The notes beneath the pieces are model-generated. The model ran no database searches and was not told where the DNA came from. It worked only from the letters and a program-made list of their open reading frames with translations. From the NCBI GenBank assembly GCA_026018925.1, contig JAKSZU010000012.1, forward strand, positions 26,029,814-26,093,813: a stretch of DNA of 64,000 nucleotides. The letters run 5' to 3'. The DNA is from Tupaia tana. Lineage: Eukaryota > Chordata > Mammalia > Scandentia > Tupaiidae. Within the stretch, counting starts at the first letter, position 1; each line of letters starts with the position of its first letter. This document shows, piece by piece, positions 1 through 64,000 of this stretch. The position numbers and the translations under genes are program-made.

Positions 1-249
1 ATTTAGAGGCCTAAATAGAACAAAAGTTGAATGCATCCCTCAAGCAACAGGAAATCCTACCAATTGTCAAGTCTGTCTATTACAATTTTGCGTTCCAGAG
101 CTGAAGAAATAATCACAGGTTAGGTTCGGTGACCCTGTGGGCCTTCTGTAAGTGAGACAGATCTCAGATAGAGCTCCAGTGATCAACTTAGACCCATAAA
201 CTCCTACTCTGAAGATATGGGCTTCATTCAAAAATTTTTAAAACTTCTT

Positions 250-645
250 TTCAAAATATTACTACAAAGGAAAAAAAACACAAGTTCCAGACTGGGAGCA
301 AGTACTTACAGTACATATATCAGACAATGGACTTGTATCTAAACTATACAAAGAACTTTTGTAAATCACTAATAAAAAGTGAAACATCTCAGTTTGAAAA
401 TTGTTAAATTCAAATACATATTTCTTGAAAGGACATATTAATGGCAAAAAAATGCATGAAAATGTGCTCGCTGGGAAAGTGCAAATTGAAACAGAATGAA
501 ATACCACTGCATACCTATCGATGCCAAATGTTAGAAAAGATATAAAACCAGAACTTTCATATACTGCTAATGAGAGCAAACTGGAAGAAACACTTTGGAA
601 AACAATTTTGTAGTTTGAAAAATGTCTAACATAGACTTGCAATCA
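250..645 (+). mobile_element. Old L1 ORF2 3' fragment
   Basis: CCAGACTGGGAGCAAGTACTT, ATCAGACAATGGACTTGTATC, TATACAAAGAACTTTTGTAA and GAAATACCACTGCATACCTA are the decayed L1M ORF2 C-terminal region in sense orientation. No open frame is left. Confidence 0.75.
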
Positions 646-1320
646 TATTAGGTAAAAAAATTATTTTGAATCAATGATCTAAATTGTTGATTTATAAAAC
701 TAGATAAATAAGAGCAGGTTAGAACTAAAGACAATAGAAAGTAGATAATATAAAATATAAGCCCTAAAGAATAAATTAGCAAACAGATGTGTAGTAGAGG
801 TAACCAACTAAACCAAAGTTGACTAAATGTAGCAATTAATAAAATGATGAATAAAAGTAAGAATGACCAATAAAACAATATAGGAATAAATTACTGATAC
901 CGGGAACAAAAAGGAGTCATACTTATGGATTCTGCAAATATTTAAATAATGAAACTATTATGTCAATAAGTTAGAAGAAATGAAAAATTCTTAGGCCAAT
1001 TGCATTTTATGTAACACTGATGATTTTGATTTTATGCCTATATTAGGCTATTTTCCTATTTAATGTTATCTAATTTTGATTCCTTGTTCTTTCTTTGTTT
1101 TGCATTATCAAATGCTATAAAATAGGACTTGTTTACTTATAAAATTGTCATTTTATCTCTATTTTTCTTTCAGTTTTTCTAACAGTTCACTCTTATTAAT
1201 TTCTCTTGTTATTGAACATGTTAATTACAATTGTTTAAAAGTAACTGTTAACTCCACTGTGTGTGTCTAGTGTAAGACTATTTCTATTGTCAGTTTTTAC
1301 CCCTTAGGTTTAATGGCATG
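641..1320. other. AT-rich sequence, nothing recognised
   Basis: No conserved reading frame or repeat family could be recognised. Confidence 0.6.
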
Positions 1321-1527
1321 ATTTTTTTTTAAATGTTTTTGCTATGGGGCACATGTGCTCACCAGAGAGAGAGAGACAGCAAATGGCAGAAAAAGAAGGA
1401 AAGTGGGAAACACCCTCCCCCAAGAGGAATGGCCATGCTGCAATCCCTTCTCCTCCGTTCTCCCCTGGGATTTTCAGTACACACTCACACACACATTACA
1501 TGGAGTCAGTTCTTTGGGATCCAGTAG
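1321..1527 (-). mobile_element. CYN-like SINE, 5'-truncated
   Basis: Tail T-run, TTTTTGCTATGGGGCACATG, GAGA-rich part and AATCCCTTCTCCTCC on the minus strand; the tRNA head is missing. Diverged copy. Confidence 0.8.
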
Positions 1528-3078
1528 GTTAATATGAACTTGGCTACCATGTCTTTGTGTTTTTGGTTGGATATCAGACATTTTTTATTTCAATTTACAA
1601 ACTTCTTCCAACATTGAGATTTTATATTTTACACTTTTTTTCCCTGCTATTCAGACAAGGTGGGGATTGATTATTTTTGTGTAATTAGGGTCTATGAAAA
1701 TCTGAATTTTGATTTCAGTTTAGTTTGCTATCTCTCATTTCCTCTGGTGTTGAGTACTTGATCCTCTACTGCTTGCAACTAAATCCAAATTTGAAAACCA
1801 AGCCTCCTTCTCTTGGTACATCCATAACTCTAATATTTGTGACTTCAGTGTTTTCCAACTGCATTTTCAGAAAGTATTTGCTTCATCTTTTAGTCCTCTG
1901 TCTCACATATGTACAATATTAGGGAAAAAGCTAAGAAGGAAGAATAAGTGGGAAAAGGTCATCTTTCAGGCATTATTCACTTTTTTTCTCATTTTCAAAA
2001 AGACTCTTGCCCATAAGATTTTCAAAATCTGGTTGGCTTCTGTTTTGTTTTGGTTTGGTTGTTCATTTGTTTTGTCCCTCTTGTAGTAGTCTTATGCTCT
2101 GGTATAAGTTTTAACCATTTTAACCATCTATCTGGTCCAAGCCCCAAAATTAGCAATACTTTCATGCAATAAAGAGTTTTAGAAGGCCAGCTCACCTTAC
2201 CATGTCTCCCCCATGTAGTATAGTCCTGACTCATTGATTATGCAACTTAGTTTCATATTAAAATAATTATTTCTACATTTTAGTAAAATTCTCTGATTTC
2301 AATAAGAGTATTAGTCTACAACAAACTACTTTATCTTCCTTAGCAGTGGAGATATCTTTCTGAAAGTGTTTATTAATTTTTTTTCATACACAACCCTGGA
2401 ATACTATTATTTAATTTAAATAGCTATGGAGTTTTTGCTTATAATCTTTTCTTTTTTTTTTTTGCTCTGTTAAGTCTTCCCTGTTTAAAGAAATATAAAT
2501 ATTTCACAGTGGTATCATTTGAGATGTAACTACACTCTTCTCTTTCACTGTATAGACCATTTCATCTTAGTATTCTTTATATTAGTAATACATTACTACA
2601 TCACAGAAACATTGGACTGAAGCACAAGATTTGTTACATCATCATTTCCTAAGATCAGGAAACTAGGCACAGCTTAGCTGGGTCATCTAATTCAGGGTCT
2701 TTCACAAGCTGCTGACAAGGTGCCAGTCAGGACATAGTCATGTAAAGGTTTGACTGGGGAACGGTAAGTATCCACAGTTGTGGTTGACGTTAGGATTCTT
2801 TCTTCTGAGCTAATAGAATGATAACCTTAGTTTGCCCTCAGGCAGATGATATCCTAGTTCCTTATCACATGAGCCTCTTCAAAATGGTAACTGGCTTTAT
2901 CAAAGCAAAAAGATTCAGAAGGCAAGAGAAAAAGAGAATGAGAGAGTTCGAGCATGGCAGAAATCAATGTTTTTGTACCTTAATCATTGAAGTAATATTC
3001 CATCATTTTTGACTATTTAAAAAAAAAGTACTTAATATGTATGACTTGTTTTTTTGAATTATGCATACATTTGTTGGC
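1528..3078. other. Intergenic; ancient repeat traces only
   Basis: Around 2640-2790 the segments AGGAAACTAGGCACAGCTTAG, GGGTCTTTCACAAGCTGC and GGTTTGACTGGGGAA look like a very old mammalian interspersed repeat that I cannot name securely. Nothing else is recognised. Confidence 0.4.
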
Positions 3079-3330
3079 TAGCTATATGACCTGGTGGTTA
3101 AGGCAGCCAGATACCACATGCCTGATCTTGCAAATGGAGTCTGGGAGCCAGTGGCTTGAGAAATATGTCAGGAATATATGCATGCATGCCCCAAACCAAA
3201 CTAGATGAAGAACTGGAGAAAGTATTGTGGCATGACCATTCCCCATGGGCGATGATTTCTTTCTTACCCACTCTCTGTCTCTCCTTGGCAAGTGCACATG
3301 CCCTTTGGCAAAACTGTTTTTTTTAAAGAA
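3079..3330 (+). mobile_element. Old CYN-like SINE
   Basis: Begins AGCTATATGACCTGGTGGTT, has CATGCATGCCCCA, TTGTGGCATGACCATTCCCC and CCCTTTGGCAAAAC, then a T-run. Many CpG-decay differences, so it is an old copy. Confidence 0.75.
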
Positions 3331-3349
3331 AAATATTTATGCTTTGTAA

Positions 3350-3560
3350 AAGAGCTAAAGCAAACTAATTGACATATGAATTATCTCATGTATTTCCCAT
3401 TTTTCTAAATGGTAAGAACACTTAAATATGTACTCTTGGCAGTTTTCAAAAGTGCTATTAATTGCTATCAACTGTAGTCATCATGTTGTACAACAGAGCT
3501 CTTAAACTTATTCCTCCTGTATGACATTTTATATCCTGTCACAGGGCTGACATCTCGGCT
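3350..3560 (-). mobile_element. L1MA-like 3' UTR fragment
   Basis: Antisense text such as AACTGTAGTCATCATGTTGTAC and CTTAAACTTATTCCTCCTGT is the decayed L1 3' UTR. Confidence 0.55.
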
Positions 3561-3974
3561 TTGTCATAACATATTGATTAGAAGGGAGCCATTGATCTCT
3601 CTCACGCTGAAGGGGAAAGGACTACACAGGAGTGAAATGAGGAGCAATCTAAGGCCTGGGTGTCACAACATACATAAAAACACTTGACAAATATTACAGA
3701 TTTAACACTACGCACAACATTTTTTAAAAAAGAAATACCTTCCAAGGAGCAATTAGAAAGCATTGTATGATCAAAAATAGCCATGTTTAGTTCTTACATT
3801 ATTTGGTGGGATCATGGTTGTTTACAGCTATTCTTTATGGTGTTTTTGGTTGTTTTGTTTTGTTTTTCTTTTCTCTCATTTTTTTTTTATTTTTGCTTTC
3901 CTTAAACATTTTGAAGTAAATTAAAATATTAAGTTGTCTAAATGTGTGTTCTCTTTATTTCTGGAGTTTTATTT
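3561..3974. other. No feature recognised
   Basis: Unique AT-rich sequence with a T/G-rich run near 3850-3895. Confidence 0.5.
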
Positions 3975-4140
3975 TATCTTAATTTACATAATAATTGTAC
4001 ATATTTATGGGATACAGTGTGATATTTCAAAATATGTGGAATAATCAAAGAGTATTTGGCATATCCATCACCTCTACCATTATTGCTTCTTGTAGTGAGA
4101 ACATTTAAAATCTTCTCTTCAAGACTTGTGCATAAAATGC
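3975..4140 (-). mobile_element. L1MA-like 3' UTR fragment
   Basis: ATAATTGTACATATTTATGG, GATACAGTGTGATATTTC and GCATATCCATCACCTCTACC are the typical antisense 3' UTR of old L1s. Confidence 0.8.
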
Positions 4141-4285
4141 TCTCTCACTTTAAAAATAAAAATGCTATGCAAGAAAATGAAGTTTCAGAGAAAATCTTAG
4201 ATTCTGATTTTTTAACATAATATGTAATAAAAATAATATACAAAAATTCATATATTTGTACTACATGTGTATCATGAGACATCTA

Positions 4286-4640
4286 GTCAAACATATTTTT
4301 ATTTTATTTTTATTATTATTATTTATACATTCAATCATCATACATCATTTAGATAGTAAAGAGATTTTACCCAACATGATGTACGCCACGCAGCAGGCCA
4401 GTTAAGAATACTGTATACAATCAACAGGCAGCAAACTATATTTGTGTCCCACAAATGTCTTCTCCATTTTTTTCCCAAATTTTCCTTACTGCACTCTTCC
4501 ACTCTTTTCCACTTTGTCTCCAGTATCCATAACAATTATCAATGCTTTTATGTCTTCCAGTCCTTTAGTCTCTCCCACAGAGTGTAGATAATTGGTATAT
4601 GTAAGTAGAGACATACAATGTCTCTCTTTCATAGCCAGTC
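4286..4640 (-). mobile_element. Lineage-specific L1 3' end
   Basis: TTATACATTCAATCATCATACA, GATTTTACCCAACATGATGT and TCTCTCTTTCATAGCC. The same antisense 3' end recurs at 39725, 49629 and 50632, so this is a dispersed family, probably the lineage's own L1. Confidence 0.65.
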
Positions 4641-4879
4641 AAACATATTTTAATTAATCAAGAAGTGAACTAAAAGTATGGACACAGATTTATATTAGTG
4701 AGTACTAAAACAAATTGAATAATCCTCTTTAAGTAAAAATAGACATAGTAAATATTACAAGACCATTGGCTATAATACCTAAAATATTCTGTAATTCTAT
4801 GTTGAATATTATGATCTGAAAAATAATTCAGTATAAATTTATCCACTTAACATTTCCTAGAGGATTTATATTAATCTTT

Positions 4880-5080
4880 TTTATTTTTAAAATATTTATT
4901 TAATTTTATTTATTCATTCATTTTATTTTAATTTGATCAGAAAGAGAAATAGAGAGAAAGACAGAGAGAGAGAGACAGAGAGAAATTGAGAAAGCAAGCA
5001 GCCAGGTACGGGACTTGAACTGTGGTCAGCCATGTGAGAGTGTCCAGCACCTTAACCACCACACCATCTGCTGGTCCCTA
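4880..5080 (-). mobile_element. Short-form tRNA SINE (head plus CT-rich)
   Basis: Minus strand: GGGACCAGCAGATGGTGTGG head with B box, fused directly to a CT-rich run and an AT-rich tail, without the GC-rich body of the long form. Same short type as 5688, 26167, 37569 and 49198. Confidence 0.8.
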
Positions 5081-5687
5081 TATTGATCTTTAAACTAATA
5101 CTTTTTTAGGAATTCAGAGAAGTATGTTACAATGCCAAATTCTAGGCCATTAATACCATTTTTTAGCTCTTTATATTTGTGTTTTTAGATTGGGTTTTTA
5201 TCATGCATATTTACTTATTAATCTCTTTTTTTGTAGTATTAGCTAAAGCAAAACAAAAATAAAAATAAAATGTTCCAAAAGAGATAAAAACACTACCTGT
5301 TCTACTTAATGGTAGGAAATAGAAATAACTATCATTAGTATATTAAAATATTGCTAATCGGCTTCTAAGAATTTAAAAAATGTATTCATGGAATAACATG
5401 TGCAAATGAGAAAGTGAGATAAAAAAAAAAGAGAGAGATAAAGGAGCATCCTCCATAAGATAGGTCGTGCCAGTCACTGTCCCTTCCTCCAGTCCTCTAA
5501 ACTTTTGAATCTGGGGCACTCACACTTGTGCCTGGCATGTTTCAGACCCACTGGTTCAGTCCTTGTGTAATCCTTTCTCCTTCATTGTGTGTTGTCACCA
5601 TATGATTTCTGGTTTCTCTTGAGCAGTTCATTATTATTGTACCACAGAGCCAGTCCTTTTGGCAATTTTTAAAATGATGATTCAAGG
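5081..5687. other. No feature recognised
   Basis: Unique AT-rich sequence; nothing coding. Confidence 0.5.
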
Positions 5688-5870
5688 GCCAGCAGGTGGC
5701 ATGTTAGTTTAGATGCTGGACTTTCACATGGCTGACTGCAGTTCGAGTCCTGGAACTGGCAACTTCCTTTCTCACTATCCCTCTACCTCTCTCTGGTGAG
5801 TACAAGTGCCTTATAGCAAATTTAGAAAATAAAAATAATAAACACAATTAAATAAAATTAATTCTTTAAA
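5688..5870 (+). mobile_element. Short-form tRNA SINE
   Basis: GGGCCAGCAGGTGGCATG head, B box GTTCGAGTCC, GGAACTGGCAACTTCC, CT-rich run and an AAATAAAAT-rich tail. Confidence 0.82.
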
Positions 5871-6779
5871 AAATAATAATTCAAGCAGCAAAAAATGTTT
5901 GCCAAAGAATATATATAAAAAAATATCCCTCACCTCTCTAACTTTTGTTTCTCTGGTTTCTCTTCTCAAAGACCAACTCTGATACTGATTTTCCTTATTA
6001 CACCTACTGCTGTTTTGGCATATTTATTACTCCTTCAATACATTTTTGCTATTACAGTTTATTAACATATGACATATTATTTAGATTGTTCCCAATGCGT
6101 AATCTTCTTAGTTATTTCTAGTCTTTACTAAAAGAATGGTAAAATAAAATGTCATCTAAATTCAAAGAGGTTATTTTGTGTTATTAAGGGGACATTTGAT
6201 GAAGTAGATGGATGACTGAATGGTAATGTACAAAATATATATAACTCAGATTGAAAATTACCAATATGATCAAAAGCAGTTGGGTTATATCATGGGTTCT
6301 AAAGTAATTTCCTAGGAACGCTTGGTAAAATGATAGGGAGCGGGACTAGATCAAGCCATTTATGTATCATGTCATGTAAATTGCCAGTGTGTGGATCTCA
6401 GTGCTGAAGGACATAAGGGTCCTCTAACTTTGAATGCTGACGTTGTAGAATAGAGTTGCAGACCATGTTTCCACCTTGCAGAACTGTTTGAACTGTGACA
6501 ATTAGTAAATTCAGGCAACTCAGGTAATAAGGCATTTAAACCCCTGACTCTTCTTTACCTTTTCCTGGTCTTTCATTCTTTATTTTCTTGTCAGGTAGCT
6601 TCAATAGGTTTGATAAGCATATCAATAAAAATCCAGAAAGATTTCTAACTTCTTTTCATTAACTTATTTTGATGGGTTGAATGATCTATTTGAGTGTGGT
6701 GTAATGTAACATCTGCAATCTTCATCTTTTTTTTTTTGTTCTGAACATATGCATATGATATTTGGATCATACCAGATTC
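5871..6779. other. No feature recognised
   Basis: Unique AT-rich sequence; no conserved frame or repeat recognised. Confidence 0.5.
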
Positions 6780-7840
6780 CAATATTTATTATTATGCAAT
6801 TACAATAATTAAAATAGAGTTACACTGGCATATGGATAGAAAAGTATGTGAATGAGTCTGGAAATAAACCCACCTATATATTTGATTTGCAATAAAAGTA
6901 TCACATGATGTGCTGTGTGATAGATTTTTTTAAACGAATGCTTTTGGAAATACTGAAATATTCATATATTAATAGAAGAGTTGATTCCTATTTCACAGCA
7001 GACACAAAAGTCAGTTCTAGATGAAACCTAGGCCTAATGTAAAGCTAAAGTAACCCAGAATGTTGAATGTGATATAGTAGAGTATCTTCATGATTGGATT
7101 AGACAAAGCTTTTTTTTCTTTTTTCTTCTCTTTTTTAAAGTTAATTTTTTTTTTCTTTTTTCTGGAGAGGTTTTCACTATAGGGTGTGTGTGCTCGCCAG
7201 AAAGACACAAAGAGAGAAAGTAAGAAATCACCCCCCAAGGGAGGATGGCCATGCCGCAATCCTTTCTCCTCCATTCTCCTCTTGGGATCTTGAGCATGCA
7301 CACACACGCACCCAACGTGAGTTTAAGCCACCAGGTCCGGGACTCAAACCGCGGTTGGCTACAGGGAAGTCCAGCAACATAGCCATTATGCTAACTGCTG
7401 ATCCCACGTTGTTTTTTTTTTTTTTTTTTTTTTTTTTAGTGAGAAAGTGATTCACATAGTCTGAGAAGATATTTGGAGGACAAAACTCTGAAAAAAGACT
7501 CATACACAGACTATAAAAATAACTTTTATAACTTCATAAGAAAAAGACAAATGACTCAATTCTAAATAAATGGGCACCAGACTTCAATTGTGCCCCACCA
7601 GAGATAAGATGCAAGTGACCAATATCCATAGTTTGCACATCATTAGTGATGGAAAATGCATATTAAAACCATAGTAAAATAGTATTATATACCCAGCTTA
7701 ATGGCACCAAATAAACATACACTCATCCATCTCCCACAGTACTAAGCAAGCTGGTGAGGATGAACAACAGAATGCTCATACATAACTTGTAAACATGTAA
7801 ATGGCATATGATTTTGGAAATGATTTAGCATTTTCTATTT
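6780..7840 (+). mobile_element. Old L1 ORF2 3' region, split by a SINE
   Basis: Decayed L1 text in sense orientation (GGAAATAAACCCACCTATAT, AATAAATGGGCACCAGACTT, GGTGAGGATGAACAACAG, CTCATACATAACTTG). A SINE (7108-7406) interrupts it. Confidence 0.7.
7108..7406 (-). mobile_element. CYN-like SINE, full length
   Basis: Head GGGATCAGCAGTTAGCATAA at 7405 and B box GTTTGAGTCCCGG, body GTGTGCGTGTGTGC and tail near 7140-7170 on the minus strand. Inserted in an old L1. Confidence 0.88.
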
Positions 7841-8354
7841 TTTTAATCATCCATTAAACTGTGATTTAATCTGATAGTAAAACACAAGAAGCAATATTAG
7901 AGTTGGTTTAGTAAATTATATATTTTACCTTTGAAAGCCATAGAAATCAGTTATCCTAGTTTTTTTCCTATAAAACACCTATTTTCCAAACCATTATGCA
8001 CCAACAATTTTAATTAGAATATAATGACAGATGACACTTTATATTTTTAAAATATACTTGAAGTCAATGACTCAGAAAAGTTACCTGCTGCAATAAGTTT
8101 GAGGGGAAATGTCATAATCTATATCATTACAGATATAAAGTATAATGGTTTAGTTTTTAGTGCTTGACAAGGAGAAATCATGATTAAAATGTCAATATGA
8201 AATCACTTGATTATAGTACAATATCTAACATTTGAAATGCATCCATGCTCTTTTGTATATTAGAGTCAAGTATATTTATTTTCACATCTGTCATCACTGC
8301 TATTGCAAAGGAGAAATACTATTGTCTTATTTTCCAAGAGATATACAAAGGGCA
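7841..8354. other. No feature recognised
   Basis: AT-rich; lies between an L1 fragment and the RAP1A retrocopy. Confidence 0.5.
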
Positions 8355-8998
8355 TTTTTTTTTTTCTCCAGGGAACTTGTGCAAACCAATGTAAAATCTA
8401 AGTTCTTCACATAATACATAAAACAGTAGAAGCCTCTTTGGATCCGTATTTTGAAATCTGGAATGCTGCCACTTTCCAATTAGAACAGGTTTTCATTCCT
8501 GTAATCTGGCTCAGCGCTGCTGCTGACTACAGGTCTAGAGCAGCCGACTTGATTTCTTTTTAGGCTTCTTCTTTTTCACTGATGTTTTTCTATTGATCTA
8601 TCTGACCAGGTCATAAAACATCTCATTAATGTTGATCTTTGACTTTGCAGCAGATCCTAAAAAAGGCACAGTTACACCACTGTCTTTCTGGCCCTGTTCT
8701 TTGCCAAGTGCTCACTCATCTTCCAGGTCACATTTATTACCAACCAAAATCATTGGAATATCTCTGTGTCCTTAACTCTGTGTCCTTAACTGATAGGTCC
8801 TGTAAGTTGTTAAACATGGGCTGAGCTGTAATGCAATATACTAGTGCAAACCCTGGGGCAGTCTTCATATATCTCATTGTTGTAGATTGTTGTCTCCCTG
8901 CTGTATCCAGGATTTCAAGTATATACTGTTGGCAATCTACCTCAACTTGCTTTCTGTAGGAATCTTCTATAGTTGGGTCATACTTTTTAAGCATTCTT
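8355..8998 (-). pseudogene. RAP1AP: Processed, 5'-truncated RAP1A pseudogene
   Basis: Retrocopy of the small GTPase RAP1A mRNA. On the minus strand it begins at [20 protein letters not shown] (RAP1A switch I, about codon 31), so the P-loop is missing. It continues through ILDTAG, GFALVY.ITAQ and NDLQDL, then, after frameshifts, [30 protein letters not shown] and DLVRQINRK, and ends with the lysine-rich KKKPKKKS and a CaaX-like end. The lysine-rich tail is RAP1A, not RAP1B. About 180 bp of 3' UTR follow, ending in a T-run at 8357-8366 that is the poly(A) tail on the minus strand. It has no introns, at least two frameshifts (around 8777 and 8690), small deletions and an in-frame stop in the DERVV segment, so it cannot encode a GTPase. 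Confidence 0.93.
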
Positions 8999-9537
8999 TC
9001 ACTTTACTATCTATATGTTATATTTAAATTTTTTAAGGGAAAAAATAAAGTATTAAATACCTACTCCATAACAAGATAAAAAGGAGGTAAAACTAAAGAA
9101 ATGTATACCATTGACCATAAAGTATAAAAAGTTTGTAGGACACAGGCTTGTCTGATAAGCCACAAGGAAGAAATTCAAGTTGTAAAGAATTAGTCATTAT
9201 AAAGGGCTTAATATATGATGAATGAATGAATAACTGAAGTTTGTGAATCTGAAAGTAATTACCGTAATTACTATCTAGAGCATTCAATTTGCCATTTGAG
9301 AATGTAATTTACATGTATGGGAACTCACCCATTGGGGATGCCCATTCCTGACATCCTTCAGTTTCTAAGCTATTGATGCTTCCACTAAGTTATCAGTCGC
9401 TTTATCCCATCAATCCTCACCCTTCTATAAGTATTTATCAGTTTTGCATACATACAGCAGACCGGTTCACTTGGAACAGTAGGTCTCTTACGGGAAGAGC
9501 TCCAAAGATGCAATGATTTCAGAAAGACTCCACACAT
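8999..9537. other. No feature recognised
   Basis: Unique sequence with no convincing frame. Confidence 0.5.
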
Positions 9538-9806
9538 GGGGCCAGCAGGTGGCATGGCAGTTATGTCACTGGACTTCCACATAGCCAACTGCAGTTCAAG
9601 TCTCAGGTTCAGTGGCTTGAAAGTCACACTGGGTGCATGTGCTTGTGTGCCCAAGATCCTAGGAGGAGAATGGGGAAAAATGATTGTGGCATGGCCATCC
9701 CCCTGGAGTGTGATTTCTCACTTTCCCTCTCACTGTGTTTCTCTCTCTCTCTCTTCAGTGAGCACACATGCCCTAAGGCAAAAACCTCTAAAATAAAAAA
9801 AAAAGA
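9538..9806 (+). mobile_element. CYN-like SINE, older long form
   Basis: GGGGCCAGCAGGTGGCATGG head, CAGTTCAAGTC B box, body to AAAACCTCTAAAATAAAA. TSD about 12 bp (AGACTCCACACA before, AGATTCCACACA after). Confidence 0.87.
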
Positions 9807-10060
9807 TTCCACACAGAATTGCAAGGAAAATTTCTTATTGTTTTACCTAAAAGATCCTTAAACTGGTTCACACCTGTTTATTTTTACATTTCCAGATTTA
9901 TCAGTTTGTGATGTATAATAAAATAACAATAAAAATTAGGGATAAAACCAAGTTCAGAAATTTGAAAAAGAATTAAAGAATCTATTAAAAGGTATTAACG
10001 GTCAGTAGCCCTTAATGTAGGTAAATCTATCTATTTATCCACCTGAATGTTTTTCATAAA

Positions 10061-10137
10061 GCATCTCTGTGCTGCAATCCTCCTGCCTCAGCCTCCTGGG
10101 TCACTGGAATTATAAGTGCATACCACCACAGCCAGCC
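10061..10137 (-). mobile_element. Short 7SL-derived (Alu/FLAM-like) element
   Basis: Reads GGCTGGCTGTGGTGGTATGC, then ATTCCAGTGACCCAGGAGGC and TGAGGCAGGAGGATTGCAGC on the minus strand, matching the 5' part of 7SL RNA and Alu left monomers. It ends AGATGC after only about 76 bp with no obvious poly(A). It has the same length and the same AGATGC end as the copy at 52083, so they may belong to one short family. Clear TSDs were not found. Confidence 0.75.
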
Positions 10138-10480
10138 TTTTTATAGTGAATTAGACTAATGTAGTCATGCAGTTAACTCTCTGCAAAGAAACATTTTATT
10201 TCACATAATCCTGACTACCAGATCTGTTCTGTGGAGGCTAAATAGGAGGAAAAAATCTTCAAAAGCCTGTTAAATGAGTTGTCTCAGATCTTAGGTACTT
10301 CATAAATTTTCATAGTGTTGTTTTGACATTAATCACATTATATGCTCTGCATTGGGTGTCTAAGAAAATTACAGATGTAATAATACAAAGGCCAGAGTTG
10401 TTTACATTGTAAGATTCTTTGGTTACAAAACACAATACCTTTTCCTTAGAATAAGATGCATGCTTCTCAGGCGGTTTATG
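10138..10480. other. 3' flank of the OR52E-type gene
   Basis: Unique sequence, probably including the receptor's 3' UTR. No repeat recognised. Confidence 0.4.
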
Positions 10481-11419
10481 TCAACCTTTTTTCAAAAAGA
10501 TGCTTAAGACCCTCTCTCGAATCTGCTTTGTCCTCACGCCATAGATGACAGGATTAAGGGCAGGTGGAACAACAACATAGAGATTAGCCAGAAGAACATG
10601 AATGTATACGGGAACATTCCTACCAAACCGGTGGGTCATGAAGGAGAAAAAAGCTGGAGTGAAGAAGACCAGGATGACACAGATGTGGGACCCACACGTG
10701 TTAAGTGCCTTGAGCCTGGCATCCCGAGAAGGAAGGCAGAAGACAGCTTGGAGTATTCTCACATAGGAGATAATGATCAGAACCACATCAATGAGCACCA
10801 TTGATATGAGAATTAATCCAAATATCATGTTGACCTTTATGCTGCCACAGGCCAGCCGAGCAATTCCCATGTGCTCACAGTATGTGTGGGGGATTCTATG
10901 GTGCCCGCAGAAAGGAAGCCTCAAGATGAGAAATACCAGAGGGATAACCAAAATGAAATTGACACCCAACACCACCACCAGAACGAGGCCGATTGTCTTG
11001 TGAGTGAGGATCAGGCTATACCGCAGTGGGTTGCAGATGGCAACGTAGCGATCAAAGGCCATGGCAACCAACACGACAGTCTCCATAGCAGTGAATATAT
11101 GGATGAAGAACATCTGGGCAACACAGCCCCCAAAGCTAATCTCTCTTAAATTAAACCAGAATATGCCCAGCATTTTGGGAATCGTGGATGTTGACAGACC
11201 CAGATCAATGGAAGCTAACATAGCCAAGAAGTAAAACATGGGCTGATGAAGACTGTGTTCAGTCTTGATCACAAACAAGATCGTGATGTTCCCCACAAGG
11301 GCAATCAAGTATACAGAGCAAAAAGGAAACCCAATCCAAATGTGCATTTCTTCAAGGCCTGGAACTCCCAGTAGGAGGAGACAAGAAGGGTGGAATTTGG
11401 TGCCATTTGAGGGGGACAT
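10481..11419 (-). CDS. Class I olfactory receptor, OR52E-type, intact 312 aa
   Basis: Odorant-sensing seven-transmembrane G-protein-coupled receptor; the family acts in olfactory cilia through G-alpha-olf. The single-exon frame is open from ATG (11419) to stop. Visible landmarks are an N-glycosylation site at N5 (NGT), PMFYFLA at residues 60-66, C99 before TM3, the TM3 motif [10 protein letters not shown] around D123-R124-Y125, extracellular-loop cysteines C171/C181/C191, SY at 218-219 in TM5, the TM6 motif [10 protein letters not shown] and NPVIY at 289-293. The 312-aa length is normal for class [21 protein letters not shown] and GVRTKQIRE are OR52E-like; among human genes I recall OR52E6/E8/E4 as closest, so the exact orthologue is uncertain. 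The ATG has G at -3. Its neighbour at 21277 is an OR52N2-type gene on the same strand. I see no inactivating lesion. Confidence 0.93.
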
Positions 11420-11690
11420 CCCTTTATGTTCTGTTGGAATCTGAGAAGAAACAAATAAGTTATCAAATCATTTAAAAATGCACACATCAAATAAAAACTG
11501 CAATAAATTTGAAGCAGTAATCAAGGAATTAAGGTTATACCAAAGACAGTCTGAAAAGTTCATGGAGATTGCATGTTATGAAAAAATCTTGCATAGATTT
11601 CAAATTTCTTTGATCCCAAATAAATTTTTTTATTTCATGTTTTTTCATCACCTTGAAGTCCTCTCATATGTCAGTCTTTGAAATATAGAT

Positions 11691-12170
11691 TTAAAAATTG
11701 TTGCACATCTACTCCATGGAATAATATTCAACCATAAAAAATAACAAGGCCCTGGAATTTGATAGAAAGTGGATGAATATGGATTTGTTGCTGAGTGAAG
11801 CAAGAAAGGCTATGAAAGAGAGATATTGTATGTCTCCACTTAACATATACTGAGTGTCTATGGTAAAGACTGAAAGACTAGAAAACATAAAAGTATTAAA
11901 AATTGTAATGGACACTAGAGACAAAGTGGAAAGATAGTGTGAGAGGGGAAGAGTGTAGGAAATTTGGGGAGAAAATGGAAAGGTAAGACACTTGTGAGAC
12001 ACAGATTAGGTTTATTATCCTGATGAGGATGTGTATGGTGGTCTCAACTGGGCTAGACTGAGGTGTATATCATGCTGGGTAAAGTCTCTTCACAATTTAA
12101 GTGATGTATAGCGATTTAATGTATGGATAATAATAAAAAAAGAAATATATAAAAAGAAATATGGATAGAT
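11691..12170 (+). mobile_element. Lineage-specific L1 3' end
   Basis: CTCCATGGAATAATATTCAACC, ATAAAAAATAAC, GTGGATGAATATGG and AAGAAAGGCTATGAAAGAGA, then a GA-rich 3' UTR and an A-rich end. Sense-orientation counterpart of the fragments at 43985 and 49629. Confidence 0.75.
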
Positions 12171-12291
12171 TCACTGAGAGATTCAAAAATGTTCATTTAA
12201 TTCTGCTAAAGTACAGCAAACATCAGACTATGTCTCCAATTTTATAATACTATTATTTTTGGAATGAGACAAACACTAAGCAAATAAACTA

Positions 12292-12292
12292 T

Positions 12293-12336
<44 letters not shown>
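12292..12336. repeat. (AC)n(AT)n microsatellite
   Basis: Compound dinucleotide repeat, 12 AC followed by about 10 AT units. Confidence 0.95.
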
Positions 12337-13477
12337 TTGTACATGTACATACATATATAATATATCATGAAGGGAGTCCTCTCTAACAAAGTGATATTTA
12401 AACAGATAAATGAATACAAATAAAATATGGAGATGATTTAGCTTAAAATTAATAAATGAACAGTAAGTATGTCTAAGACATAAACTGATGCTTCAATTTG
12501 AATTCTAGAGAAAAATCTCTTAGTCATGTGATGCATGATATGAAAGTAGTGACAGTTGCTCCTTTCCAACAGGAGCTACAAAACAGGAGCTTAGGAAAGT
12601 CAGTAACCCTCTCTTTTGGGGATCAAGAAGAAGATCTGTGAGAAAGAATAGAGGAGGAAATGCAGATCTTTCTCCCTGTTTTATTTTCTTTTTCTCAGCT
12701 AAGAGAGACACAAATAAAAAGAACAGACCAAAAAAGTGCCTATTTCCAAAGGCTTTCTAAAACTTTCTATTGAAATTTCCATAGAAATTGATTCTGAGAA
12801 TTCTGTAGAGGAAAAATAATAATAATATACCTCTTTTTTTCCCCCAGTATACCATGTTTTATTTGTGATTTTTGGGAAAACTGACATTAACAAGACAAAG
12901 TGGGAGACATTACCCCTACAAAAACATTTCAACAACACCTACCTTTGCCTCTGCTACATAATCTGAAGCTCCTCTGTTCCTCACAGGTCCAGATCTAACT
13001 CAGGAGTCTTGTTTGTCACTATTTCTAAGTCCTTCTGTGCTTCATTTCTAGCACTTCAAGATCCCAGTCTTACACAGCAACACCTGTCTTAGTCATGACC
13101 TCAGGGTCAGACTACTGCACTGTTTCCATTTCTGACTTTATTCTGTTATCTCTACAAATGAAAGTTTATAATTATGTTACAACAGGCTTCCCTCTCTAAA
13201 CCTCCCACAGGACTATTTATCTCCAAGGTCTGGAAAGTTCTTCCTGAAAGAAAATAGTTAATCCTCCTGTGCCATATTTCTGAAGCATGGGATCTATGGC
13301 TACTGCTTTCTATATTAGGCTCCATTCTCACCATCCCCACAGACTCTATTACTAAACTTAGCCTTTGGTTCTATAGATTTAGAGGCTGAGACACATGGGT
13401 TGTGAAATAGTAAGACCCTTCCTAATAAAATACACACACACACTGGACTTTGATCGATAATATCAAATGGAAAATAG
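12337..13477. other. No feature recognised
   Basis: Unique sequence with short frames only; far 5' flank of the OR52E-type gene. Confidence 0.5.
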
Positions 13478-13825
13478 TACACAATTGTCCCTCAGTATCC
13501 ATAGAAGGTTATTTTCAAGACTCACCATGGATATAAAAATCCTATGATGCTCAAGTCCCTTGTAGAAATTAGAATGATATTTCTATATAAATTATGCACA
13601 TCCTCCTGAACATTTAAAATAATCTCTAGGTTATTCGTAATACCTAATACAATGCCAATATTATGAAAATAGTTTTAAACTATATTTTTTAGGGACTAGT
13701 AGCATGTTCATGATCAATACAGATGCAACCGAGTTTTCTTTTTACTATTTTCTATCAGTGGTGGGTTGAACCCACTGATGTGAAATCAGCAGATACAGAA
13801 GGCTCATTACTTCCTTCTTGGCCAA
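13478..13825 (+). mobile_element. Tigger-type (TcMar) DNA transposon, MER2/MER8-like
   Basis: Begins TTGTCCCTCAGTATCCATAG, contains GATGCTCAAGTCCCTT, GCACATCCTCC and AATACCTAATACAATG, and ends with GGTTGAACCCACTGATG and CAGATACAGAAGGCTCA. This is the familiar nonautonomous Tigger relative of eutherian genomes; the exact subfamily name is from memory. Nearly full length, old. Confidence 0.75.
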
Positions 13826-13848
13826 CTTTGAAAGTCATTAAAAATAAC

Positions 13849-14105
13849 TAGAGGACTGACTTTGTAGCACAGCAGTAACACACTACTCAAAAGAAACTAG
13901 ATCTCACTTGGCAACTGAAGTTTGAGTGTTGAGCATGGTAAGTCCAAAACATATCAGGCATGCTTGTGAGTACCCAAGAGCCAACAGGCTGGAGATTGCA
14001 AGATGGCGATTGTAGCATGGCCAGACCCTGTGGAGAGTGTTGTTCTTTTTCTCCTCCCCACCAACTCTTACATGTGCATACACACAATCTATCATTAAAA
14101 AGTTA
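13849..14105 (+). mobile_element. Very old CYN-like SINE
   Basis: Only the skeleton remains: a decayed head, AAGTTTGAGTG, CATGCTTGTGAGTACCCAAGA, GATTGTAGCATGGCCA and the CT-rich part. Confidence 0.5.
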
Positions 14106-14271
14106 TAATAAATCATAGAATTCTATCTTTGTTTATAAAAGATTAACCACTGGGAAATCCCATACATTGGGAAAAAATCATTGTAAAGATTTCATGACCA
14201 CTCTCCCCATTCCAATAACTGAGTTTGTTCGTTCCTGTCACTACAAGCAGATTTCTCTTACTTCTAAAGTG

Positions 14272-14277
<6 letters not shown>

Positions 14278-14317
<40 letters not shown>

Positions 14318-14568
14318 AGAAGTTTTTCGCTATAGGGCGCGTGCGCTCGCCAGACAGACAGAGAGAGACATAGAGACAGAAAGCGAGAAATCACCCCCCA
14401 GGGGGGATGGTCACGCCGCAATCCCTTCTCCTCCATTCTCCTCTCGGGATCTTGGGCACGCACGCACACGCGCCCGGCGTGAGTTGTAAGCCACCGGGTC
14501 CGAGACGCGAACCGCGGTCGACTACGTGGGAGTCCAGCGACATAGCCATTACGCTAACTGCTGGTTCC
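14278..14568 (-). mobile_element. Young CYN-like SINE, perfect TSD
   Basis: Full length with a poly(A) of nearly 40 bases. TSD CTAAAGTGGTTCTT (14264-14277, 14569-14582) is perfect. Carries the TTACAACTC and GTGACC variants also found at 22770 and 31262. Confidence 0.97.
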
Positions 14569-14582
14569 CTAAAGTGGTTCTT

Positions 14583-15122
14583 GATCTCTACTGTCTTGAT
14601 TCTTCTCTAAAAATTACACAGTTGACTTACTGGATGTTTAGCTCACTGAACTGATGGTGTCATAATTACTAAACTTTTGGAAGAGCATTTACTTGAAGGC
14701 TCTTTTGGAGAAAAGGTAGAAGCTATAGTGTAAATTTATCCCTGTCCATTATACTCTGGGCTAATATATAGGTATTTTGTGGGACTATATTTCAGACTCT
14801 GGAAGAGCCCTGACCTTTATACTGTGGGACTTTACATTAAATCACCAATTCCTGCCCTTGAATAAGCATAAGCCATGAGCCAAGAAATAAGATGGGCTGG
14901 AAATTGGTTCCTAAATTTATTTTATCACCACACATTCATTGCCTGGGGGAATGCTAGCCCATTTCTTAGCATTATTAGGGGACTGGGGTCCAAATCATGC
15001 TGATATAACATTGCGCCAAGTGAGAAACTGTTCACTCACCCATTTCTATCACTCATGATTCATGAGTTATCAAATATGAATTACTCTTTTTGGTGGGATC
15101 CAAGGGCTTACATCCAAGTCTT
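14583..15122. other. No feature recognised
   Basis: Unique sequence between two young SINEs. Confidence 0.5.
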
Positions 15123-15391
15123 TTTTTTTTTTTTTGAAGACGTTTTTGCTAGAGGGCGTGTGCACTCGCCAGACAGACAGAGAGAGACAGAGAGACAGAA
15201 AGTGAGCAATCACCCCCTAGGGGGGATGGCCATGCCACAATCCCTTCTCCTCCATTCTCCTCTCGGGATCTTGGGCACGCACGCACACACGCCCTGCATG
15301 AGTTTTAAGCCACCAGGTCCGGGACTTGAACTGCGGTCGACTACGTGGGAGTCCAGTTACATAGCCATTATGCTAACTGCTGGTCTCACAG
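15123..15391 (-). mobile_element. CYN-like SINE, full length
   Basis: Head AGACCAGCAGTTAGCATAATG, GACTTGAAC-type B box, tail near 15140. TSD CCAAGTCTT on both sides. Confidence 0.93.
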
Positions 15392-17158
15392 CCAAGTCTT
15401 ATGGTTCCTGCTTATTTATCATGACCAGCAAGTACCCTGATTCACCAGCTGAGGGATAGTACCAATATTCATAACCTTGAGTACTTAAAAAATTACCGTT
15501 ATCCAGAGGTGTGTTGGAAGATAACTATATTTCTGAGAGAATTTTATGGGATTTTATTGATTATAATTTAAAATTTTATTGATCTGTGAAATTTATTTCA
15601 CATGGTCTTTTGTTAATAGTTATGTATAGCCTCTGATTATACAAAAATGAGACAAAATGAATAACCTAGAATGAACATTCATCTAAGTACAAAGAAGCAA
15701 AATCTTGGCCATTAAAGGAAAATATGAAAAAAGATTGAGCTTAAAAATCTGACCATGAAGAAGCTGGCCTGTAGTGAGCAGGTATTCTTGCAGTATCCCA
15801 GGTTCCCTGCCCGGACCAAGGATAAGGGTGGATTAATCATCTGTGCTTTCAGCATCATGACTTTCTATGAATCTAAGAATGAAGGATGCACTGATCATAA
15901 TCTTCTTGGAAGATAACTGGAAAAAAAATTGTGGCATAGGAACAGATATCCTTTATAGAACCCACTGGGTCATTATACATTGTGTTAAAACATCACACTG
16001 TGCCTCATAAACATACACATTTATTAGGTCCAATTTCAAAACCTAATTAAAGAAAATAAGGATGGCAGGATGGGGCAAGGAGGCAGTGATCAATGGAGAC
16101 GCTGACAGCAGTGCAAGTCGTGTTTCCTTAAGGGCTCTGGAAGTAAGACATCTATACTCAGGTAACCAAGAACTAAACCTCTGAGCTTCACATTTTGCTG
16201 AAAGAGGTTGAGGCTTCTGAAGCAGGGATGAAAGAATTCATATGATGGAGCAAAAGGTGTCATTTGAATCCTCTCTGGGTTTGGACGTTTTTTCCTACCC
16301 AAAGAGCATGCATTTTATAGAATATTTCTATCAAGTATACAGTCTTTTGCCCAAACAGAAATTAAACCCATGTTGAACTTGTCACTTTTTTTTTATATGA
16401 GAAATATTTAGACTTTTAGGACTTTAGTTTTGTTTTGCTGTTTTTCCTTAATGTCTACAACAGAAACTCTGCTAAGCAAGATCTTCCATGGTTCCTTCTC
16501 ACTGTCATCCTCTCTAAAGGCTTCTTTTCACTTCCTGTGTCCAGGACAGCTTTGAAACGTAAGGCACCCCAACTAAACTTTAATATACCATAAATTTAGG
16601 AAGCATAACTGAATTAACAAAAATAGGAAGAGAGTAAAATAACTTTATTCATTATCCCTTTCCCCAAAACTACTTCTTTCCCCTGAGTTGGATGCTTGTT
16701 ATTTTTCTTCTATATTTTTATTTGGAATCAATATATTCTTTTCAAGGAAATGGAAGAGAATATGCAACTTAAGAGAGATGAGGTGAAAGTGATTGGGTAT
16801 GATCGGTTTATGATATGCCAAGGAATCCAGAGGAAAGGTTATAGAATTTTAATGTTATCCAAGTAATAATGCTAAATACTGAGTGAATTTATGAAAAACA
16901 AGTACCCACTCATTTTGCTCCCCATGTCATAAGGGCCAATGAGTTATTTCAAGTTGAGTGATGGAGTTTGAAATGTAAAAATAAGACTTTAATCCATGTT
17001 ACCCAGTAAAAGTCATAGATAGGTGGGGATGAAAGAGTGGTATTTTAGATAAATAAGTTCACCCAAGAAGAAAAATAGAACCAAGTTCTCATTTTAAAAG
17101 AAAAGAATGAACAGAATTAAATATTTTCATTCTAGAAATAACAGTTAACTTTTGAACA

Positions 17159-17160
<2 letters not shown>
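15392..17160. other. Repeat-poor, nothing recognised
   Basis: About 1.8 kb without recognised repeats or conserved coding signal. The longest frame (16090-16302, minus) has no family features. Confidence 0.5.

Positions 17161-17190
<30 letters not shown>
17161..17190. repeat. (AC)15 microsatellite
   Basis: Uninterrupted AC repeat. Confidence 0.95.
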
Positions 17191-17192
<2 letters not shown>

Positions 17193-17215
17193 ATCAGAAA
17201 AAAAATCTTTTTAAC

Positions 17216-17382
17216 TTAAATATACATGCTGGTGATCATATGGAGAAAAAGAAATCCTTGTACATTAGTGATGAGAATGCACATTAGTACAGCCATCAAT
17301 CTGGAAAACTAGAATAGAAGTTCTTCAAAAAATTAGAATTAGAACTACTGGCAATAGATCCAGCAATCCCACTTCTGTGTAT
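17216..17382 (+). mobile_element. L1 ORF2 3' fragment
   Basis: ATGCTGGTGATCATATGGAG, CTTGTACATTAGTGATGAGAA and GATCCAGCAATCCCACTTCT are L1 ORF2 in sense orientation. The fragment ends where the next insertion begins. Confidence 0.75.
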
Positions 17383-17398
17383 ACAGTGGTCATTTCTT

Positions 17399-17747
17399 TT
17401 TTTTTTTTTTATTTGGGGAAGAATTTATTGAGGATAAAAAGGGAGATTATTCTAATCATCATTTTGCTTTATTTGCATTGCCCACATTTTCAACTCAGGT
17501 TATTATATATTAATCACAAATATTTAAAAATTTTTTTTTCATTTCATTTTCTTCCATACATTCAATCACATTATTATTTGTCTTACAAAATGGATATTTA
17601 ATTGGAAAAGTGCTTGCACATCGATGTTTATTGAGGTACTATTCACAATTGCTAAGTCATGGAAACAACTCAAATGCCCATGAACTGATGAATATTTAGA
17701 AAATCTGTGGCACATATACTCAATCGAATACTATTCGTCCATAAAAA
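17399..17747 (-). mobile_element. Rearranged L1 insertion, probably 5'-inverted (twin priming)
   Basis: Between 16-bp direct repeats ACAGTGGTCATTTCTT (17383-17398) and ACAGTGGTCACTTCTT (17748-17763, one mismatch). The left part starts with a T-run and is an antisense L1 3' end. The right part (TTTATTGAGGTACTATTCAC, CATGGAAACAACTCAAATGC) is L1 in sense orientation. Opposed halves within one TSD pair fit twin priming. Confidence 0.55.
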
Positions 17748-17763
17748 ACAGTGGTCACTTCTT

Positions 17764-18444
17764 AGCTGCAGTTTGGCTTTCTTTCAGTTTTTCTAGGGTA
17801 GGGAGCTGGTTCTGTGCTTTCATTGCACCTACCATATGATAGACAGTAATCTTGGTATTTGAGACACTTCAGCAAACAAATAAGGGAAAGGTCTCTGTCT
17901 TCATACTTTAATAATGTAAAGAACAGGGTTGGTGAGGGAAACTAGTAAACTAAAAAATATAATAAATACGTAAAATGTATCATTATTTATAAAAAATTAT
18001 CTACAATAAAATAAGAGAGCTGAATAAAAAGACTTGACTGAGAGCGACGTTGTATATTTAAATATTACAGTTAAGGTAGACATCTTTGATCCGGTCACTT
18101 TTGAGCCAGGAAATGATGTCCCCATTTCTTCCCTGGGAAGAAATCAGAGGTAACAATATAAAGTATTTTATTGCCCAAATTTGTCTTCAGGTTCTTTATA
18201 GAAGTCATAGGGTCAGTTAGAAAAAGAACATAAATGGCATTTGTTCATATGACTGTGTATTTGTGATAGTCCACGTGGCATAGTCAAGGATTTGTTGGCA
18301 GCTTTTTAAATTTATTAAGTTAATCTCTCAAAAGATTCATCACTGCTTTTCACCCTCTTGGTTGTAAAAGGTACCTACAAATTCTTCAAATTTTTTAATT
18401 GCTTAGAAAAATGCTATAGTATATCATAATCGTTAAAATCAAAG
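17764..18444. other. No feature recognised
   Basis: Unique sequence; possibly old repeat debris. Confidence 0.45.
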
Positions 18445-18650
18445 ACACTAGAACTAGAATCTAGATTTAAATCCATGCTCTGCCACTTGCTGGCTGTGTA
18501 ACTTTTATTAAATTAGTAACCTCTCTGTGTCTTAGTTCACCTAGATCTTCAAACTGGGCATCAAATAGTACCAGTCTCATTGCAATATTTAGGATCAAAT
18601 TAGCATGAAATACTTGGAAAACTGCATGGAAAATCAGTGCAATGAAGGGT
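18445..18650 (+). mobile_element. MIR SINE
   Basis: TGCTCTGCCACTTGCTGGCT, GTGTAACTTT, AACCTCTCTGTGTCTTAGTTC and the diverged 3' part match the MIR core. Confidence 0.75.
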
Positions 18651-18933
18651 TTTGGGTATTTTTTTAAAGCATTGTTGGTATTGCTGTATTTTTCTTGAAA
18701 CCATTTTGAAGGGCAACAGTCAACATCTTTAAAGATAATAACTTTGAAAGACATAAGAAATCTCTGGTTTTCCTGTGTGGTAAGGAGAAGAGAAAAATTT
18801 ACAAATGAAAGAGGAGAAAGAGAGAGAAAAAAAAAAGTGTACCTGGGTGGCAGAGATATAGTAATGTCTTAAGTTTTGAGAAGAACCTAGTTTGGTTCAC
18901 GAAAGAAATAGATAGAAACTGAAAAATGGTATT

Positions 18934-19037
18934 TCGCCAGACAGACAGAGAGAGAAGAGAGACAGGAAATAGTCCCCCAGGGGGGATGGCCACACCGCAA
19001 TCCCTTCTCCTCCGTTCTCTTCTCGGGATCTTGAGCA
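18934..19037 (-). mobile_element. Internal fragment of a CYN-like SINE
   Basis: Only the CGCCAGACAGACAGAGAGAG to TTCTCGGGATCTTGAG part is present. No head, no poly(A) and no clear TSD. Confidence 0.85.
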
Positions 19038-19317
19038 GAGGGTATGGTGGAGGTCTGAGCAGTCAAGGAAAGTGAATGTTACAACAGCTGCCTAGGGGTT
19101 CAGAATAGTTATAAGACATTTGTTCTCTCTCAAATTTGAAGAGTGGTGCCTGGAACCATGCCAAAATTTACAGATGAGGCACCTCCTGATACCCTTTGTC
19201 TGCCTTTTTAGCCCTATCTTTTGCTCCTCCTTTCTTTTTTACATCCAAACATCCTAAAATGTCTGAGGGGCCAAACTTGGTATTCTTTGATTAGCCTTAA
19301 TATTTTACATATATTTT

Positions 19318-19560
19318 GGGACCAGCAGTTAGCGTAATGGCTATGTTGCTGGACTCCCATGTAGTCGACCGCGGTTCACGTCCTGGACCCGGTGGCTTAA
19401 AACTCACGCCAGGCGTGTGTGCATGCATGCCCAAGATCCCAAGAGGAGAACGAAGGAGAAGGGATTGTGGTGTGGCCATCACCCCGGGGGATAATTTTTC
19501 GCTTTTTGTCTCTCTTCTCTCTCTCTCTCTCTGTCTGTCTGGTGAGCGTATGCACCCTAT

Positions 19561-19622
<62 letters not shown>

Positions 19623-19689
19623 AAAGAAAACCAAAACAAAACAAACAAACAAACAAAAAAAAACAAAAAAAAACTTCTCAAAAAAAATG
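19318..19689 (+). mobile_element. Young CYN-like SINE with very long A-tail
   Basis: Full length. The tail is 56 uninterrupted A residues, then an A/C-rich extension (AAACAAACAAAC) to 19689. Perfect 17-bp TSD TATTTTACATATATTTT (19301-19317, 19690-19706). Confidence 0.97.
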
Positions 19690-19899
19690 TATTTTACATA
19701 TATTTTTAAATGCTTTTCTAAATAATTCCCATCTGCTTTTGCTTATAGAATACGAATGCATGTAATTCAAGACTCACCTCATCTACCACATTGTCTGTAC
19801 ACTATTTACTATCTTGGATAGATATTCATGATCACTTTCCATGGTTTCCATGGTTTTTTAGTAATTATCTCTGTTATACAATCACCTTGTTATCATTTT

Positions 19900-20035
19900 A
19901 TAGTAATTATTTCATTGCATTTTATATCTTCTATTAGACAAGGAATTCACTAACAATTTTATTCTCATTTTCATTTCTCAGTGCATAACAAAGAACCAGG
20001 CACATAAAAGGTACCCAGAAAAACTTGTTGGCCAA
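19900..20035 (+). mobile_element. L2 3' end fragment
   Basis: AGACAAGGAATTCACTAAC, TTTCTCAGTGCATAACA and AGAACCAGGCACATAAAAGG fit the L2 3' consensus. Confidence 0.5.
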
Positions 20036-21276
20036 TATTGACATGTTTTTGAGAACTCAGAGAAAGCTTGCCAACATAAAACTGATTTTCTACTGCCTTT
20101 AAAATCAGAAAGATTTCTCCTTAAACTATGATGTTCAGAATGAACATAGTTGAAACAGGTAAAAAAATAATATGAAATACAAATTAATTAAATATTAACA
20201 TATATCAGAAGTTAAATTACATTTTTTTTATTTTTGTCATTAACACATGTAATCAGTCACATACATCATCATGGTAGATTTTGTTTCTCACATTTTAAAA
20301 AATGTAGAAATTTAGAGAAATGAAATGTCTATCTAAGCCTAGAAATTATAAAACAGAATATTTAAACTTTGAGACTAACTGGATGTAAAACTTATAGTTT
20401 CCCCAACATTTTCTTATTAACTTTTTGCTTCCTCCATACTTTATTCATTTTTTATTTCTTTCATATGTGTTTCTTTCTATATATCTGTGACTTGAGTCTA
20501 GATTTTGAGTACCCTGAGACCATAGATTGTATAAAATTCAACTTTGCCTTGCTTTCATTAAATCCAAGGTAAGACTAATAATATTACCTAAATGAGTGTG
20601 AGTAACTTAAAATATACACTAGTAATGTAATGCTTTCACCTGTGTAGTGATAACAAGGCAATTATGTCTTTTACATCTGTTTTAAGTGGCATTCCCAAAC
20701 AGTTATCATGAGAAAAATAGAACTTTTAGACATTCTTGAATGAATTACAGGATATTTAAAAAGATATTTAGCTAATAATTAAAATTGGAAGATTTTGCAA
20801 AACATCTAAACCTAACTTATCTTAAAAAAATACTGGAATATATTGCAACACTGAGACCCATGCTACTTCATGGCAATAATGCATTTGATATGAATAGAAT
20901 GAGCCCTTCATAGAGAGAACATACTTGTTCCATGTTACAATAGCCTCAATGATTGCACATAATGCATAGATTGACACTAATCTCACATTGCATATTATCT
21001 TTCTGGTCTCACTAGACAAATGAGTCTGTATATCCTCATGAAATATGTAAGCTCTATAGGAATGTGTATGTTACTTGTTTATTGTGTATTTTTTTCCTTG
21101 CTATTTATTTACTCACAAGAAATATTTCACAATATATACCTGTAAAGATTTTAGAATATCTACACAGAAAGAGTGTCCTATTTTTAATACCTTTTCATTC
21201 ACATTGTTCATAAATTTCTTCACCACTATTAACTCCCCTACCCTAAGCTATATATCCATTTAATCACCCATTTATC
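20036..21276. other. 3' flank of OR gene A, nothing recognised
   Basis: AT-rich unique sequence; may include the receptor's 3' UTR. Confidence 0.45.
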
Positions 21277-22233
21277 TTAGGTAAAGCCAATCTTATCTCC
21301 AAGTAAAAATTTGATTACAGCTTCCCGAATCTGCTTGGTCTTGACTCCATAAACAATTGGATTCATGGTAGGAGGCAGTAGAAGATAAAGGTTGGCCACA
21401 ATGATGTGTACGTGCTGGGGAATATTGTGTCCTCCAAAACGATGAGTGAAAAAAGTAAAAAAGGCAGGAACATAGGTGATCACGATAGCACAGATATGAG
21501 ATGTACAGGTGCTGAAGGCCTTGTGGCGAGCATCGGCAGAAGACAGACTCACTACAGCCCGCAAGATCATAGAGTAAGAAATGGAGATACAGCAGATATC
21601 AAACACACCAATGAGGAGAGCAACCATCAGACCATAAATAGCATTGATCTTGAAATTGCCACAGGATACCTTGGCCACGGACATATGGTCACAGTAAGTG
21701 TGAGGAATGAAGTTTCCATGGCAGTAGGGCAGGCGCTTGGTGAGGAAAGTGAATGGGGTGATGAGCATCACACTTCTTAAGAAGGTAGCAAGACCAGCCT
21801 TGGTTATCACAGGGTTGGTGAGGATGGTGGCATAGCGTAAGGGGTAGCAGATGGCCACATAGCGGTCAAGGGCCATGAGCATGAGCACCCCAGACTCCAT
21901 GCCAGTCAACATATGGACAAAAAACATCTGGGCCAGGCATGCATTAAAGTGGATCTCCTTGAGGTTGAACCAGAATATGCACAGCATATTGGGTACCGTG
22001 GTGGTGCATAAGGTGACATCGGTGAAGGAGAGCAAGGCCAGGAAGTAGTACATGGGCCGGTGCAGAGAATCCTCATGGCTGATGAGGTAGATGAGCCCAC
22101 AGTTCCCCACAACAGCAATGAGGTACATGAAACAGAAGGGCAGGGATATCCAGATGTGTGCGGCTTCCAGCCCGGGAACACCATTCAGGACAAAGAATTC
22201 TGGGGTCAGGCTGGAGCAGTTGGCCCCAGACAT
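21277..22233 (-). CDS. OR52N2: Class I olfactory receptor, OR52N2-type gene A, intact 318 aa
   Basis: Odorant receptor (seven-transmembrane GPCR) of the OR52N group. The frame opens at ATG 22233 with N-glycosylation site N5 (NCS). It has PMYYFLA after TM1, the TM3 motif MALDRYVAICYPLRY, LPYCHGNFIPHTYCDHMSVA in extracellular loop 2, the TM6 motif KAFSTCTSHI and NPIVYGVKTKQIRE at the end of TM7. The C-terminal KFLLGDK tail and the FDICCIS segment match the human OR52N2 protein as I remember it, so this is the best candidate for the true orthologue. Gene B at 33903 is about 95% identical over the first roughly 208 residues but much less in the last third. A CTCCTGCAG just 5' of the ATG looks like a splice acceptor, as expected for ORs with an intron in the 5' UTR. 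No disabling change is seen. Confidence 0.94.
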   Translation of the reverse strand: MSGANCSSLTPEFFVLNGVPGLEAAHIWISLPFCFMYLIAVVGNCGLIYLISHEDSLHRPMYYFLALLSFTDVTLCTTTVPNMLCIFWFNLKEIHFNACLAQMFFVHMLTGMESGVLMLMALDRYVAICYPLRYATILTNPVITKAGLATFLRSVMLITPFTFLTKRLPYCHGNFIPHTYCDHMSVAKVSCGNFKINAIYGLMVALLIGVFDICCISISYSMILRAVVSLSSADARHKAFSTCTSHICAIVITYVPAFFTFFTHRFGGHNIPQHVHIIVANLYLLLPPTMNPIVYGVKTKQIREAVIKFLLGDKIGFT

Positions 22234-22276
22234 GATGACTGACTGCAGGAGGGCATTTTACACTCTTTAACAGTGG
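22231..22276 (-). promoter_or_regulatory. Conserved 5' flank and probable splice acceptor of OR gene A
   Basis: The 43 bp before the ATG match gene B (34863-34908) except at one position. They include CCCTCCTGCAG, a plausible 3' splice site for a 5'-UTR intron, 13 bp before the ATG. Homology ends abruptly beyond this segment. Confidence 0.45.
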
Positions 22277-22384
22277 AAATTTCCTGAGTCATAAAATGAA
22301 TCAAAGTGAGTTAGAGGTTTTGGAAACCAAATCCAAAAAAAGTGACCTCTCCAAAATGAAAAGTGAAGATAAACTTCTCTGGAA

Positions 22385-22620
22385 TATCACAGTCTAGCTT
22401 CATAGTCTATTACCTAGTATATATGTTGGCATGTTGTGTAATCTCTTTATGTCTCAGTTTTCTCAATATAAAATAAAAATAATACTTGCATCAAGCTCAG
22501 AAAGTCATAAGGATTATTCAGTACGATATTTACATAATGTGCTAAAAACTGCCTAACACATAGTGAATAATCAATGAATACTAGTAGTAATCACTGTGGT
22601 TGGTATTATCATTTTCTATC
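22385..22620 (+). mobile_element. MIR SINE
   Basis: GTGTAATCTCTTTATGTCTC, AGTTTTCTCAATATAAAAT, AATAATACTTGCATC, AAGGATTATTC and the 3' CACATAGTGAATAATCAATG end follow the MIR layout. Confidence 0.75.
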
Positions 22621-22769
22621 TCAATAAAATCATGCTGTGAGATCAGACTTACCATGATTAATAAATTCAAATGCTGCTGTTCCTCTCTGCTCTAACTCAA
22701 GTGCCAGTCTACACTTAGGGGTGAGAAACATAGTATGAGGTTTTGAAAACTTCAACTATATTATGAAGT

Positions 22770-23032
22770 GGGAACCAGCAGTTAGCGTAATGGCTATGTC
22801 GCTGGACTCCCACGTAGTCGACCGCGGTTCGCATCTCGGACCCGGTGGCTTACAACTCACGCCGGGCGCGTGTGCGTGCGTGCCCAAGATCCTGAGGGGA
22901 GAATGGAGGAGAAGGGATTGCGGCGTGACCATCCCCCCTGGGGGGTGATTTCTCGCTTTCTGTCTCTATGTCTCTCTCTGTCTGTCTGGCGAGCGCACGC
23001 GCCCTATAGTGAAAATCTCTCCAAAAAAAAAA
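22770..23032 (+). mobile_element. Young CYN-like SINE, perfect TSD
   Basis: Full length with TTACAACTC and GTGACC variants. TSD AACTATATTATGAAGT (22754-22769, 23033-23048) is perfect. Confidence 0.97.
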
Positions 23033-23048
23033 AACTATATTATGAAGT

Positions 23049-24110
23049 TAATTTTGGAAAGAGAATTCTAGTTACTATGGCCTCCAGAAGGTTAAAATAT
23101 GTTCTCATATTTTGGACAGAAACATACATAAATGTAACTTAAATCTAGAAGGAAATCTTATCCAGCTAGATCCCTGTAAGGCTCCTGCTAACCGAAGGTA
23201 ACTAAGCAAGCATCCAGCCAAGCTTCTGCAAAAAGAACTGGTCTCTGAGGAATGCTGCCTTGGATTTCTCTGTCCCTGCAAAGTAGCACTTGAGCCATAA
23301 GAATTGGAGGAAGAAAATGAAATTTAAAAAAAAATTAAATAAAATTTAAAAAAATAAAAATTAACCCTTGGTGACAAAGTGCTAGATCTATGCTCTAACA
23401 TGCCCAAGGCAAATCTGGATAAAAAAGAGTTGGAGGAAAAGACCAGGATATTAGGATATCAGGAAAAGTAGGGATCTTTGGTTCTGCACAACTGTCTCGT
23501 AGACTAAAACTCTTCACCAGTTTCAGTAAAAAACCCAGATTTGTTCAAGTGTCAACACCATATAACTAAATTATCAATCAGGCTTATTAACTCACAGACA
23601 GGCAGACAGGCAGACAGACGCACTCGGAGCCAGTTCTTTCTTCCATTTCCTCAGTAATAACAACAATAAAACAACAATTCTTTACATCTTCTCTCTCAGA
23701 TGTTTCTCAGTCACACAAACCCAGTATTTATAAGCTATTTGTGAATCTAGAATATTTTCAAAAGAAGAAAAACTAGATGGTTAAGTATCTAGCCTCTAAT
23801 TTTGTTGTAGACTTATTTTAGAGACATGGCCATCAGGCTCTCTGCACAGAAAAAATACGTCTGTGAGATAGATTTTTATCTCTGGACTTATGTGCACATA
23901 TGCTGTGTAGCACCTGGTAGAGTTCAAGGGAAGATTTCAGTAGGAAAGCTTCTTTTAGCCATTCCCCTGAATGTCATCTAGGATTCAAGTCTTATCTTGG
24001 GTTATCTTCTACAGTGGCCATTTCCACTGCAAGTAATTCTTAGCAAAGCTGTGCATTAATTAGGACAAAATTTTTGTTTTTCTCTATTTGGAACCTACTA
24101 CTTCCTGGAC
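23049..24110. other. No gene recognised
   Basis: Unique sequence, with a short AAATAAAATTTAAAAA tract near 23325-23360 and a (CAGA)n-like run near 23597-23620. Confidence 0.5.
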
Positions 24111-24279
24111 TTCTGTTGATAAATGTGTAGTGTTTCTCTTGCTTTTGTAGGGTGTTTTTTTTGTGGTAGGTAAATTTTGGTTCTAGTTTTGAAGAGTAAT
24201 TACAAAATTTGATGACTTTATCTATTTTTAATTAATTAATTATTTTTTATCATCATAATCTTGTTTATATTGCATTGTA
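24111..24279 (+). repeat. Copy A of a 170-bp local duplication
   Basis: From TTCTGTTGATAAATGTGTAG to TTTATATTGCATTGTAT. The same stretch recurs at 25945 with a few mismatches and a small indel in the T-run. Its 3' part (ATTATTTTTTATCATCATAAT) resembles antisense L1 3' ends elsewhere here, but the 5' 120 bp are not recognised. Confidence 0.85.
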
Positions 24280-24334
24280 TGAGGTAGTTTAAATTTGTTT
24301 AATAATTAGGAAAATGTTTTCCTTCCATTTCTTG

Positions 24335-24338
<4 letters not shown>

Positions 24339-24387
<49 letters not shown>

Positions 24388-24400
24388 TATATATATATAT
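24339..24400. repeat. (AT)n(AC)n(AT)n microsatellite
   Basis: Compound dinucleotide repeat. Confidence 0.95.
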
Positions 24401-24509
24401 TCCCAAATAAATGGCAATCTATTCTGGTTGTAGTCAAAAAGAAATACATAATTCCTATTAACCACTTTGTGTATTTTCTATACCAGAGAGTTTTTGTTTA
24501 AGAAAAATA

Positions 24510-24835
24510 TGAGCTTTTGATAATTGCCCAAACTTACCTCTATGTTAGCAAAGACCAGTCTAGTGTGCATGACTGGCCCTCTTGAGTAATAAGAGTTGTG
24601 TAATCAGGTTCTACTTTTTCATAGCGTTTTTGTACTATTTGATGATTCTCTGAAGTTCAGCATCTATACTTGATTGGATCTCTACAGTTATGTGTCTCAG
24701 AGGACTATGTTAGAAAGATAAGATCCTTTGAGACTAATGAGATTATTTCTATATTTACCAGCTCTTTAAGCAAGAATGAAACTACAAAAAAAAGTATCAA
24801 AATTAAGTATCTTTTCCCAGGTGTGGATTATAAAA
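24510..24835. repeat. Paralogous 5'-flank block of OR gene A
   Basis: About 2.3 kb upstream of OR gene A. Shared short blocks with 37905-38225 (upstream of OR gene B) include CCCAAACTTACCTC, GATTGGATCTCTACA versus GATTGAGTCTCCACA, TCTATATTTA(C/A)CAGCTC and ATCTTTTCCCA. They occur in the same order, as expected from an old tandem duplication that included the OR gene. Confidence 0.6.
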
Positions 24836-25399
24836 TTTCTGACAGTCATACAATCATTTGATTTTCATTAATCTTGATCACATTATCAGTTTTTCCATCC
24901 AGTGGTGAGAGAGAGAGAGAGACAGAAAGAGGCAGACAGAGACAGAGACATGTATAGAGGATTATATATGCCATACAAGAGTAGCTGAACTGTGCTATGT
25001 TTAGTTTATGGTTTGTCCTTAGTTTATTGGCTAAATTGATGATACTCAAACTTAAATACACATGTATATACACATATATACATGTTTGTTTTGCTTTTAG
25101 GAGGACTGTGGCAAAATTATTTTGCACATATTTTGCATATTTTACATATACTTTATTACCTAAGGGTCCTTGTTAATATTTTATTGTGAAAAAGACTGAT
25201 CCTGAAAGGATTGAAAAACAAATTAAGATGACTTTTGTCATTCCAAAGGGTGAAAGTATGAGGATTCTTATTAAACTCAGGGCTAATATTAGAAGTACTT
25301 TCTATGTTGTCATTGAAGGTATATTACAATATCCCCTAAAACAGCCATTTTAATACTTTAATAAAGAGCATGTAGGAAAACAACTTAGCAGGTTTTTTT
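24836..25399. other. No gene recognised
   Basis: Contains a GA/CAGA-rich run at 24907-24950; otherwise unique. Confidence 0.45.
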
Positions 25400-25530
25400 T
25401 TTATAAAATTTTAAAATTTTACATGCATTCATTGAGCATCATCATAACATACAAAATGGTTTCCCATCCAGAATACACTATATAGTGGCTTAGTTATGCA
25501 TGTTATCATCAATAAAACAATTATTTTGAG
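25400..25530 (-). mobile_element. Short lineage-specific L1 3' end
   Basis: T-run, then TTTACATGCATTCATTGAGC, ATCATCATAACATACAAAATGG and TTTCCCATCCAGAATACACT, like the antisense 3' ends at 39725 and 49629. Confidence 0.55.
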
Positions 25531-25570
25531 ATGCAATGCAGTAACAAAAGCTTAAAATATCTGAAAGCAA

Positions 25571-25792
25571 GGGAACCAGCAGTTAGCGTAATGGCTATGT
25601 CTCTGGACTCCCATGTAGTCGACCGCAGTTCGCGTCCCGGACCCGGTGGCTTAAAACTCACACCGGGTGAGTGTGCATGTGCGCCCAAGATCCTGAGAGG
25701 AGAATGGAGGAGAAGGGATTGCAGCATGGTCATCCCTCCTGGGGGGTGATTTCTCGCTTTCTGTCTCTATGTCTCTATAGTGAAAACCTCTC

Positions 25793-25867
<75 letters not shown>
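25571..25867 (+). mobile_element. CYN-like SINE with A-tail grown into (AT)n
   Basis: Full head and body, with the CT-rich 3' part shortened. The A-run (25794-25826) passes into a (TA)n tract to 25871. TSD TATCTGAAAGCAA/TATTTGAAAGCAA. Confidence 0.94.
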
Positions 25868-25873
<6 letters not shown>

Positions 25874-25944
25874 AAAGCAATAGGAACAAACAAAATCAAA
25901 CTACAGAACATTCAGTCGTAAGAGAATACTGCAATTTAGCCATT

Positions 25945-26125
25945 CTTCTGTTGATAAATGTGTAGTGTTTCTCTTGCTTTTGTAGGGTGTTTTTGTTTTT
26001 TCATGGTAGGTAAATTTTGGTTCTAGTTTTGAAGAGTAATTACAAAATTTGATGACTTTATCTATTTTTTAATTAATTAATTATTTTTTATCATCATAAT
26101 CTTGTTTATATTACATTGTATTGCA
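25945..26125 (+). repeat. Copy B of a 170-bp local duplication
   Basis: Direct-orientation copy of 24111-24279, 1.83 kb away. Differences are a TTTTGTTTTTTCA versus TTTTTTTTG indel, one extra T and a G/A change. The flanks outside the block do not match. Confidence 0.85.
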
Positions 26126-26166
26126 TATAACTTTACAGTGTATTACATTGCTTTTTCAAATGTTAT

Positions 26167-26300
26167 GGGGGCTGGCAGATTGCATAGTGGTTATGGATGC
26201 TGGACTCCCACATGGCTTCTCACTCTCGCTCTCTTTCTCTCTCTCCCTCTCTGGTCAAGTTAAAATGATAAATAAAATAAATAAATTCAATAAAACCATT
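26167..26300 (+). mobile_element. Short-form tRNA SINE, head truncated internally
   Basis: GGGGCTGGCAGATTGCATAGTGG head, CTGGACTCCCACATGGC, then directly CT-rich and AAATAAATAAA; the B box is deleted. Confidence 0.8.
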
Positions 26301-26664
26301 CTTTAAAAAATATGCTACAGAGTTACAGTAATAGCCTTGGAATACTATATACTCATTGAACAGAATGGAGTGTCCTGAAACAAATCTATGCATATATGCA
26401 CACTAGATAATTCAAAAAGTACACTGCTAAATGGTCAGCTATTATGACAAATTTGCACTGGGTCAACTAGGTATCTATAGGAGAAAAGTAAATCTTTATT
26501 CTTATCCTAGCATACTCAACAATCAAAATTAAGTGTGTTGTAGTTTTTGATTAGAATAATAAAAACAGTATTTTAGGAGATAAATATAGAAGTATATTGG
26601 AAACTCTAATGCTTAAAGTTTTTCTCAAAGGTGACACAGTCTTAATCACTGGGAAACCCACTTG
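26301..26664. other. No gene recognised
   Basis: CAGAGTTACAGTAATAGCC and following text may be old L1; not secure. Confidence 0.4.
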
Positions 26665-27275
26665 GTCGAGGTATATAATCTTTTTCATATGTTACTAATA
26701 TGCTAGTGTTTTGTTGTGGATTTTTTGCATCTGTGTTCATTAAGAATACTGGTCAGTAGTTTTTTGTGTGTATGTCTTTGTCTAGTTTTGATATCAGTAT
26801 AATACTAGCTTTGTAGAATAAATTTGGGGTGGAGGAGTCCTTTTACTTTAATGTTTTGGAATATTTTGAAGATATTCCCTTTAGCTCATTAAGGATTTTG
26901 TATAATTCAGCAGTCAAACCATCTAATTCTCAGCTTTTATTTGTTGGGAGACTTTTTATTGCTGATTAAATCTCTTTGGGCATCACTGGCCTAATCAGAT
27001 ATTCTATTTCTTCCTTGCTCAGTTAGTCTTGGTAAGTTAGTTATGCGTGTCAAGGAATTTATCTATTAAATTTAGATTTTTCAATTTGTTGGCATATGGT
27101 TGTTCATAATTAGTCTCTGATTACTTTTTCTATTTCCATGGTATCAATTGTAATGGTTCCTTTTTTGTTTCTGATTTTAGTTTTTTGAGCATTCTCTATT
27201 TTTTCCTTAGTCTAGCTAAAGTTTTGACAATCTTTTAAAAAACACAACTTTTTATTTCATTAATTTTTTGGAGGG
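26665..27275 (-). mobile_element. L1 ORF2 fragment (reverse transcriptase region)
   Basis: Antisense text TTTTTTGCATCTGTGTTCATTA, GTCTAGTTTTGATATCAGTA, AAGGAATTTATCTATT and CATTAATTTTTTGGAGGGTC is the L1 ORF2 reverse-transcriptase segment. Frames are broken. Confidence 0.85.
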
Positions 27276-27289
27276 TCTCAAGTTTGTTT

Positions 27290-27990
27290 GGAGAACATTA
27301 TGGTAATAGAAATAAACAAGGTACAGAAATACTGCATGCTATCTCTCATATGCGGATGTTGTAGAGACAGAGATATATGACTCCTGGAGGTTGGGAAGGA
27401 TGTTGCAGGAGGGGGAAATAGAGGTATGTTGGTTAACAGAAACAAAATTGTCATAGATGGGAGGAACAATTTTTACTGTTATAAAATATAGTGGGGAGAA
27501 CATATCTGGCAACAACTTGCGTATATCTTAAAGTAACTGAAAGTGAGGGAAGGGTTAATATTTCCAACACAAGTAAAGACAATGGTTGAGATTAAGGGCA
27601 TGCTAATTACTCTTTTTTTTTTCCCTTTTTGCTTTTTTGTTATAGGGCATGTCTGCTCACCAGAGAGAAACAGCGAGGAAAAATGAAAAATCACACTCCT
27701 CCTTTCCTCTCACCCATCCTCCAGGGGTAGAGAGCCACTCAGTAATCCCTTCTCCTTTCTCCTCTTGATATTTTGAGCATGTGTGCTTAAGCGCTCAGTG
27801 TGTCTTTCAAGCTACTGGGTGCTGGATTTGACCTGTACACTCGGCCATGTGGGATCCAGCGCCTCAATCATCATGCCACGTCCTGGCCCTAATTATCTTG
27901 ATTTAATCATTGCACATTATGTTCTTGTACTGAAAAGTTGCCTTATACCCCAAAAAATATGTCAAATTAAAATATGCTTATTTTAAAAAT
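27290..27990 (+). mobile_element. L1MA-like 3' UTR, split by a SINE
   Basis: TGCATGCTATCTCTCATATGC, CTGGAGGTTGGGAAGGATG, GGGCATGCTAATTAC, then after the SINE TTGATTTAATCATTGCACATTA, TATACCCCAAAAAATATGTC. Old L1 3' UTR in sense. Confidence 0.85.
27610..27888 (-). mobile_element. Old CYN-like SINE inside an L1
   Basis: GGGCCAGGACGTGGCATGAT head at 27888 and T-run tail at 27611. TSD CTAATTA both sides (27603-27609, 27889-27895). Confidence 0.85.
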
Positions 27991-28044
27991 GACATAAAAA
28001 GGTAAACTTCTATGGTTCAGAATTAGACAATCACTTAAAGATGC

Positions 28045-28225
28045 TGGATACAAGTGGAAAATTAAGGGTGAAGTTCCAGGTTGAACTATACATGCCTGGC
28101 ATGCATATGATCCTGGTTGGCTGGGAACCCTGAGGGGAATCACAGGGTGAAATTCTATTGAGAGAGCCTACCTTTCTTTCTCTTTTTTTCTATGCCTCTC
28201 ATTCTTATTAAATAAATAAATAAAT
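28045..28225 (+). mobile_element. Possible very old SINE
   Basis: AGTTCCAGGTTGAACTATACATGCCTGG and a CTTTCTTTCTC then AAATAAATAAATAAAT tail suggest a decayed tRNA SINE. Confidence 0.35.
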
Positions 28226-28522
28226 ACTTAAAAATGACACAAATGACAAGAATGGGCAATTTTTTTCATTTTCCTTTGTTTTTACAATAGCAAATGGTAT
28301 AAATATTTATAAAACATTTTGTAACATTGAGGGTTCGTACATAATTTCTCTATCAATTCTCCTGGCTGATTGCCATAAAAGAATATTTGTTAAAGTTCAC
28401 TGGCGATATTTATAGGAGTGTTAGATATAGGAATGAGGGTTTTTGTATATGTTAATAAAAAAACAATAAAAATAGATTGTAATACAATTAAGAATTTTTG
28501 CTAATCAAAATATAGCAGTATA

Positions 28523-28793
28523 GGGACCAGCAGTTAGCTAATGGCTATGTCGCTGGACTCCCACGTAGTCGACTGTGGTTCGAGTCCCGGACCCGGTGGC
28601 TTAAACTCACGCCGGGCGTGTGTGCGTGCGTGCCCAAGATTCCGAGAGGAGGATGGAGGAGAAGGGATTGCGGCATGGCCATCCCCCCTGGGGGATGATT
28701 TCTCGCTTTCTGTCTCTCTGTCTCTCTCTGTCTGTCTGGCGAGCACACACGCCCTATAGCAAAAACCTCTCCAAAAAAAAAAAAAAAAAAGGT
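28523..28793 (+). mobile_element. CYN-like SINE, full length
   Basis: GGGACCAGCAGTTAGC head with CGAGTCCCGG B box and GCTTAAACTC, tail A18. TSD not clear. Confidence 0.95.
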
Positions 28794-28986
28794 AATAAAA
28801 ATGAAAGCCATGGATTGGAAAAAAACATTTGCCAAGATATGTAATTGACAAAGAGGATTTATTTATAATATTTGAAGAATTTCTTCACATAAAAGAAAAA
28901 AGATGATTCACTAGAGAAATGGAAGTCTCGAGCAATCACTCAAGAAAAAAGGGAAGCTAATAGCTAAGAATTTAGAAATATGTGTT

Positions 28987-29245
28987 CCATTCCATAGCCT
29001 AGTGGTTAAGGAAGCTACAGTGGATCCCACATGGCTGATTGCTGTTCAAATCCTGGCCATGGTGACTTCAAAACCACACTGGGCCAGAAGATGGCATGAT
29101 CGTTAAGGTGTCGAATCTCACATGGCTGACTCTTACAGTTCAAGTCTCAAACCCAGTGACCTGAAGATAACCCCAGGTGCATGTATGCATGTGTCCGGAA
29201 TCCCAAAAGAATGGAGAAGGAATTGTGGTGTGTCCCTTGGGAGTA
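28987..29245 (+). mobile_element. Two old SINE fragments in tandem
   Basis: The first (to about 29082) has a tRNA head and stops after CCACACTGGG. The second starts GGCCAGAAGATGGCATGATC and ends in the body near CCCTTGGGAG. Both old. Confidence 0.65.
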
Positions 29246-29387
29246 TAATGAATATATAAATTGTGTTACATTCACAAATTAGAGTATTATTAAGAAATGA
29301 AAAGACTCAATCTAATGTTTTATACAATGACATGGATAAATTTTATTTTAACCATTGCCTTTTTAAAGGTCAGAATAAACCACCCCA

Positions 29388-29638
29388 GGGGACCAGCAGT
29401 TAGCGTAATGGCTATGTCGCTGGACTCCCACGTAGTCGACCGCGGTTTGAGTTCCGGACCCGGCGGCTTAAACTCACGCCGGGCGCGTGTGCGTGCGTGC
29501 CCAAGATCCCGAGAGGAGAATGGAGGAGAAGGGATTGCGGCGTGGCCAGCCCCCCTGGGGGGTGATTTCCTGCTTTCTATCTCTCCGTCTCTCTCTGTCT
29601 GTCTGGCGAGCGCACGCGCCCTATAGCAAAAACCTCTC

Positions 29639-29669
<31 letters not shown>
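29388..29669 (+). mobile_element. Young CYN-like SINE, perfect TSD
   Basis: Head GGGACCAGCAGTTAGCGTAA, B box GGTTTGAGTTCCGG, tail of about 30 A. TSD AGAATAAACCACCCCA (29372-29387, 29670-29685) is perfect. Confidence 0.97.
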
Positions 29670-29672
<3 letters not shown>

Positions 29673-29952
29673 ATAAACCACCCCATATTTTTCTGATATT
29701 TAGTTTTGTATCACATAAGACTGTAATTTATCTTCTCTCTCGTCTTCTTCCCCTCCTCCAACAATTTCATAAGCTTTTCTCTCTTCTCGTCTTATTTTAT
29801 TTTTTATCATTCTTTCTTTTTTTACATTCAACCTACTATTTTCTATGTAGACCAAATTTTCTTTCTAGCATTACTGTAGTTCAATTGCTTCTAGACTGTC
29901 ACTGGGAATGAGTTTCTTGAAATGCTTTTCCTTGTATGCAATACTTTCATAT

Positions 29953-30085
29953 CCTCTCGGGATTTGAGACACACATGTACACCTGTCCGGTGTGCTTTTC
30001 AAGCTACTGGGTCCAGGACTCCAACCACTCACTCAGCCACGTAGGATCCAGCTACTTTATCCACCATGCCACTGGCTGGTCCTAT
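29953..30085 (-). mobile_element. Old CYN-like SINE, 5' half only
   Basis: AGGACCAGCCAGTGGCATGG head on the minus strand through the CCCGAGAGGA junction, with no CT-rich part or A-tail. No TSD seen, so it could be truncated by deletion. Confidence 0.8.
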
Positions 30086-30600
30086 TGGGACATTTTCGTA
30101 GGCTCAATATAATATTATTTTATTGCAGTTGCTTCTTCTTCTTTTTTTTTTTTTCTAACCAGAGTTAAGTCTGTCTATTTTGGGGGGAGGGGGTTAAAAT
30201 AAACATGGAGAACAAAGAATCCTTGCTTTTGCTTTTGTTTTCTCCTTCGTCCCTGTCATACTTAGACAAGAAGGACAAAATAATATGTTCCTGTCACAAG
30301 CTGTTCAATGTCTCTCCTCTCCTATGACAGCATTTTCCCGTTACCATGGTTGCTTATTCTCTGGCCCACAGTCAATGTACAATTCCCAGAAGTTTCTTAA
30401 ATCAGTGTCTATGCTACAGATACTTCACCTATAGTAATTATTAGTGAAGACTTATGGACTAAATTTATTAGTATGCACTCTCATGTATTTATTTCCTTTC
30501 TTTTCATACTTACATCCTATTTTACTGTTCACTCCATTTGCAACTTCCTCAAATATGCCAAAGGTGAGGGATTAAAGGAGAGACATAAGATGTCAGGATG
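30086..30600. other. No gene recognised
   Basis: Unique sequence with a G-run near 30181-30193. Confidence 0.5.
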
Positions 30601-30602
30601 TA

Positions 30603-30672
30603 TTAGGTTGTTGGGAATGTCATGACATGTTTTTCTATGCAAAAATACATCAGGACTTTCTCAACAACCCAA
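30603..30672. mobile_element. Mariner-like MITE, 70 bp, near-palindromic
   Basis: Flanked by TA on both sides (30601-30602, 30673-30674). The ends are inverted copies: TTAGGTTGTTGGGAATGTC on the left and, read on the other strand, TTGGGTTGTTGAGAAAGTC on the right. The similarity continues almost to the centre, as in the human 80-bp MADE1 derived from Hsmar1. There is no coding capacity. The TTAGGTTG-type end and TA target are typical of mariner elements. Confidence 0.75.
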
Positions 30673-30674
30673 TA

Positions 30675-31250
30675 CTTGAATATTTTTACTTCTACACAGA
30701 GAAAATGATTGTGTAGAGAAAGAAAATTTCTTCATAGACATTTTTGACTCTTTAGACATCTATCATGACATATGTTGGAGTTTCCTCAAATTATCATGTA
30801 AATACTATCTTTCTGTGCTTTGGGGCTGGCAGTCATAAACATTTTAGTTTCCATTTAGATAATATGCAATGACTAAAGATTCTCAGCTTTATGCTTTGTT
30901 CAACTTTTACATGTAAACATAAACCACCTTGAAGGTATATGACTAAGTAGAGTCTCAGTATAGACTGTAAGTTCTCGCACCTGCTTGTCTCTATGATTTC
31001 CTTTGTTATTTCTAAAATCTTGATGATTTTTAGCTTTACTCTAAAATTTTAGATATTTATTTAGCCCATTATTGTTATGTGTTTTAAAAGAATTTATTTT
31101 CATTGATTTTTATGATCAAATTTCCATCTGAGTAGAAACTGCTAACTACCAACTTAGCATGATCTAATAATACCTTAAGTTATACTAGAATTTTAGACAT
31201 AACTTAAGGAACTCTACATTTCACAGTGACAAACATTTCTAGCAGAAAAA
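30675..31250. other. No gene recognised
   Basis: AT-rich unique sequence. Confidence 0.5.
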
Positions 31251-31261
31251 TACGTGCTCTT

Positions 31262-31539
31262 GGGAACCAGCAGTTAGCGTAATGGCTGTGTCGCTGGACT
31301 CCCACATAGTCGACCGCGGTTCGCGTCTCGGACCCGGTGGCTTACAACTCACGCCGGGCGCGTGTGCGTGCGTGCCCAAGATCCCGAGAGGAGAATGGAG
31401 GAGAAGGGATTGCGGCGTGACCATCCCCCCTGGGGGGTGATTTCTCGCTTTCTGTCTCTATGTCTCTCTCTGTCTGTCTGGCGAGCGCACGCGCCCTATA
31501 GCGAAAAACCTCTCCAAAAAAAAAAACAAAAAAAAAAAG
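31262..31539 (+). mobile_element. Young CYN-like SINE, perfect TSD
   Basis: TTACAACTC and GTGACC variants as at 14278 and 22770. TSD TACGTGCTCTT (31251-31261, 31540-31550). Confidence 0.97.
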
Positions 31540-31550
31540 TACGTGCTCTT

Positions 31551-31962
31551 CTAATTACTTTCAATGATGTACTTAAACATTTGTAAATATATATTCCATG
31601 ACTACCAGCAACAGTATAAGGTTTGGATTAACAATGGAAGTCATAGAACTAAAAAAAAAAAATTATTAGGGTAGATTACTTTGTGTCATAGGAGGGTGTG
31701 GGCATGAAAATCAACAAATACATTATTCTCAGACTTCTTGGGGCTACTGCAGTATTTTAAATACAGTTCCTTAGCTCTCCTGCATTTTTTGCTTCACACG
31801 GTATGACCTGGTTACAGGAGATGAAACCAACACTTATGAAAAACTTGGTCATAATATAACTTAGAGCTGTCAACACCCATTTGGAGTCAAATTATAGGAG
31901 AGCATTTGTATCTATTTGGGTTGAGTTTGAAAAGAACATTGTTATTAAAAACACACTGGTGG
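31551..31962. other. No gene recognised
   Basis: Unique sequence. Confidence 0.5.
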
Positions 31963-31963
31963 G

Positions 31964-32222
31964 TGACCAACAGATGGCTCAATGGCTGCGTCACTGGACT
32001 CCTACGTAGTTGACCACAGTTTTAGTCCCGAACCCAGCAGCTTAAAACTCATGTTGGGTGCATGTGCCTGCATACCCAAAATCTCAAGAAGAGTATGGAG
32101 GAGTAGTGATCACAGCATGGCCATCTCCCCATCGAGGGTGATTTCTTGCTTTCTATCTCTCTGTCTTTCCAGCATGTACATGCACCTTATAGCAAAAAAT
32201 TCCTCTAAAAAAAGAGAAAAAA
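31964..32222 (+). mobile_element. CYN-like SINE, older
   Basis: GACCAACAGATGGCTCAATGG head, TAGTTGACCACAGTTTTAGTCC, body and CTTATAGCAAAAAATTCCTC tail; CpG sites decayed. Confidence 0.88.
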
Positions 32223-32228
32223 ATTGAT

Positions 32229-32307
32229 GGGCCAGAAGATTAAGTGAAGGTTATGGCATCTGAATTTCACAGAGCTAATTCTACAGTTCAGTCCCATGAA
32301 ATGCATG

Positions 32308-32354
<47 letters not shown>

Positions 32355-32477
32355 CCCAAAATTCTAAAAGGAGAATAGAGCAAAAGGGATTGTGGCATTA
32401 TCATTCCCTGGGGGTGATTTCTCACTTTACCTCTCTCTTTCTCTGTCTGTCTCTAGTGAGCACATATACCACTTAGG

Positions 32478-32516
<39 letters not shown>
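32229..32516 (+). mobile_element. Old CYN-like SINE with internal (GT)n and terminal (CA)n
   Basis: GGGCCAGAAGATTAAG head, a body in which the GTGTGCGTGCG part has grown to (GT)n at 32310-32351, and a (CA)n tract at 32480-32516 in place of the A-tail. Confidence 0.82.
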
Positions 32517-32520
<4 letters not shown>

Positions 32521-33902
32521 CATTCACTTTCCTAGGTTACTTAATTTCACTTTTAAAAAGTATGTATATACAGAAAATTTTATATGTATTTTGCTTCCTT
32601 GTTAATAGTGAGTAGAGTTAGTCTTTGTCAGAGAATGTTAGAAAGTTTTGGTGATATTCTAGGTGTAAAAAGATTTGATTCTGGACTCGAAACTAAAAGC
32701 AGCATATATTTGGGAAAAAAAAAATCATTTTCCACAGTACTGGTAAGTCCTTGTAAAGTAGTTCAGTGAGAACAATAATTGAGGTCTCCATCATACAGCT
32801 GATGCTTGGCTATAGAATAGGAAAGATGCAGTGTAAAGACTTCAACTAAAGGCTAGCATACTAGTATATGATAGCACACACAGCACTTCAGATGCCAAAC
32901 CATGGGAAAACTCTATTCCTGATAAATTACCCAGAGTTCTACCTGGTGAATTGTTCTCCTTTATTGCTTATCTCTTCACTTTTTCTATATTTCATTCTCC
33001 CTCTTTTATTTCCATTGTCCCTACATGTCTTACTCCACTTTCTACAGTAGTCTGTTGCACTCATTTTTTTCTCTTTTTGAACACAGACATTCTTATAACT
33101 GTCAGGAGAGGGTAGCAATTGGTAAATACTATGAAACCGGCTAAATTCAGATGCTTAGAAGCTCCTCTGTGAAATCCCCTCCATCTTCTACCACCATTTC
33201 CAATCATTTTTAAGACTTATTCTGTGTTTTATTAAAAAAAATCTCTGAATTATCCTTGAATAATTTTTGTTCCAAGTTTCTGCAAATTTATTTCTTCACT
33301 CATTTCCCTACATTTTGTGTAGATGTTAAGATAAACAGATACCATTATTCTCTTTGGTAGTCAAAAGGCAATATGACTTAGACAGATATGAGATAGTTTA
33401 TATAACCAAAACAAGCTTTGTGAAATTATGCAGTGAAAAGAGTAGTAAGAGAAAACAGAATCACTAAAGCAAATTTTGAAGGCCTTTTTTGCACAGACTC
33501 TAAGACATTGTTTAATACCTTTCTGTCAAGAATAGGTCTTTGTAGAATCAGGAAATGTATACCTTTTTTTTTTCTGCTCTACATCCCATTTGAGATTTGT
33601 TCAACGTGGAAAACATATTTAGAATACATACAATGTAATTGCAACAAATGACTTTGAAATTATACTAATAAAAAATTCTCTTTAAAAGAAAAGTCCTTAA
33701 ATTCTGGAGTCCTGTTTCTTATTCATATAGTTAATTCCATCATTGGTGTGTTCTACAAAAAGTAATTCAGTTAACATTGTGGCAGATAGTCAACGAATAT
33801 AGGTTATTGCAATGAGATCAATATTTTTTTTTCATTTGAGCATTTGAGTCTCCTCTAAAATACTCTTTGCCTTTTTTTGTTTTTAGATATTAATTACCAA
33901 CT
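32517..33902. other. 3' flank of OR gene B, nothing recognised
   Basis: 1.4 kb with no repeat that I recognise and only short frames. Confidence 0.45.
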
Positions 33903-34865
33903 CTATTTCATACCTAACATATCTTTTTCCTTAAAAAATAGCTTAATCACTCCTTCCCGAATCTGTTTGGTCTTGACTCCATAAACAATAGGATTCAAAG
34001 TGGGAGGAAACATCAAATAAAGATTGGCAATGATGATATGGACATGGTGGGGAATATTTTTTCCCCCAAAACGATGAGTAAAGATGGAGAATAATGCGGG
34101 AACATACGTGATGATAATAGCACATATGTGGGAGGTACAAGTGCTGAAAGCCTTGTGGCGAGCATCTGCAGAAGACAGACTTACAACTGCCCGTAAGATC
34201 ATAGTATAAGACACAGAGATACAAAACATATCAAAACCCCCAATCAGAAGAGCTGCCAGAAGCCCATAGATGGCATTGATCTTGAAGTTGCCACAGGATA
34301 CCTTGGCCACGGACATGTGGTCACAGTAAGTGTGAGGGATGAAGTTTCCATGGCAGTAGGGCAGGCGCTTGGTGAGGAAAGTGAATGGGGTGATGAGTAT
34401 CACACTCCTTAAGAAAGTGGCAAGACTCGCCTTGGCAATCACAGGGTTGGTGAGGATGGTGGCATAGCGTAAGGGGTAGCAGATGGCCACATAGCGGTCA
34501 AGGGCCATGAGCATGAGCACCCCAGACTCCATGGCAGTCAATGTATGGATAAAAAACATCTGGAACAGGCAAGCATTAAAGTGGATCTCCTTGAGGTTGA
34601 ACCAGAATATGCACAGCATATTGGGTACTGTGGTGGTGCACAAGGTGACATCAGTGAAGGAGAGCAAGACTAGGAAGTAGTACATGGGCCGGTGCAGAGA
34701 ATCCTCATGGCTGATGAGGTAGATGAGCCCACAGTTCCCCACAACAGCAATGAGGTACATGAAGCAGAAGGGCAGGGAAATCCAGATGTGTGCAGCTTCC
34801 AGCCCAGGAACACCAGTCAAGACGAAGAATTCTGGGGTCAGGCTGGAGCTGTTGGCCCCAGACAT
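33903..34865 (-). CDS. Class I olfactory receptor, OR52N2-type gene B, intact 320 aa, mosaic
   Basis: Odorant receptor with all class I landmarks: NSS glycosylation site at N5, MALDRYVAIC in TM3, HTYCDHMSVA in extracellular loop 2, KAFSTCTSHI in TM6 and NPIVYGVKTKQIRE in TM7. The true start is ATG 34865 (MSGAN), aligned with gene A. The frame stays open 10 codons further upstream, but only to a GTG, so that extension is not used. Residues 1 to about 208 are about 95% identical to gene A, whereas the C-terminal third (LIGGFDMFCIS, REGVIKLFF, EKD tail) resembles gene C at 44962. The 43 bp 5' of the ATG also match gene A at all but one position, and the match then stops abruptly. This pattern suggests gene conversion from A. 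I see no stop or frameshift. Confidence 0.92.
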   Translation of the reverse strand: MSGANSSSLTPEFFVLTGVPGLEAAHIWISLPFCFMYLIAVVGNCGLIYLISHEDSLHRPMYYFLVLLSFTDVTLCTTTVPNMLCIFWFNLKEIHFNACLFQMFFIHTLTAMESGVLMLMALDRYVAICYPLRYATILTNPVIAKASLATFLRSVILITPFTFLTKRLPYCHGNFIPHTYCDHMSVAKVSCGNFKINAIYGLLAALLIGGFDMFCISVSYTMILRAVVSLSSADARHKAFSTCTSHICAIIITYVPALFSIFTHRFGGKNIPHHVHIIIANLYLMFPPTLNPIVYGVKTKQIREGVIKLFFKEKDMLGMK

Positions 34866-34908
34866 GATGACTGACTGCAGGAGGGCATTTTCCACTCTTT
34901 AACAGTGT
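34863..34908 (-). promoter_or_regulatory. Conserved 5' flank and probable splice acceptor of OR gene B
   Basis: Same CCCTCCTGCAG acceptor-like motif before ATG 34865. One mismatch to gene A over 43 bp, then no similarity. Confidence 0.45.
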
Positions 34909-35667
34909 TTTTCTGTATAAGAGAGAAATAGATAGAGACCAGATAAGAAATGACTTAAACAATATGACCTACAATTGCCACAGACACTCACCTTATTTTG
35001 ATAACCAGGATTTTTTTTCCATCTCTATGAAGAGAGACTTTGAACTATAGTGTCTAAAAGTCATTCCACAGTATAGCCTGACATTATTCAATGCCCCATT
35101 GGAAACTTTGAGTAGCTATTCTTATTTTTCACACCTCTTTCCAGCACATCTTTTACATGCCACCACATTCCAGTAACAAATTTTGAGCTAAGCTGCAATT
35201 GCCCTCTTCCTTCTTAAAGCCATTTCTATTCTCTCCTCTCAGATTCTTCCCAGGCTAGTTATGACTGTGTCTTGTCACTATAATCACATGGGTGCATTCA
35301 CTGGATTACTCTATATGACCAGCCCTTATGAGCAGTTTAACTTCCCCAAAATTTTCACTTTTCTTCTGTCTTGCTGATTACAAAGGTAAGATACTATAGG
35401 TAAAATTGTCAATAATGTCCCATATAATTTGCTCAAGAGAAACCACTTTCCATATTCAGTAAAATATGTGTAAAAGAATGAATGAATGCTTAAATTAGTA
35501 AGAATTTGAAAAGTACTCAGAATCTATGTGATGTCAGGGTATTATTTCCCCATAGCATGAAATTTCAAAGGCAGTTTTTGACAAAAAGCATGAAAATATT
35601 AATACTCTAAATCATTAGATAGTTTAATGTATTTTAGTTACTATTTTATCAAAGTTTATAATTTAGG
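34909..35667. other. 5' flank of OR gene B
   Basis: Unique sequence. Unlike the flank of gene A, it has no MIR. Confidence 0.4.
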
Positions 35668-35945
35668 AACCAGCAGTTAACGTAATGGCTATGTTGCTGG
35701 ACTCGCATGTGGTCGACCGCGGTTCGCGTCCCAGACCCGGTGGCTTAAAATTCACGCCGGGCGCGTGTGCACGCATGCCCAAGATCCCAAGAAGAGAATG
35801 GAGGAGAAGGGATTGTGGTGTGGCCATCCCCCCGGGGGGTGATTTCTCACTTTCTATCTCTCTGTCTCTCTCTGTCTCCTGGCGAGCGCACGTGACGTGC
35901 CCTATAGAAAAAACCTCTTCAAAAATAAAAAATAAAATAAAATAA
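35668..35945 (+). mobile_element. CYN-like SINE, full length
   Basis: GGAACCAGCAGTTAACGTAATGG head, CGCGTCCCAGACC, tail AAATAAAATAAAAT. TSD about TTATAATTTA. Confidence 0.93.
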
Positions 35946-36130
35946 ATAAAAAGAAATTAATTTTAAGAAAAGCTTATAATTTAACTAGATACGGCATTCT
36001 TTCCATTTAGCTTCTCTACCTTTTTGCTTTTAAAAAAATTAGTTTCTTACCCATCTAAAATATAGATGTTCTCTCATTTATGGTGGAATTATCATAAATT
36101 AAAAATATCATAAGTCAAAAATGCATTTAA

Positions 36131-36366
36131 GGGGTCAGCAGGTGGCATAGGGGTTAAGGCACTGGATTCTCATATGGCTGAACATGGTTCAAGACCTTGA
36201 AAATTATACCAGCCACGTGTGCATGAATGCCCAAAATCCAAGGAAGAGAATGGAGGAGAAGGAATTGTGAAATGGTCATCCCTCTGGGGAAGTGATCTTT
36301 CACTTTCCCTCTAACCGTCTCTCTCCGGTGAGCACACACACCCTATGATGAAAACCTTTTAAAGAG
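36131..36366 (+). mobile_element. Older CYN-like SINE inside a DNA transposon
   Basis: GGGGTCAGCAGGTGGCATAGG head. TSD ATGCATTTAA (36121-36130, 36367-36376), which also restores the transposon sequence. Confidence 0.9.
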
Positions 36367-36633
36367 ATGCATTTAATACACCTAATGTACTGAATATCAG
36401 AATTTAGTCTAAACTACTTTAAACAAGCTCAGGTCATTTATATCAGCTAAAAAATCAGCAAACATATTTTATAATAAGGTGTTTAATGGATCATGTAATT
36501 TATTGAATACTATACTAGAAATGAAATAATTGCTCACTGCTGCTGCCCATCATTGTGAGAGAGTATAACAGCATATCACTAACTCAGAAAAAGACCAAAA
36601 TTCAAAAATAGACATATTGTATCTACTGAAAAC

Positions 36634-36643
36634 CTATATATAT

Positions 36644-36708
<65 letters not shown>

Positions 36709-36726
36709 ATGTTTTCTATATATAGG

Positions 36727-36762
<36 letters not shown>
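36634..36762. repeat. (TA)n microsatellite, interrupted
   Basis: Long TA repeat with TATATGTATATG and GTTTTCTATATATAGGTTTC interruptions. AAACCTATATATA on the left and TATATATAGGTTT on the right make it strongly palindromic. Confidence 0.95.
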
Positions 36763-36763
<1 letters not shown>

Positions 36764-36830
36764 TTTTGCACCATTGTAAAGTCCAAAAATCGTAAGTTAA
36801 ATCATCCATCGGGGACCCTCTGTACTAGTT

Positions 36831-37568
36831 TCATACTCAGGAAACCCTTGGAGTGTAACAAGTACTGACGGTTTCTGTACTGCCTTAAATTAAATACTCT
36901 CCCCTTTGTAATAACTAGACAGGTAGTCAGTACAGAAAATAGTAACATATCTTTACTTTGCTATTTTTTTTTAGGAGTGGTAGAAAAGATCTAATGGTTT
37001 TGGAAAAAATTTACAGATCCAGGGATGTTTGAGGAAAATTGAAGCTTACAAATAATTAAAATATTTCTTTTACTTGAAAAAAGAAAATGGTCTTTAAGTT
37101 TTAAAGTATACTATATGCAATCAAACCAAAGTCAAATACTCCTCACCTTTCAGTAGAACCAAGTAGATACTGACAATGTGATGGTATGGATTGCATGGCT
37201 AGAGAGACATGGCATAGACTCTTAAGACCTAAACATTCCAGAAATCACTGCTACAACCATACCTAACGGTCACCAAGGACAGAACTCATAGACGTCTCCA
37301 GGAGGTTAGGAACTAGTAGTTTCAAAAGAACTAGGAGTTTCAGAGGTTTATAATCTCTGGTTTCTGACTGACTAGAACTCATATAAAAAATCCTTCCCAA
37401 CAAGGAAGTTCACACAATACTCCAGAAATGTTGACATATGGAGAAACCGTCACTGAATAGTAATAGACTAGAGAAATTGAAATACTAAAGTTTTCAGTGT
37501 CCACTATTTTTATGCTTATGCTGGGGAAAAAAAGAATAGAACCAAAAGGTTAAAGATACTCAGACAAG
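36831..37568. other. No gene recognised
   Basis: Unique sequence. Confidence 0.5.
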
Positions 37569-37725
37569 GGGCTGGCAGGTGGCATGCTGGTTATGGGCGC
37601 TGGACACCCACATGGCCAGCCATGGTTCAAATCCCGAAACTGGCAGCTTGCTTTCTCACTTTCCCTCTCTCTCTCTATCACTCTGTCTCTCTGATCAAAC
37701 TTAAATAAATAAATTAAAAGTTAAA
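37569..37725 (+). mobile_element. Short-form tRNA SINE
   Basis: GGGGCTGGCAGGTGGCATGC head, GGTTCAAATCCCG B box, GGCAGCTTGCTTTCTC, CT-rich run and AAATAAATAAAT tail. Confidence 0.88.
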
Positions 37726-37904
37726 TGAAATAATTTTGGGGAAAATGGTACTGATAAAAAAGGTCACTGTCCGCTAACTCTTAAGAAGTGAAAGGGAGAG
37801 AAATGTATTGTCTATTGCTCCCATTGCCTTTGTTAACTGTCCCCATATACAAGTTTTTTGTATCCTTAGACAACAGTGTCCTTTAATTTTTTCCAAAATA
37901 GGTA

Positions 37905-38225
37905 TTTTTGAAAATTACCCAAACTTACCTCAGTGACAAACACAATCAAATCTCTATTCATGGCTGAGAATCTTTAGTTTTTTGAAATCTGTGCTGATAT
38001 CTTCTTACATAAGACTTTTAGCTTCCCTGGGGAATCTCTAGCAATATGTCACAGGGTGATTGAGTCTCCACAATTAGGTATCTCAGTGGATTTTGTTTGA
38101 ACAAGAATAAACTTTGAGCTTGGTGGTAATAGATCTATATTTAACAGCTCAATAGCAGCTTCCGAATAGGAAAAAAGTACACATTGTGGTGATGTGCATC
38201 ATTAAAAATTATCTTTTCCATGTTA
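37905..38225. repeat. Paralogous 5'-flank block of OR gene B
   Basis: Counterpart of 24510-24835, about 3.0 kb upstream of OR gene B. The ordered matches (CCCAAACTTACCTC, TATCTCAGTGGA, TCTATATTTAACAGCTC, ATTATCTTTTCC) are spaced similarly but are clearly more diverged than the coding regions. Confidence 0.6.
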
Positions 38226-38387
38226 CATAAAAAATGCATCCTTATTGAAGAAAATATAGAAACTACAGAAAAGCATAATTACAAATTTAAAAATCACTTA
38301 CAATCCCAACAAAGACGAATAAATACTTAAAAAGTTTCTTTGTTTCTTTTCATTTTATAAATATTATGAATAATATTCTTAAAAAAG

Positions 38388-38600
38388 AGATCAGCAGGTG
38401 GCATAATGGTTACATCTCTGGGCTCTCACGTAGTAAACCATAGTTTGAGTTCTGGATCCAGCAGCTTAAATTCACGCAAGACAAGTGTGTGTGCGTGGCC
38501 AAAGTCCCGAGGGAATGGAGAAGGGATTGTTTCTCACTTTCTGTCTCTCTATCTTTCCAGGGAATGCATGCACCCTATAGCAAAAACTCTCTCCAAAATT
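38388..38600 (+). mobile_element. CYN-like SINE, body partly deleted
   Basis: GATCAGCAGGTGGCATAATGG head and AAAAACTCTCTCC end; the GATTGCGGC to GGGGTG part is missing. Followed by a TA/CA microsatellite. Confidence 0.88.
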
Positions 38601-38619
38601 GTATATATATGTATATGTG

Positions 38620-38657
<38 letters not shown>

Positions 38658-38698
38658 TACACACACATACACACACACACACACACACATATATATAT
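38601..38698. repeat. (TA)n(CA)n microsatellite
   Basis: Compound repeat directly after the SINE tail. Confidence 0.95.
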
Positions 38699-38995
38699 CT
38701 GATGCTATAAAACCATACACAGTTTCTTTCTCTAATATTATTTTATGAACTTTTCTCATGTCATTATGTATGCTTTGAAATCAGAATTTCAATAACTCAA
38801 CCTTATCTCCATCCACTTGCTAAACCAAATTGAATTATACATGTCAATACTTTAACTATTTTCAGATAATTTTTCTATCAATAATAATGTCTCTATGAAT
38901 ATCCCAATTCACTTCATTTGTATTATTGTTTTTTTTTCTCTCTACATAACTAGAAATAATATTGAAGTTTATGGGGTCAAAAATTATAGGTAAAG

Positions 38996-39240
38996 GCCAG
39001 TCGAGGGCATGAAGGTTAAGGCAACTGGATCCCGCACAGCTGACAGTGTGGTTTGATTCCTGGACCCAGCTGCTTGAAAAATCAGACTGGGTGCATGTGA
39101 GTGCTTGTCCAAAATCCTCAAAGGAGAATGGAGGAGAAGGGATTGTGGCTTGGCCATCCCACTTGGGAAGTGATTTTTCTCTTTCTCTTTCTCTGTCTCT
39201 GTTTCTGTCAAAGGAGCACACATGCTGTATAGCAAACAAA
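38996..39240 (+). mobile_element. Older CYN-like SINE
   Basis: GGCCAGTCGAGGGCATGAAGG head, CAAAATCCTCAAAGGAGAATG body, TATAGCAAACAAATG tail. Confidence 0.85.
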
Positions 39241-39724
39241 TGAACAAGCAAAAAAATGGACAATTTTAGATATGTTGATAAAAATCATCTCAGTAAGTGA
39301 CTTTTCCCTTATATACAAAGCAAGTTTACTGTCCCTGGTGAATACCATTATATGTTCTTTTTTTCAGTTGGACTAGTAAGAGTACCATCTCACTGGTATT
39401 TCTATTTTAAATAAAATCAAAATTAACTTCAGTAGGTGGAATTATGGACTTTTTTCCAAGTGTTTTTGGTCAATTGTTCTTCTCATAGATTAATTATTCA
39501 TCTACCCACTTGTTGATCTTCAATAGAGAAATGTTTATCTATTGATTGCTAGGCGCTTTCAAAACTAAAATATCAACTCATTTTCAGTTGTAGTTTGCAA
39601 ACTTTTCTTCAAGGTAAATTTTAATTTAAATTTTATGTTATGATAGAGACTGCACCTTTTTTAACCCTTTTTTTCCTTTTAGTGGAACAAAGAAACAAAA
39701 CCAACAAAGGTGGTATTTTATTGT
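39241..39724. other. No gene recognised
   Basis: Unique AT-rich sequence. Confidence 0.5.
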
Positions 39725-39960
39725 AGGTTTTTAAAATTGATTTAATTATTTTTTATTTAATCACTGTGTATCATTACAGTATACCAAATGAATTTTCCCA
39801 TCAGGAATACCAGTCAGTGAATATCAGTCAAAGATATTACCATACATCAGCAGATAATTTTCCATTTTTATGTTCCACAAATGTTTTGCTTCTTTCTTTT
39901 TCCTCTTGATTCCCTCCCTGCTTACTGATGTTGAGAATCTTCACATGTGGGAATTAGACC
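39725..39960 (-). mobile_element. Lineage-specific L1 3' end
   Basis: CAGTCAAAGATATTACCATACA, CAGCAGATAATTTTCCATTTT and TCCACAAATGTTTTGCTT recur almost unchanged at 49629-49800. Confidence 0.7.
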
Positions 39961-39967
39961 TTTATAT

Positions 39968-40110
39968 ACAGTCATTTCTCTGTATCTATGGAGAAATGGA
40001 TACTGGACACCCTAGTCAGATACCAACATTTGAGAATGTTCAAGTTTCATATGCAAAATGATACAGCAAACATTTGCATATACACTATGCACATCCTCTT
40101 TCATATTTAT
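39968..40110 (+). mobile_element. Truncated Tigger-type element, same family as 13478
   Basis: CAGTCATTTCTCTGTATCTATGG at its start, followed by CAGATACCAACATTTGAGAAT, AATGTTCAAG and TATGCACATCCTC, parallels the first 130 bp of the element at 13478. The rest is missing. Confidence 0.6.
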
Positions 40111-40329
40111 TTTAAATTTATTTATTTATCCTATAAGTGAGAGAGACAAACACAGACAGACAGCATCCCTGAGAGGATGTTGACTCCATGATTTCCCCTT
40201 AGTTTCAGCCTACCTGGATCATGGGCACATTTGTGTTTGGCATGCTCAGAGAGGCCTCAAGACGTGAGCTGGCAACCTTCTCACATGGGTCTGTCTCATA
40301 GAACTGAAGTGTAGTTCAAGCCCAATGTT
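40111..40329. other. Possible old repeat
   Basis: GTGAGAGAGACAAACACAGACAGACAGC and TCTCACATGGGTC hint at a degraded SINE, not secure. Confidence 0.25.
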
Positions 40330-40868
40330 TTTCTTATTCATTTTCTATCTGGATTATCTGTCCATTGTTGAAAATGAGGTGTGAATGCCCATTACTATTA
40401 TTGTATTATAGTCTTTCCCTCTCTTCAGATCTAGACTATTTGACCTATAATATTTGCTCTATATATTTAGGTTCTGTGATGTTAGGTTCATATATTTTAT
40501 AATTGTTACATGTTCTTGATGACTTCTTTAACATTATATAATAATCTTAATACTTTTAGTCTATAAGTCTATTTTATCTGACATAAATGTGGTCCTTGCC
40601 CTCTTTTGTGTGTAGTATCTTTTTCCATCTTTTCATTCTCAATTTATGTGCATTCTTAAAATTGAAGTGATACTTTTGTAGGCAGAATATAAAAGGATCT
40701 TGAAGGAGAAGGGACTGTGAGATGGCCATATTATTATCCATTTAGCCACTCTATATCTTCTGCTTGGAGATTTGAATCCTTATACATTCAAGATAATCAT
40801 TGATATGTAAGGGGACTTACTGCTGACTTTTGTTGTTTTCTGCCTTCTTTTTCTTTTTTCTCTTTGTG
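40330..40868 (-). mobile_element. L1 ORF2 fragment (endonuclease to early RT)
   Basis: Antisense L1 text: CTGTCCATTGTTGAAAATGAGG, TATTATTGTATTATAGTC, TTGTAGGCAGAATATAAAAGG and TAGCCACTCTATATCTTCTG. The L1 seems to continue at 42005-42060. Confidence 0.8.
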
Positions 40869-40921
40869 ATTAGATGGTAGGAAGTGGCTGGATCTGGGAA
40901 GAACAATGACACAATGACAAC

Positions 40922-40972
40922 CTTTTTTTTTTTTGAGAGGTTTTTGCCATAGGGTGCGTACTTTTGCCAGAA

Positions 40973-41021
<49 letters not shown>

Positions 41022-41233
41022 GAGAGAGAGAGAGGGAGAGAAATAGAAAGCAAGAAATCACCCCCCAGGGAAATGGCTACACTGCAATCCCTTCTCCTCC
41101 ATTCTCCTCTCAGGATCTTGGGCACACACACACATGCGCCCGGCGTGAGTTTAAGCCACCAGGTCCGGGACTCGAACTGCAGTCAACTACATGAGAGTTC
41201 AGTGACATAGCCATTACGCTAACTGCTGGTCCC
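40922..41233 (-). mobile_element. CYN-like SINE with expanded (GA)n
   Basis: Head GGGACCAGCAGTTAGCGTAATGG at 41233; the CT-rich region has grown to about 60 bp of (CT)n at 40976-41040. Short TSD about ACCTTT. Confidence 0.93.
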
Positions 41234-41241
41234 ATAACCTT

Positions 41242-41450
41242 TATTTTTTTTAAGAGAGTGTTTTGCTATAGAACACATGTGCTTGCTGGAGAGACAGAAA
41301 GAGTCAGAGAGACAGAAAGTGAGAAATCATTCCCCCCTGCCCAGGGCGGATGGCCATGCCACAATCTGTTCTCCTCCAATCTCCTCTGGAAATTTTGGGC
41401 TTGCGCGCACGCACACACACACACACACACACACGCACACACACACGCAC

Positions 41451-41499
<49 letters not shown>

Positions 41500-41589
41500 G
41501 TGAGTTTCAAGTCTCCAGGTCCGGGACTCGAACCATTGTCAATCATGTGGAAGTCCAGTGATATAATTATTATGACATTTGCTGGTCCC
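41242..41589 (-). mobile_element. CYN-like SINE with expanded (AC)n
   Basis: GGGACCAGCAAATGTCATAAT head at 41589; the GTGTGCGTGCG part is an (AC/GC)n tract at 41405-41498. TSD TAACCTTTA (near 41225 and 41595). Confidence 0.9.
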
Positions 41590-42004
41590 CAATTGTAACC
41601 TTTAAAGATGAGCAAAGGCACAGTTTCCCATGACTTGTGCCTGTACTGCAAGGCCAGCAGAGGTACAGAGAAACTGTGTATCAGCCCTCGTGGGCCAGGG
41701 AAGATAAGAAAAGGCTAAGTTCAGAACTGCAAAACACAAAATGTTCCATAGCTTCAATTGATAACAGCAGAATACCGGCTTCTCATCCTGTTGCCCACCT
41801 CTTTTTGGCCAATGAAAAAATAAACCTGAAAATGGCTCAATGTCATGGCAATCTCCATCAGAGGCACCCAGGCTACCCAATCCCCACTCTTCTCTACTTG
41901 TGTGTCTGTGTGTCTTCTTACTAATCCACTACTGTGTCCACTCAGATTTACATCTCATCGTGCTTGGTCACAGAAAGATGACTTTCTCTTGTGATATACT
42001 TTCA

Positions 42005-42065
42005 TACTTATCTTTTTCTGTATAGTTTTTTGCTTTGTGATTACCCAAAGTTTTACATAAAAAAT
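42005..42065 (-). mobile_element. L1 ORF2 remnant
   Basis: TTTTTTGCTTTGTGATTACCC and GTTTTACATAAAAAATTCC fit antisense L1 next to the piece ending at 40868. Confidence 0.5.
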
Positions 42066-42073
42066 TCCACATC

Positions 42074-42607
42074 TGGGGCCAGTAGATGGTGTAGTGATTA
42101 CATCAGTAGATTCCTACATAGCTGATTGCAGTTTGAATCCCAGACCTGGTGGCTTGAAAATCACATTGGGCTCTGGGAACCAGCAGTTGGTGTAGTGGCT
42201 ATGTCGCTGGACTCCCACGTAGTCAACAGGGGTTCACGTCCCAGACCCGGTGGCTTAAAACCCACGCCGGGCACATGTGTGTGCGTGCCCAAGATCCTGA
42301 GAGGAGAGTGGAGGAGAAGGGATTGTGGCATGACCATCCCCCCTGGGGGGTGATTTCTTGCTTCCTGTCTCTGTCTCTCTCTCTGTCTGCCTGGCGAGCG
42401 CACATGCCCTATAGAGAAAACCTCTCCAAATAAAGAAAAAAAAGAAAATCACATTGGGCTCATGTGCATGCGTGCCCAAGATCCTAGGAGAAGAATGGAG
42501 AGGGGATTGTGGCATAACCACGACTCCTGAGAGGTGATTTCTCACTTTCCTTCTCATTGTCTCTCTCTCTCTCTGGCATGTGCTCTATGGCAAAAAACCT
42601 CTTTAAA
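42074..42607 (+). mobile_element. Older CYN-like SINE, split by a younger one
   Basis: GGGGCCAGTAGATGGTGTAGTG head to CACATTGGGCTC, interrupted at 42174-42443, then CATGTGCATGCGTGCCCAAG to AAAAAACCTCTTTAAAAAA. Confidence 0.95.
42174..42443 (+). mobile_element. Younger CYN-like SINE nested in an older copy
   Basis: Full length. TSD GAAAATCACATTGGGCTC (42156-42173, 42444-42461), 18 bp perfect, taken from the older SINE's own body. Confidence 0.97.
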
Positions 42608-42667
42608 AAATATGTATGAAAGGTTATTTTAAGCTGGTAATTACTTCAATTACATAAAGAAATTCTT

Positions 42668-42735
42668 TACTTTTTTTGTTGTTGTTATAAGGCATGTGTG
42701 CTTGTTGGTGAGAGATAGCAAGAGAGAGGAAATCT
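42668..42735 (-). mobile_element. 3' end fragment of a CYN-like SINE
   Basis: T-run, GTTATAAGGCATGTGTGCTTG and AGAGAGAGGAAATC only. Confidence 0.6.
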
Positions 42736-43019
42736 TAATTTTTAGTTTCTTTTTTCATGAAACTCATTTTTGTGTATGTAGTGGAGAAAACAACACAATT
42801 AATTGGAGATTGCTACTCAGGTGACTCAAATACATTTCATTTTATTTATCCAAAATTTTGTTTATGTTCTCTTTAATTTATTGCTGTTAGTGGTATCTTT
42901 TCCCCCACTATCCTCCACTCCACAGCATAATTCTATTAAAAATACTGTTTTAGAATATTTAATTTTAATATTCTAAGATTTTTCCAGTCTTATTATATTA
43001 GTACATTTTATTTCTCATT

Positions 43020-43062
<43 letters not shown>

Positions 43063-43984
43063 TACAAATATCAGTTTTGAAGTAAAATTTTAATGAAACT
43101 ATATTTAAAACATTATTAAAATATCTGACAAAAAGTTTATGTTTAAAAATAGCAGTTTAGGAAAAATAATTCTTGATCTGATAGTGTTCTGCATGACTTA
43201 CAGGTAATTACTTGATAAACAAAATTTGTCAAATCCAAAAACTTAACTCCAAGATATAGCAACTTTGCTGGTATAAGCATATAATTTACATTACATAAAG
43301 GGACTTTATAAAATTAGGTTGCTTTTAAAAAATGTTTGCTTACAAACATAAAAATTATATTGCGTAAGTACATGGTGTGATTCATATATTTCCCAATTAT
43401 TTTACCACATGTAACATGATATTAAAATAAATCCTTCATGTTAGCAGATAAGATTAAAATATTCATCAGATATAACTAATATTTCTACATGCTTATTTAT
43501 ATTCATTTTCTGACATCTCCAACAATATCTTGATGCTGTGACCTGTTCCTGACTCAGTCAATTAGCAGTATTCATTACTTCAATTATTTCTTGGACTATG
43601 ATCATAATTTTTCTCACTTTTCATTCAACCTTGCTATTTTCAAATACTACATTTATTTCTCTACTTCCATTTCCCTTTTCTCTTTTCTTTCCAGAAATCT
43701 AACTAAGGTACTTCTTTCTATTGTCCCTGGCCATTCTACTGGTTTTCTCTTTACATCAAAGTCAGGCAAAACAGTCAAACTCAGACATCCTTAATTGGCA
43801 AAGTATATAGATTTTCTTTATCTCCTATTCTCTGTTTCTAAATCATCTTTTTAAACAAGTATCACATAGTATTCCCTATGTTTTTCAAAATTCTTGACAT
43901 TAACTCCAAGCAGTACTTCTTATGTTATCTTGAATTCAAGTAACCATAGTTACTCCAGTTTCATAGAGGTACACACTTAAGCAT
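42736..43984. other. No gene recognised; (TA)n at 43024-43059
   Basis: AT-rich sequence with a TA microsatellite. Confidence 0.5.
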
Positions 43985-44420
43985 ACATATGAGTCCAAAT
44001 AATTACATAGAGAGCAGAACATAAAAGGTAAATGAGCTGTTATTTGCCTAAAAGTGGATGAATATAGACTATTTAATTCTAAGCAAAGTAAGCCAGGCTA
44101 TGAAAGACAAACACTGCATATCCCCATTTAATGTATTCTGAATGTTTGCACTCTGTGGTCAAAATTGAAAGATCTGAAGACATACTAGTAGGGAGGACAC
44201 ATGTAAATACCAAAGACTGTATGGGAAAGCAGTGGATAGTAGAAAGTGGGTGGGAGAGACTCAGGGGAAAAAAACTCTTATCAGATACATGACTGTAAAG
44301 TTCTTCGTTGAAAATGATGTTTATTGTAATATCCTTGATTGGACTTTCATGTACTGCACACATATCTTTGAAAGCATGTAGATGTACAGTGATTGAATAT
44401 AAATATCAAATTATACAATT
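43985..44420 (+). mobile_element. Lineage-specific L1 3' end
   Basis: GTGGATGAATATAGAC, AAGTAAGCCAGGCTATGAAAG and the AAATTGAAAGATCTGAAGAC 3' UTR parallel 11691-12000. Confidence 0.75.
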
Positions 44421-44961
44421 TAAAAAAAGATAAAAGTAGGCAAAGTTTTTTCTTCTCTAAAGCAATCCTAGTTTCAAATAAAAATGGAGTAGAGAGGATG
44501 ACATGCAGGATCCTTGGAATTCTGCACAGATATCATGGAGAAGCGTTTCATGCTTCCTTAAAATGCGTAGGGTGGTTTGGTTATGTGCCTTTCCCAATTT
44601 CCTGGAGTCTTTCTAGGATATCTGACATTACTTTTTTTCATCTAGCAGTGTCTAGAATAAACTGCGTTCATCATCATAAATTTATTTGAAGCTAGTTATT
44701 CCAACTATCCCAACTTGCTGTCCATTCCAAAGAGCTAACTAAAATTAAATGGCATAAAATGTATAATTTTTTCATATTTATTTCAACTTTTTCTATCAGA
44801 TTAGTGGTCTTCAATTTAACTTTTTGTGATTTGTTATGAATTTTATGGCAGTATATTCACAGATATCTTTTCCTTAACTCATGGTCTTTGAATTTTACAT
44901 TGATTCTCTGACTATAATGTTCTTTAGCTTTATGCTAAATTTAGAATTCTATGTCATAGGT
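44421..44961. other. 3' flank of OR gene C
   Basis: Unique sequence; no repeat recognised. Confidence 0.45.
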
Positions 44962-45930
44962 TTATCTCATACTCAAAGTATCTTTCTCTCTAAAGAACAA
45001 TTTGATCACTCCTTCACGGATCTGCTTGGTCTTCACTCCATAGACAATTGGATTCAAGGTAGGAGGCAGCAACAGATAAAGGTTGGCTATAAAAATGTGG
45101 ACATGGTGAGGTATAGTGCGTCCTCCAAAGCGGTGAGTGAAGAAGTTGAAGAAGGCTGGGACATAGGTGATAACAATAGCACATATGTGTGATGTACAGG
45201 TACTGAAGGCTTTGTGGCGAGCATCTGCAGATGACAAATTTACTACAGCACGGATAATCATGGCATAAGACATGGAGATACAGAACATATCAAACCCTCC
45301 AATCAATATGGCAGCTATGAGACCATATATAGCATTAATCTTGATGTTGCCACAGGATAATTTGGCCACAGACATATGGTCACAATAGGTATGCTGGATG
45401 AGATTGCCCCTGCAGTAAGGAAGACGCTTGATCAGGAAAGTAAATGGAATCATGAGCAATACACTTCGAATGAAAGTGGCAAGCCCAACCTTAGTAATCA
45501 CAGGGTTTGTGAGGATGGTGGAATAACGTAGAGGATAGCAAATGGCCACATAGCGGTCTAGAGCCATAAGCATGAGTACTCCAGACTCCATGCCCGTCAG
45601 CATGTGGATAAAGAACATCTGTACAAGGCAGGCATTAAAGGCAATCTCCTTCAGACTGAACCAAAAGATACATAACATATTGGGGACAAATGAGGTGCAC
45701 CCAGTAACATCTGTAAGGGAAAGCAAGGCTAGAAAGTAGTACATGGGCCGATGCAGGGCCTCCTCATGGCTAATGAGGTAGATGAGCCCGCAATTCCCTA
45801 CAACAGCAATTATGTACATGATGCAGAAGGGCAGGGAGATCCAGCTATGTAAGGCTTCCAGCCCAGGAATCCCATTAAGGATGAAGTATCTTGGTGTCAG
45901 GCTGGAGTTGTTGGCATCATGCTTGTTGGT
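44962..45930 (-). pseudogene. Class I olfactory receptor, OR52N2-type gene C; frame open but no in-frame start ATG
   Basis: The frame encodes an otherwise complete OR: NSSLTP N-terminus, PMYYFLA, MALDRYVAIC, HTYCDHMSVA, KAFSTCTSHI, NPIVYGVKTKQIRE and the REKDTLSMR tail. The frame runs back to an in-frame TAA near 45946 without any ATG; the first in-frame Met is about residue 38, inside TM1. Two tandem ATGs at 45915-45920 sit where genes A and B start, but they read in another frame and stop after seven codons. Aligned with genes A and B, about 4 bp are missing between the ATG and the GCCAAC codons. Either this is a recent pseudogene with 317 otherwise open codons, or an upstream exon supplies the start (an AG precedes the ATGs). 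It could also be a sequencing error. The receptor body shows no other lesion. Confidence 0.8.
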
Positions 45931-45950
45931 CAAATAGAAAACATGTTACT

Positions 45951-48900
45951 TTCGGTACCAGATGTGGTATCCTGTACAAAAGAAGAGGGGTGAGATTGTT
46001 TTCCTTCAGAGACAAAAGATGAATGAGCATTTTGCATGCTATAAAGAATAAATGTAGAGAAAGTGATTTCCACTATCCAGACAATGATCTTTGATCCTAC
46101 TGAGTGGTCTTAAGCCTGTTGCTGAATCAATAAAATTTAGAAACAGTGCAAACACAGTCAAAGTCCTGGCCTGCCAGGGTTACAGACTGAAAACTCTTTC
46201 CCCATGTATCTGCTCACATTTACAGGCCAATTTTCCCATAACTTCATACATTTTACTCTATTTTTACAAATTATTTTATATTATACTCTGTTATATTTTA
46301 ATTTCTCAGCCTTTTCCAAGTTCTAATTTTGATTGCTTCTCTCTCTCTCTCTCTTACTCCTTCCTTACACACATAGGTGTGCACATCCACACACCCCTCA
46401 CTACTCTGTGGGATTTAGTCTAGGCTTTATATTTGTGTGTTGTTTTCAACAATCAGTTTTAGGCAGTGGGAAAATTTTCAGATTTTAAATATCATGGTAA
46501 AATAATTTGTATAGAAAAGATAAAAATAGATTCCTTTTTAAAAAAGGTAAATATAAGAACTAATTTTCAAACAGTTTTCTCAATTGTAAAATTCTTTTAA
46601 CATTAAGTAAACTGTAAAAATATTTAGTACAACTTGAAACATAAAATATATACTACTGTCACAATTATTTTTAGTATTACTATCAGTTTGCTCTATAAAA
46701 ATGTAAAATTATATCTAGTCATTCATTAAAAGCTCCTGTATTCTTTAATCTTACTCAGAGAGGAAGCCAACATCCTTATATTTATTGACAAAATTTTACA
46801 CTATTAGGGCTCATTTGCATCCTTTAATATGTCATCCATTATTCTAACTGACCCTCTCTGTTCAACCATACCTACTGAAGGTTTCCCAAACTCAACAAGC
46901 GTATGCAATTCGAGTCATTTCCACTTGCCGTTTTCACTGCCTGCTGTGTGATTTTCATTATTACCAAGGCAAATACCTTCAAAGGTTTCATGTCTCTACT
47001 CAGTGTCATCCCCAAAGTAAAGCTTCCCCTTCCCTTAATATTTAAAATGACAAAATCCAGACACCTGTCATTCTTGCTATAACAGTTTTCTTTACAGATT
47101 TTCCCTACAGCATAGCAATTAACATTGTCTGCTGTACCTCACTAAAAATAGAAATCTATATACACTAAGATTTGTATTCTTATCATTGCTGCATCTCAGC
47201 ACAAGAAAAAAGTTTTATAATGAATGAATAAATTATAAATCATGTTTCTTTCTGGTTGGTACTCCTGATACACATAAATACCTTAACAAATTAGTGTTAA
47301 GATAAACACTGAATGATAAGAATGCGCTGGAAAAAGACAAACATTATTTCCAGGTGTCTTTAATATTAAACATACTTTAAACCCGTGATTTTGGAGATAT
47401 ATAGAATTGGGAAGAGTACATTTAATAAATACATGTAATTGCCTTTTGTATTAATTCACATTCTCCAAAGAAATGCTGAACAGAAAATAATATAGAAAAG
47501 ATGTGGGTTCTATTAATGTTGCTAATTGATGCAGATAGAATTTTCTAGTAAGATAGATCATTTTCATCACACATATAAAGATAAAAGAAATATGGCATGT
47601 ATCATGCATGTTTTTGTCAAGAAGTTGGGCTATATAATTAATGCAATTTCTTCTAATTTTTGAACTTTCTCATTTTCATTGGTAGAGATCTTACCTCTTC
47701 CCAAGCAAGACTCTCCATCTTTGGAGAGAAAACATCTTCCAATATTTTCCAGAAATATTCTTATCTGTAATGTCATCTCCTTTGTCCTTACTACCTCAGA
47801 ATCACGGAGTCTCCATCTTCCGGTGCCTAACATATATTAATTTTTTCCCCACTTCTTCCTTCTAAGGCAATTTGAAAATCTATTTCATTTTAGAATTCTG
47901 AAGAGTGAGAAAATTCAAACTCTTCTTCTTTCAATGACATTCTGACTAAATACTTCCTATTTAGTAGCAAATTTTCTTATATATCTTTTTTAATCATTCA
48001 TCCTGATGACACATTTTTAAATCCCCATTCATGACTGATGTTACTGAGAAAAATACCACTGTAATTAACAACTCTATATAGCAAAACTAATATCTTCTCT
48101 GGGGATTTTTCAAGCAAATGGATGAAATTTGTTTCAAAGACAGATGTCCCAAAATGTCTCTGATGGAGAGGAGATAAATTTAGCTTTGCTGAAATTAGAT
48201 CTATTCTTAGAATATGTTTAAGCACAGGGAGGGAAAAATTTTTAAGTTTTGACAACTTTTTCCCTGATGGGACATGTGAACAGCGGCTAACATTCATTAA
48301 ATTGTAAACTTGGAATTATGTCTTACTTTGTAGGGCTTTTCAATTTCAGTTTCATAACTGAAATCATAACTTTATCCACATGACATACGTGAATTTGAAA
48401 ACTTTCTCAAAACTATGAATTAAACAATTTCAGAATCTCTTACACTAGAGATTTTCTGCAGTGAGTTCAGGTTATGCATTCATTTGAAGCATTGTACTGT
48501 TAAAATGCATTGTTTCTTCATCTCTACTCTCATCTGCCTCAACAGAAATACAGCATTCTTTAAAGGTTCAGTTTCATTTATTATGCCTTGATCAAATTTA
48601 AGGAAAAAAGTGAAAGTTGGATTGAAAATCTCTCCAAGGTAAACAGGGAGATCTGGGGAAAAAAAGCAAAGAACATTACAATTTGACATCATCCCTTGGG
48701 TTTTTAGAAGTGAGTAGTCTTCAAGAAGGTGGAAACAGTAAGCAGAATTGACTTATTGGCACATCATTTTTCAAGAATAGGCAACTCAAACAAGCAGAAA
48801 TCCAGTAAATCTAGGTTTTACTTTTGCAGTGAATCAAAACCCTACAGCGAAATGCATAAAACAAACAAAACAAGCTCTATGCACAGAGCTTCAGCCCAGA

Positions 48901-49197
48901 GTGAGCCCCTACTCACTAGAAATATAATGCTGTATTGCTTCATTCCAGAGTAGCCAGTCATACTTATTGAAAAGCCTGAAGGAAACCCCTTCTCTTGCTG
49001 AGTTACAATAACAGCATTTGGTAAAATAATACTGAAATAAATATTAAGCTAGTGGACGACAGACAATCTCTAAGTCTTCGGCTTTGTATGGAATTCCTCA
49101 AGTTAGAAAGTCTCTGAATGACAATATACTTGCTTAAATTTTTTTTCTCTTTATTTGTTTTCTAATTAAAAACTGTATTAAGAAAGTGTTTCTGCTT
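45951..49197. other. 3.2 kb with no recognised SINE or gene
   Basis: The longest stretch without a visible CYN-type SINE. A weak similarity of 48015-48115 to 37950-38060 (upstream of gene B) hints at shared ancestry. CT-rich run at 46338-46354. Confidence 0.5.
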
Positions 49198-49372
49198 GGT
49201 GCCAGCATGATACTTAAGGCACTCAACTTCAACATGGCTGACCGTGTTTAGATTCCCAGACCGGGTGGCTTAGTATCTCTCTCTCTCTCTCTCTTCTGGT
49301 GAGCACATGTACCTTGTATCAAATTTTAAGAATAAAATTCAATAATAATAAATAAAATTAAATATTTTTTAA
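49198..49372 (+). mobile_element. Short-form tRNA SINE
   Basis: GGTGCCAGCATGATACTTAAGG head, GATTCCCAGACCGGGTGGC, (CT)n and AATAATAAATAAAAT tail. Confidence 0.82.
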
Positions 49373-49628
49373 CAAGAAAGTATATATGCTTATAAATACT
49401 ATGCATATATTACAATATACACTTACAATGATGCATACATGTGAAAGGTTAAAACAGAGTCTGTTTTCTATTTATCATTTAGATTACATGTATCAGTAGG
49501 ACCCGTATGACAATTTGTGGCAAGACATCTAAGAAATCCTGATTCTTCTATACTTAAGAGGGAAACTAGAAAATAAGAAATGAATGAAATGAATGAGAGT
49601 CTGACTGATAAGAAGGAGTTCAAAAGTC

Positions 49629-50070
49629 CTTTTTTATTTTTTTTACGTTTAATTACTGTGTGTATTTACAACGTACAAAATGAGCTTTCCAGACACAAGT
49701 ATACTGCATATTAGTCCAGTCAAAGATATTACCATACACATTACCATCAACAGATAATTTTCTATTTTGTGTCCATTAAATGTTTTGTTTACCCCCTCTT
49801 TATTCCCTCCATTCCACCCCATCTTGTCCACCCCCTCACACACTGTCTATAGTATCCTCAGTTGTTCTCCCTGCTTTTATACCTTCCAATCATTCAGTTT
49901 CTGCTATAAAGTGGAGATCTTCAGTACACAGTAAGTGGGGACATATAATTCCTCTCTTTCATAGTCTGGCTTGCTTCACTTAGCATTAAATCATACATAT
50001 TTATCCACTTTCTATCAAATGCCATGGTCTTTACTCTATGGAATACTACTCAGCCACAAGAAACAATGAA
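49629..50070 (-). mobile_element. Lineage-specific L1 3' end
   Basis: Antisense: CAGTCAAAGATATTACCATAC, CAACAGATAATTTTCTATTTTG, TTCATAGTCTGGCTTGCTTC and CTATGGAATACTACTCAGCC. The last part joins it to the conserved L1 ORF2 end. Confidence 0.82.
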
Positions 50071-50394
50071 TTCTGTGGGTTTTTCGCCCCCCATATTATA
50101 ACTGGCAACACTTTTAGTATAAAATAAATTAGACAAAATGGGTATCAGCAAGTTTAGAATTTTTGTTAATACTGTTTTCTTTGAGATAGTTTCTTTGAGT
50201 CAACCTTAGCCTATGTCAAATTTTAAATGCATAATTTATCTAAGGATGGTCATATAATTTTTCTCTTTTATTCTGTTAAAATAAAAATATTTATTGATGT
50301 TTAAATATTACCATAGTCTCATTTCTTAGAAAAATTTACATTTGTTATTATGATTATCATTTTAAGACATTGTTAGATTCAAGTTTTTAAAAAT

Positions 50395-50623
50395 TTGCTA
50401 CAGTGTGTGCATACTTACCAGAGAGAGAGAGAGACTGTGAGAAAGTACCCCCGGGGAAGATGGCCATATTGCAATCCCATCTCTGCCGTTCTTCTCTCAG
50501 GATTTTGAACATATTAAGACATGCACCAGTGGTGGTTTTCAAACTGCCCAGTCTGGGACTTGAACCATGCATAAACCATGTGTAATCCAGCTGCCTTAAT
50601 CTCTACTCATCCTACTGGCCCCT
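50395..50623 (-). mobile_element. Old CYN-like SINE
   Basis: GGGGCCAGTAGGATGAGTAG head at 50623, body to GCACACACTGTAGC. No clear TSD. Confidence 0.82.
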
Positions 50624-50631
50624 GGTCCAGT

Positions 50632-50830
50632 TCAATTTTTAATTTTTTTATTATTATTCATACATTAAATCACTATATGTCATTTAGATTGTGAGGAGAC
50701 TTTACCCAGCATGATTTACACCTCAGTCCAGCCCAATTGAGACTATTACACACACCCTTGTCAACAGATAATAAACTTTACCAGAGCCCCACAAATGTCT
50801 TACCTCTCCATTTTGCTTAGGATTTTTACA
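50632..50830 (-). mobile_element. Lineage-specific L1 3' end, short
   Basis: TTCATACATTAAATCACTATATG, GACTTTACCCAGCATGATTTAC and CCACAAATGTCTTACC parallel 4310-4460. Confidence 0.65.
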
Positions 50831-50862
50831 TTTGTATTATTATAGTGGTTTATAAATTTTCT

Positions 50863-51119
50863 TTTTTTGGAGAGGTTTTTGCTATAGGGCGCATGCACTC
50901 GCCAGACAGACAGAGAGAGATAGAGAGACAGAAATCGAGAAATCACCCCCCAGGGGGGATGGGCACGCTGCAATGCCTTCTCCTCTGTTCTCCTCTTGGG
51001 ATCCTAGGCACGCACGCACACACGCCCGGCGTGAGTTTTAAGCCTTCGGTACAGGACGCGAACCGCGGTCGACTATGTGGGAGTCCAGCGACATAGCCAT
51101 TACGCTAACTGCTGGTCCC
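50863..51119 (-). mobile_element. Young CYN-like SINE, perfect TSD
   Basis: Full length with a very short A-tail (7 A). TSD GGTTTATAAATTTTCT (50847-50862, 51120-51135) is perfect. Confidence 0.97.
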
Positions 51120-51470
51120 GGTTTATAAATTTTCTATCTTATGTCTTTGTAAGCTTTTAGATTGAGGTTGTCTGGCTTCGTTAAATAAATTTTGAAGTGT
51201 TTAATTTTTCTCTCTTCTCTAAAATAAATTATTCTTTATTTTAATTATTGAAAGAATTGATCATTAAGGTTATATGAGCTTGAAACATTTATGAAAAAGA
51301 TTAATGACAGATTCTTTGTCTTTAACAGCAATGTACTTGTTTATATTTATTTCTATAAACTCTTCAGTGTGGGTAATTGTATATTTCAAGTAATTTGCCC
51401 ATTTCATCCACCTTGTTCAATCGATTGACCACATCTAATACCATAAGATGTCTTCAAAAATAGAAATGCA

Positions 51471-51740
51471 AGAAATGGAATAAAAATAAAGAGAAATAAA
51501 TCTATGTTTCTCTGATAGTAACACTGTTTATAAAATATAGCAATTTAATTATGAATACTAATTTAAAAATTAATAAAAAGAAAAAATAAAGTAGCAACTC
51601 AAATATTCTAATTATGATTTAAATAAAATGTCAATATGTGTGGAGAAATGAACTAAATTGCTACCAAAGTAATAAAAGATGCAAGAAGCTTTAAATTTTA
51701 TTTTTTTTATAAAAACATCATTTAGTCAATACCTTGGATG
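51471..51740. other. No gene recognised
   Basis: AT-rich; target region of the tailless SINE. Confidence 0.5.
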
Positions 51741-51754
51741 TAGAATCATATAAT

Positions 51755-51901
51755 CCCTTCTCCTCCATTCTCCTCTCGGGATCTTGGGCTCGCACGCACA
51801 CGTGCCCGGCGTGAGTTCTAAGCCACTGGGTCTGGGACGCAAACCGCAGTCGATTACATGGGAGTCCAGTGACATAGCCATTACGCTAACTGCTGGTTCC
51901 C
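51755..51901 (-). mobile_element. Tailless, 3'-truncated CYN-like SINE with perfect TSD
   Basis: Contains the complete 5' head (GGGAACCAGCAG...) through GGAGGAGAAGGG, where the body stops. There is no CT-rich part and no poly(A). It is flanked by a perfect 14-bp TSD TAGAATCATATAAT (51741-51754 and 51902-51915). The SINE would continue ATT after GGG, and the target also reads ATT, so three bases of microhomology sit at the junction. Confidence 0.88.
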
Positions 51902-52028
51902 TAGAATCATATAATTCTAAAGATGTATCACATTTTTTTCCTTTTCCTTGTGACTTCATAGACAAACAATGCTATCTGTGGATAAGAAATAATTAAAATT
52001 TAGGTTTTTCTACAAAAATAAATTACTG

Positions 52029-52046
52029 TTGTGTGTGTGTATTTGT

Positions 52047-52078
<32 letters not shown>

Positions 52079-52080
52079 TG
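52029..52080. repeat. (GT)n microsatellite
   Basis: Interrupted GT repeat directly next to the 7SL-like element. Confidence 0.93.
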
Positions 52081-52082
52081 AC

Positions 52083-52159
52083 AGCATCTTTCCATATCAC
52101 CCTGCCTCTGCCTCCTGAGTAGCCAGGATCACAGGCGTGCACCACCACAACACCCAGAT
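52083..52159 (-). mobile_element. Short 7SL-derived (Alu/FLAM-like) element
   Basis: Minus strand reads GGGTGTTGTGGTGGTGCACG, CCTGTGATCCTGGCTACTCA and GGAGGCAGAGGCAGGGTGAT, clearly the Alu-type part of 7SL. It ends AGATGC like the copy at 10061 and runs directly into a (CA)n tract, perhaps a degenerated A-rich tail. About 76 bp. Confidence 0.78.
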
Positions 52160-52714
52160 CAGAAATTAATTTTTAACCCTGTTTGTTTTGTTAGGGGAGA
52201 ACACTCAGTTTTGATTTGTATAATGTTCAGTGTAAGGAAATCTACATTTCCAAGAATTTTCCTTCTACAAGTTGGTGAGTTAAAGTTTGCCAAAAGACAA
52301 ATTTACATGAAAATTGAAAGGTGGTAGTGAAGCAGCAGCCATTAGTCTGGAAGGTCATCATGGTTCTCTGTGTGGAAAGAGAGATACGCAGGTAAAGGTC
52401 TGTTTTTTATTGTAACTGTTCTGCTGCATAAGAGGAGAACATATACTCTTTCAATCACAGGTGGGTCATAAAGAAGAGTGAATGAGTTTAAAAACATAGA
52501 GAATATGGTCTCTTACTCAGTGCATATACTCTCTAAGAATTTTAAAATTCATAAATAATAATCACATTTTACTTAAATTAATAAATAAATTCCATACCAC
52601 CTTCATGAAAAATACAAGGAAGTATTTTTGTGTAAATTAAAACTATAATTTTACAGTATCTAATTCTAATTCATATGTACCTTGAGTGAGTTACAACTAC
52701 TATTTCTTATTATT
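52160..52714. other. No gene recognised
   Basis: Unique sequence. Confidence 0.5.
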
Positions 52715-52974
52715 TATTTTTTTTCCAGAGGTTTTTGCCTTAGAGTGCATGCACTTAGCAGAGAAACAGAGAGAGCAAAAGTGAGAAATCACCTCGTCAC
52801 CCCCTCCCCCAGTGGTATAGTCATGTGCAATCCCTTCTCTTCTGTTCTCTTGGGATTTTGTGCACACAATGCTTGTGCACCCAGCATGATTTTCAAGTCA
52901 TTGGGACCAGGACTCGAACCTCAATAGACTACATGGGAGTCCAGCTCCTTAACCACCACATCATCTGCTGGCAT
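52715..52974 (-). mobile_element. Older CYN-like SINE
   Basis: GCCAGCAGATGATGTGGTGG head, GGTTCGAGTCCTGG B box, tail CAGAGGTTTTTGCC. CpG sites decayed. Confidence 0.87.
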
Positions 52975-53254
52975 TAAAAGCTAAAATTATAGAATCTCTC
53001 TATAAAAACTTAGGACAATATCTTCATGTCCTTGGTGTAGGCAAATACTTCTTAGCTAAGAAACAAAAGATGCAGTATAACATACAAATTTGCTGAGAAA
53101 GGATACAAAGAAATTATCTACGATGATTGAATAGTAATTACGTATAGGTATGTATCTGTCAAAATGTCTTCAGCTAGATCTTTGTAATATTTGCCTTTCA
53201 GTGTATGGGAATTACAGATCAATAAAGAGGATTTAAAAACCAATCAGCACAACT

Positions 53255-54340
53255 TGATGCTGCCATAAATGAAGAATAATCAAATAATCACCTCAATAGA
53301 TATAAGTACAAAATATAAAAATATGCAAAATTCATTTGTAAGAAGAAAAAAAAAACTGAGTGAACTTAGAATAAAAGGGAAAATCTTTCAGCTAATTAAG
53401 AATATCTATAAATATGGGACCAGCAGATGGCATAATGGCTACGTTGCTGAACTCCCATGTAGTCGACCATAGTTTGAGTCCCGGACCCTGGGGGTTTAAA
53501 CTCACACCAGGCGCATGTGTGTGCATGCCCAAGATCCTGAGAGAATGAATGGAAGAGAAGGGATTGCAGTGTAGCCATCCCCCCTGGGGGGTGATTTCTC
53601 GCTTTCTCTCTCTCTCTCTTTCTTTCTGATGAGCTCATGTGCCCTGTAGCAAAAACCTCTCAAAAAAAAAAATAGCAAACAGCATATACAATGAAGCATT
53701 ATTTGATATTAATCTACGCTTATCTTTCCAGCAATGAATTTCCTAAACAATCCAAACAAATATTTCAGAGTGTGTGTTGCAGCATATTTGAGAGTGCAAT
53801 TGAATTTTATTGACCATCGGATACATGTACATAACTACAAATTTTTTTTTCTATCATGCATGCTTCTAAAAGCACTTAGCCAAGTATTATTTAATCTAAA
53901 TAAAGGATCTGCTTTTATCTTAGAGTATTTAAACTATTGTACAGGTGTGTTTCTGCATTGTACCACAAGTCTTTGCCTTTATATAATGTTAGAACCAGGT
54001 TTTGTTACCTCCAGTAGGCCTCACTGTACCCAGTAATCAGTAACAAAACAAAGGTATCCATTATCACCACTTCTGGTAAACATCGCATATGAGGGAGATC
54101 CTAGACAGGGCAATAAGGGAAAAAAATGCAAAAAATAGGGAAAGAAGAAATAGAATGTTCATCTGTCATAGACAATGTAATAGTACATATCTAAATCCTA
54201 GATAATCTGTACAAAATATTGATATTATAATAAGCAACTTTATCAAGGACATTAAATACAAGATCACCTAGAGAACTCAATTGTTTGAATATTGACATTA
54301 CTTAACTTTTCTTTAAAAATATCTTTTCAGTACCAATTTT
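53255..54340 (+). mobile_element. Decayed L1 ORF2 (RT region) with insertions
   Basis: AATCAAATAATCACCTCAATAG, AAAACAAAGGTATCCATTATCAC, GAGATCCTAGACAGGGCAATAAGG and ATAATAAGCAACTTTATCAAGG follow L1 RT in sense. A SINE and an unrecognised segment (about 53700-54030) interrupt it. Confidence 0.7.
53416..53676 (+). mobile_element. CYN-like SINE inside an L1
   Basis: GGGACCAGCAGATGGCATAATGG head, GAGTCCCGGACC B box, AAAACCTCTCAAAAAA tail. Confidence 0.93.
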
Positions 54341-54572
54341 ATGTTTAGAAACAGAAATCAGGTCTGTCTTCCAAAAAGATTTAATTCTGAAAGTTCAAGT
54401 GGTCTCAGACCTGCAAAACTCCTGTTGTACCTATAAAACATTATGCCCTCAGGAATCTTTGAGTGTAACAAGGGACAAAACAGTTTCTAACACAACTCCC
54501 AGTGCTTCAGCTGGTGTCCTAAGTGCCCCTGACTTTTAAGTCTCCTTTTTCTCATATTGTAAACAAACACAT

Positions 54573-54616
<44 letters not shown>

Positions 54617-55264
54617 GAAATCACTTTTCCTCTGAGGCTACCAGTAGAAAGACACCATTAATAGCTGTTTCCCTAACTCCCCAACTTTAGACTACATCAC
54701 ACACAACACATATACTCTCTCTGTCTCACACACACACACACAGGCACAGAATAGAAATGTTTCCTTCTGCATTTGTCTCCCAAGGTCTCAATATTGGTCC
54801 TATATTTATCCTGCAATGCCTACAGCATCGTGAAGGCATGAATATAACTGAATCTGTGGATATGTCTTCAGTTTCTTGAAGAACTCTGGCAGCTTTCAGG
54901 GTGAGCAGATTTTTGAATTGGGATTGCATTCTTTTTATTAAAGAAATGGGTACAGATTATTAGGAGGGTGGATGAATAAGAGAGTGATCAGGTAGTATTA
55001 TTCTCCTAACATTTATAAAGGCACAGCATACCCTGCTATAAGATTGCTTTCACATACTGGCTTCTTTGCTCCATGTTCACTTTGGACAAAACATTCACAT
55101 TTCAATTACCAAATCACAAGCCTGTAGGGAAAATTCAAAAAAGAGACATTATAGTTCCACTGGCTATAAGAGCTAAAAGTTTCACTTCTGAGAGAAAATA
55201 ATTAATCTTGATGTGGGAGAAAAGAGAAGAACGATGACAGCCTCATTCCATAGTTTCCCCTGGT
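54341..55264. other. No gene; (CA)n at 54563-54614
   Basis: A CA microsatellite and a shorter one at 54726-54742; otherwise unique sequence. Confidence 0.5.
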
Positions 55265-55280
55265 TCTTGTTTACTCTTTT

Positions 55281-55559
55281 TTTTTGTTTGTTTGTTTGTT
55301 TTTTTTTGAGAGGTTTTTGCTATAGGGCGCGTGCGCTCGCCAGACAGACAGAGAGAGACATAGAGACAGAAAGCGAGAAATCACCCCCCAGGGGGGATGG
55401 CCACACCACAATCCCTTCTCCTCCATTCTCCTCTTGGGATCTTGGGCACGCACGCACACATGCCCGGCGTGAGTTTTAAGCCACCGGGTCTGGGACGCGA
55501 ACCGCGGTCGACTACGTGGGAATCCAGCGACATAGCCATTACGCTAACTGCTGGTTCCC
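55281..55559 (-). mobile_element. Young CYN-like SINE, perfect TSD
   Basis: Full length with GAACCAGCAGTTAGCGTAA head; the A-tail holds (AAAC)n. TSD TCTTGTTTACTCTTTT (55265-55280, 55560-55575). Confidence 0.97.
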
Positions 55560-55575
55560 TCTTGTTTACTCTTTT

Positions 55576-56307
55576 ATGGAGTTGCTTCCACTTTACGTAA
55601 GAGCTCTGATATTTCAATTATTTAACAATTCAAAAGGCCCCTAGGGTTTATCTTTTAGCTTTGATCTTTTAAAAAATAAGGACATAAAATTTTATGAAGG
55701 ACATATATGAAAAAAAGGTCACTCAACCTTAAATTTCCTATAAGAATACTCCTAGAGTGACAGGGGTTCATCTACAATTGTCTACACTGATAATTTTTAA
55801 GCAGAGTCTATTGTTTTTTTCTCCAGTGCCCTTCTATATAGGACTGCTTCCTTTTTCACTCTATTTGCTCCTTTTATTTACTTATTCTTTTTTAATCAAC
55901 ACATGGCTCAGTATAGCCCATTTCATCAGACATGTATATCCTATTTGCATTCAAACTATGATCACAACTTTGTTCTTGTTGTCTTACAACATAATCCCAC
56001 ACTAGATATTTTCCTCCTTACTACTTATGTTTTGTCAGTCCTTGTTCCATCACAGTCTCTTTTTCTAAGCATTTCAAAACCATACTGTGTATCTCCTTTT
56101 TACCAGAAAGCTTTGACAATTACATAGCTTGGCAAATCTATTCTATGACTCTCTGAAGTTGTGCTGTGGGTAGAAAATAAAATGCCATGTTCTAATGGGA
56201 ATGTCGATTGATTTATTTTAAGATGATAGACATCTTTATTCTCATTGAATTGAACTCTAGAGTTTATTCATCTGTACTGTAATCTCAGTTAAACACTGGC
56301 TTCTAGG
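55576..56307. other. No gene recognised
   Basis: Unique sequence. Confidence 0.5.
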
Positions 56308-56543
56308 CCAGTGGGTGGTATGGAGGTTAAGGCAGCAGGATCCTACGTGCTCAGATGCACAGTTCAAGTCCTAGACCCAGCAGCTTGAAAATCATGCTGG
56401 TTTGTATGCATGCCCCAAATACCACAAAGAATATAAACAAGAAGAGATTGAGGTGTGTCCATCCACTTTGGGTGGTGATTTCTTACTTTCTCTCCCTCTC
56501 TCTTTCCCTAAAAAAAGAAAAAAAAGAAAGAAAGAAAGAAAAG
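56308..56543 (+). mobile_element. Old CYN-like SINE
   Basis: GGCCAGTGGGTGGTATGGAGG head, GTTCAAGTCCTAGACCC, CTCTCTCTTTCCC and an (AAAG)n tail. Confidence 0.85.
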
Positions 56544-57266
56544 ACTGGCATCTTATATAATTACTGCATTTCCACTTATACTCTTACACTTGATCAACTA
56601 TTTATAGTGGTACTGATCAAATAGGTGGCTTTTTGATAATATTAGAAAGCAGATTATTATTAATTTTTACCCTTGAGAGCTTTCTATCATTTTGTTTAAA
56701 GAATGCTATTGGTACAAAAGGATGCTTTATATGTTTCTGCATTTAAAGTCCTTACAAAACAAAAAGGGGAGTTTGGGACTAAAGCTAGATTCAAGTCACT
56801 TTCAGTATGTCCACTAAGTAAGACTGATGAGTTCTGAACAAGCGAGCCCATAAGAACTATTGAAGTTCCTTAGCATTTTAGAGTAAATTACACATGTCTG
56901 CCCAAGATGTTAAGCACCTGGAACACAGAAAATGCTTCATCAGTCCTTGATCATCTGGTTGTTCTGTTAGTGAACTAAATCCAGCCTGGAGAATGGACTA
57001 CATAAGAAAAGACCCTCGACACATCCTGAGCCAGATGTGTTTACTAGACTCAGTTTATCTCATCAACATTTAATGCTTAAGGTATGGACTCAGACAAAAT
57101 ACATCACGTATGAAACCTAAGAGAACATCTATGGTCATTAATCTCCATGAAAGAGAAATTAACATTGGGGGAGACAGTTTTCTTGTCAGTTGCTCTTTAA
57201 ACTAGTGCCTTGTTTTCTGCTTTCAAAGGCAATCGTCTGCTATAACATGAACTTCCGACTGCCATT
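56544..57266. promoter_or_regulatory. 5' flank of the OR52N1-type gene
   Basis: Unique sequence expected to hold the promoter or 5' UTR. TTTTCTGCTTTCAAAG at 57208-57224 is a possible splice acceptor. No core promoter motif can be assigned with confidence. Confidence 0.3.
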
Positions 57267-58229
57267 ATGTCATTTCTAAATGGCAGCAGCCTAACACCAG
57301 CTTCCTTCATCCTAAATGGCATTCCTGGTCTGGAAGAAGTGCATCTGTGGATCTCCTTCCCCCTGTGTACCATGTATAGCATTGCCATTATGGGGAACTT
57401 TGGCCTTATCTATCTCATCTACAGTGAAGAGGTCTTGCACAGACCCATGTACATCTTCCTAGCCCTTCTTTCCTTCACAGATGTGCTCATGTGCACCAGC
57501 ACTCTTCCCAACACTCTCTGCATATTGTGGTTCAACCTTAAGGTGATTGACTTTGAGGCCTGCCTGGCCCAGATGTTCTTTGTGCACACTTTCACAGGGA
57601 TGGAGTCTGGGGTGCTCATGCTCATGGCCCTGGACCGCTATGTGGCCATCTGCTACCCCCTGCGCTATGCCACCATCCTCACTCATTCAGTCATTGCCAA
57701 GGCCGGGCTCCTCACTTTACTTAGAGGTGTGATGCTTGTTATTCCTTTCACTTTCCTCACCAAGCGCCTGCCCTACTGCCGGGGCAACATCATACCCCAC
57801 ACCTACTGTGACCACATGTCTGTGGCCAAGATATCCTGTGGGAACGTCAAGGTGAATGCCATCTATGGCCTGGTGGTGGCTCTCCTGATTGGAGGCTTTG
57901 ATATCCTGTGCATCACAGTCTCCTATACCATGATCCTCCAGGCAGTTGTGAGACTATCATCAGCAGATGCTCGGCAGAAGGCCTTCAGCACCTGCACTGC
58001 CCACATCTGTGCCATCGTCATCACCTACGTCCCAGCCTTCTTCACCTTCTTTACACACCGTTTTGGGGGACATACTATTCCTCCCCACATTCACATTATT
58101 ATGGCTAATCTCTATCTACTCATGCCTCCCACAATGAACCCTATTGTGTATGGGGTAAAAACCAAGCAGATACGAGAAAGTGTTATTAGATTCTTTCTTA
58201 AGGGAAAGGACAGTTCTCATAATATTTAG
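57267..58229 (+). CDS. OR52N1: Class I olfactory receptor, OR52N1-type, intact 320 aa
   Basis: Odorant receptor (seven-transmembrane GPCR), the only OR on the plus strand here. It starts MSFLNGSSLTPASFILNGIPGLEEVHLWISFPLCTMY and ends RFFLKGKDSSHNI, which matches human OR52N1 as I recall it, including length. Landmarks are NGS glycosylation at N5, PMYIFLALLSF, MALDRYVAICYPLRY in TM3, LPYCRGNIIPHTYCDHMSVA, KAFSTCTAHI in TM6 and NPIVYGVKTKQIRE in TM7. The DRYVAIC motif is canonical, whereas the human protein as I remember it carries DHCVAIC, so this copy keeps the ancestral motif. The ATG has an A at -3. Divergent orientation to the OR52N2-type genes matches the human arrangement. No lesion is seen. 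Confidence 0.94.
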   Translation: MSFLNGSSLTPASFILNGIPGLEEVHLWISFPLCTMYSIAIMGNFGLIYLIYSEEVLHRPMYIFLALLSFTDVLMCTSTLPNTLCILWFNLKVIDFEACLAQMFFVHTFTGMESGVLMLMALDRYVAICYPLRYATILTHSVIAKAGLLTLLRGVMLVIPFTFLTKRLPYCRGNIIPHTYCDHMSVAKISCGNVKVNAIYGLVVALLIGGFDILCITVSYTMILQAVVRLSSADARQKAFSTCTAHICAIVITYVPAFFTFFTHRFGGHTIPPHIHIIMANLYLLMPPTMNPIVYGVKTKQIRESVIRFFLKGKDSSHNI

Positions 58230-58509
58230 GGAACTATTTCTGAGATTTTGGAATTCTCTTAATCAGACTGAGATCACCAAATCAACAGGGGACCCTCCAG
58301 ATGAAAACAGATGTCTAGCCACAGAAAATATTTACATATGACTTAGATTCTTCTATCATTTTAGAAAGGGTACCACCATGTTTGTATAAATAAAGATCCT
58401 CTCTTATGAAATTTAATGTATTTCAAAGCTTTATTAGTCACAGAAGACTTTAAATTTCCATGCATTTAATCATCATAGACAGACCTCTCACTCCTGAATG
58501 ACAATCTAC
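58230..58509 (+). other. 3' flank of the OR52N1-type gene
   Basis: AATAAA at 58388 (GTATAAATAAAGATC) is a plausible poly(A) signal about 160 bp after the stop. Confidence 0.45.
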
Positions 58510-58524
58510 AAAATTTTACATACC

Positions 58525-58645
58525 GGGCGTGGTGGCGCCCGCCCTATGGCAAAAACCTTTGAAGACTGGAGGATTGCGGCATCGAGTCCATCTCACTCTC
58601 TCTCTCTGTCTCTCTCGGCGAGTGCACGATTTAAAGAAAAAAAAA
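58525..58645 (+). mobile_element. Chimeric 7SL/CYN retroelement with TSDs
   Basis: A unit of about 120 bp flanked by 15-bp direct repeats (AAAATTTTACATACC at 58510-58524 and 58645-58659). It starts GGGCGTGGTGGCGC, the 5' end of 7SL RNA/Alu. It then has CGCCCTATGGCAAAAACCT, which is the 3' tail of the tRNA SINE, followed by GGATTGCGGCAT, a CT-rich run and GGCGAGTGCACG from the body of the same SINE in permuted order, and a poly(A). The TSDs and the A-tail show it moved as one RNA. It is much shorter than the normal SINE (about 260 bp), and the 7SL piece has no tRNA head. Confidence 0.75.
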
Positions 58646-58660
58646 AAATTTTACATACCG

Positions 58661-58944
58661 ATGTTTGGGCCACTAAGACTACAGTGAAACTTTTGTGAAA
58701 TATTTAAACACTGGCAAAACATAGCCATGTTCACTGATATCTGCACTAATTTAGTTATCTCAGTATTCTCCAGCCAAAATTATTTGCAGTTCATTCTTAT
58801 CTCCTGTTTTCTAACCTAACTTTGCCAGCTGTATTATCCAGTAGTAATACATATGTTCACCAGAAAAGAAGTAAAAGAAGGAAATTGCAACTTATTTGTA
58901 ATACCCAGAAGTTAGAAATAACACCAAGCTCCATCAACATTAAG
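58661..58944. other. No feature recognised
   Basis: Unique sequence between two SINEs. Confidence 0.5.
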
Positions 58945-58957
58945 CTGCATAAATATA

Positions 58958-59235
58958 GGAACCAGCAGATGGCATAATAGCTACGTTGTTGGACTCCCAT
59001 GTAGTCAATTGTGGTTCAAGTCCTGGACATGGTAGCTTAAACTCATGCCAGGCATGTGTGCATGTGTGCCCAGGATCCTGAGAGGAGAACGGAGGAGAAG
59101 GGATTGCAGTGTGGCCATCCCCCCAGGGGGATGATTTCTCACTTTCTGTCTCTCTGTCTCTCTCCGACTTTCTGGCAAGCACATACGCCCTATAGCAAAA
59201 ACCTCTCAAAAAAAAAAAAAAAAAAAAAAAAAAAA
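58958..59235 (+). mobile_element. CYN-like SINE, full length
   Basis: GGAACCAGCAGATGGCATAATAG head, GTTCAAGTCCTGG, tail of about 26 A. TSD CTGCATAAATATA/CTGCAGAAATATA. Confidence 0.95.
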
Positions 59236-59248
59236 CTGCAGAAATATA

Positions 59249-60009
59249 ATTGTGGTCTTTTCAAATATAATATTGAGCAAAAAAGAAAAAGAATATATTC
59301 ATATATCTTCATTTATATAAAGTGAAGAAGAAGGTAAAACCAATTTATGGTTTTAGAAACAGGTAATGTTTACCTTTGAGGATGAGAGACGAGGTAATGA
59401 GAGGTGCTTTTGAGTTATTGTCATTGAGTAGTTCTAGACCTAAACAAAAATTAAGGGGTATATAAGTCTGGTAATAATTTATGAAGCTGTCACATATGTG
59501 TGCTCTTTTTCTACATGCATATTATATTCAGTAAAATATTTATTTAGAATAATATGTCTTCAGCACACACTCTGATAACTGTAAAACATTTCTTATGCCT
59601 CTGGTGCTCTCTATGGCTTACAAAGTATACATGCCTTTTTTGCTTTAGACCTATGTTAAATATATATAAATAATATGTGAATATTTGCACAAATTATAAC
59701 AGAAAAAATTATAAAAAATAAAACCCTCCATCTTGAAAATGTCTTTCGCCAAGTTCCTTTTCTGAAATAACCCCTTAAACAATATTTTGAGTGGACAAAT
59801 ATGCTTTTGTTTTCATTTATGATGATTAGAATTACTCTAAATTACGTATGAACTTTAGTTAGATTACAAAATATACTATTATACACAATGAAGATTTAAC
59901 TCAACTTTTATCTGTCATCTGTCTTCTCCCTCAAAATATTTTATATTTATATACATATATGTATAACCAAATCGGAAGTTTTTTTCCATTTCTTCCAACT
60001 TCAATAGTA
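59249..60009. other. No feature recognised
   Basis: AT-rich unique sequence. Confidence 0.5.
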
Positions 60010-60025
60010 GTTGGTTATATTTTTA

Positions 60026-60291
60026 TTTTCATTTTATTTTATTTTTAAATTGTCATAGGGCACATGCAGTCACCAGAGAGAGAAGAGAGAGTGGTAGAGA
60101 GACAAGGCACCCCAACACCATGTGGTCACACTACAATCCCTTCTCCTCCATTTCTCTTAGTTTTGAGGATTTGGAGCATGCACACGTATGTGCCTGATGT
60201 GTTTTTCGAGTTACTAGGACAAGTACTTGAACTGTGCAGAAGGTCATGTCAGATTTAGCTTCCTTAACCACCAGGCCATGGAACCAGCACA
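60026..60291 (-). mobile_element. Older CYN-like SINE
   Basis: TGCTGGTTCCATGGCCTGGTG head on the minus strand. TSD GTTGGTTATATTTTTA (60010-60025) versus GTTAATTATATTTTTA (60292-60307). Confidence 0.88.
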
Positions 60292-60319
60292 GTTAATTAT
60301 ATTTTTAAGTTTCTGTTCT

Positions 60320-60574
60320 CTCTCTCTATATATGTTTTTTAAGTTTCCTTTAGGGTGTGTGGTCTTGCTGGAGAGAAACAGAGAGAATGTGAGAAACCAT
60401 TTCCCCAGGTGGATGACCACACCATAAACTCTTCTCCTCCATTCTCATCTTGGCTTTGTGGACACACAGACATACATGCCCAGCATATTTTTCAAGCTGC
60501 CTTGTTCCAGAATTCTAATTATACAGTTGCCCATGTGTGATACAGCTGCCTTAACCACCATGGCACCAGCTGGC
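60320..60574 (-). mobile_element. Older CYN-like SINE, adjacent to the previous one
   Basis: GCCAGCTGGTGCCATGGTGG head. TSD TTTAAGTTTCTGTTCT (60304-60319) versus TTTAATTTTCTGTTCT (60575-60590). Confidence 0.85.
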
Positions 60575-60802
60575 TTTAATTTTCTGTTCTTAGGGTCATT
60601 AGCATTTGCTTTTATTCTGAAAATATTCCAAATCCATTTATAATTCAATTGAATTAATTGAAAACTAATAAATTGTATTTTAATTACTATAATTATATGA
60701 TTATTAGTATGAATATTGAATATGAATGTTGATCATTTTACAGCCAAGTCAGGCTTTTATTTCCTTTTCTATTCATTCAATATCATCATCCTTATTATTC
60801 TT

Positions 60803-61144
60803 TTTTTTTAAAGTTTGTTTATTTATTTGAGTGGAGGTTGGGGAGACTGCACTTTGTTTTTTTGTTTGTTTGTTTGGTTTTTTTTTTTGGAGAGGTTTTT
60901 GGTTTAGGGTGCATGTGCTTGCTTGCCAGAAAGACAGAGAAGAACAGAGAGATAGAAAGAGAGAAATCACCCCCCAGAGAGGGTGGCCACACCGCAATCC
61001 CCTCTCTTCCATTCTCCTCTCGGGATCTTGGGCACACACGCACACGCACCCAGCATGAGTTTAAGCCACCAGGTCTAGGACTAGAACCGCAGTCGGCTAC
61101 ATGGGAGTTCAGTGACATAGCCATTACGCTAACTGCTGGTCCCC
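60803..61144 (-). mobile_element. CYN-like SINE with an extra 3' segment (putative 3' transduction)
   Basis: A full SINE (head at 61144, GGAGAGG tail near 60889) is followed on its 3' side by an A/C-rich stretch. After that come about 45 bp of unrelated sequence (roughly 60811-60855) and a second A-run, before the TSD. The TSD CATCCTTATTATTCTT at 60787-60802 matches CATCCATATTATTCTT at 61145-61160 at 15 of 16 positions, so the extra piece was inserted together with the SINE. Confidence 0.8.
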
Positions 61145-61160
61145 CATCCATATTATTCTT

Positions 61161-61506
61161 GAAGTGTATTTCCAGTATCAATATTTTTCAGAGATACCTG
61201 AAAATATATTGTACTAATCAAACATGGACAGGACTTCTATGCAAAAGAAACAAGGAGACAATGAGAAAATAACTTTTATCACATAAAAACAAGTGATGTC
61301 AAAAGTATCTAAGGAAATAAAAATGAAATTATAAACATATTTTTAAAAAAAGGAAATCCAAAGGTAGAGAGATATAAAACAGAAAAAAAAATTAAAGACA
61401 TATGGATTATCTATCCAGGGCACAAATAATTGCCTTTTAAGATTCCCATTAAAGGAAAAACTTGTAAAACAAAAGAAATAATTTTTCAAAACTGCTAAAC
61501 ATTAAC
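61161..61506. other. No feature recognised
   Basis: AT-rich sequence. Confidence 0.5.
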
Positions 61507-61748
61507 TTTTTTTTTCCCTGTAGAGTATGTGGCTTGTCAGAGAGAGACAAAGTGAAAGGGAGAGGAGAAAGCATCCCCCATGGGGAATGGTCATACCTCA
61601 ATCCCTTCTCCTCCATCTTTCGCTCCTGTTCGGATTTTGGGCACATGTGAGTGCCTGGCATGTTCTCAAGATTCTGGCTCCAGTACTTGAACCACATAGT
61701 CAGCCATGTAGGATCCAGGTGGTCAACCACCAAGCCTCAGAGCCAGCC
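61507..61748 (-). mobile_element. Older CYN-like SINE
   Basis: GCTGGCTCTGAGGCTTGGTGG head, GGTTCAAGTACTGG B box, T-run tail at 61507-61516. Confidence 0.85.
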
Positions 61749-61869
61749 TTAATTAATGGTTTCTATAACCACTTCGAAACCAATCTTTTCAGATATATGC
61801 CCACATAATTATAAAAAAACTAGTTCTAGAAGACTCAGACCAGAAGATATCACTGTGAGAATATATGAT

Positions 61870-62240
61870 TTACTCAGCAAATGCAATATATAATATATTA
61901 TTGTTAATTATAGCCATCATGTTATACATTAGGTCCTTAGAACTTATTTATCTTATAACTGCAAGCTTGTACTCTTTGGCCTATATCTCCCCATTTCACT
62001 TACTTACCTGGTCCCCTTCTATTCTCTGGATTTTTAAAAATTTCACCTATGTGTGAAATCATGAAGTACTTCTCTTTCTGTATCTGGTTTATTTCACCTG
62101 GCATGATATCTTTCTGGTTCAACCACATTGGCATGTATGGTAGGATTTCCTTTTTTGAAAGTCTGAGTAATATTCTAGTATATGAATATACCATATTTTC
62201 TTTATCCACACATCCATTGACAGACACTTGCCAGGAGGAA
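61870..62240 (-). mobile_element. L1MA-like 3' UTR/ORF2 end
   Basis: TAATTATAGCCATCATGTTATAC, TTATTTCACCTGGCATGATATC, GGTTCAACCACATTGGC and TTTATCCACACATCCATTGAC are antisense old L1. Confidence 0.85.
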
Positions 62241-62317
62241 TACAGTCTTTCTTTATTTTAATTCATCATTACACTTTTATTTCCATTTTCTTGACAGGAA
62301 TTTTCTTGGATAAATAT

Positions 62318-62868
62318 ATATTTTTTAGGTTTTTGGCATAGGACGCATGTGCTTGTTAGAGAGAGATAGTAGGAGGAAAAGTGTGAAACAAGCCACCCTC
62401 ACTCCCCAGGGAGGATGGCCATGCCACAATCCTTCCTCCTCAATTCTCTTCCTGGGATTTTGGGCATGAATGCGAATAAGCTTGTCATGATTTTCTTTTT
62501 TATTCTTTTTTTTTTTGGGGGGGAGAGGTTTTTGCTATAGGGCGTGTGCGTTCGCCAGAGAGACAGAGAGAGACAGAGAGACAGAAAGTGAGAACTCACT
62601 CCCCAGGGGGGATGGCCACGCCACAATCCCTTCTCCTCCATTCTCTTCTTAGGATCTTGGGCACGCGCGCACACGCGCCTGGCGTGAGTTTAAGCTGCCG
62701 GATCTGGGACTCAAACCGTGGTCGACTACATGGGAGTTAAGCGGCATAGCCATTATGCTAACTGCTGTTCCCAACCCGTCATGATTTTCAAGCTTCTGGG
62801 CCAGGGCTCATATCACAGTTGGCCATGTGAACGTCCAACATCATAATTACCATGCTACCAGTTGGGCC
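62318..62868 (-). mobile_element. Older CYN-like SINE, split by a younger one
   Basis: Tail and body at 62318-62495 and head (GGGCCCAACTGGTAGCATGG) at 62790-62868; the interruption is a second SINE. Confidence 0.93.
62496..62777 (-). mobile_element. Younger CYN-like SINE nested in an older copy
   Basis: Head GGGAACAGCAGTTAGCATAA. TSD GTCATGATTTTC (62484-62495, 62778-62789), derived from the older SINE. Confidence 0.95.
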
Positions 62869-64000
62869 CAGACAAATAATTTTATAAGTGATTTGAATAA
62901 GCCCTACTCAAAGTATGACTCAGAATTTATTTGTCCTTATTTGAAAAGTGGAGACCAAGAATCTACAATGCCTGTCAAAATCAATAAAATTCAGGTTGAA
63001 AACCTTTAAGCTCAGAAAGATAATTCATTGGAAAGTAAAATTTTAATTTCAACACATCAAGAAATAAAATATGACCATCAATTCTGATTATGGGTGAGGT
63101 TGACCCCACCCACTTCTACTTATATTCTGCATCATTAGGCTTCCATTCCGTGCTGCCGTGGGTTGAAGGAGACCAGTTACTTGTTGAGATCCTCACTGCT
63201 ATTGTTTTCAAGGTTATGAAGTACCTAAGTGAGTGTGGTACCAACTTTCTGGGAGGAAATTTGGCAACGTAAGTGCTTTAAAATTATTAATGATATATTT
63301 CTGAATAAATATCTATTTCCCAGTGGAATTAACCATGGATGTATTGATATATTCATTCTCAAGAGATAACAAATTGAAAACAAATTTCATATTCTAAATT
63401 GAAGAATTGTTTAAAGGAAAGTATAAAGCCATATGTGGGCTACTGTGCAGACTTTGGGACTCAAGTTGTCAGTATGAGTTATTGATGAAAGGAATGTTTA
63501 TGTATATTATTAAATGGAAACAATCAATAGATAAATATATTGAATTATTATCATGATTTTTCAGAAAATGAGCATTACACAAACATGGAAATAAAGACAC
63601 CCCAAATCCCAATCACAGGTATTTTTGATTATCACAAATATGTGTTATTTCAAACCATCTTTATTGTTACTTTTTTCTCTTTTTCAATGTGAAATTCACA
63701 ATAATAGTTCAACTTCTTGAAGTCACATATATGTATACATCTTTGGTTTATTTTTGATTGTCTTAGATAAGAATTCCCAACTTCTAGTCCTAATGCTGGT
63801 ATATTTCTGGTATAGTGATTATTTTCTGGGGGCTAGATATGGTTAGGAAGTTTTTTCCCCATTGTATATGAAGGTCAGTATCATGCTTTCCCTTAGGTCT
63901 CGGTGGTCATTTGGGCTCCTAAGCCCCTTTTCACACTGAGACGGAAGACTCCTGAGGACCTAAGAGATTATGCGTGTTTCCTATGGGAACTCAGCGGGAC
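62869..64000. other. No feature recognised
   Basis: Unique sequence. The last 110 bp are more GC-rich (TAAGCCCC, GAGACGGAAGACTCC) and may be the edge of something continuing outside. Confidence 0.4.

Follow-up and report, generated by a model that had tools for sequence, protein, structure and literature searches.

At one locus in a 64-kb window (the whole stretch of DNA analysed, 64,000 nucleotides), a short A-tailed insert begins like 7SL RNA and carries pieces of a local tRNA-headed SINE in an unusual order. The question raised is whether such a unit was assembled from more than one RNA in a single insertion, and whether 7SL RNA was among its sources.

Borders of the insert

The insert proper was located at 58526-58644 (119 bp), between direct repeats that are identical at 16 of 16 positions (58510-58525 and 58645-58660). 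The TSD-flanked, A-tailed unit proposed in a preliminary description of this DNA is thus real, with 16/16 repeats and a 3' A-run, while the limits given there (58525..58645, about 120 bp) had to be replaced by the borders above. The features of the locus were as follows.

58510..58525, + strand: 5' target-site duplication AAAATTTTACATACCG, a 16/16 direct repeat, the final CCG of which also equals 7SL nt 2-4
58523..58538, + strand: 7SL 5'-end-like segment, 15/16 to nt 2-17, containing GGCGTGGTGG, 9/10 to human 7SL box A
58540..58558, + strand: misplaced SINE 3' tail piece CGCCCTATGGCAAAAACCT, 18/19 to SINE consensus 231-249
58559..58590, + strand: middle piece of ambiguous source, in which GGATTGCGGCAT matches the SINE body and AGACTGGAGGATTGC...GAGTCCA can be aligned to 7SL nt 49-72 as well
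58591..58628, + strand: SINE CT-rich stretch plus GGCGAGTGCACG, from alignment to the SINE
58629..58636, + strand: ATTTAAAG, 8 bases before the A-run, matched to no source
58637..58644, + strand: A-tail, 8 A ahead of the 3' repeat, the run extending into the AAAA of the repeat
58645..58660, + strand: 3' target-site duplication AAAATTTTACATACCG, a 16/16 direct repeat
58961..59236, + strand: closest near-full SINE copy, for comparison (BLAST list, alignment)

Target-site duplications of LINE/L1-mediated insertions measure roughly 7-20 bp, and both the duplication and the 3' A-tail of such retroposition are present here. The nick site of the insert reads AC/AAAA, with AC where the L1 endonuclease motif TT/AAAA (PMC13174262, excerpt) has TT, which may count against an L1-type insertion.

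Order of the SINE pieces

The consensus of the local SINE, derived from 20 near-full copies picked out of a BLAST list of the window, is about 250 bp long up to the A-tail. It runs from a tRNA-like head with GGTTCGAGTCC through an internal box (GCCGGGCG[C/T]GTGTGCG), a body, a CT-rich stretch and GGCGAGCGCACG to the tail CGCCCTATAGCAAAAACCTCTCC. The preliminary description calls this element CYN-like, and it may belong to CYN, a SINE family of colugos. The internal box GCCGGGCGCG (from about consensus position 92; CCGGGCG[C/T]GTGTGCG), missing from the preliminary description, itself resembles the 7SL 5' end at 12 of 16 positions, and this counts against a 7SL template for the insert. A 7SL derivation of the SINE body was weakly supported at best: its score was equalled by 13 of 1,000 dinucleotide shuffles and older copies looked less 7SL-like by eye, so that no such origin is claimed. 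Two SINE copies (42179-42448 and 62491-62767) are nested in copies of this SINE that have diverged further, with older 5' parts ahead and older 3' parts behind, indicating a long period of activity of the family. In the copy at 25575-25820 the greater part of the CT-rich stretch with GGCGAGCGCACG is absent, and the tail abuts a shortened CT stretch.

In the insert, positions 58540-58558 are SINE tail and positions 58591-58628 match the CT-rich stretch plus GGCGAG[T/C]GCACG in 33 of 38 columns (one column being a gap); the tail therefore stands before the stretch that it normally comes after. A degenerate pattern picked up 18 tail motifs in the window, of which this one is misplaced, the other 17 being flanked by CT-rich DNA and an A-run. 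The 3' end of the insert is without a SINE tail and has ATTTAAAG instead, which was matched to no source in mosaic parsing. All assigned pieces lie in a single orientation inside one direct-repeat pair. The order of tail, body and poly(A) reported previously is correct, except that the 'body' is not the body as a whole and consists of short pieces (the 12 nt GGATTGCGGCAT and the CT-rich stretch with GGCGAGTGCACG), and that ATTTAAAG intervenes before the A-run. For the middle 28 nt, the alignments to the SINE (score 30.0, equalled by 0 of 5,000 shuffles) and to 7SL nt 49-72 (30.5, equalled by 4 of 5,000) are of similar quality, which leaves the source of this piece ambiguous.

Exact repeats of at least 14 bp were also found around 6 of the 20 near-full SINE copies, these being 89-98% identical to the consensus; around several others, older and younger, a simple search gave no clear repeat. 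The exact 16-bp repeat of the insert suggests that its joints were formed at or before insertion and not by later decay, although an identity to the SINE consensus of 82% over the best-aligned 51 bases argues against a young insert. The same alignment, together with the fact that most assigned pieces save the 5' end trace to one SINE, would fit a later deletion or rearrangement inside a longer SINE of the ordinary type, or a likeness by chance. Such a history is nevertheless very improbable, as a tail ahead of the body is impossible by deletion from a single SINE and the direct repeats remain exact.

The 7SL-like 5' end

The first 14 bases of the unit had been described as equal to the 7SL/Alu 5' end; the likeness holds and the identity does not, positions 58525-58538 agreeing with human 7SL at 13 of 14 bases (reference sequence from PMC3395682, excerpt). 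Over 58523-58538 the sole mismatch to human 7SL nt 2-17 is a C-to-T change in a CpG, and when the CCG bases common to the target repeat are left out the match is 12/13. Elsewhere in the window, on both strands, the match to 7SL nt 2-17 never exceeded 12/16, and of the eight places that reached this value, reading by eye assigned six to the SINE internal box (CCGGGCG... or CCAGGCG...) and the other two to the tRNA-like region of the SINE. The 16-mer at the 5' end of the insert had one match in the window at up to 3 mismatches, and the 7SL score of a 22-nt segment was equalled by 11 of 20,000 shuffles of that segment. The exact 16-mer is also present in printed Alu DNA, in a stretch that we take to be the Alu right arm. 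This Alu DNA is that of PMC7576722. The clear 7SL part of the insert comprises nt 2-17 only; nt 49-72 gave a weak match (E 0.09 in a small search), and the remaining 7SL pieces gave E values of at least 4. On sequence likeness, the first 16 or so bases are likely to derive from 7SL.

The main rival to a 7SL template is a rearrangement of SINE sequence alone, in which the insert would stem from a SINE dimer or from two SINE RNAs, the first cut at its internal box CCGGGCGTGTGTG, with an internal deletion that reaches the tail, and the second cut within the body. We consider this possible, if rather improbable. At a jump penalty of -11, a mosaic without 7SL can cover 58523-58558 as internal box (58523-58534, one gap) and tail (58535-58558, 3 mismatches), the parse being more fragmented at -8; the internal box is available in the window as CCGGGCGTGTGTGCGT at 28612 (+) and 51014 (-), and only 1 of 1,000 shuffles fits the SINE consensus as well as the first 75 nt of the insert. 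This parse, however, requires one more 1-base deletion and one more deletion joint, and its score falls short of that of the parse with 7SL by 5-8 units. The gain from adding 7SL was equalled by shuffled 7SLs in 1, 0, 0, 3 and 2 of 400 cases under five settings; as 7SL was picked after the match was noticed, these counts carry no correction for the choice of RNA. The 16-mer, moreover, reaches at best 12/16 elsewhere in the window, compared with 15/16 for 7SL.

Class of the element

When the whole first 75 nt were aligned colinearly with 7SL, the score (47.5) was reached by 0 of 1,000 shuffles; against the SINE the same bases scored 43.0, reached by 1 of 1,000. The near-matching SINE score and the 18/19 match to the SINE tail in the middle led us to reject a plain 7SL-derived element. 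Euarchontoglires SINE1 elements, which are 7SL-derived, share 7SL regions 1-63, 76-83 and 267-299 (PMC7245038, excerpt); the insert does not show this set of regions and was accordingly not filed as a 7SL SINE. An Rfam scan of the whole window at the gathering threshold gave 0 matches, and at E values up to 10 positions 58500-58670 returned only a miRNA family (E 2), which we attribute to chance. No tRNA gene was called by ARAGORN, and generic Pol III boxes did not clearly surpass shuffles, which equalled the A box in 946 and the B box in 73 of 1,000 cases. Exact-string scans of prokaryote and viral collections gave nothing, as expected, and are uninformative on the host.

A further reading would make the insert one copy of a small mobile SINE family in which SINE pieces follow a head with a box A of 7SL type. 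In its favour, GGCGTGGTGG matches human 7SL box A at 9 of 10 positions (box A sequence from an excerpt of PMC7245038), about 50 nt further downstream there is a B-box-like GCATCGAGTCC (9/11), and tree shrews and bushbaby have fused 7SL/tRNA SINEs (same excerpt). Against it, the 64-kb window holds one copy of the insert compared with 20 aligned near-full copies of the ordinary SINE, 73 of 1,000 shuffles equal the B-box match, and the Rfam scans were without any 7SL-family match. We regard such a family as unlikely, and it is quite doubtful that the insert is a copy of an unrecorded one in which 7SL box A is fused to tRNA-headed SINE pieces; if true, a composite 7SL/tRNA promoter would have arisen here independently. 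No colugo 7SL SINE is described in excerpts of PMC9141288, PMC2386441, PMC5753468 and PMC1266357, and flying lemurs are named in those of PMC7245038 and PMC5753468 merely as one order of the clade with 7SL SINEs.

Template switching as the favoured mechanism

The insert probably works like known multi-template retro-chimeras: its SINE pieces are out of order, and 7SL is likely, from its sequence, to have been a second RNA species. By a narrow balance of probability, we favour one LINE(L1)-type target-primed insertion, in which two or more RNAs served as template for the first-strand cDNA. Its best reading involves about two template switches and a chimera of an already known kind. Template switching of this sort had been proposed before, and it stands as the best-supported mechanism, with 7SL as a likely partner in only part of the insert. 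cDNA synthesis would have started on the A-tail of a fragment of SINE RNA (CT-rich region plus body), moved to the 3' tail of a second SINE RNA, and finally jumped, close to a G+C-rich microhomology (GCGC / CGCC), onto the 5' end of either 7SL RNA or a 7SL-derived transcript, where copying may have reached about nt 2-5. Non-LTR reverse transcriptases jump from the 5' part of one template to the 3' end of another, which would suit the body-to-tail joint of the insert. How many switches took place and in which order, that 7SL was the final template and that L1 supplied the enzyme are all inferred. Pieces in one orientation within one repeat pair are expected from template switching or from a fused RNA copied once, and both are drawn as routes to chimeras in PMC13174262 (excerpt); a fusion RNA formed ahead of reverse transcription would give the same appearance.

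Several observations weigh against template switching with 7SL. The 7SL piece is short and its first three bases are common to the target repeat, 7SL G1 is missing (with A in its place), ATTTAAAG and the joint bases TTTGAAG are unexplained, and the best-aligned 51 bases share just 82% identity with the SINE consensus.

Relation to known chimeras

Tripartite chimeric retroelements with direct repeats of 14, 15 and 16 bp have been ascribed to double template switches (Gogvadze et al. 2007, PMC2104539, excerpt). As described there, these fungal and mouse chimeras resemble the insert in having three retrotranscript pieces, including a SINE, within repeats of 14-16 bp. They differ in that they have a LINE piece, whereas no LINE piece was assigned here; in the length of the pieces, which in the fungal chimera are long (4369, about 350 and 1113 nt) and in the insert short; and in the swapped order of two SINE pieces in the insert. 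7SL RNA is among the RNAs reported in LINE-1 chimeras (PMC13174262, 2026, excerpt), where, as here, 7SL-type sequence and a retroelement occur in one insertion, but the partner is LINE-1; the insert has a tRNA-headed SINE in that role, and its clear 7SL part amounts to only about 16 nt. The tree-shrew Tu-type SINEs and bushbaby GarnAlu likewise unite 7SL-derived and tRNA-SINE-derived parts in one element (PMC7245038, excerpt); these, however, are families built with 7SL-derived SINEs, whereas the insert is a single copy in the window with the 7SL 5' end alone clear.

Such chimeras illustrate how LINE reverse transcriptase can join RNAs that are unrelated, which has been proposed as one way for new SINE families to arise (PMC13174262, excerpt). 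If the template-switch reading holds, the locus would be a compact instance in which a 7SL head and a tRNA SINE are the partners, of modest weight unless more copies with the same joints exist.

Olfactory receptor surroundings

An open olfactory receptor frame, OR52N1-like (57267-58229, +), is found about 280 bp upstream of the insert. Altogether, five open olfactory-receptor-like frames were seen in the window (10481-11419, 21277-22233, 33903-34895, 44962-45933 (-) and 57267-58229 (+)). The two frames that were searched, against a protein database clustered at 90%, in which a colugo protein could therefore be concealed, matched OR52N1 and OR52N2-like proteins, so that the window looks like an OR52 cluster. 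The best named matches were 92% identical (tarsier, among the best 120 of 3945 matches) and 90% identical (armadillo, among 66 matches listed). Among the matches listed one colugo name occurred, at 79% identity to the receptor at 57267-58229 and at 76% and 78% to two others, and these look like paralogues.
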